A stretch of DNA of 32,445 nucleotides from an uncultured Desulfobacteraceae bacterium (lineage in GTDB: Bacteria; Desulfobacterota; Desulfobacteria; Desulfobacterales; Desulfatirhabdiaceae). The translations under genes and the position numbers were made by a program. The DNA lies in NCBI GenBank assembly GCA_903839535.1, contig CAIMCT010000144.1:1-32445 (forward strand). The letters are read 5' to 3'. How positions within the stretch are numbered: position 1 is the stretch's first letter; every line of letters starts with the position of its first letter. The notes under the pieces were generated by a model, which saw only the letters and a list, made by a program, of their open reading frames with translations, made no database searches and was not told the DNA's origin. Of this stretch, positions 1-32,445 are shown in pieces.

Positions 1-609
1 AGGGGGACGATTCTGTCGGTAGGCGTTGATCAGCAGTATCAGTTCCCGGGTTGCAAGTTCCAGATCGTTGTTGACAATGATATGGCGGTATCGATGGGCC
101 TCTGCCATTTCCTTTGTCGCATTTATCATTCGGATATTGATGATATCCGGTTTGTCGGCGCCTCTTGATTCCAGGCGTTCTCTGAGGGTTTCCAGGGACG
201 GTGGCTGGATAAAGATGGTGATGCTGGAAGGATATTGGTTCAGAATTTTTATCATTCCCTGAACATCAATGTCCAGCAGAATATCCTTTCCAGCCTCTAT
301 TCCATGAGTCAGAAAGCTTGCGGATGTACCGTAATAATTTCCGTGAACTTCGGCCCATTCGGCCCATTCGCCGGATTCAATCTGATGAATGAATTCGTCC
401 CTGGTAATAAAATGATAATCGGTTCCCTGGGTTTCTCCACATCTTGGCGGGCGGGTGGTATGGGAGATGGAATACAGCATGTCCGGAAAATGTCGGCAAA
501 TTGCCTGACAAAGGGTGGTTTTCCCTGCGCCGGATGGCGCGGAAAGAATAAACAGGCAACCTTTTGCGCCTGAGTGGTCGCTTTTCAAAATTGCATCAAG
601 TGGGCTCAT
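1..609 (-). CDS. gmk: Guanylate kinase (3' end off the window)
   Basis: Phosphorylates GMP to GDP using ATP, a cytoplasmic step of purine nucleotide and (p)ppGpp metabolism. Reading leftward from an ATG at 609 the frame stays open to base 1 (203 codons). It shows the P-loop SAPSGAGKTT (about residues 23-32), the GMP-binding SHTTRPPRCGE segment, and the lid/NMP region around the stretch with RERLESRGAD. Family members are about 200-210 residues, so only a few C-terminal residues and the stop are missing. The gene starts 6 nt after the remA stop. The yicC-remA-gmk order is a common bacterial arrangement and supports the call. The ribosome binding site is weak (GCAGG), so translation may be coupled to remA. 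Confidence 0.95.
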   Translation of the reverse strand, partial: MSPLDAILKSDHSGAKGCLFILSAPSGAGKTTLCQAICRHFPDMLYSISHTTRPPRCGETQGTDYHFITRDEFIHQIESGEWAEWAEVHGNYYGTSASFLTHGIEAGKDILLDIDVQGMIKILNQYPSSITIFIQPPSLETLRERLESRGADKPDIINIRMINATKEMAEAHRYRHIIVNNDLELATRELILLINAYRQNRPP

Positions 610-615
610 TGCCTG

Positions 616-858
616 CTATTCCACATCCTTTAATGTTGACAGTCGCTGAGAAATGGTTTCCGTCTGAATGGCGGAAAGGATGACGTGGTTACTGTCTGTA
701 ATCAATACAGATCGGGTTTTGCGGCCATGTGTTATATCAATCAGCCGTTTTTCGTCCCGGGCTTCGTCTTTCAGGCGTTTGATTGGAGCGGAGTTGGGGG
801 AGACAATGGCGACGACCCGGTTTGCCGCTACGACATTTCCAAATCCGATGTTCAGCAT
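616..858 (-). CDS. RemA/DUF370 family protein
   Basis: Small protein of the RemA/DUF370 family. In Bacillus, RemA is a DNA-binding regulator of extracellular matrix genes; the role here is not known. The protein begins [15 protein letters not shown] and carries the family core [16 protein letters not shown] and a conserved [13 protein letters not shown] segment. I chose the ATG at 858 (80 aa) because it gives the usual family N-terminus. A TTG at 903 is also possible: it follows a strong GGGAGG only 4 nt away and would add 15 residues. The gene lies between yicC and gmk on the same strand. Confidence 0.88.
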
Positions 859-912
859 GATGTGATTGATTTTTGCAATGGTATTGATGATATTGGGTTC
901 CAAGTCTCCTCC

Positions 913-1791
913 CTATTCGATATTCTGAACCTGTTCACGGATTTTTTCAAGTTCGGTTTTTACCTCAACGACGCAATAGGATACCGAGGTATTTTCGGTT
1001 TTTGATCCCATTGTGTTAAATTCCCGATTCATTTCCTGAAGCAGAAAATTCAGTTTTCTTCCGGCAGGTTCAGGGGCATCCATGAACTGACGAAACTGAA
1101 GAATGTGGCTTCTGGCCCGGACGATTTCTTCAGAGATATCGCTGCGATCGGCCAGAAATGCCGCCTCCTGAGCCATTCGCCCCGGATCGATGTCCACAAT
1201 TCCCTGGGTGATCTTTTGAATACGGCGAATCAGACGCTCCTGGTAATAGGCCACCATGCCATCGGACTCATTTTCGATTTTTGCCAGTTGATTTTCAATG
1301 CCTTCAAGCCGGGTTCGAATGTCGCTCGCCAGATACTCCCCTTCCTGTCTTCGCATGGTCGCCAGCTCGCAAACCGCAGTATGGGTACATGGCTGAACGG
1401 CGGCCCAGGCGGCATCCATGTCTTTTTCCGATTCAGAAGCTTTGATGATTCCGGAGCTTGCCATCATCTGCAGGGATATGGAAGACTTCAGTGAAAACCG
1501 TTCTTTGATCTCAGTCAGGATATTATAATAAGCCAGCGCGCGGGGTTCGTCAATTTCAAAGGCAGCGGGCAAAACAGCGGTTTCTGATATCTGAATCAGG
1601 ATATCCAGGCGTCCACGGCTGATCATTTCAGAAATCAGGGATTTGATTTTTTCTTCGAGACAGGAATACCCGGCGGTGATTCGAAGCGAAATATCCAGGG
1701 ATTTGCTGTTACACGCGCGGATTTCACAGTTGACGGAAACGGTGGATACGGTCAGTTTTGTGCTGGAAAAAGCGGTCATGCTAAGAATCAT
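913..1791 (-). CDS. YicC/YloC family endoribonuclease
   Basis: A 292-aa protein of the YicC/YloC family (YicC-like N-terminal domain plus DUF1732 C-terminal domain). Family members have been linked to RNA cleavage and stationary-phase survival. The N-terminus MILSMTAFSS matches the family's MIxSMTGFG opening with A in place of G. The C-terminal part holds the conserved GRMAQEAAFLADRSDISEE segment followed by KLNFLLQEMNREFNTMGSK, the family signature. The start codon overlaps the stop of the upstream DUF4416 gene as ATGA, which suggests translational coupling. Length is normal for the family (about 290 aa). Confidence 0.93.
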   Translation of the reverse strand: MILSMTAFSSTKLTVSTVSVNCEIRACNSKSLDISLRITAGYSCLEEKIKSLISEMISRGRLDILIQISETAVLPAAFEIDEPRALAYYNILTEIKERFSLKSSISLQMMASSGIIKASESEKDMDAAWAAVQPCTHTAVCELATMRRQEGEYLASDIRTRLEGIENQLAKIENESDGMVAYYQERLIRRIQKITQGIVDIDPGRMAQEAAFLADRSDISEEIVRARSHILQFRQFMDAPEPAGRKLNFLLQEMNREFNTMGSKTENTSVSYCVVEVKTELEKIREQVQNIE

Positions 1792-2321
1792 TGCAGAACT
1801 TCCTTTAAATCTTCCATATATTTATTGCGGACAAGGGAGAGAAAATGCCGGATGGATAAATGGGCATAATCCGGATATGTCCAGGGAAGTGTTTGATAGC
1901 CGTTTTGCTGATATATGAGCGTCAGGTCGGCATAAATACATTTGCCGATATAGATTCTGTGGGCAAAATTCTTTCCGGTTGCCAGCACCATCCGTTCCAT
2001 CAGAAGAAATCCGGGGTCGATGTTGACCTGCCGCATGCCATCAGCGCTATACAGCATTTCAATCTCATTGGTTCTCAGTTTGATGTCCGCAAGGTCATCT
2101 TGCTGAATCAGGGATTTGAAGACAAAAATTCTCCGGACCAGGGGATATCCCATTTCCTTTTCATAATACGTTGTTAAGTCAAAGGGAAACAATGGACTTA
2201 TCATGTCAATAGGCCCGAAGCTCTCCATGAGATTGGCAGCCACAGCGGCCATCAGTTCCTGCTTTTGGGCAAACAGTCCGATGACCAGCTTGGCGGGTTT
2301 TGGGGGCCGAGGATGGCTCAT
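1788..2321 (-). CDS. DUF4416 family protein
   Basis: A 177-aa protein matching the DUF4416 family, whose function is unknown. It starts MSHPRPPKPAKLVIGLFAQ, the usual family opening, and contains the FPFDLTTYYEKEMG segment and a NIDPGFLLMERMVLATGKN segment typical of the family. The ATG at 2321 lies 5 nt after the Trm112-like stop; a TTG at 2357 would add 12 residues lacking family resemblance, so I rejected it. The 3' end overlaps yicC by 4 nt. The fixed place between the Trm112-like protein and yicC suggests a housekeeping role, but no activity can be read from the sequence. Confidence 0.85.
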   Translation of the reverse strand: MSHPRPPKPAKLVIGLFAQKQELMAAVAANLMESFGPIDMISPLFPFDLTTYYEKEMGYPLVRRIFVFKSLIQQDDLADIKLRTNEIEMLYSADGMRQVNIDPGFLLMERMVLATGKNFAHRIYIGKCIYADLTLIYQQNGYQTLPWTYPDYAHLSIRHFLSLVRNKYMEDLKEVLQ

Positions 2322-2326
2322 GGGAA

Positions 2327-2521
2327 TCAGGCAGTAGTGGGAGCTTCCGGCCCCCAAAACGGCTTGGCTTCTTCAATCAGCATAATGGGAATATCATCCC
2401 GAATCTCATATATCAGTTTGCACTGATTGCAGATCAGCCCATCGCCGGTCTCGTTCAGATAAATATCTCCCTTGCATTTGGGACATGCCAGAATTTTTAA
2501 AAGTTCCGGGTGAATCGCCAT
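2327..2521 (-). CDS. Trm112-like zinc-ribbon protein
   Basis: A 64-aa Trm112-like protein. Two CxxC pairs (ILACPKCKGD and LICNQCKLIYE) form a probable zinc ribbon, followed by the family's DDIPIMLIEEA segment. In eukaryotes Trm112 activates several methyltransferases; bacterial versions are often found beside lipopolysaccharide or nucleotide genes and their partners are mostly unknown. The ribosome binding site AGGAGG sits just upstream (GGAGGTTAGCATG). The gene follows hldE by 36 nt and precedes the DUF4416 gene by 5 nt. Confidence 0.9.
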   Translation of the reverse strand: MAIHPELLKILACPKCKGDIYLNETGDGLICNQCKLIYEIRDDIPIMLIEEAKPFWGPEAPTTA

Positions 2522-2557
2522 GCTAACCTCCTGTTTATGGTTTCTGTTTTAATCTTA

Positions 2558-4021
2558 TCAATAATGTTGCGTTGATGCGATTTTTTCCGCGATCTGCGTA
2601 GTGCTGTAGCCCTGGAGCAGGGGAACAAGGCAAACTCTGCCGCCGTATGATTCAACTGCTTCCCTTCCCACCACCTGATCCATGCGGTAATCATCGCCCT
2701 TGACCAGAATATCGGGTTTTATGGCCTGGATCAGTTCCAGCGGCGTGTCTTCATCGAAAAGGACAACCATATCCACACAGCCAAGGGCGCTTACAATGGC
2801 TGCCCGATCCCTTTCAGCTACTATGGGACGGGTGTTTCCCTTTAGACGTCTGACCGACGTATCCGTATTGAGTCCGACAATCAGACGATCTCCCATATCT
2901 CTGGACTGATGTAGAAGATGAATATGGCCTGGATGAAGAATGTCATAGCATCCATTGGTAAATACTACTTTCTGGCCGGAACTCTGCCATGATTTGACCA
3001 GTATCCGGGCGGATTCCAGGACTGCTATTTTGGATGCGCCAGTACTCTGGCGCTGCATGTCATTAAGCTCTATGGCAGTCGATAGCTCAGTATGGGTAAT
3101 TGGTTGGGTTCCCAGTTTTCCTACTACAATCCCGGCTGCCAGATTCGCGAGTTGAGCTGCCTTGGGAAAGGAAAGTTTCAGAGCAAGGCCGGCAGCCAGC
3201 GTGGCGATGACCGTGTCTCCGGCGCCGGAGACATCAAACACTTCTCTGGCTCTTGCCGGGATCATGAGGGGGGAATTGTTATTTCCGCAAAGAACCATTC
3301 CCCTGGAGCCCCGTGTGACTAAGAGCCATTCCAGCCCGTATTGGCGGCGGATGGCGGAGGCGCTCTGAAACATTTCCTGCTCGCTCTCTTCGGCGGCACC
3401 GCCTGTGACCAGCTCCAGTTCGGCTGTATTTGGGGTGATGCAGGTCGCACCCTGGTAACGGGTCCAGTCTGCGCCTTTGGGATCAACCAGAACAGGGATG
3501 CCACGAATCTTGCAAAAGTGAATGAGATGCTGGCAAAGATTCGGTGTCTGAAAAATGCCTTTCCCGTAATCAGACAAAACTACAACATCACATTCAGAGG
3601 CTTTCTGCTCAAAACGGGCGGTGATTTTCTCTTCCAGCTCCAGGCTTAAAATTCGGGGTTCTTCCTCATCTAAGCGAAGGAGCTGCTGGCCTCTGGCCAT
3701 AACGCGGGTCTTGGTAATGGTTGGCCGTGCAACGCTTTCCTGAAGCAACGGCTCAATGCCTTTTTCCAGAAAAATCTTTCTCAAACGGTTTCCGGCTTCA
3801 TCATTTCCGCAAATACCCAGAATTGAGACAGGGCATTCCAGCCCGGCCAGGTTTGCCGCAACATTTCCTGCGCCTCCAGGAACTTCGGATTGCTGGCGGA
3901 CACGGACAACCGGTACCGGCGCTTCCGGCGATATCCGCTTGACATCGCCCCAGAGATACCGATCCAGCATGACATCGCCGACAACCAGAATTCGTTTTTG
4001 GTTCAATTCGGATAAATTCAT
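2558..4021 (-). CDS. hldE: Bifunctional heptose 7-phosphate kinase / heptose 1-phosphate adenylyltransferase
   Basis: Bifunctional enzyme of ADP-heptose synthesis for the LPS inner core. The N-terminal PfkB-type kinase phosphorylates D-glycero-D-manno-heptose 7-phosphate at C1, and the C-terminal domain adds AMP. The kinase half begins with VVGDVMLDRYLWGDV and has the catalytic SGAGDT motif (Asp about residue 269). The second half shows the nucleotidyltransferase signature GCYDILHPGHIHLL (HxGH about 363-366) and KGDDY. I chose ATG 4021 (487 aa) because it overlaps the gmhA stop as ATGA and matches family length. The frame stays open upstream to 4132, but that part overlaps gmhA and has no family resemblance. 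It acts on a product downstream of GmhA, the gene in front. Confidence 0.97.
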   Translation of the reverse strand: MNLSELNQKRILVVGDVMLDRYLWGDVKRISPEAPVPVVRVRQQSEVPGGAGNVAANLAGLECPVSILGICGNDEAGNRLRKIFLEKGIEPLLQESVARPTITKTRVMARGQQLLRLDEEEPRILSLELEEKITARFEQKASECDVVVLSDYGKGIFQTPNLCQHLIHFCKIRGIPVLVDPKGADWTRYQGATCITPNTAELELVTGGAAEESEQEMFQSASAIRRQYGLEWLLVTRGSRGMVLCGNNNSPLMIPARAREVFDVSGAGDTVIATLAAGLALKLSFPKAAQLANLAAGIVVGKLGTQPITHTELSTAIELNDMQRQSTGASKIAVLESARILVKSWQSSGQKVVFTNGCYDILHPGHIHLLHQSRDMGDRLIVGLNTDTSVRRLKGNTRPIVAERDRAAIVSALGCVDMVVLFDEDTPLELIQAIKPDILVKGDDYRMDQVVGREAVESYGGRVCLVPLLQGYSTTQIAEKIASTQHY

Positions 4022-4596
4022 GAACCCGGATTCTTTACAGCTTCTTCGATGAAGCAAGCCCAGAAATGCAGAATGAAGCTGTGAGCTTCCTGGATTCTGG
4101 CGGTACGGGAATGAGGAACAATCACTGGGCAACCGACTTCAGCTTTGATGCTACCGCCATCCCTTCCCAGAAGTCCGATGGTCTGTATTCCCATGGAAAC
4201 CGCTTTTAGAACCGCTTCATGAATATTGGGGGAATTGCCGGAAGTGGATATGGCGATCAGCATATCCCCTTTTCGGCCTAGCCCCTCGATCTGCCGGGAA
4301 AACACCCGATCGAATCCGTAGTCATTGCCGATTGCCGTCAGAGCTGATGAATCCGTGGTCAAGGCAAGGGCGGGGTAAGAAGCCCGTTCTTTTTCAAACC
4401 GGCCCACAAGTTCCGCCGCAAAGTGCTGCGCGTCCGCCGCAGAGCCGCCGTTTCCGCAGATGATGATTTTTTTGCCTGATTCAATCGTTGCGGTCAGCTC
4501 CATTGCAGCACGGAGGATGTTCGGCGCCTCCTGTTTCAGAGCCTGAAAACAGTCTATATGCTCAAATATCTGATCGAAAAACAACTGTGTGTCCAT
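4018..4596 (-). CDS. gmhA: Sedoheptulose 7-phosphate isomerase
   Basis: Converts sedoheptulose 7-phosphate to D-glycero-D-manno-heptose 7-phosphate, the first committed step towards LPS heptose. The 192-aa protein is one SIS domain of normal family length. It shows the phosphosugar-binding IICGNGGSAADAQHFAAELVG segment early (about residues 45-65), the ISTSGNSPNI loop, and the C-terminal RIQEAHSFILHFWACFIEE helix with conserved Glu and His. It overlaps hldE by 4 nt, so both enzymes are probably made together. The 107-bp repeat copy lies upstream, between it and the 321-aa unknown gene. Confidence 0.96.
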   Translation of the reverse strand: MDTQLFFDQIFEHIDCFQALKQEAPNILRAAMELTATIESGKKIIICGNGGSAADAQHFAAELVGRFEKERASYPALALTTDSSALTAIGNDYGFDRVFSRQIEGLGRKGDMLIAISTSGNSPNIHEAVLKAVSMGIQTIGLLGRDGGSIKAEVGCPVIVPHSRTARIQEAHSFILHFWACFIEEAVKNPGS

Positions 4597-4639
4597 TTCT
4601 TTTCCTTAACCCGATGTTCCATGTTTTTTCACGGTAACG

Positions 4640-4746
4640 TATACTGCGAACGGGCATAATCTGCGCTTTTCATAAACTCCCTCTCCCAGCGGGGGAGGGT
4701 TGGGGTGGGGGATCAAAAACGTAAAATTATGCCAGTTCGCAGTATA
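4640..4746 (-). repeat. 107-bp inverted-repeat-ended element, copy A
   Basis: Read on the minus strand it starts TATACTGCGAACTGG and ends with the reverse complement of the same sequence, giving 21-bp terminal inverted repeats with one mismatch. The centre is C-rich and contains a hairpin of the type CCCTCCC...GGGAGAGGG. It differs from copy C at one base out of 107. It begins 2 nt after the stop of the minus-strand gene that ends at 4749. Confidence 0.95.
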
Positions 4747-4748
4747 GA

Positions 4749-5714
4749 TCACGATTTTAAGGCAGTTTCATAAATTGTTGCGGCCAGAAGCGGAATCATG
4801 ATCTCATGATGACCCGTAATAGCATATCCCTTGCCTCCGGGCAATACTGGGCGTTGAACCACATTCACGGTCGGCCGGTAATGCTGGATCATGTCAAAAT
4901 TGGCGGTCGTAAAATGGGTAATGGAAAATCCCAGGTTACGGGCAACGGCCAGGGCTTTTAAAAAAACCTCGGGCATCAGGACTGCGCTGCCGAAATTGAG
5001 TACAACACCCCCGTTCCCCAGCCGGGAAACCGATGCCGCAAAAATACGGAAATCCCGTAAAGATGCTTCCCCAATGGCGGCACCGCTGGCCGAAGGATGC
5101 TGGTGTACAATATCGGTTCCCATCGCCACATGAAGGGTATAGGGGATTTTCAGCCGAAAACATTCATACGTCAATGCTCGGTTCAGGTACGGCGGCGCTT
5201 CCTGCAAAAGCAGCCTTCCCACAGCTTCTCCAAAGCCTTCCCCCGGTGTTTCTTCTGATGCAGCGGATTGTCTGGCTGCTTCATTGACCAGGGCAGCAGT
5301 GTCTTCCGCCATGCCAAACGATCCGTCTTCAAGCTGGGAAGCTACATCCTCGGAAGTATGGCCAAACCGGGCAAGCTCCGTATCATGAATAGCCGCAGCG
5401 CCGTTTGATGCCACATGGGTGATATACCCGTTTTCAGCCAGTCTTGCAAGTACCGGACTGCATCCGGTTTTGATGACATGGCCGCCGATCATGGCAATAA
5501 CCGGCTTGTTTTTCTTTTTTGCCTTGATCACCGCCAGGGCGATCGCTTTCAGTGAATCAGCTTTGAGTATTTTGGGCAAGGCATCCAGAAATTCCCGCAT
5601 CGTCATGTTGGCGCGAATGAGTCCAGCTTCAAGTTCCGTGGTTACCTTGGAAATCCGCTCTCTGGCTGAGCAGGTGCGGACTCGGCTGATGTCGATTTCC
5701 GGGTATGGCGGCAT
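4749..5714 (-). CDS. Conserved-looking protein of unknown function
   Basis: A 321-aa protein I do not recognise. No signal peptide or clear membrane helix is visible. Features that look conserved are a glycine-rich AMIGGHVIKTGCSPVLARL segment (about residues 70-90), THVASNGAAAIHDTELARFG, VAMGTDIVHQHP, LNFGSAVLMPEVF and a C-terminal GKGYAITGHHEIMIPLL. These suggest a globular cytoplasmic enzyme. I chose ATG 5714 because AGGAG lies 5 nt upstream (ACAGGAGAATCC); the frame remains open to 5786, but that extra stretch is repeat-like DNA. It lies upstream of gmhA-hldE on the same strand, so a role in sugar-phosphate or envelope metabolism is possible but unproven. Confidence 0.8.
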   Translation of the reverse strand: MPPYPEIDISRVRTCSARERISKVTTELEAGLIRANMTMREFLDALPKILKADSLKAIALAVIKAKKKNKPVIAMIGGHVIKTGCSPVLARLAENGYITHVASNGAAAIHDTELARFGHTSEDVASQLEDGSFGMAEDTAALVNEAARQSAASEETPGEGFGEAVGRLLLQEAPPYLNRALTYECFRLKIPYTLHVAMGTDIVHQHPSASGAAIGEASLRDFRIFAASVSRLGNGGVVLNFGSAVLMPEVFLKALAVARNLGFSITHFTTANFDMIQHYRPTVNVVQRPVLPGGKGYAITGHHEIMIPLLAATIYETALKS

Positions 5715-5742
5715 GGATTCTCCTGTTGTTAGTCTAAGTTGT

Positions 5743-5783
5743 CTTTTCGTATTTTTCGTGGACGAATTGTTTTTCACGGTAAA
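5743..5783 (+). repeat. Degenerate TTCGTG/CACGGTAA repeat fragment
   Basis: The stretch contains TTTTCGTATTTTTCGTGG followed by TTTTTCACGGTAA. A longer relative lies at 8729-8780 and a shorter TTTTTTCACGGTAA fragment at 4625-4638. All three are in gaps outside well-supported genes. Confidence 0.5.
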
Positions 5784-5962
5784 CATTGCTGAAACCCTTG
5801 AGTCAGGTGTTTTTCCGCCCGGCGATAAGGATTCGGTATATTTCGGCCATTATGAGGAAGAGATTCTTCATCCCGGACGTAAGGCGGCATGTTGAATGGA
5901 TTGTTTATGTAATGTAGAAAAGGATTTGGAACACCGCCATACCAATATTTCAGGGTTGTCAT
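5774..5962 (-). CDS. Possible small protein of 62 aa
   Basis: An open frame on the minus strand starting MTTLKYWYGGVPNPFLHY and rich in Pro, Asn and Tyr. A GGAG lies 11 nt before the ATG at 5962; an ATG two codons earlier (5968) would put it 4 nt away. Codon choice looks plausible for coding DNA, but I recognise no family. Its last codons run into the degenerate repeat at 5743-5783, so the 3' end may be altered or the ORF may be fortuitous. It would be the first gene of the leftward housekeeping cluster. The remaining DNA between 5715 and 6037 shows no other feature I can support. Confidence 0.3.
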   Translation of the reverse strand: MTTLKYWYGGVPNPFLHYINNPFNMPPYVRDEESLPHNGRNIPNPYRRAEKHLTQGFQQCLP

Positions 5963-6037
5963 TTGCATGGGACTCCATTTTAAGTTATAAGGCGGTTAGC
6001 ATCCATCAAATACTTTGTAAATGGAAATTATAATATC

Positions 6038-8578
6038 ATGACACATCTGTGTATTCAAGACATCTTGCCGTTGGTTGAGATGCCGAGTCAGTATATCGGA
6101 TCGGAAGTCAATGCCATCAGAAAAGACCCCAAGACAGTAGAGCTTTTCATTGCTCTGGCGTTTCCGGATTTATATACCATTGGCACGTCTCATTTCGGAC
6201 TTCAAATTCTCTATCAATTGCTGAACCATGAGAAAACCATTGCAGCAGAAAGGGTTTATACGCCGGACACGGACATGGAATCCCGGCTGCGAATTGCCGG
6301 CCTGCCCCTTACATCGCTGGAATCCGCAAGACCGCTGGTGCAGTTTGACATCATCGGGTTCAGTCTGCTCTACGAGCTGAATTATACCAACATCCTGACC
6401 ATTCTGGATCTGGCCGGCATTCCGTTTTTTGCCAGGGACAGGGATCTGTCATTTCCGCTGATTATCGCCGGGGGGCCGTGTACCTGCAATCCCGAGCCTG
6501 TTGCGGACTTCTTTGATGCCATGGTCATTGGCGATGGCGAAAGCGTTATCCTTGAAATGGCCGACTGCTGGATTGCGTGGAAGCAGGGCGGCGGAAACGA
6601 TAAAACCCTGCTTCTGAAATCATGGCGAAATATCGAAGGAGTGTATGTTCCATCTTTTTTTGAGACTACTTACACCGCTGAGGGGTTTCAGACCCTCGTT
6701 CCCCAATATCCGGACTATCAGCAGGTTCTGAGGGCCATTATCCCCAGCCTGGACGACGCACCATTTCCGGAGAAGCCGGTTGTGCCTTATGGTCGGCCGG
6801 TTCACGACCGGCTTCGGCTGGAAGTCTCGAGAGGCTGCACGCGGGGATGCCGATTCTGTCAGGCAGGCATGATCTACCGTCCGGTTCGTGAGCGTTCTGT
6901 CCATACCCTGATGCTGCAGGCGGAAAATGCGCTTGCCTCAACCGGTTACGACGAGCTGTCGCTCCTGTCTCTCAGCACCAGCGATTTTGGCTGCATGCCA
7001 GAGTTGATGGCGCGCCTGATTGCCCGTTGCGTGCCCGAACACATAGCAGTGTCGCTGCCCTCGTTTCGAGCCGGAACCCTGACACCGGAGCTGATGACCC
7101 AGATCAAACAGATACGAAAAACCGGTTTTACCATTGCGCCCGAAGCCGGTAGTCAGAGGCTTCGGAATGTGATCAATAAAAACATCACCCAGGAGGATAT
7201 CGCCTCAACGGTTCACGATGCCTTTTCCCTGGGATGGCAAGTCATCAAGCTGTATTTCATGATCGGGCTTCCCACTGAAACCGATGAAGATTTGAGCGCT
7301 ATCGTGGATATGGTACTCGAGCTTCGAAAGCTGAAACTTCACAAAACCAAGGGAATGAAAGGCCATAAAAATCAGATCAATGTCAGCGTGAACACATTTA
7401 TCCCGAAGCCCCACACTCCATTTCAGTGGGCGCCGCAACTCGCCGTTGAAGAATCACAAAAAAAAATTCACTGGCTTAAAGAAAAACTGAACTATTCGGA
7501 TGTCCAGTTCAAATGGCAAAACCCCCGAGTCGGCATTCTGGAGGGATTGTGGGCAAGAGGAGATCGCACGCTGGCCAATCTTCTGGTCACAGCATGGAAA
7601 AATGGTTGCCGCATGGATGGATGGAGCGATCATTTTGATGCTTCAAAATGGGAAAAATCGCTTGAAGAAACAGGCATTGATATTGCTTTTTACACGACCC
7701 GGGTTAGGGATCTTTCAGAGCCGCTTCCCTGGGACCACATTTACGCGAGGGTCACCAAGCCCTTTCTGATTTCCGAATGGGAACGAGCTGTGCAGCAGGA
7801 ATCAACACCGGATTGCCGATCGGGAGATTGCCAGTCCTGCGGGGTCTGTGATTTTCAGACCATTGAACCCAGAGTGTTTGCTGCATCCAAAATCCATGGT
7901 TCAGAAATACAAGTCGAATCACCCATTCCCACGCACACGGATGTGTTACGTTATCGCATTTCGTACGCCAAAACAGGACCGGCGCGAGTCTTTGGGCATC
8001 TTGAGCTGGCCAACATAATGTTCCGCGCATTCCGCAGGGCTAAAATTCCAGTGGAGTTTTCCGTCGGATTCCATCCCAAACCCAAAATATCCTTTGACGA
8101 TCCCCTTCCGGTAGGCATGGAAAGTCTTCACGAAACCTGCGTTGTGTCAGCAAGACCTGTATTTTCTACCAGTGAGATGATGGATAGGCTCAATCAGGCC
8201 CTTCCCGAAGGTTTGACTGTTACCCGGTGGGAAATCTCCTCTTCAAAAAAAGAGTACATTGCCTGCAAAGACATCAGCTATGCAATTCAATTGAAAACAG
8301 GGGTTTTTGAACAACACCGGCTTGAATCGTTTCGCGCCGGTGAATCTTTTGTGAAACCGCGTGTTAGAAAAGGGGCCATGTCTCTGGTGAATTACTCGGA
8401 ACATGTCCATCGCCTGGAGCTTGATGGAGTTGATTCCTTGCTGCTGACAATACGTTCCGGACAGAATCAGACAATAAGGCCGTCAGAGATTCTGTCTGCA
8501 ATTTTTGATCTTTCGGAAGACACCATCAAAACGGCCCGTATTGTCAAGCTGGCACCGGCCTTACAAATTCCAAAGTAA
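6038..8578 (+). CDS. B12-fold/radical SAM protein fused to DUF2344 (TIGR03960 type)
   Basis: An 846-aa protein in three parts: an N-terminal B12-binding-like fold (about 1-210), a radical SAM core with the SAM/4Fe-4S motif CTRGCRFC (Cys 267, 271, 274), and a C-terminal DUF2344 domain (about 640-840) starting LRYRISYAKTGPARVFGHLE. This matches the TIGR03960 plus TIGR03936 architecture. The reaction is unknown; relatives often lie near RNase E/G and ribosomal protein L21 genes, suggesting an RNA-related role, but those neighbours are absent here. A Cys-rich linker with CRSGDCQSCGVCDF near residues 589-602 may bind another metal cluster. The start gives the family's usual N-terminal IDs region (LPLVEMPSQYIGSE); the ribosome binding site is weak (GGAAA). 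Confidence 0.92.
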   Translation: MTHLCIQDILPLVEMPSQYIGSEVNAIRKDPKTVELFIALAFPDLYTIGTSHFGLQILYQLLNHEKTIAAERVYTPDTDMESRLRIAGLPLTSLESARPLVQFDIIGFSLLYELNYTNILTILDLAGIPFFARDRDLSFPLIIAGGPCTCNPEPVADFFDAMVIGDGESVILEMADCWIAWKQGGGNDKTLLLKSWRNIEGVYVPSFFETTYTAEGFQTLVPQYPDYQQVLRAIIPSLDDAPFPEKPVVPYGRPVHDRLRLEVSRGCTRGCRFCQAGMIYRPVRERSVHTLMLQAENALASTGYDELSLLSLSTSDFGCMPELMARLIARCVPEHIAVSLPSFRAGTLTPELMTQIKQIRKTGFTIAPEAGSQRLRNVINKNITQEDIASTVHDAFSLGWQVIKLYFMIGLPTETDEDLSAIVDMVLELRKLKLHKTKGMKGHKNQINVSVNTFIPKPHTPFQWAPQLAVEESQKKIHWLKEKLNYSDVQFKWQNPRVGILEGLWARGDRTLANLLVTAWKNGCRMDGWSDHFDASKWEKSLEETGIDIAFYTTRVRDLSEPLPWDHIYARVTKPFLISEWERAVQQESTPDCRSGDCQSCGVCDFQTIEPRVFAASKIHGSEIQVESPIPTHTDVLRYRISYAKTGPARVFGHLELANIMFRAFRRAKIPVEFSVGFHPKPKISFDDPLPVGMESLHETCVVSARPVFSTSEMMDRLNQALPEGLTVTRWEISSSKKEYIACKDISYAIQLKTGVFEQHRLESFRAGESFVKPRVRKGAMSLVNYSEHVHRLELDGVDSLLLTIRSGQNQTIRPSEILSAIFDLSEDTIKTARIVKLAPALQIPK

Positions 8579-8647
8579 ATATCCCTAAATAATGGTCATG
8601 GCATGGTCTATGTCGCCCCCCATGAATGACCAAAATATATAAAACTG

Positions 8648-8680
8648 GTAGCCGACGCTCTTGTGTCGGCTACAAGAGCG
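8648..8680. repeat. Two overlapping, mutually exclusive 9-bp stems
   Basis: GTAGCCGAC at 8648-8656 pairs perfectly with GTCGGCTAC at 8665-8673, while CGCTCTTGT at 8656-8664 pairs perfectly with ACAAGAGCG at 8672-8680. Both cannot form at once. The stretch lies between two convergent genes, so it may be a bidirectional terminator or a repeat element. It lacks a clean U-run. Confidence 0.6.
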
Positions 8681-8701
8681 TTTCTCACGCAAAGGCGGTA
8701 G

Positions 8702-8721
8702 GGGCGACCGGCCGGTCGCCC
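8702..8721. repeat. Perfect 20-bp GC-rich palindrome
   Basis: GGGCGACCGG followed by its exact reverse complement. The flank CGTAC that follows is shared with the palindrome at 23453-23470, so both appear to belong to one repeat family. Confidence 0.7.
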
Positions 8722-8728
8722 GTACTTG

Positions 8729-8780
8729 TTTCGTGTATTTCGTGTATTTCGTGGTTTAATAGTGTTTTCACGGTAATTTT
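8729..8780 (+). repeat. TTTCGTGTA tandem and CACGGTAA repeat
   Basis: TTTCGTGTATTTCGTGTATTTCGTGG is a short tandem of about 9 nt, followed by TTTTCACGGTAAT. It resembles the fragment at 5743-5783. It lies in the gap between the convergent genes ending at 8578 and 8797. Confidence 0.55.
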
Positions 8781-8796
8781 CCATTATTCAAACTTT

Positions 8797-9309
8797 TTAC
8801 CCCAGAAGAATAAGTTCCGGGCGAAGAGTCGCTCCTGTGATATACAGCATCAGGAGCGAAGGCGGCGTATTGCGGCGGGGATGTGTCGCACTGCCGGGGT
8901 TGAAAAACCTGACCCCGTTTTGCAGTTCATCGGAAGGTTGGTGGGTATGGCCGTGAACAACCGAATGTATTCCCGCCGCCGAAGGATCCATATCCAGCCT
9001 GCCTACATCGTGTAGCACATACAGAAAGCACTGGCCGATTTCAATGGTTTCTGTCTCGCAAAGATGCGATGCCCAGCTGCCCCTGTCCATGTTCCCCTTG
9101 ACCGCTACAACCGGAGCGATTTTGTTCAATTCGTTCAGAACTGCCTGGGTATCAATGTCGCCGGCATGGATGATAAGATCAACGCCCATTAAAATCTTCA
9201 AGGCTGTCGGGAGCAGTATGCCGTGAGTATCAGAAATCACACCTGCCGTCAGGCTGTCCGTATCTCGTTTACCGTCTCTATCCAGAATCCGTTTCATCGG
9301 TTCAGCCAT
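8797..9309 (-). CDS. YfcE/MJ0936-type metallophosphoesterase
   Basis: A 170-aa calcineurin-like phosphoesterase. The metal-binding motifs are in the usual order: GVISDTHG (about residue 23), HAGDID, KGNMDRG and VVHGHTH, ending with FFNPGS. The family hydrolyses phosphodiesters with two bound metals; the natural substrate here is unknown. The ATG at 9309 follows GGAGG by 6 nt. An in-frame ATG four codons later is a weaker alternative. It is the last gene of the leftward cluster lipoprotein-coaBC-udg-phosphoesterase, and the repeat-rich gap follows its stop. Confidence 0.92.
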   Translation of the reverse strand: MAEPMKRILDRDGKRDTDSLTAGVISDTHGILLPTALKILMGVDLIIHAGDIDTQAVLNELNKIAPVVAVKGNMDRGSWASHLCETETIEIGQCFLYVLHDVGRLDMDPSAAGIHSVVHGHTHQPSDELQNGVRFFNPGSATHPRRNTPPSLLMLYITGATLRPELILLG

Positions 9310-9400
9310 AATTATCCTCCATATGTTGAACGTTGCGATTGATATTGGAAGCTACACTTTGAATGACCATAGTCTGAGCTTTTCCGCTGGCTCACAAACT

Positions 9401-10225
9401 TCAGGATTCCATTTCATTCATGAGCAATTTCATGTCCTCCCACACTTCCCGCTTTTTATCGGGATATCGAAGAAGATACGAGGGATGAAATGTTGGCAGG
9501 AGCCGGATTCCATTACAATCATGGAACTGCCCCCTCAACAGGGATATCTGCTGAGTTGTTTTTAACAGGGTATGTGCTGCAAAAGTTCCCAGCGCACAAA
9601 TAAATTTTGGCGAAATCGTTGCGATCTGGCGGTTCAGAAACGGAGAACAGGCTTTGATTTCATCGGGTTCAGGATTACGATTTCCCGGCGGTCGGCATTT
9701 GATGACATTACAGATATAAATATGTTCACGGGACAGGTTGATGGACTGAATGATTCGTGACAAAAGCTGTCCGGCCTTGCCCACAAAGGGAATTCCCTGC
9801 TGGTCTTCATCAAATCCAGGGGCTTCTCCCACAAACATGAGGGTTGCGGATGGACTTCCCGAACCAAAAACAATATGAGTCCGGGTAGTTGACAGCTTGC
9901 ACCGCTGGCAGTCGCCGATATCTGCAATGATGGATTCAAGGGAATCTGCTGATGCCGGCGTGGATAATTCTGAAGATTCGCACGGAACATGTACAGCCAA
10001 TACTGGCTGATCGGGTTTTTTTTTAGGCGATGGTTGGGGGGCGGCAGATGGCTGTGATTCCTTGTTTTTCGTCTGTCGTCTGCCGCCTGGAGTCTGTGCC
10101 CAGGATTTCACCACAGATAAGCTGTGTTCTGAACAATCGAAGCCCCGGTTTCCTTTTTCAGCCAGATTTCGAAGCGAGTAAAGGGTTTCATCTATGATGG
10201 GTGTCACAAAATGCTTTCGGGTCAT
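9401..10225 (-). CDS. Family 4 uracil-DNA glycosylase (4Fe-4S)
   Basis: Removes uracil from DNA at the start of base-excision repair. The catalytic core shows [20 protein letters not shown] and the C-terminal TFHPSYLLR motif. The iron-sulfur ligands are probably CQRC, the Cys of [13 protein letters not shown] and the Cys 17 residues later (ACSPF), the spacing of family 4. The first 90 or so residues are a Pro/Ser/Lys-rich low-complexity extension, common in deltaproteobacterial members. I chose ATG 10225 (274 aa), preceded by AGGA 7 nt upstream, over a GTG at 10300. It sits downstream of coaBC on the same strand. Confidence 0.92.
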
Positions 10226-10307
10226 ATTTTTATCCTGTGATATTTTTATCTTAATGTCACTGAGACTTGGAACAAAATAGCGCCAGCTCCACTTCTCCAC
10301 GCGCGCA

Positions 10308-11516
10308 TCACGCCTCTTGATTCAGGCATTCCGCCACACGGTCCAGAATAATGCCGGCTATCGTATCCTTTGGCATCAGTGCGAGGGATTCACTGTCTCC
10401 GTTGCTGTAAAACAAGGTGACCTTGTTGGTTTCAGAACCAAAACCAGAGCCTTTTTCTCCAACAATATTTCCGACTATGATATCCAGGTGCTTTTCCAGA
10501 AGTTTTTGCCTTGCGTAGGTTTGAAGCGACTGCGTTTCTGCTGCAAACCCAACCAGGACTTGGTCATTCTTCCGCTTTCCCAATTCTTTCAGAATATCCT
10601 GGGTTTTTTCAAGCGTCAATGTGAGTTCGTCCGATCCTTTTTTGATTTTGTGATCCGACTGGACATTGGGTCGGTAGTCAGATACGGCGGCTGTCTTGAT
10701 GACAACATCCGTCTGATCAAAGAGCGCAAAGACAGCATCCGCCATTTGCTGGGCTGAAACCACCCGAATCAAATGGACGCCAGCAGGGTCGGGCAGCTCG
10801 GATGGACCTGAGACCAGAGTAACCGTCGCACCGCGCTGGGCGGCTGCCTTGGCAATGGCGAATCCCATTTTCCCTGATGATGGATTGCTGATGAACCTAA
10901 CCGGATCAATATGCTCTCTTGTCGGGCCTGCGGTTATCAGGATGTGTTTACCACGGAAATCCTTTTCTGTCAGCGACGTGATCAGCGCATCAAGAATTTC
11001 AACTGGTTCTGGAAGCCTCCCCTGACCCGTAGTTCCACAGGCCATCAGGCCCGACCCAGGCTCGATAATCTGGTATCCTCTGTATTTGAGCGTGTTGAGA
11101 TTATGCTGAACGGCATCATTTTGATACATATTGGTATTCATGGAAGGACAGAGTAGCCGAGGGGCTGTAACGGCCAGCATGAACGTGCTTAAAGCATCGT
11201 CTGCAATGCCGCAGGCCAGTTTCCCAATGATATTGGCGGTTGCCGGCGCAATAACGACGGCATCGGCTGTTTGCGCCCATTCGATATGCTTGATGGATGT
11301 ATTCCCGCCTTTTTCAAACAGGCTTTGGCATACTTGCTGGCCGGACAGGGCTTCAAACGTCATGGGTCCAACAAAATGTGCGGCCTTCTCCGTTAGAATC
11401 ACCCGGACGGAAGCCCCGCATTTGGTGATGAGCCGGAGCAGATCAACGCTTTTATAGGCGGCTATTCCGCCGCACACCCCCAGAACAACAGACTTATCCG
11501 TTAAAGATGACAACAT
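10308..11516 (-). CDS. coaBC: Phosphopantothenoylcysteine decarboxylase / phosphopantothenate-cysteine ligase
   Basis: Catalyses two steps of coenzyme A synthesis: CoaB joins cysteine to 4'-phosphopantothenate and CoaC decarboxylates the product with FMN. The N-terminal CoaC half (about 1-180) has GVCGGIAAYKSVDLLR, the active-site His in IKHIEWAQ, the PSMNTNMY motif and ACGTTGQGRL. The CoaB half (about 190-402) has ITAGPTREHIDPVRFISN and the KIKK lysines. Length is normal (402 aa). In ACGTTGQGRL the usual acidic residue after ACG is Thr. AAGGA lies 8 nt upstream of the ATG, and the lipoprotein gene ends 16 nt before it. Confidence 0.97.
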   Translation of the reverse strand: MLSSLTDKSVVLGVCGGIAAYKSVDLLRLITKCGASVRVILTEKAAHFVGPMTFEALSGQQVCQSLFEKGGNTSIKHIEWAQTADAVVIAPATANIIGKLACGIADDALSTFMLAVTAPRLLCPSMNTNMYQNDAVQHNLNTLKYRGYQIIEPGSGLMACGTTGQGRLPEPVEILDALITSLTEKDFRGKHILITAGPTREHIDPVRFISNPSSGKMGFAIAKAAAQRGATVTLVSGPSELPDPAGVHLIRVVSAQQMADAVFALFDQTDVVIKTAAVSDYRPNVQSDHKIKKGSDELTLTLEKTQDILKELGKRKNDQVLVGFAAETQSLQTYARQKLLEKHLDIIVGNIVGEKGSGFGSETNKVTLFYSNGDSESLALMPKDTIAGIILDRVAECLNQEA

Positions 11517-11532
11517 GTCGATTGTCCTTGCG

Positions 11533-12006
11533 CTATTTCAGCAATCCGGTATAGGCATCCCCTACTGCGGGTGCAACCCATATTTCCGCATAGGTATAAA
11601 AAGTTTTTTCGGTAATGTTGATCACAGACCATCGGGTTTCCTTTCGAAACAGCATGAAGCTTCTGGGCGATTTAAAATAGGTGACTATTTTCCAGTTATC
11701 CTTGGCCATATTATTTTGGAAAAAGGAAAAAAGCGAATCCGTGTCCACTCTGCCTTTAATGGTCATGACTCCGGCTGCAAGTCCGGATGTTAAATAAACA
11801 AAAGAGGAATCGGAAACAAAATCCATTTCGCTGGGGACCAGAACATCCCCGAATTCACGATATATGGGGGTTGAACCCTGATCTTTCTGAACAGCAGCCT
11901 GGGATGTTCCCCCTGCTGTGGTATTTGAATCGGTAGTGGCGCAACTCGTCGTAAAGAGTGCCATAGCCCCAAACACGATGAAAATCATGAACCGTTGTTT
12001 TGTCAT
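11533..12006 (-). CDS. Putative lipoprotein of unknown function
   Basis: A 157-aa protein with a signal peptide (MTKQRFMIFIVFGAMALFTT) ending at a probable lipidated Cys22 in FTTSC; the lipobox is imperfect because Thr replaces Leu at -3. The mature part begins with a Ser/Thr/Gly-rich linker, then a globular domain with VPSEMDFVSDSSFVY, a GVMTIKGRVDTDSLFSFF segment and NWKIVTYFKSPRSFMLFRK. I do not recognise a named family. ATG 12006 was chosen because AGGAGG lies 10 nt upstream and the signal peptide starts there. It is the first gene of the leftward cluster with coaBC. Confidence 0.85.
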   Translation of the reverse strand: MTKQRFMIFIVFGAMALFTTSCATTDSNTTAGGTSQAAVQKDQGSTPIYREFGDVLVPSEMDFVSDSSFVYLTSGLAAGVMTIKGRVDTDSLFSFFQNNMAKDNWKIVTYFKSPRSFMLFRKETRWSVINITEKTFYTYAEIWVAPAVGDAYTGLLK

Positions 12007-12506
12007 GTGAGAACAGCCTCCTATACTCGTGAAAATTAAAGTTGCTGCTTCAATAAGAAGCATTGATACCAATTATTATGAATTGAATGTATAGTAAACA
12101 AAATGCAGAATCGTTTCATTTACAATTGTCTGATGATAAATGTCAATTCAAAATTCCCAATAAAAATAACAGTATTTAAGTAACTGGGCAGAAATGAATG
12201 GTTTATCGTGAAAATGATTTCCGTCATCGAAAAATGGGGGGCCATGGAGAATTTCTGACGGCGATCCCCCCCCCACAAGCCTCTTTTTCCAAAAAATAAG
12301 GCGGATGGCTTATTTTATTTTCATATCTGAGGGTGTCTTTCAGATGGTTCATGAGTGTTTATTATTAAAAACATGATGACATTGTAAAAAAACCTTTTGA
12401 CATGACAAATGTTCTCGACTAATAACGACGGTATGAAAATAGAGGGTTCTTGTTGTTCATGTTTCAACTGATTATTGTGCATTGATATTTCACAAGGAAT
12501 CGTATC
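12007..12506. other. 500-bp divergent intergenic region upstream of hmcA
   Basis: No gene is visible. The region separates the leftward lipoprotein cluster from the rightward hmc operon, so it should hold both promoters. It contains a run of nine C (12266-12274), an AT-rich hairpin with stems AAAATAAG (12293-12300) and CTTATTTT (12309-12316), and a candidate sigma-70 promoter near 12397. Confidence 0.7.
12397..12425 (+). promoter_or_regulatory. Candidate promoter for the hmc operon
   Basis: TTGACA at 12397-12402 is a perfect -35 box. The best -10 candidates downstream are weak (ACTAAT at 12418 with 15-nt spacing, or TAATAA at 12420 with 17-nt spacing). The overlapping ACATGACAAATGT is a short imperfect palindrome and could be an operator. 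The start codon of hmcA is about 80 nt downstream. Confidence 0.35.
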
Positions 12507-14108
12507 ATGGGGAAAGTGAGATCGTTACTGGTTAAGTCCATTATACCGGCTGCAATTGTTATTGTGTCCATCTGGGGAATCGGGGCCTATGGCATTGAGG
12601 GGCAGCCGCAGGAAGGGGATCAAAAACATGCGGATGTAATTACGATAGATGCGCTGAAGGCTTTTGGAAAGCTGGAGCGGCCAGGTGTTGAATTTCTCCA
12701 CGACAATCATACCAAAGCGTTGGAAAAAAAGAAGAAAGACTGTGCGGCCTGCCATTTAAACGACAAGGACAGGCTTTCTTTAAAATTTCTGCGACTCAAT
12801 GATGATTCAAAAAAACAGGTCATGGACCTGTATCATTCCCGATGTATCGAATGCCATAAGCAGAGCGCATCCGAAGGCGAAAAGGCCGGCCCGGTCGCCT
12901 GCGGAGACTGCCATAAGGAAAAACCCGGAGTTGTCTCCATTCGCCAGCCCATGGGCCTGGACAAATCCCTTCACTTTCGCCACACCAAAGCGCATGAAAA
13001 CAAATGTGAGACTTGCCACCATGAATATGACGAAGTAACCAAAAAGCTGTTTCATGCCAAGGAAAAAGAAGGCTCCTGTCGTTACTGTCACAAAGAAGTC
13101 ACAGAGGGGAACCGTATATCCAATCGACTGGCTTCGCACATCGGCTGCATAGACTGTCATCGAAAAACGGTTGCATCCGGGAAAAAAGCAGGTCCGGTTC
13201 AATGCAGCGGATGTCATGATCCGAAACAGCAGGCCGTTATCGAAAAGGTAAAAGATGTCCCCCGCATCAAACGCAACCAACCGGATGCGGTTCTGATCAA
13301 AACCAGCAAAGAACAGATACAGCCCGAATCCCGCATGAATTTTACGCCCTTTGATCACAAAGCTCACGAAGGCTATATGGATACCTGTCGCGTCTGTCAC
13401 CATGAAGACCTGAACGCCTGCAATAAATGCCATACCCTGACCGGCACCAAAGAAAGCAAAGGTGTGACATTGGACCGCGCCATGCATCAGGTGAATGTCG
13501 TCGAAAGCTGCAAGGGTTGCCATGATCTAAAGAAGGCCGATGTCAAATGCGCTGGCTGCCACAGTTTTGTCGATAGAACGAAAAAAGACGAGCTGGCCTG
13601 CATGAAATGTCATATAAAACCTCTTCAGCAGGCTACCGAACAGATTCCCAAGAGCGAAGAACCCCTTCCTGTTCCCAAAAGCGAAGAGGCCTTTATGGCC
13701 AAAGCGTTGCTGGATTCCAGAAGTCCCGTGACCGCCCCCTTTTCTGAGGCAATGCTGAAGGATATTCCAGAAAAAGTTGTGATCAAGGCACTGGTTCAGA
13801 AGTACGAGCAGGCCGAGTTTCCGCATCGAAAAATTGCTCAGACACTTTTGAAAAATATTGGCGACAATAAACTGGCAGGCAATTTTCATCCTGACCAGAT
13901 GACCATCTGCCAGGGATGCCACCACAACAGCCCGGTTTCGATAAAGCCTCCGAAATGTCAGAGCTGTCATAACAAGCCCTTTGATGAGAAAAATCCGTTG
14001 GCTCCAGGGCTGATGGGTGCCTATCATCAACAGTGCATGGGCTGTCACAAGGCAATGGGTATGGAAAAACCCATGGGATGTACGGAATGTCACAAAGAAA
14101 AAAAATAA
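12507..14108 (+). CDS. hmcA: Sixteen-haem periplasmic cytochrome c HmcA
   Basis: Periplasmic electron-carrying subunit of the Hmc transmembrane redox complex, which takes electrons from hydrogenase/type I cytochrome c3. I count 16 CxxCH haem-binding motifs in 533 residues, from CAACH near residue 79 to CTECH near 526, exactly the number known for Desulfovibrio HmcA. The N-terminus has a basic start and a hydrophobic stretch (LLVKSIIPAAIVIVSIWGIG), a signal peptide or anchor. Extra His residues in FLHDNH, LHFRHTKAHE and FDHKAHE fit distal haem ligands. A haem-free stretch of about 90 residues separates motifs 12 and 13. hmcB follows after a gap holding repeat copy B. Confidence 0.97.
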   Translation: MGKVRSLLVKSIIPAAIVIVSIWGIGAYGIEGQPQEGDQKHADVITIDALKAFGKLERPGVEFLHDNHTKALEKKKKDCAACHLNDKDRLSLKFLRLNDDSKKQVMDLYHSRCIECHKQSASEGEKAGPVACGDCHKEKPGVVSIRQPMGLDKSLHFRHTKAHENKCETCHHEYDEVTKKLFHAKEKEGSCRYCHKEVTEGNRISNRLASHIGCIDCHRKTVASGKKAGPVQCSGCHDPKQQAVIEKVKDVPRIKRNQPDAVLIKTSKEQIQPESRMNFTPFDHKAHEGYMDTCRVCHHEDLNACNKCHTLTGTKESKGVTLDRAMHQVNVVESCKGCHDLKKADVKCAGCHSFVDRTKKDELACMKCHIKPLQQATEQIPKSEEPLPVPKSEEAFMAKALLDSRSPVTAPFSEAMLKDIPEKVVIKALVQKYEQAEFPHRKIAQTLLKNIGDNKLAGNFHPDQMTICQGCHHNSPVSIKPPKCQSCHNKPFDEKNPLAPGLMGAYHQQCMGCHKAMGMEKPMGCTECHKEKK

Positions 14109-14121
14109 CTGCTCAGGTAGA

Positions 14122-14228
14122 TATACTGCGAACTGGCATAATTTTACGTTTTTGATCCCCCACCCCAACCCTCCCCCGCTGGGAGAGGGAGTTTATGAAA
14201 AGTGCAGATTATGCCAGTTCGCAGTATA
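14122..14228 (+). repeat. 107-bp inverted-repeat-ended element, copy B
   Basis: Begins TATACTGCGAACTGG and ends with its reverse complement; the 21-bp terminal repeats are perfect. It starts 13 nt after the hmcA stop and differs from copy C at one base. No ORF is carried. It separates hmcA from hmcB and could affect how much of each is made. Confidence 0.95.
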
Positions 14229-14357
14229 GTCACAAGATAGAAGGATATCAGGGGTAAATATCGAAGTCAGAAATCGCGGATGTTCAGAAAAGCGGTTCTT
14301 TAGAACTTTTGATTTTTATTGGTTTTATTTGGGATTCGCATCAACAGAGGTAGCGAC

Positions 14358-15440
14358 ATGTCGTTAACACGAAGAAGGTTTCTGGGATGGATCGGTGCAG
14401 CGGGTGCAAGTACTGTATTGGGAAGCAGCGCCGATGCTTCTTCCACAGTTCATTTCAAGGGATATGCGGACAGCTTTGCAATTCTGCATGATATTACTCT
14501 GTGTGTGGGATGCCGGGCTTGTGAAACAGCCTGCAACAAAGTCAATGAACTTCCTCCACCGGATCTGCCGTTTAAAGATTTAACCGTTCTTAATCAAAAA
14601 CGCCGGACCACGGCAAAAGCGTTCACGGTCGTGAACCGATTTGAAAATGCAAAAACAGGAAGCTTGTCACCCGCGGTATTTGTAAAAAAGCAGTGCAATC
14701 ACTGCCTGGAGCCTGCCTGTGCTTCGGCCTGTTTTGTAAAGGCATTCAAGAAAACCCCGGAAGGAGCCGTAAGCTACGATCACTCGGTTTGCGTCGGGTG
14801 CCGTTACTGTATGGTTGCATGTCCTTTTGAAATTCCTTCTTATGAATACGACAATGCGTTTTCCCCGCGGGTGATGAAATGCACCATGTGCCATCCCCGC
14901 ATTTTGCAAGGTCAGCTTCCTGGCTGCGTTGAAGCCTGTCCCAAAGAGGCCATCTCGTTCGGTAAACGCAAGGATATTTTGAATATCGCCCGCGAAAGGA
15001 TAAAGAAACACCCCGAACGTTATTTAGACCATATTTATGGCGAAACCGAAATGGGAGGGACAAGTTGGTTGTACATTTCCGGCGTTCCGTTCGAACAAAT
15101 CGGCATGCGGGAGGATCTGGGCATTACCCCGGCTCCTGAACTCACTTCCGGAGCTCTGGGTGCTGTACCCATCGTTGTGGGGCTCTGGCCGGTTCTGCTG
15201 ACAGGAATCTATGCCATATCTCAGCGCAAGGAAAAGGTGTCCGCCGAAGAACAGGCTCTGGCAGTGGCCGAGGCTGTTGAAAAAACTCAGGCGTTGGCAA
15301 AACAGAAATTGACCGGCGAGCTGGAAAAAGCCAAGAAAGACGCTCTGAAAGATAAGGATTCGGCCATCAAACAGGCTGTAAAAAAAGCTCTTGATGATGC
15401 TGCTGCTGCTATCGTTAAACAGGAGGCATCGAATGTCTGA
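14358..15440 (+). CDS. hmcB: Hmc complex iron-sulfur subunit HmcB
   Basis: Ferredoxin-like subunit that passes electrons between HmcA and the membrane subunits, probably on the periplasmic face. A Tat signal ([16 protein letters not shown]) opens the 360-aa protein. Four 4Fe-4S motifs follow: [12 protein letters not shown] (Cys 49-59), [25 protein letters not shown] and [17 protein letters not shown] single membrane helix ([20 protein letters not shown]) precedes a charged Ala/Lys-rich coiled-coil tail. ATG 14358 was chosen because GAGGT lies 7 nt upstream and the Tat motif follows at once; the frame is open from 14319. The 3' end overlaps hmcC by 8 nt. Confidence 0.96.
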
Positions 15441-16605
15441 AAAAACCCTGTCCGTCAACAAAACACTTCTAACCCCGTTTAACATCTTTGCGGGGATTGT
15501 CTTGGTCATTGGCTTTTTTATTACAGTGCTGAGATTCACCAAGGGGCTGGGCGCGGTCACCAATCTTTCCGATAACAACCCTTGGGGTCTGTGGATCGGA
15601 TTTGATCTTCTCTGCGGGGTTTCCCTTGCGGCGGGCGGTTTTGTGACCTCTGCTGCAGTATATATTTTTGGAATGAAACGCTACCATTCTGCTGTTCGAC
15701 CCGCCATTTTAACCGGGTTTCTGGGGTATGCTCTGGTCGTTTTCGCGCTCAACTATGATGTCGGTCGCCCCTGGAGACTTCCCTATCCGTTCATCATCCA
15801 GCAGGGAACCACATCTCTCCTGTTTGAGGTAGGCGCCTGCGTGGCCTTGTATCTGACTGTACTCTTCATTGAATTTACGCCTGCTGTCCTGGAATGGCTT
15901 GGTCTGAAAAAAGCCAGGAATCTGGTGGTGCGGCTAACCATGTTGCTCACCATATTCGGCGTGGTGCTTTCAACCCTGCATCAGTCATCCCTCGGAGCCC
16001 TTTACCTGATAGCTCCATCCAAGCTTCATCCCCTGTGGTACTCCACCTACCTTCCGGTGTATTTTTTCGTATCCAGTATTATCGCTGGGCTTTCCATGGT
16101 TCTTTTCGAAAGCACGCTCTCACATCATTATTTTGAAGATAAAATGGATGAAACTCATCTGAAGGAAAACACCGGCGTGACCCTTGGATTTGGAAAAGCG
16201 GCTTCGCTGGTTCTGGCCGGGTATTTCACCATCAAGATTGTTGGCCTTGCGATCTCCAACAACTGGCATTATCTGACGACGGGTTACGGAGCATGGTTCC
16301 TGCTTGAGTTGCTCGGATTTGTTGCGCTGCCCTGTTTCCTTTACGCAGTGGGTGTCCGGGATAAAAATGTCAAACTCATTCGCTGGACAGCTCTACTAAC
16401 GGTTCTGGGAATTGTGCTTAACCGTCTCAACATTTCCCTGATTGCCTTTAACTGGCAGCTTCCTTCCAGCGAGCGATATTTTCCCCACTGGATGGAAATC
16501 ATGGTATCAGTGTTTATCGTTGTGGTCGGTATTCTGGTTTTCCGGTTTATTGTCACCAAGATGCCGATATTGTATGAACACCCGGATTATAAAGGCAATC
16601 ATTAA
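15433..16605 (+). CDS. hmcC: Hmc complex NrfD-like membrane subunit HmcC
   Basis: Integral membrane subunit of the NrfD/PsrC family, which binds quinone and has no haem. The 390-aa protein has about ten hydrophobic helices, starting [20 protein letters not shown]. It carries family-typical segments [20 protein letters not shown] and [15 protein letters not shown] 15433 has AGGAGG 6 nt upstream and lies within the end of hmcB, so the two are translationally coupled through an ATGTCTGA overlap. The 219-nt gap before hmcD is filled by an inverted repeat. Confidence 0.96.
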
Positions 16606-16808
16606 ATTACGAATGCGAAGTTATGAATTATGAAATAAACGCCTCATTCCCCTAATTTCGCTTACTTTTTTGTAAGTCATTGAACATAATAGATAAAAAA
16701 GCAGCATTTATTTATAAAATGAAAATCAGTGCCAATTTTTAGTTTTTAAAATCAGCACGTTATAAAAAATGAGCGAAATTAGGGTCATTCATCATTCGTA
16801 ATTCATTT
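16604..16808. repeat. ATTACGAAT-type inverted repeat between hmcC and hmcD
   Basis: Outer arms AAATTACGAAT (16604-16614) and ATTCGTAATT (16794-16803) and inner arms CCCTAATTTCGCT (16650-16662) and AGCGAAATTAGGG (16772-16784) can pair around an AT-rich loop of about 110 nt. It overlaps the hmcC stop and ends just before the hmcD ribosome binding site. Confidence 0.75.
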
Positions 16809-16824
16809 AGCGAGAGGTTATATT

Positions 16825-16992
16825 ATGGAAGGCGGATTTTACACGCTGCAGGATTTCATGACTTATACAAAGGGAATCACCTATCTAATCATGATCGTGT
16901 CCCTTTTCTCCATAACCGGTTTCTGGCTGTTCCTGACGGATCGTGATACTGATACGCAATCGCCTGAACATCATAAAACTGAACATCATTAA
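16825..16992 (+). CDS. hmcD: Small Hmc membrane subunit HmcD
   Basis: A 55-aa protein with one membrane helix (YLIMIVSLFSITGFWLFL) after a short start with MEGGFYTLQDFMTY, and a His-rich charged tail ending EHHKTEHH. Size, topology and place between hmcC and hmcE match HmcD of Desulfovibrio (about 48 aa), a small subunit of unknown detailed role. GAGAGG lies 7 nt before the ATG. Confidence 0.88.
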   Translation: MEGGFYTLQDFMTYTKGITYLIMIVSLFSITGFWLFLTDRDTDTQSPEHHKTEHH

Positions 16993-17031
16993 AAAAGATG
17001 AGATTCTTTACAAGACATAAAGGAGTCGTCC

Positions 17032-17709
17032 ATGTATGACTTTGTAACCGGTCCCCTGGCATGGCTGGCGTTTTTGGTTTTTTTTGTCGGTGTCGTTGTG
17101 CGGGTGATTCAGTATATCAGAGGTCTGGACTGGAAGCTGGACAGGGTAACCTATACGGTCAACGTATCCTATGGCATCAAAGGTGCGCTACGGTCCATTT
17201 TCTTTTGGCTTTTTCCGTTCGGTACGCGCAGTTGGCGAAGTTATCCGTTTCTAACGCTTTTGGTATTCTCCTTCCACATCGGCATCCTGTTTACGCCGAT
17301 TTTTCTGATCGCCCACAATGTATTGCTCCTGGAGCGATGGGGATTCAGCTTCTGGACGATTACTGAAGCTGCTGCCGATTTTATGACGTTTCTTGTTCTG
17401 GTTTCAGCAATTTTTCTGGTGCTTCGCAGAATCGCCCTTCCAGAGGTTCGAATTATCACGATAGCTTATGATTATCTGATGCTGGCAGTGGCTGTCGCCC
17501 CATTTTTCACGGGATTGATGGCCCATTATCAGTCCGGAAATTATCAGTTCTGGCTGATACTCCACATCCTTTCCGGTGAGATCATGCTGATGGCCATACC
17601 CTTCACCAAACTTTCCCATTTTGTTGGTTTCTTTTTATCGCGTGGTCAGCTTGGGATGGATTATGGCATCAAGCGCGGCGGCATGAAAAGCAAGGGGCTT
17701 GACTGGTGA
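17032..17709 (+). CDS. hmcE: Hmc complex cytochrome b subunit HmcE
   Basis: A 225-aa NarI-like membrane subunit expected to carry b-type haem and react with menaquinone. About five hydrophobic helices are visible, beginning GPLAWLAFLVFFVGVVVRVI. His residues in LLVFSFHIGILF, FLIAHN, GLMAHY, LILHIL and PFTKLSHFVGFF are candidate haem ligands; KLSHF near the end is typical of the family. AAGGAG precedes the ATG by about 8 nt. The gene is followed by a perfect 18-bp inverted repeat and then hmcF. Confidence 0.95.
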   Translation: MYDFVTGPLAWLAFLVFFVGVVVRVIQYIRGLDWKLDRVTYTVNVSYGIKGALRSIFFWLFPFGTRSWRSYPFLTLLVFSFHIGILFTPIFLIAHNVLLLERWGFSFWTITEAAADFMTFLVLVSAIFLVLRRIALPEVRIITIAYDYLMLAVAVAPFFTGLMAHYQSGNYQFWLILHILSGEIMLMAIPFTKLSHFVGFFLSRGQLGMDYGIKRGGMKSKGLDW

Positions 17710-17782
17710 AATTACGAATTACGAATGTGGAATGATGGAAAATACGCCTCATTCATAACTCATAATTCGTAATTCGTAATTT
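17709..17782. repeat. Perfect 18-bp ATTACGAAT inverted repeat between hmcE and hmcF
   Basis: AAATTACGAATTACGAAT at 17709-17726 is the exact reverse complement of 17765-17782. The loop is 38 nt and the right arm runs into TTTT, so a transcript could form a terminator- or attenuator-like hairpin inside the operon. Confidence 0.85.
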
Positions 17783-17821
17783 TTCTGTTTCCTTACCATT
17801 ATCTTTTTTGGAACTAAAACT

Positions 17822-19207
17822 ATGCCTGAAGGAACACTCTGTAATAAAATACCGGTAAATACCAAGGAAGAGCTTTTAACGCTTTTGGCCGATAAGAGTG
17901 GAAAGACTTATTACGAGGAAATGAACCACCTGGATGTGGATCATGCAGCGCTGAAGACGACCCTGGATAAATCCTGCAAGTCTCGTATCCGCACCTGGCT
18001 TGAAATCTGTGCGCACTGCGGCATGTGCGCAGACAGTTGTTTTTTCTATCTGGCCAACAACAAGGACCCCAAGCAGGTTCCCTCTTACAAGATACAGTCC
18101 ACGCTGGGCGAGATCGTCAAACGAAACGGGAATGTGGACAATGCCTTCATGCAGAAGACAATGGACATTGCCTGGGGAAAATGCACTTGCTGCAACCGCT
18201 GCGGCATGTACTGTCCCTTCGGGATTGATATGGGCGTGATGTTCGGTTACCTGAGAGGGCTTTGCTTTTCCCAGGGGTTTGTTCCATGGGAACTGAAGAT
18301 CGGCTCTGGAATGCACCGGATATACCGGGCCCAGATGGATGTTACATCCGAAGATTGGGTGGATACCTGCCAGTGGAGGATGGAAGAAAACGCGGATGAC
18401 TGGCCGGGGCTTGAGATACCCATCGACAAAGAAAATGCGGATATAATTTACACGGTAAATGCCAGAGAGCCTAAGCATTACCCTGAGGATTTGGACGAGG
18501 CGGCAATCTTATTCCATCTTGCAGGCGAAAACTGGACCGTTCCCAGCGTCGGTTGGGAGGAAACGAGTTTGGCCATGTTTGCCGGAGACTGGGAAGGGTG
18601 CAGGCTTCAGGTTCAGGCTGTGTATGATGCGATGGAGCGCCTCAAACCCAAGCGCATGGTTGTTACCGAATGTGGGCATGCCTACCGGGCAACCGTAATT
18701 GAGGGGCCTTACTGGGCCGGTCTTAAAAGTGGCAAAACGCCGGTTCCCAGCTTCCATTATGTGGAATGGGTTGCAGAGGCGCTTAGGACAGGCAAGCTCA
18801 AGCTGGATCCTTCCAAAAAGATCAAGGAACCGGTCACCTATCAGGATTCCTGCAACTACATTCGAAATGCAGGACTCAGTGACTGCGCCCGGGAAATCAT
18901 GAGCTACATCGCTGAGGACTTTCGAGAGATGCGGCCCAACAGGGAGCATAATTTCTGCTGCGGCGGCGGTGGCGGCATGAACGGTCTGGGACGGTATCGG
19001 GAAGAACGCAATGTTGGGCTTAAGGTCAAGCGGGATCAGATTCTGGCAACCGGCGCAAAACTGGTCATATCTCCCTGCCATAACTGCTGGGATGCTATCC
19101 GGGACCTGGAAGAAATCTATAAAGTTGGGATCAGGTGGTCGTTTCTGAAACCGATTCTTCTGAAAATGGTGATTGTTCCGGACCACATGAAGCCTGTTGA
19201 AGAATGA
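17822..19207 (+). CDS. hmcF: Hmc complex HdrD-like iron-sulfur subunit HmcF
   Basis: Cytoplasmic subunit of the Hmc complex, related to HdrD and DsrK. Two 4Fe-4S motifs, [11 protein letters not shown] (Cys from 63) and [12 protein letters not shown] (from 121), are followed by a CCG-type region with the Cys of [32 protein letters not shown] and SPCHNCWD. Such regions bind special Fe-S clusters that act on disulfides or similar substrates. Length is 461 aa, as in Desulfovibrio. Only GGAA precedes the ATG. The next gene starts 6 nt after the stop. Confidence 0.96.
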
Positions 19208-19213
19208 TCTTGA

Positions 19214-19753
19214 ATGAATGAAATCACGCTGACATCTGATGGCGTTATCGTTTCTGACGGCCGACCGGCTGAAGCCGGTCGGCCTCTGATGTTTCTCAGC
19301 GCTCAGGTCAAACTGGCCTCCGATTATACCCTGCGGGGGTTTTTTAAACTGATCGAAAAATACCCGCTCCTGTCGGAACTTAATCCGTTTTTTGCAGCTT
19401 CTCTGGAACAGTACCGTAAAAGCCCTGCCGGCGGATGCCATGAACCATCTCTGGATTGTCTGCTGCTTACAAAGACTATCGAAATGATAGGTTTCCCAGG
19501 AAAACCCCGCCTTGAAATATACCACTCGCTGTATGGGCTTCAAGGGCTGAATTTTCATGAAATCAAGGATTTCCCGCTTGAAAACCTTCTGGATATGCCC
19601 CTGACGCTGGGGAAACTCAAACACGTTGTTTTTGGCGACAAGGTGGATATCTTCGAGTTTGATACGGTATTCACTCTATTTGAACTGATTGATGCCATTT
19701 TATGGGAGCTCAGCTTTCATGGTACACTATTGGCCTGTGAAATACGGAGGTGA
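19214..19753 (+). CDS. Unknown protein downstream of hmcF
   Basis: A 179-aa protein I do not recognise. It has no signal peptide or membrane helix. Conserved-looking parts are SDYTLRGFFKLIEKYPLLSE, CHEPSLDCLLLTKTIEMIGF and a C-terminal FDTVFTLFELIDAILWEL segment. The first 25 residues are encoded partly by a palindrome (19259-19284), so translation may really start at the in-frame ATG 19289 (MFLSAQVKLASD). Neither start has a good ribosome binding site, and coupling to hmcF 6 nt upstream is likely. The stop lies 2 nt before the Usp start. Its place between hmcF and the stress protein suggests an accessory or regulatory role for Hmc. Confidence 0.8.
   Translation: MNEITLTSDGVIVSDGRPAEAGRPLMFLSAQVKLASDYTLRGFFKLIEKYPLLSELNPFFAASLEQYRKSPAGGCHEPSLDCLLLTKTIEMIGFPGKPRLEIYHSLYGLQGLNFHEIKDFPLENLLDMPLTLGKLKHVVFGDKVDIFEFDTVFTLFELIDAILWELSFHGTLLACEIRR
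19259..19284. repeat. Perfect 11-bp stem with TGAA loop inside a gene start
   Basis: GGCCGACCGGC, TGAA, GCCGGTCGGCC. It encodes the residues around GRPAEAGRP of the 179-aa protein and resembles the GC palindrome at 8702-8721 (shared CGACCGGC). Confidence 0.75.
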
Positions 19754-19755
19754 CA

Positions 19756-20676
19756 ATGTTCGATAAAATCATGTTTGCAACCACCGGAACGCCAGTTTGC
19801 GATAATGCCGCACATGTGGCGTTTGATATCGCGAAAAAATACAATTCGAAGCTTCATATGTTTCATGTGCTGGGGCTTCCGACCAGGGGATTCGGCCAGG
19901 TTGTGGTGGATACCCGCACCGGCGAAGAAGAAAGCTACGACCTGGATTATATCTCATGGGTAGGGGAAGAGCTTAAAAATACCTACGACAAATATCTGGC
20001 TACCTGTAAAAGCTGCGAAATTGACTCCATTGCAGGCATCCCCCATACCGAGATTCTAAGAAAGGCGCGCAAGATAGATGCGGATCTCATTGTTATGGGC
20101 GCGCATTCCCGGCAGGAAGAGACGGGCGCTACCCGGTACCGGGGGGCAGTGGGCACAAACATGCAGAAAGTGGCCAGAGGCGCCAGATGTCCGGTGCTGA
20201 TTGTCAGCAGACCCTGCACCACATGTCTGTGGTATTTCTCCAATATCGTATTTGGGACTGATTTCAGCAAAGCCTCTTTTTCGGCATTTCTGTTTGCTTA
20301 TAAACTGGCGGAGGAAATTGGCAGCAAGCTCTATATTTTCCATTCCCTTGATTTAAGTCAGGTTCATGCAGGCAAGGTTGTTCCCCAGGAAGAGATTGAA
20401 GCTCGAATCCAGGAAGCCAGAAAAAAAATCGAAAAACTCTATGTTCCCCATCTCAAAGGTTACGACAACTATGAAGTCGGTATCTGGGAAGGAATTCCTT
20501 ATGTGGAAATTCTGAAATATTCCAGGGCCAAAAACGCAGACCTCATTGTGATGGCTCATCACACCAAGGAAGTTGATCCGGATGCCGCAATTCTTGGCAG
20601 CACAGTAGAGCAGGTGGTACTGCGGGCCTCATGCCCAGTCGCCAGCGTTAACCACCCGGACAAGGTTTCGGGCTGA
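19756..20676 (+). CDS. Tandem-domain universal stress protein (UspA family)
   Basis: Two Usp domains in 306 residues: the first (about 1-155) opens MFDKIMFATTGTPVCDNAAH and the second (about 158-300) opens NIVFGTDFSKASFSAFLFAY. Each ends with a typical nucleotide-binding strand-loop: DLIVMGAHSRQEE...GTNMQKVARGARCPVLIV and DLIVMAHHTKE...LGSTVEQVVLRASCPV. The second keeps GS(T/N)xxxV, the first is altered (GTNMQKV), so ATP binding may differ between domains. ATG 19756 has GGAGG 5 nt upstream; a GTG at 19750 is inside that site. A Cys pair in SRPCTTCLWYF is unusual. The preceding gene ends 2 nt upstream. Confidence 0.93.
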   Translation: MFDKIMFATTGTPVCDNAAHVAFDIAKKYNSKLHMFHVLGLPTRGFGQVVVDTRTGEEESYDLDYISWVGEELKNTYDKYLATCKSCEIDSIAGIPHTEILRKARKIDADLIVMGAHSRQEETGATRYRGAVGTNMQKVARGARCPVLIVSRPCTTCLWYFSNIVFGTDFSKASFSAFLFAYKLAEEIGSKLYIFHSLDLSQVHAGKVVPQEEIEARIQEARKKIEKLYVPHLKGYDNYEVGIWEGIPYVEILKYSRAKNADLIVMAHHTKEVDPDAAILGSTVEQVVLRASCPVASVNHPDKVSG

Positions 20677-20694
20677 AAAAAGGATGTTTTGTTC

Positions 20695-21090
20695 ATGAGC
20701 AAAAAGAAAGTTCTCATTGTTGACGATGAACTTGATATGAGAATCTTTCTTTCCACCCTTCTGGAGACCAGCGGCTATCAACCGGTTACCACCCGGGATG
20801 GCTTGGACGGCGTTTCCAAGGCCCGCACCGTAAAACCGGATATAATAATTCTGGATGTGATGATGCCAGGTGAAGGCGGCGTTCAGATGTACCGGAAGCT
20901 CAAGACGGATCAGGAACTGGTGTCGATTCCGGTGGTGATGCTTTCGGCAGTTGAAAAAATAAGTTTTTATCATTATCTCAATATGTTGAATTCAAGATTG
21001 ACCTGTCCGATTCCGCAACCGGCAGCATATCTTGAAAAACCGGTTGACCCGGACCAGCTTCTGATAGTGCTGAAATCCCTTTTGTTATAG
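20695..21090 (+). CDS. Stand-alone response regulator receiver protein
   Basis: A 131-aa single REC domain with the acidic pair in VLIVDDELDM (about 12-13), the phospho-acceptor Asp in IIILDVMMPG (about 53) and the conserved Lys in YLEKPVDPD. There is no output domain, so it acts by protein contact or phosphotransfer. A short insertion-like stretch (SFYHYLNMLNSRLTCPIPQP) lies before the Lys region. In Desulfovibrio the hmc operon is followed by rrf1, also a receiver protein; this gene is in a comparable place, but orthology is inferred from position only. An AAAAAGGA site precedes the ATG by about 11 nt; the TTG at 20689 was rejected. Confidence 0.92.
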   Translation: MSKKKVLIVDDELDMRIFLSTLLETSGYQPVTTRDGLDGVSKARTVKPDIIILDVMMPGEGGVQMYRKLKTDQELVSIPVVMLSAVEKISFYHYLNMLNSRLTCPIPQPAAYLEKPVDPDQLLIVLKSLLL

Positions 21091-21093
21091 GCG

Positions 21094-21170
21094 TGAATTC
21101 AATTAGGAATTGCGAATTATGAATAAAAAACAACCTACATTCGTAATTCTTAATTTATAATTCATAATTT
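21094..21170. repeat. ATTACGAAT-type imperfect inverted repeat
   Basis: Left arm around AATTAGGAATTGCGAATTATG and right arm around ATTCGTAATTCTTAATTTAT share the same core as the repeats at 16604 and 17709. The rest of the gap to 21281 holds a tandem CTGTCCAT (21219-21237) and TTTCGTGTTTC, relics of other repeats, and no gene. Confidence 0.65.
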
Positions 21171-21281
21171 TGGTGTCTTTAGGAAACAAAAATACAGAAG
21201 CTTGACTTTTTATTATCCTGTCCATTCTGTCCATCCACATAAATCGTTCTTTCGTGTTTCTGCAAACCTGGATGCATCATA

Positions 21282-23219
21282 TTGACTAAAGGCACGCAAA
21301 AAAAGCTCCTGCTGGTTGATGATGAAGAAGGTATTCGCAAGGTGTTGGGAATATCATTGTCCGATATGGGATATGATGTTCTTACCGCTGAAAGCGGCGA
21401 TGAAGCCCTATCTATATTCAGATCAGAATCCCCCCCCATTGTATTGACCGATATTAAAATGCCAGGGCTGGACGGCATTGGTCTGCTGCAGAAAATCAAG
21501 ATTGAAAAACCTGAAACCGAAGTCATCATGATTACCGGCCATGGGGACATGGAATTGGCCATAAAAAGTCTCAAGCTGGAAGCCACGGATTTTGTCACCA
21601 AACCCATCAATGACGACGTCCTTGAAATAGCCCTCAAGCGAGCCAATGAGCGTATTCTGATGCGCAGTCAGTTGAGGTCTTATACGGAAAACCTTGAGCT
21701 GATGGTCAAGGAAAAATCAGAAAAACTCGTTGAACTGGAACGGCTGACTGCGATCGATCAGGCAATGGAAGGGCTGTCGTCAGCCATGCGAGGTATTGCA
21801 GACGATCTGGGAGAGGACCGGCTGCGGCATTTCAATGAAATGCCCTGTTTTGTGTCGGTGCATAACCGTCAGTTGAAAGTTCTTGCAGCCAATCGTCTGT
21901 ATCTTCAGCGTCTTGGAAGCGCCGTGGGAGAAGACAGTTGGAAAATATACAGAGGCAAAACAGCAACCCCCGAGCAATGTCCGGTAGGAAAGACGTTTTC
22001 CAGCGGTTCAGGTCAGCGGATTCGAGAGGTTGTTGCGTTTTCGGATGGTTCACAGTCTCTGGTTATGGTGCATACTGCGCCGATTCGAAACAGCGACGGA
22101 ACCCTGGAGCTGGTGCTTGAAATATCAGCGGACATCTCCGAAGTCAAACGGCTTCAGGATGAGCTGGATGCCACCCAGCAGCGGTATCAGCAGCTTTTTG
22201 ACGAGTCCCCGTGTTACATTACGGTTCAGGATCGAAATTTCAGAATAATAGCAACCAATAAGCGATTTAAGGAAGACTTTGGGGATGAACTGGATTCCAG
22301 ATGTTTTCAGGTGTATCAGAACCGGTATGAGCCATGCTGCAATTGTCCGGTTTCCAAAACATTTGAAGATGGTCAGCCCCATCAGGCGGAAATCACCGCC
22401 ACTTCAAAGTCCGGGGAACAGATTCATCTTCTGGCAGGCACTGCGCCGCTGCGGAATGCTTTCGGGCAGATTGTTCATGTAATGGAACTGGCGACCAACA
22501 TTACCCAGGTGCGAAAGCTTCAGGATCACCTGTCCTCTCTGGGACTTCTGATGAGTTCCATTTCTCATGCGGTCAAGGGGATGCTGACAGCCCTTGATGG
22601 CGGCTTATACTTGATTCAATCTGGCCTGAAGAAAAATGAACCGACCCTAATTCAGGAAGGCATTGATGCGGCGAATCTTACGGCGGAGCGGATTCGAAAT
22701 GCGGTTCTGGATATTCTCTATTACGCCAAAGAACGTGAACTGAAAAAGGAAGACACCCCTGTTTCGAGTCTGGTGCGTGATGTGTTTCAGATTATTGAAC
22801 CCAGGATGAAGAATTTGCCCATTGCTTATGCTTGTGACATTGAACCCTCCCTGGGAAGCATTGAAGTTGACCGCACTGCATTACGGACGGCGCTGGTCAA
22901 TATTCTGGAAAATGCCGTTGAAGCCTGTGTGGAGGATTCCGGTAAACCGTCACACAGAATCGGTTTTAGCGCCAGAGCTAATGGCAGCCATCTGCTGTTT
23001 GAAGTCAGTGATGATGGGATCGGGATGGATCAGCAAACTCAGGAAAAGCTGTTTTCCCTGTTTTTTTCTTCCAAAGGACAAAAGGGAACCGGATTGGGTC
23101 TCTTTATTGCGCAAAGGGTGATCCGGCAGCACCAGGGGACTGTTTCCGTGCTTTCCAGTTTAGGTAAGGGAACAACGGTCAGCATTCTCATTCCGGTCAG
23201 ATCTGACATTGCCATATGA
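21282..23219 (+). CDS. Hybrid receiver-PAS-PAS sensor histidine kinase
   Basis: A 645-aa soluble hybrid kinase with no membrane helix. Domains in order: REC (about 5-120; phospho-acceptor Asp57 in VLTDIKMPG), a coiled linker (LELMVKEKSEKLVELERL), two PAS domains (about 165-285 and 290-405), a histidine box SISHAVKG (His429) and an ATPase domain with N-box NILENAVEAC, DDGIGMD and GTGLGL. Both PAS domains carry a Cys-Pro-Val motif (QCPVGKTFSSG and CNCPVSKTFEDG), which could sense redox state or bind a cofactor. Start is TTG 21282; no ATG or GTG is in frame between it and the stop upstream. It lies after the receiver protein and ends 2 nt before repeat copy C. Confidence 0.92.
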   Translation: MTKGTQKKLLLVDDEEGIRKVLGISLSDMGYDVLTAESGDEALSIFRSESPPIVLTDIKMPGLDGIGLLQKIKIEKPETEVIMITGHGDMELAIKSLKLEATDFVTKPINDDVLEIALKRANERILMRSQLRSYTENLELMVKEKSEKLVELERLTAIDQAMEGLSSAMRGIADDLGEDRLRHFNEMPCFVSVHNRQLKVLAANRLYLQRLGSAVGEDSWKIYRGKTATPEQCPVGKTFSSGSGQRIREVVAFSDGSQSLVMVHTAPIRNSDGTLELVLEISADISEVKRLQDELDATQQRYQQLFDESPCYITVQDRNFRIIATNKRFKEDFGDELDSRCFQVYQNRYEPCCNCPVSKTFEDGQPHQAEITATSKSGEQIHLLAGTAPLRNAFGQIVHVMELATNITQVRKLQDHLSSLGLLMSSISHAVKGMLTALDGGLYLIQSGLKKNEPTLIQEGIDAANLTAERIRNAVLDILYYAKERELKKEDTPVSSLVRDVFQIIEPRMKNLPIAYACDIEPSLGSIEVDRTALRTALVNILENAVEACVEDSGKPSHRIGFSARANGSHLLFEVSDDGIGMDQQTQEKLFSLFFSSKGQKGTGLGLFIAQRVIRQHQGTVSVLSSLGKGTTVSILIPVRSDIAI

Positions 23220-23221
23220 AT

Positions 23222-23328
23222 TATACTGCGAACTGGCATAATTTTACGTTTTTGATCCCCCACCCCAACCCTCCCCCGCTGGGAGAGGGAGTTTATGAAA
23301 AGCGCAGATTATGCCAGTTCGCAGTATA
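23222..23328 (+). repeat. 107-bp inverted-repeat-ended element, copy C
   Basis: Same family as copies A and B with perfect 21-bp terminal inverted repeats beginning TATACTGCGAACTGG. It begins 2 nt after the kinase stop codon. The following 23329-23522 holds the palindrome at 23453 and no gene. Confidence 0.95.
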
Positions 23329-23452
23329 TGAATAATCTATTGAAAATCGAATGTTTTGTTTTTATCACCAATTCATAATTGCCTTATTGACGTAGTGGTA
23401 TTTTTTCCTGTTTTGCCACGGGTATCTTTCATCGGGCAATCCTGGCATTAGA

Positions 23453-23470
23453 GGCGAATAATTATTCGCC
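23453..23470. repeat. Perfect 18-bp palindrome GGCGAATAATTATTCGCC
   Basis: Followed by CGTAC as at 8702-8721, so probably the same GGCGAN-type repeat family. It lies about 50 nt upstream of the 771-aa Hdr-fusion gene, where it could also act as a regulatory site. Confidence 0.65.
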
Positions 23471-23522
23471 CGTACTTTGGTGTGTGACCAGGTGTTAACC
23501 GCAGGTTACGGGGACAATTGCT

Positions 23523-25838
23523 ATGGGGCGTAATGCCATTGATCAAAATTTGTTGGGTGAAATAGAAAAACTGGGCGCCAAGGATATGGAGCTGTGCATG
23601 CAGTGCGGGAATTGTGCTGCAACCTGTCCCTTGTCAAGTGGCACCAATACCTTTCCACGAAAAATATACCGTTATCTTCAACTGGGATTAAAAGATAAAT
23701 TACTCGAATCTCCCGAACCATGGCTCTGTTATTACTGCGGTGACTGTAACACAGACTGTCCCAGGGGTGCTGAGCCGGCAGAAACCATGATGGCCACCAG
23801 ACGCTGGCTGACAACACAGTTTGACTGGACCGGCCTTGCCCAATTATTTTATTCATCACCCAAATGGCAGGTAGCCGCTTTTCTGACCGTAACACTGGGG
23901 ATTATTCTGCTTTTTCTCTTCGGACACGGGCCGGTTATTACCGATCGGGTCGCCTTGAATTCATTCGCCCCCCCCCACTGGGTGCATATCGGTGACCAGA
24001 TCATGTTCGCCATACTGGGCGCCCTACTCCTTTCAAATGGATTTCTCATGTACCGGGGTATTATGAAGAACACCCCAATACCCATTGTCACCTACCTTAC
24101 CCAAGCCCCGGTCTTTTTGCTCCACTATCTGACCCAGAAACGATGGCGCAAATGCGGAACAGGTCCAAGCTCCAGATGGCTGCGACATTTTCTATTGTTT
24201 TCCGGTTATGTCGTAATGGAAATTTTCATCATCGGTTTTCTCGAAAACTTCCAGACGGACATTGTGCATCCTTTCTGGCATCCCACACGGATTTTCGGAT
24301 ACTACGCAACGGTTGCACTCATGCTGATTTCGGGCAACATGCTATATAGCAGATGGTATGTAAAAGAAGAAAAGCTTCACCGATATTCCGATTTTACAGA
24401 TGTGTTTTTTCTGATTTTATTATTTGTCAGCGCTTTCACCGGGATTCTCATTCATATCTTCCGTCTTTCAGGGTGGCCAATCGCCACCTACACCATCTAT
24501 ACCATTCATGTCGCCATCGTTGTCGGCATGCTTAGTATCATGCTTCCCTTCGGCAAGTTATCCCACCTTTTTTACAGGCCTTTGGCCATCTTTTTGACTA
24601 CGTTAAAAGAAAAAGCTGTCAAAGAATCCCAGGTCGTTTTTGAGACAGTGACAAAAGATGTGGGTGACAATTTTATGGGTTGTATGCAGTGCGGTACCTG
24701 TTCCGGTGTTTGCCCGTGGAGCCGGATTACCTATTACAGCCCTCGACAGATACTCAGAAATATCAGCCTTGAAACCTGTACCCAGGCAACCGTTGATACG
24801 ACCGCCTGGGATTGCGCCACCTGCGGTGCCTGTGTGGAGCATTGCCCAAGAGGGATTCAAATCATTGATCTTGTAAAATCCATACGCGAGCAGAATGTGG
24901 CCGCCAAAAAACTTCCCCAAATTTTTACGGCCCCTGTCAGCAGCCTGAAAAAGAAAGGAAATCCCTGGAACGGCAAGCCGCAGGATCGGCTTGACTGGGC
25001 AAAAGCTGTTGGTATGCCAGCTTTTAGCCGGGAGAATGAGTACTGCCTTTTCACCTGCTGCACGACCGCTTATGATACCAGCTCTTCAAAAGGCTGCGAA
25101 ATGGCCGGCAAGTCACTGGTGAAATTACTCGCCCTTGCCGACGTCTCCTTTGGGACACTGGGGGACAAGGAAAGCTGCTGTGGTGATCAGGCTGCTTCCA
25201 TAGGCGAAAAAGAAACATTTTCAGGTCTTGAAAAGAAAAATACGGATATGTTTATTGGTTCTGGGGTTAAAAAGATTTTAACCTTCTCTCCACACTGCAT
25301 GAATACATTCAAAAATCAGTATGCTGGCTTGAAAAATGCTGTGGATACGGAGCATTATATTGAACTTCTCGACAGGCTGATAGCAACAGGCCGGATCAAA
25401 CCGGTGGGTATGATTGATATGACTGTCACCTATCATGACCCCTGTTATCTGGGACGGCACAATGGCATTTACGATGCGCCCAGAAGAGTGCTGAACAGCA
25501 TCCCAAAACTCAGGCTGGTTGAAATGGAAAATAACAGGGAAAGAAGCCTGTGCTGCGGCGGTGGCGGCGGTGGCCTCTGGAAAGAGTATCCGCTGGATCA
25601 TCGGTTTGGTGTCGTGCGTGTGCGTCAGGCGATTAAAACCGGCGCTGATGTTATTGCGACGGCTTGCCCCTATTGTATCCGGATGCTGAATGAAGCCATA
25701 ACTGAACTGAATGTCGAAAATAAAATACAAGTTCAGGATATTTCTGAACTCGTGTTAACATCGGTTGAATTTTCGAATGATACCAAAAAGAGTCATACCC
25801 ATATTACAAGCCTTGAGCAGGAGGACTGTCATGTCTGA
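23523..25838 (+). CDS. HdrC-cytochrome b-HdrD fusion (QmoC-like plus HmcF-like)
   Basis: A 771-aa membrane protein in three parts. Residues 25-79 form an HdrC-like ferredoxin (CMQCGNCAATC and CYYCGDCNTDC). Residues about 115-380 form a NarI/HdrE-like membrane domain of five or six helices with likely haem-ligand His and a closing FGKLSHLFYRPLAIF. Residues 387-441 are a second ferredoxin (CMQCGTCSGVC, CATCGACVEHC), followed by two CCG domains (about 508-610, 639-720) with SCCGDQ, SPHCMN, DPCYLG, LCCGGGGGG and ACPYC. The first half resembles QmoC, the second HdrD/HmcF. It may exchange electrons between menaquinone and the flavoprotein partners or a disulfide. The start ATG has a weak GGGGAC upstream. 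Its stop overlaps the next start (ATGTCTGA). Confidence 0.9.
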   Translation: MGRNAIDQNLLGEIEKLGAKDMELCMQCGNCAATCPLSSGTNTFPRKIYRYLQLGLKDKLLESPEPWLCYYCGDCNTDCPRGAEPAETMMATRRWLTTQFDWTGLAQLFYSSPKWQVAAFLTVTLGIILLFLFGHGPVITDRVALNSFAPPHWVHIGDQIMFAILGALLLSNGFLMYRGIMKNTPIPIVTYLTQAPVFLLHYLTQKRWRKCGTGPSSRWLRHFLLFSGYVVMEIFIIGFLENFQTDIVHPFWHPTRIFGYYATVALMLISGNMLYSRWYVKEEKLHRYSDFTDVFFLILLFVSAFTGILIHIFRLSGWPIATYTIYTIHVAIVVGMLSIMLPFGKLSHLFYRPLAIFLTTLKEKAVKESQVVFETVTKDVGDNFMGCMQCGTCSGVCPWSRITYYSPRQILRNISLETCTQATVDTTAWDCATCGACVEHCPRGIQIIDLVKSIREQNVAAKKLPQIFTAPVSSLKKKGNPWNGKPQDRLDWAKAVGMPAFSRENEYCLFTCCTTAYDTSSSKGCEMAGKSLVKLLALADVSFGTLGDKESCCGDQAASIGEKETFSGLEKKNTDMFIGSGVKKILTFSPHCMNTFKNQYAGLKNAVDTEHYIELLDRLIATGRIKPVGMIDMTVTYHDPCYLGRHNGIYDAPRRVLNSIPKLRLVEMENNRERSLCCGGGGGGLWKEYPLDHRFGVVRVRQAIKTGADVIATACPYCIRMLNEAITELNVENKIQVQDISELVLTSVEFSNDTKKSHTHITSLEQEDCHV

Positions 25839-28800
25839 ACGAATCGGATTCTATATCTGCCATTGCGGTATTAATATCGCCTACCGGGTTCGGGTGGCTG
25901 AAGTCGCCGCATATGCATCAACCTTTCCCGGGGTGGTGGTGGCGCGGGATTATTTATTTATGTGCTCTGATCCTGGCCAGGAACTTATTGAAAGTGACGT
26001 TAAAAAATACGATCTGACCCGGGTGGTGGTGGCTTCCTGTTCGCCAAGGATGCATGAAAAAACGTTCAGGTCCGCCTGCCAGCGGGCGGGGCTCAACCCT
26101 TACCATGCTTTTCATATGGTATGTGTCAGAGAGCATGGATCATGGGTAACAGAGAATGAAGATGATGCCACGGAAAAAGCAAGAATTATCGTAAGGGCGG
26201 GCCTTAAAAGAGTCTCTTTCCAGAATGCACTGATTCCGAGCCAATTCTCCGTCAATTCAAACAGTCTGATAGTGGGTGGCGGCATCGCCGGAATGCAGGC
26301 CGCCATTGACATTGCGAGTGCTGGGTTCAAAGCCTACCTGGTTGAAAAAGCGCCGACTGTGGGTGGTCATATGCTTCAATACGACAAAGCATTTCCCACA
26401 CTCGACTGTACCGCCTGTATCGGCACACCCAAAATGGTGGCGGTCGGCCAGGATAAAAATATTGAATTAAAAAGCTATTGTGAAGTTGAACATGTCAGTG
26501 GGTTTGTGGGTAACTTCAAGGTTACGATCAATAATAAGGCAAGATACATCAAAACCAATTGTACAGGGTGTGGTGACTGTGCAAAGGTCTGCCCGGTTGA
26601 TTTCCCCAATGAATGGGATGTCAATACGAAAATGCGAAAAGCTGTTTACCTGTCCTTCCCCCAGGCCGTGCCGGTCAGATACGTGATTGACAAAAGAACA
26701 ACGGCCCCGTGCAGAACCTCCTGCCCTGCCGGAACAAATGTACAGGGATATGTACAGATGGTCAAAATCGGTAATTATCAGCAGGCCCTCAATATCATCA
26801 TGGAACGTCTGCCTTTGCCCGGAGTCCTGGGACGGGTATGCCCCCATCCCTGTGAAACCGACTGCAGAAGAGCGTTGGTGGATTCTGCTGTTTCTATCCG
26901 GGATTTAAAAAGATTCGCTGCCGATCATGCCAGATTAGAGGATGTCCCCCTTCCTGAAGTTGAAGAAATTGATAAAAAGATCGCTGTCATAGGATCCGGT
27001 CCCGTTGGACTTACCGTGGCGTATTATCTAAGGCGCAAGGGATTTAAGGTTTGCATATTTGAGTCCATGGAAAAACCGGGTGGTATGCTGAGAACCGGTA
27101 TCCCTGATTACAGGCTGCCGCCGGCCATACTGGATCAGGAAATCGGTCATATTCTGTCCACAGGGGTCACGATTAAAACCGGCATGGCTTTGGGCCGTGA
27201 TTTTACCCTGGCAAGTCTTAAAGACCAGGGCTTTGATGCCATATTCCTTGGAATAGGTGCCCATGTTCCCGTCAAAATGAATATTGAAAATGAAGATGCG
27301 GACGGAGTAGTGGATGCGGTGCCATTCCTTCGCAAGGAAAACCTTGAAAAGGCAGGGTCTGCTAAAAAGAGGGTCGTGATCATTGGCGGTGGAAATGTAG
27401 CCATGGATGCGGCCAGAGTCGCCGTAAGATCCGGCGCCCAAAGCGTATCAGTCGTTTACAGAAGAACCGAACAGGAAATGCCTGCCGACCATGAAGAGAT
27501 TGAAGGCGCCAAGGAAGAAGGCATTAACTTTATCACGCTTGTGGGACCTAAAAAAGTGGTGACGGAAAACGGCAGGGTTATAGGCATTGAATGTATTAAA
27601 AATAAACTTGGCCCTGTCGATGCGGGCGGAAGAAGGCGGCCTGTCCCCATTGAAGGCAGTGAATATGTAATTGCCTGCGACATGATCATCCCCGCCATTG
27701 GTCAGAGCGTTGAAACTGAGCCCGTTTTAAAGGACACACACTTTGATCTGACCGCACGGGGAACCTTTAAGGTTGACCCTTTTACCATGCAGACATCGGA
27801 ACCAGGAGTTTTTGCCGCAGGGGATGCCGTCACAGGACCTGCCACAGTGGTTGAGGCCATTGCCGGAGGTCACAAGGTTGTCAAAGCCATTGAACGATAT
27901 TTAAACCATGAAATGGACTTATTTGACAAAGAAAGAAAACAGCAAGAAGAGAATACCAAGCCAGATGAAAAGAATTTTGTTCCCATCCCCGAAGATGCGG
28001 CCCTGGTGGCCAGAGCCAAGTCGGTATTTATAGAGCCTGTCACAAGGAAATCCTCTTTTGAAGAAGTGGATATGGGACTTTCAGAAGCTTCCGCCCAAAG
28101 CGATGCGGGGAAATGCCTGAACTGTGGCGGTTGCTGCGAGTGCAAACTATGTGTGGATGCATGTAAAGCCAAGGCCATTGACCACGACATAAAAGATGAA
28201 CGGGAAATCATCGATGTCGGATCCATCATCATCGCCACCGGATTTGATCTCCTTGACCCAACCCCCATGACCCAATATGGGTATGGTAAATATGCCAATG
28301 TGTTTACCAATCTTGAATTTGAAAGGTTATCCAACGCCACGGGCCCGACCCTGGGAAAGCTTTTGAAACGTGATCTTAAAGATCGCATGAAGTTTACCGA
28401 ACCGCCAAAAAGTGTGGCCATTCTTCATTGTATCGGTAGCCGCGACATCAATTATCATGAATACTGTTCCCGGACCTGCTGCATGTATGCGTTGAAATAT
28501 GCACATCTTCTCAAGGATAAATGTGGTCACGGCACCATGGTTTACAATTTTTATATTGACATGCGCTGCTTTGGGAAAGGGTATGAAGAATTCTACAAAA
28601 AAGTCCAGTCTGAAGGCGTTCGCATGATCAGGGGAAAGGTCGGCTCCATCACTGAAGCGACAAACGGCATGCTGACGGTTGTGGCGGAAGATACGCTTTC
28701 CTGCAGAATGCTTGAAATTGAGGTGGATATGGCCATTCTTTGTACGGCAATGGAGCCAAGATCCAATGCTCAGGATGTCATGCGTAAATTCGGTATTGGC

Positions 28801-29220
28801 ATTGGCGCCGATGGATTTTTTCAGGAAGAACATCCCAAGCTCGCCCCGGTATCCACTCCATCCAGTGGAGTTTTCCTTGCAGGCGCATGCCAGGGTCCAA
28901 AGGATATTCCCGATACCGTGGCCCAGGCAAAGGGAGCGGCAGCCGAATGTATGGCCCTGAGTGCAAAAGGTATCGTCGAAGTGCCACCCATGATTTCATA
29001 TATCGATCCTGATGTATGTGTGGGCTGCCAGGTATGTATCGTACTCTGCCCCTATTCCGCCATTGAATTTGATTATTTCAACGCCATTTCAGTCGTCAAC
29101 AGTGCTGTGTGCAAGGGGTGTGGCAGTTGTGCAGGCCATTGTCCCAGCGGTGCGGCAAAAGTTCGCCACTTTACAGACCAACAGATTTTTGCGGAAATAG
29201 ACGGATTATTACTTAATTAA
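25831..29220 (+). CDS. HdrA with inserted GltD/NfnB-type NAD(P)H module
   Basis: A 1129-aa flavo-iron-sulfur protein. Residues 1-290 are HdrA-like: FYICHCGINIA, VASCSPRMHEKTF, FAD-binding VGGGIAGMQAA (about 148-158), FPTLDCTACIGTPKM and a ferredoxin motif CTGCGDCAKVC. Then comes an inserted GltD/NfnB-like unit (about 290-700) with CRTSCPAGTNVQGY, a first dinucleotide fold GSGPVG (about 389), GGGNVAMDAARVA (about 519) and AAGDAVTGPATVVEAIAGG. HdrA resumes with CLNCGGCCECKLCVDACKAKA (from 762) and HCIGSRD, and ends with CVGCQVCIVLC (about 1064) and CKGCGSCAGHC. HdrA flavin is the electron-bifurcating centre, so this protein probably couples NAD(P)H to it directly. ATG 25831 has AGGAGG upstream and overlaps the previous gene by 8 nt. 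Confidence 0.92.
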   Translation: MSERIGFYICHCGINIAYRVRVAEVAAYASTFPGVVVARDYLFMCSDPGQELIESDVKKYDLTRVVVASCSPRMHEKTFRSACQRAGLNPYHAFHMVCVREHGSWVTENEDDATEKARIIVRAGLKRVSFQNALIPSQFSVNSNSLIVGGGIAGMQAAIDIASAGFKAYLVEKAPTVGGHMLQYDKAFPTLDCTACIGTPKMVAVGQDKNIELKSYCEVEHVSGFVGNFKVTINNKARYIKTNCTGCGDCAKVCPVDFPNEWDVNTKMRKAVYLSFPQAVPVRYVIDKRTTAPCRTSCPAGTNVQGYVQMVKIGNYQQALNIIMERLPLPGVLGRVCPHPCETDCRRALVDSAVSIRDLKRFAADHARLEDVPLPEVEEIDKKIAVIGSGPVGLTVAYYLRRKGFKVCIFESMEKPGGMLRTGIPDYRLPPAILDQEIGHILSTGVTIKTGMALGRDFTLASLKDQGFDAIFLGIGAHVPVKMNIENEDADGVVDAVPFLRKENLEKAGSAKKRVVIIGGGNVAMDAARVAVRSGAQSVSVVYRRTEQEMPADHEEIEGAKEEGINFITLVGPKKVVTENGRVIGIECIKNKLGPVDAGGRRRPVPIEGSEYVIACDMIIPAIGQSVETEPVLKDTHFDLTARGTFKVDPFTMQTSEPGVFAAGDAVTGPATVVEAIAGGHKVVKAIERYLNHEMDLFDKERKQQEENTKPDEKNFVPIPEDAALVARAKSVFIEPVTRKSSFEEVDMGLSEASAQSDAGKCLNCGGCCECKLCVDACKAKAIDHDIKDEREIIDVGSIIIATGFDLLDPTPMTQYGYGKYANVFTNLEFERLSNATGPTLGKLLKRDLKDRMKFTEPPKSVAILHCIGSRDINYHEYCSRTCCMYALKYAHLLKDKCGHGTMVYNFYIDMRCFGKGYEEFYKKVQSEGVRMIRGKVGSITEATNGMLTVVAEDTLSCRMLEIEVDMAILCTAMEPRSNAQDVMRKFGIGIGADGFFQEEHPKLAPVSTPSSGVFLAGACQGPKDIPDTVAQAKGAAAECMALSAKGIVEVPPMISYIDPDVCVGCQVCIVLCPYSAIEFDYFNAISVVNSAVCKGCGSCAGHCPSGAAKVRHFTDQQIFAEIDGLLLN

Positions 29221-29234
29221 ACAGGAGTCTTGAT

Positions 29235-29669
29235 ATGAGCGAGTTTGAACCAAAAATAGTGGGCTTTTTTTGTAACTGGTGTACGTTTACCGCTGCAGAT
29301 CTGGCGGGTACGTCTCGGTTGTCGTACCCGCACAATATTAAAATTATCCGGATGATGTGCAGTGGAATGGTGGATCCCAAGTATGTCATCAAAGCTTTTC
29401 TAAACGGCGCAGACGGTGTGTTGATCGGTGGATGCTGGCCCGGAGATTGCCATTATATCAATGGAAATCTCAAGGCCAGACGACGGGTGGCCATGCTGAC
29501 TGAAATTTTAAAAGAATACGGGATTGACGAGAAACGGTTCTGGCTTCGCTGGATTGCGGCAAGTGAAGGGACCATGCTTAGGGAAGTCGTCAGTGAAATG
29601 ACCGCCAAACTTAAAGCGCTCGGCCCAAGCCCTCTTAACAGGGAAGCCCCAGGCAAAGAAAAAAAATAG
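29235..29669 (+). CDS. MvhD/FlpD-like 2Fe-2S electron-transfer protein
   Basis: A 144-aa protein of the MvhD family, which links a hydrogenase or dehydrogenase to HdrA through a 2Fe-2S cluster. Conserved segments are FFCNWCTFTAADLAG, IRMMCSGMVDP and IGGCWPGDCHY, which supply the five Cys usual for the family. The usual His in the GCHPGDCHY-type motif is Trp. The C-terminus ends in a Lys-rich tail. AGGAG precedes the ATG by 8 nt, and the gene follows hdrA by 14 nt. Confidence 0.94.
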   Translation: MSEFEPKIVGFFCNWCTFTAADLAGTSRLSYPHNIKIIRMMCSGMVDPKYVIKAFLNGADGVLIGGCWPGDCHYINGNLKARRRVAMLTEILKEYGIDEKRFWLRWIAASEGTMLREVVSEMTAKLKALGPSPLNREAPGKEKK

Positions 29670-29693
29670 GTTGAAAAAACGGAGAAGATACAA

Positions 29694-30824
29694 ATGGCGA
29701 ATTTTATAAAATTGTCCTTTAAAAAAGGCGAACTGAATCAAAAACTGGCCGATATTTTCAAAGGCATGATGGAAAAAGGTGTGGTAAACGCCCTGCTTGC
29801 TCCCATGAAGCAACCTAAAAGAGGGGTGATGCTGACGCTTGTTACCGATCCGTTCCATCTGGAAGCCATTGATCCTTTTGCACCGGTGGCGCCTGTGAAT
29901 GGTGCAAAGGTTGTCTCATCCATCACAGCGAAACCTTCCGGCAGAAAGATGGCGGTGGTTTTAAGATCATGCGAGATCAGGGCGCTGATTGAGCTTTGCA
30001 AACTTAAACAGGCCAATCTTGAGGATGTACTGCTTATCGGCATTGACTGTCTTGGACGATATGAAAACCTTGACTTTGTCAAGCTGCAGGCTGCTGGAGA
30101 ATCCTCTGAGTCTTTTATTGTAAAGGCCCTTGCAGGAAATACGGAGAACAGCGGCTGTGATGTTTCCGGCGCCTGCAAAATATGTGAATTCCCGGTGGCG
30201 GACAATGTGGATTTAAGGCTCTGCATCATTGGTACAGGTACTGACGCCCTTTACATTGAAAGCCTTACGCCTAAGGGAGATCAAGCTCTTGAAGCAGTGG
30301 GTCTCAAAACCGGGGATACTCCAGGCAACCGGGAAGCAGCGGTTCAACAATTAGTAAAAAAGCGAAAAGAAGCCTGTGATGCGGCATTCGCCCAGTACAG
30401 GGCATCCACCCATAGCATTGACGCCCTTGAAGACAAACTTGCCAACTGCATTAACTGTTATAACTGCAGAGTGGCGTGTCCTGTCTGTTATTGCAAGGAA
30501 TGTGTGTTTGTGACCGATACCTTCCGCCACAACGGAGATCAGTATATGGGATGGGCGGATACGTTCGGAACACTTAAAATGCCGACAGACACAATTTTTT
30601 ATCACTTGACCCGTATGAGTCATATGAGTCTGTTCTGTGTCGGATGCGGTCAGTGCACCAGCGCCTGTCCTAACAGTATCGATCTGATGCCCATTTTCAG
30701 GACGGCGGCCCAGAAGACCCAACAGAGGTTTAATTACCAGGCAGGTCGATCCCATGACGAAAAGCAGCCGTTGACTGTTTTTGAGAATGATGAGTTGGTT
30801 GAAGTGACAGGGCAGGTAAAATAG
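29694..30824 (+). CDS. FrhB/FdhB-like iron-sulfur oxidoreductase subunit
   Basis: A 376-aa protein of the coenzyme F420 hydrogenase/formate dehydrogenase beta-subunit type. The N-terminal part shows RSCEIRALIELCKLKQANLE and GIDCLGRYENLDF; the middle has SGACKICEFP; the C-terminal half has CINCYNCRVACPVCYCKEC (Cys 252-270) and CVGCGQCTSACP (315-325), two 4Fe-4S sites. Family members bind FAD or F420 and pass electrons to an Hdr or dehydrogenase partner. No formate dehydrogenase or hydrogenase catalytic subunit is present, so its donor is unknown and could be ferredoxin. GGAG lies 10 nt before the ATG; 24 nt separates it from the MvhD gene. Confidence 0.9.
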   Translation: MANFIKLSFKKGELNQKLADIFKGMMEKGVVNALLAPMKQPKRGVMLTLVTDPFHLEAIDPFAPVAPVNGAKVVSSITAKPSGRKMAVVLRSCEIRALIELCKLKQANLEDVLLIGIDCLGRYENLDFVKLQAAGESSESFIVKALAGNTENSGCDVSGACKICEFPVADNVDLRLCIIGTGTDALYIESLTPKGDQALEAVGLKTGDTPGNREAAVQQLVKKRKEACDAAFAQYRASTHSIDALEDKLANCINCYNCRVACPVCYCKECVFVTDTFRHNGDQYMGWADTFGTLKMPTDTIFYHLTRMSHMSLFCVGCGQCTSACPNSIDLMPIFRTAAQKTQQRFNYQAGRSHDEKQPLTVFENDELVEVTGQVK

Positions 30825-30833
30825 GAGAATATT

Positions 30834-32445
30834 ATGGCAGAAAAAAAGCCCACAGGCACGGTTCTTGTCGCAGGCGCCGGCGTTTCCGGGATAAAAGCCG
30901 CCATAGAGCTGGCTGAGATCGGATACAAGGTTTTGCTGACGGATTCGTCACCCCAGATCGGCGGTATTCTGGCCAAGCTGGATAACCAGTTTCCCACGGA
31001 TCACTGCGGGATGTGCCGGATGTTGCCCATGGTTGGCCGGGAGTATGCTTCCCAATACTGTATGCGCAAAGGCCTGTACCATGAAAATATAGATATCCTG
31101 CCGTTTACCGAGCTCAAAAGCGTTGAAGGGGATGCCGGTAATTACACCATCGAATTATTAAAAAAAGCCCGATATATTGACACGGACAAGTGTAACGGAC
31201 TCGGTGAATGCATAAAGGTCTGTCCGGTTGAAGTTGCTGACGAATTCAACCACGGTCTGACCAGACGAAAAGCTGTTTACAAACCCGTCCCCCACAGCAC
31301 GCCCCAGATGCTTTTAATCGACATGGATGCCTGTACCCGATGCAATGCCTGTGTTGATGTCTGTCCCACTCATGTCATCAATCTTGAGGCGGAAGACGAA
31401 CTCTTTACAAGACAGGTTCATGCGATTATTCTTGCATCAGGTGTAAAGCTTTATAATTTGAAAGAATTTGAAGACGCCAAATCATGGGCTGTGTCTCCCG
31501 ATGTGGTCAGTTCCCTTGCTTTTGAGCGAATTATTAGCGGGTCAGGTACCTTTGACGGAGAAATCAAACGGCCATCCGATGGCAAATCTGCTAAAAAGAT
31601 TGCCTGGGTGCAATGTATGGGGTCCAGGAATAGAAGACAGAAAAGAGATTATTGTTCCTCTATCTGCTGCATGTTTGCACTCAAAGAAGCCGTGCTGGCC
31701 AAGGAAAAAGGCGGTGACGATGTTGAAACCACTATTTTCTACATGGATATGCGAACCTTTGGTAAGGATTTTTACCGATACTATGAAAAAGCCGTTGATG
31801 AGCATGGGGTAAAACTGATTCGCTGCCGTGTCCAGGGGGTTATGCTTAATCCGGATAAAAGTCTTTCCATGCGATATTATGATTCTGAAACCCAGAAATT
31901 TTTTGTGTCTGATTATGACATCGTGGTTCTTTCAACCGGACAGGTTCCCTATGAAACACATAAAAAACTGGCGGATATGCTTCATCTCGAAGTCAATCCA
32001 TTAGGCCTTTTACCCACCGAGACATATGACAAGGTCAAGCTGGTTAAGCCGGGGGTGTTTTTATGCGGGTCCCTCATGGGGCTCACCGATTTAAGCGAGG
32101 CCATCAGCAGCGGAATCGCCGCTGCCGGACAAGTCAGCAGATTTTTATCAAGTATAGATGTGTCCATACTTGAAGAAGAGGCGATTGCCGAACCCACTGC
32201 AAAGGACAGAGATGAGCCACTCATATCGGTTGTTCTTTGTAAATGCAGTGAAAAAGTGGAAAAGAGCAGTGTTGATTTTAGCGCACTTGGAACAGGACTA
32301 AAAAAGCTGAACAGTGTAGGCGAGGTCAATATCATTGATATGGTCTGCAGTGATGAAGGGGAAAAAACTGTTCTTGAACTTCTGGGCAAATCAAAATGTA
32401 ACCGCCTCCTGATTGGGGCCTGTCATCCTTTCATGTATCGTAAAT
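30834..32445 (+). CDS. Second HdrA-like flavoprotein (3' end off the window)
   Basis: At least 537 residues, open to the window edge. The FAD motif VLVAGAGVSGIKAA opens the protein, so the N-terminal HdrA segment of the other protein is missing here. FPTDHCGMCRMLPMVGREYA replaces the usual TLDCxAC site. Ferredoxin motifs CNGLGECIKVCP (one Cys spacing unusual) and CTRCNACVDVCP follow, then QCMGSRN, a CSSICCMF site and SGIAAAGQVSRFL. At the visible end, ISVVLCKCSEKVE and LLIGACHPFMYRK resemble an HdrA N-terminal domain placed C-terminally, so the full protein may be a permuted or double HdrA, or QmoB-like. TAGGAG lies 7 nt before the ATG. There is no GltD insert. Confidence 0.88.
   Translation, partial: MAEKKPTGTVLVAGAGVSGIKAAIELAEIGYKVLLTDSSPQIGGILAKLDNQFPTDHCGMCRMLPMVGREYASQYCMRKGLYHENIDILPFTELKSVEGDAGNYTIELLKKARYIDTDKCNGLGECIKVCPVEVADEFNHGLTRRKAVYKPVPHSTPQMLLIDMDACTRCNACVDVCPTHVINLEAEDELFTRQVHAIILASGVKLYNLKEFEDAKSWAVSPDVVSSLAFERIISGSGTFDGEIKRPSDGKSAKKIAWVQCMGSRNRRQKRDYCSSICCMFALKEAVLAKEKGGDDVETTIFYMDMRTFGKDFYRYYEKAVDEHGVKLIRCRVQGVMLNPDKSLSMRYYDSETQKFFVSDYDIVVLSTGQVPYETHKKLADMLHLEVNPLGLLPTETYDKVKLVKPGVFLCGSLMGLTDLSEAISSGIAAAGQVSRFLSSIDVSILEEEAIAEPTAKDRDEPLISVVLCKCSEKVEKSSVDFSALGTGLKKLNSVGEVNIIDMVCSDEGEKTVLELLGKSKCNRLLIGACHPFMYRK

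Follow-up and report, generated by a model that had tools for sequence, protein, structure and literature searches.

A putative membrane-anchored HdrL-type electron-bifurcating or confurcating complex in a sulfate reducer, and a receiver domain within the HdrA of its relatives

The window analyzed here, a stretch of 32,445 nucleotides on contig C144, belongs to a draft genome of 580 contigs that is 99.46% complete. Its end carries the front part of an operon, in which five open reading frames on the forward strand (23523-25838, 25831-29220, 29235-29669, 29694-30824 and 30834-32444+) follow one another at operon-like gaps of -8, 14, 24 and 9 bp. The initial annotation had described five tightly spaced genes, and the coordinates agree with this, except that the contig stops at 32445, inside the fifth gene, leaving it incomplete. 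The encoded parts were assigned using Pfam and NCBIfam models together with sequence matches to solved structures. The same models identify no hydrogenase subunit (MvhA and MvhG included) among the five proteins, in line with the earlier proposal of a system without a dedicated hydrogenase, in an operon cut by the contig end. Nor did any of the five give a Pfam or NCBIfam match to EtfA or EtfB, the Etf proteins of EtfABCX quinone complexes.

The first gene (23523..25838, + strand) encodes a 771-residue fusion protein whose parts are, in order, HdrC, a QmoC-like cytochrome b, a second HdrC and HdrB, as identified with Pfam, NCBIfam and solved relatives. The protein contains two HdrC-type dicluster modules. 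One belongs to a QmoC-like stretch that spans residues 9-356 and has its cluster motifs at 25 and 69, and the second is an HdrC module (motifs at 387 and 431) followed by an HdrB part with two CCG domains. An HdrC-cytochrome b-HdrD fusion had been proposed previously; its parts were found, with the correction that there are two HdrC-type modules. The NCBIfam QmoC model scores 223.1 bits, under its curated cut-off of 300, and the TfrB and HdrC models of the same collection match the C-terminal half. Hydrophobic stretches lie between residues 113 and 350. In seven homologues the heme-type ligands His 135, 222, 253, 286, 311, 329 and 348 are invariant, and the Fe-S cysteine motifs are kept in all seven. 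These features mark the fusion as a predicted membrane anchor with a probable menaquinone site and an HdrB-type cluster site. Disulfide reduction is uncertain, because the HdrB part retains only one CxxC-ended cluster motif. No description of a QmoC-HdrD fusion was found in the openly licensed PMC literature searched.

The second gene (25831..29220, + strand), whose start overlaps the preceding gene by 8 bp, encodes HdrL, a protein of 1129 residues in which an NfnB/GltD module lies inside the inserted ferredoxin domain of HdrA. Residues 3-289 match 5odc_A (4-291), residues 292-770 match NfnB/GltD-type chains, and residues 768-1127 match 8rvu_a (301-653). The insert thus splits HdrA between residues 291 and about 301, with MvhD adjoining at 29235, as characterizes HdrL. 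Pfam and solved-structure matches therefore place the module within HdrA, in keeping with the HdrA-NfnB fusion described initially. Both the inserted-ferredoxin motifs and those of the C-terminal ferredoxin part are retained in HdrL.

The third gene (29235..29669, + strand) encodes MvhD/FlpD (144 residues; PF02662, E 1.5e-50), as annotated. The fourth (29694..30824, + strand) encodes an iron-sulfur flavoprotein of 376 residues, assigned as FdhB-like from its matches to solved FdhB chains, all from methanogen Hdr complexes (9t1s_M, 8.2e-29; 8rvu_E, 8.6e-25; 7bkb_E, 2e-15). At E 0.001 this protein matched none of the Pfam FrhB/FdhB models and had only Fer4 matches, though the methanogen matches uphold its description as an FrhB/FdhB type. 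An F420-like carrier had also been suggested. The F420 ligase model PF01996 found nothing in the source genome and was positive in 3 of 14 control genomes. Two CofH-like matches on contig C183 fall below the curated cut-off and presumably represent a pair resembling that of the menaquinone pathway. F420 was rejected as carrier, and its use by the complex appears unlikely since no F420 ligase was found in the genome.

The fifth gene (30834..32445, + strand) encodes the N-terminal part of a second HdrA. The earlier identification holds by its NCBIfam HdrA2-type match, for a gene that is only partial. In alignments it lacks the N-terminal domain and has the FAD domain and the inserted ferredoxin domain. 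In the first inserted-ferredoxin cluster motif (CNGLGECIKVC) a leucine replaces one cysteine, and therefore one ferredoxin port may be impaired. The gene probably continues on a separate contig, C217. Alignment with relatives showed no receiver insert in this HdrA; a possible remnant, EDELFTR aligned under VVDDELIVR, was judged an alignment accident within an ordinary HdrA linker.

Further genomic analysis revealed that the five-gene set is a real locus and no chance run, because HdrL and its neighbour genes recur across relatives. HdrL was found in 39 of 93 relatives searched, at 54-69% identity across at least 900 of its 1129 residues. By tblastn, 37 of the 40 neighbourhoods fetched have MvhD and 35 have the FdhB-like gene, answering the call made with the initial annotation to seek this gene order in other genomes. 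At four loci without the FdhB-like gene (L049, L053, L072 and L078) the contig ends there, and at L077 tblastn found neither gene within about 8 kb past HdrL. In the HdrL tree, the window and six fusion-carrying relatives form one clade (support 100/100). Among soluble (clade A) loci whose HdrA could be judged, 24 of 24 have separate HdrC and HdrB genes downstream, as against none of three judged fusion-carrying relatives, which suggests that the fusion substitutes for them. Should C217 be the continuation of the operon, however, separate HdrC and HdrB genes would be present in the source genome as well, and their replacement by the fusion would be less convincing in this case.

From this, the window rather probably encodes most of a membrane-anchored, HdrL-type complex for flavin-based electron bifurcation or confurcation in a menaquinone-using sulfate reducer. 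The NfnB module of HdrL would be the point of entry for NAD(P)H, and the FdhB-like subunit could serve as a second flavin port via MvhD. The HdrA-MvhD-FdhB contact has structural precedents in the methanogen complexes 8rvu, 7bkb and 9t1s, chains of which are among the best PDB relatives of HdrL, the FdhB-like protein and the HdrC parts. The HdrA flavins would split or merge electrons between two branches, one leading to ferredoxin by way of the inserted ferredoxin domains, the other of higher potential. In the latter, electrons may travel via the HdrC-HdrB and cytochrome b domains in the 771-residue fusion to menaquinone, or to a disulfide. A link between NAD(P)H, ferredoxin and menaquinone or a thiol substrate had been proposed before and is partly supported: the sequence is in favour of an Hdr-type complex with an NfnB/GltD module, a likely ferredoxin port, a membrane cytochrome b and an HdrB-type site, but the F420-like carrier does not stand.

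HdrA-type proteins serve as relays in Qmo. The locus could likewise encode a QmoABC-like conduit that does not bifurcate, in which HdrA relays hand on electrons from menaquinol or NAD(P)H to a single cytoplasmic acceptor, or work in reverse, with no ferredoxin coupling. The QmoC-like membrane domain and the altered cluster motif of the second HdrA are consistent with such a conduit, which is nonetheless unlikely: MvhD, FdhB and the pyridine-nucleotide module are no parts of Qmo, and the ferredoxin motifs of HdrL are retained. It is more improbable still that the locus encodes a thiol/disulfide enzyme, whose HdrB site would act on a protein or low-molecular disulfide (with a DsrC-like partner) while the cytochrome b exchanges electrons with menaquinone. 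The CCG domains with a canonical C...CCG...CPYC motif and the TfrB and HdrB-type matches of the fusion point in that direction. Against it, the first CCG motif is without the final CxxC, a feature of one-cluster relatives, and no DsrC-like gene occurs among the genes scanned or labelled.

Most close relatives of this bifurcating or confurcating candidate differ from the window in their second HdrA. In 27 of the 30 fetched neighbourhoods where this could be judged, it carries a response-regulator receiver, inserted at the exact point where the chain passes back from the inserted ferredoxin domain into the FAD domain. The assignment is based on sequence and predicted secondary structure, with PF00072 matching two inserts at E 6.9e-33 and 1.3e-29; a fold comparison returned a list filled by FAD-domain matches (model 724-1060), with no receiver fold among them. 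The sets with and without a receiver were checked by hand, which showed L049 to be an unrelated HdrA fragment, L171 to carry a receiver and L168 a degenerate one. A profile scan of the genome contigs used two patterns, one of them a receiver motif, so that most of the 80 loci listed were unrelated receivers; among the matches listed, only L086-L089 are HdrA with a receiver-like insert (degenerate in L089). No description of a receiver inside HdrA was found in the openly licensed PMC literature searched.

It was hypothesized that a two-component phosphorelay switches bifurcation in these relatives. A nearby kinase would phosphorylate the HdrA receiver, which, positioned where the inserted ferredoxin domain is rooted, would open or close the low-potential (ferredoxin) branch; the window lineage would be a derived membrane form that dropped the receiver. 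This is a tentative proposal, possible at best on present evidence. Alternatively, the receiver may be a mere spacer or phosphate sink with no control of electron flow. Receiver-less HdrA in the window and in L074-L076 indicates that the enzyme can dispense with it, and three lineages retain a degenerate receiver. However, 33 of 36 genomes preserve the full set of five phosphorylation residues (two acidic, the phospho-Asp, Thr/Ser and Lys), and the receiver is the best-conserved segment of HdrA (69% mean identity over 25 sequences). A plain spacer would be expected to drift like the neighbouring stand-alone receiver, whose Asp is lost in 10 of 24, and this role therefore seems somewhat unlikely. 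Phosphorylation-gated bifurcation, a testable but unproven idea, would apply to the relatives and not to the window copy, whose HdrA has no receiver. Two-component or sigma-54 regulator genes lie near 26 of 27 receiver-HdrA loci; the flanks hold 2.2 two-component genes per 10 kb, a density without value as a test, given how many receivers these genomes carry. If correct, a receiver in the electron path would connect two-component signalling directly with flavin-based bifurcation, for the first time within the literature searched, and would present one Asp as a target for mutation.

Directly upstream of the operon in the window, Pfam identified a REC-PAS-PAS-HATPase histidine kinase (21282..23219, + strand), which may be a member of the Hdr locus or of an hmc cluster. 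In D. multivorans, hmc clusters that include kinases as well as a universal stress protein have been described (PMC5109826). A REC-kinase adjoining a relative's Hdr locus (L170) is 59% (REC) and 47% (kinase) identical to the upstream kinase; its best match within the source genome is on contig C282 instead. Between the kinase gene and the operon lies a palindromic repeat element (23222..23328, no strand assigned), which also matches its own sequence on the opposite strand and has 41 near-identical copies in the genome (98-100%, window copy included), with 40 of 409 candidates scored. A sigma-54 promoter before the operon was considered and rejected: the -24/-12 type pattern, with up to two mismatches, does not occur between 23220 and 23523, and its 15 matches compare with 21 expected by chance.

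Sulfate reducers have numerous HdrA paralogues, for most of which neither partners nor control are established, and a membrane fusion tying an HdrL complex to the quinone pool would offer a concrete, testable connection of NAD(P)H and ferredoxin with menaquinone. The possibility that the gene set is a known named complex applies in part: its types of parts are known from D. autotrophicum (PMC2702500) and ANME-1 (PMC9012536), but no published description of the membrane fusion was found in the sources consulted. The name HdrL was given in 2009, when an HdrL/HdrA tandem locus was listed for Desulfobacterium autotrophicum (PMC2702500). Locus VIII of strain HRM2, like the window, has HdrL with an NADH-binding glutamate-synthase-like insert, MvhD, FdhB, a tandem HdrA and HdrB/HdrC genes; its description includes no membrane QmoC-HdrD fusion, and the text consulted does not mention a receiver in HdrA (PMC2702500). 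According to a figure legend in the same paper, Hdr loci have response-regulator, histidine-kinase and CheY-like genes in their vicinity (PMC2702500). In ANME-1, HdrA/NfnB fusions and clusters of FdhB with HdrA were reported in 2022 (Chadwick, PMC9012536). HdrA9-11 resemble HdrL in their NfnB-like insert of about 500 residues in the inserted ferredoxin domain, and further likeness lies in tandem HdrA that complement each other in N-terminal domain and Cys197 and in FdhB-only HdrA clusters (PMC9012536). These systems are archaeal, however, and their fused HdrA halves stand in the opposite order relative to the window (PMC9012536); the terms "response regulator", "receiver domain" and "histidine kinase" are absent from the main text of that paper.

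HdrF of D. autotrophicum is, like the window fusion, a single protein with transmembrane, HdrC and HdrB parts. Its genes cluster with glpAB or etfAB, whereas the partner of the window fusion is HdrL, and the fusion carries a further HdrC module at its N-terminus as well as a QmoC-type cytochrome b. The locus shares with QmoABC a QmoC-like HdrC-cytochrome b part and HdrA-type partners, but differs in its QmoC score below cut-off, the added HdrC-HdrB part, the FdhB-like subunit and the NfnB insert. Moreover, QmoABC is recognized by a QmoB that is an HdrA-MvhD fusion, with aprAB alongside, while MvhD is a separate gene in the window. The methanogen Hdr-Fdh supercomplexes (7bkb, 8rvu and 9t1s) have HdrA, HdrC, MvhD-type and FdhB-type parts in common with the window; in comparison, the five genes include no FdhA, and the NfnB insert and the membrane anchor are added.

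The five-gene Hdr set at 23523-32445 was confirmed by its tight spacing (intergenic gaps of -8, 14, 24, and 9 bp), by domain matches, and by matches to solved structures. In the initial annotation this operon was read as encoding a membrane-anchored Hdr-type electron-bifurcating complex, which is partly supported. Profile searches of the first protein, a membrane fusion, revealed a QmoC-like part (residues 9-356) followed by HdrC-like and then HdrB-like parts; the QmoC model gave 223 bits, under its cut-off of 300. Seven His residues and the Fe-S Cys motifs are common to all seven fusion homologues. The second protein, HdrL, matches 4-291 of the HdrA chain 5odc_A with its N-terminal part (3-289) and 301-653 of the Hdr complex chain 8rvu_a with its C-terminal part (768-1127), and residues 292-770 form an NfnB/GltD-type module. 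The third protein is MvhD and the fourth is FdhB-like (match to chain 9t1s_M, E 8.2e-29). The fifth is a second HdrA lacking the N-terminal domain, which is cut after 537 residues by the contig end at 32445 (the genome is a 5.66 Mb draft of 580 contigs, 99.46% complete).

Upstream of the operon are hmcA, hmcB, and hmcF-type genes (NCBIfam equivalogs HmcA, HmcB, and HmcF, above cut-off); therefore sulfate-respiration genes are present in this organism. They are followed by genes for a universal stress protein (19750-20676) and a REC-PAS-PAS kinase (21282-23219, + strand). For D. multivorans, a comparable gene set next to hmc has been recorded (excerpt of PMC5109826), and therefore the window kinase may act for hmc rather than for the Hdr operon. 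The stretch from the kinase gene to the operon contains a palindromic repeat of ~108 bp (23222-23328). At least 41 near-identical copies, the window copy counted, were found in the genome, with more being probable, and the repeat has the look of a miniature mobile element that spread recently.

A search with HdrL matched 39 of 93 relatives at 54-69% identity, each match covering 900 or more of the 1129 residues. Forty neighbourhoods were taken in, from 38 of these relatives (G045 was left out) and from two genomes with partial matches (G002 and G004); G060, G071, and G089, likewise partial, were left out. MvhD was found in 37 of the 40 and an FdhB-like gene in 35. The HdrL tree (43 rows) contains three groups. 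Clade B, the window and six relatives (support 100/100), has the membrane fusion directly upstream in all cases. Clade A (32 rows) comprises soluble proteins, and clade C comprises four loci (L074-L077) with HdrC-HdrB upstream. Where the second HdrA could be judged, HdrC and HdrB genes lie downstream in all 24 loci of clade A and in none of the three relatives of clade B. G001, a relative from the same genus as the window organism, has the clade A form; the two forms therefore do not track species kinship. A longer HdrL type (~1480-1530 aa) with one in-frame TGA, a probable selenocysteine codon, occurs in many relatives and in the window genome (locus L167, 6304-10560, on contig C217). Some loci also carry two extra small genes resembling the HdrC-like and half-HdrB parts of HmcF (L170, 5677-6984; L086, 12684-13982; L074, 11361-12608).

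The point of greatest interest is a response-regulator receiver domain inside the second HdrA, a feature of the relatives and not of the window. Their second HdrA (~1150 aa) consists of two HdrA units. The first comprises a FAD domain with its inserted ferredoxin domain, a receiver of ~115 aa, and the rest of the FAD domain; the second has an N-terminal domain, a FAD domain, and a C-terminal ferredoxin domain. PF00072 matches the insert at E 6.9e-33 (L043) and 1.3e-29 (L058). When the L086 protein was aligned to 5odc_A, the receiver flanks stopped at residue 314 and restarted at 316; the receiver is therefore cleanly inserted, at the point where the chain passes from the inserted ferredoxin domain back into the FAD domain. 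In HdrL, the NfnB module is inserted in the corresponding ferredoxin domain, between its two clusters. In an AlphaFold2 model of the L086 HdrA (14 sequences; mean pLDDT 76.9, pTM 0.74), strands and helices alternate over 191-310, and residues 4-566 can still be superposed on HdrA 150-576 (407 residues, rmsd 2.3, Z 42.5).

The second HdrA could be judged in 30 of the 40 neighbourhoods, with the receiver present in 27 and absent in three (L074, L075, and L076); in the other ten it was cut or missing (L041, L042, L046, L049, L051, L053, L072, L073, L077, and L078). Adding L086, L088, L089, and L168-L173 to the 27 loci, and leaving out L087 as a duplicate of L064, the insert is present in at least 36 distinct genomes. 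Thirty-three of these 36 keep the residues that align to D198, D199, D242, T270, and K292 of L043. The remaining three HdrA (L089, 10001-13426; L168, 7413-10877; L169, 8667-12212) contain degenerate receivers which have lost phosphorylation residues; a universal stress protein gene follows HdrB at these three loci. Among 25 of the 36 sequences, mean pairwise identity peaks in the receiver at 68.8%; the FAD/ferredoxin part before it has 63.9% and the other HdrA segments 29.6-60.0%. Across the phylum, a match that covers both HdrA and receiver (E 1e-60) was found in nine of 297 evenly drawn genomes, the receiver being degenerate in two (G132 and G361), and in the window genome none was found at this threshold.

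Alignment likewise placed no receiver insert in the window HdrA, and a stand-alone receiver gene is absent at its locus. In the same copy, the first cluster motif of the inserted ferredoxin (CNGLGECIKVC, residues 118-128) has Leu in place of a Cys that is nearly invariant across the alignment. In a tree of N-terminal HdrA halves, a receiver-bearing group excludes the window copy, which has a long branch; support for this is weak to moderate (91% SH-aLRT). The window HdrL lies inside receiver-bearing groups of its own tree. Either the receiver was lost in this lineage or the HdrA was replaced. Contig C217 of the same genome opens with the C-terminal half of a same-family HdrA; genes for HdrC, HdrB, a universal stress protein, and a receiver come next (L166, 2-4180). 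Both HdrA halves fall outside the receiver-bearing group on long branches; C217 therefore probably continues the window operon and holds its missing end, with no overlap between the contigs. A membrane PAS kinase and REC-kinase pair on contig C282 (L174, 5628-9073) is related (54% and 43%) to the pair beside Hdr loci of other species, and no Hdr genes are linked to it on this 11.5-kb contig.

Of 43 loci examined, 24 have a gene for a stand-alone receiver immediately upstream of the first Hdr gene, and in six of these the two genes share 4 bp. Ten of the 24 stand-alone receivers no longer have the phospho-Asp, and mean identity among the stand-alone receivers is 36.5%. By BLAST-based labels, some of which may rest on the receiver part, at least one two-component or sigma-54 regulator-like ORF was found in 26 of the 27 loci with an HdrA receiver (the exception is L067), an ORF resembling a reference histidine kinase in 23 of them, and no regulator-like ORF in any clade C locus. 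Receivers are very numerous in these genomes, and therefore such proximity alone is weak evidence.

In the likeliest scheme, the NfnB module of HdrL would take electrons from NAD(P)H, and the FdhB-like protein with MvhD could form a second entry or exit. Coupling between a ferredoxin branch and one leading to a quinone or a disulfide would take place at the HdrA flavins, and the fusion would hold the whole complex at the membrane. In the M. wolfeii complex, electrons reach ferredoxin via the inserted ferredoxin domain (summarised in PMC9012536, in excerpt); therefore a receiver at the root of this domain is well placed for gating. In the relatives it may gate the ferredoxin branch.

Searches of openly licensed PMC papers turned up no account of a receiver within HdrA or of the membrane fusion. 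A 2009 paper described HdrL and its locus with MvhD, FdhB, HdrA, HdrB, and HdrC, and in a figure legend it lists genes for response regulators, histidine kinases, and CheY-like proteins close to Hdr loci (PMC2702500, in part); HdrL was taken up again in 2025 for Desulfurivibrio dismutans (partial text). HdrA/NfnB inserts and tandem HdrA have also been described in ANME-1, according to sections of PMC9012536.
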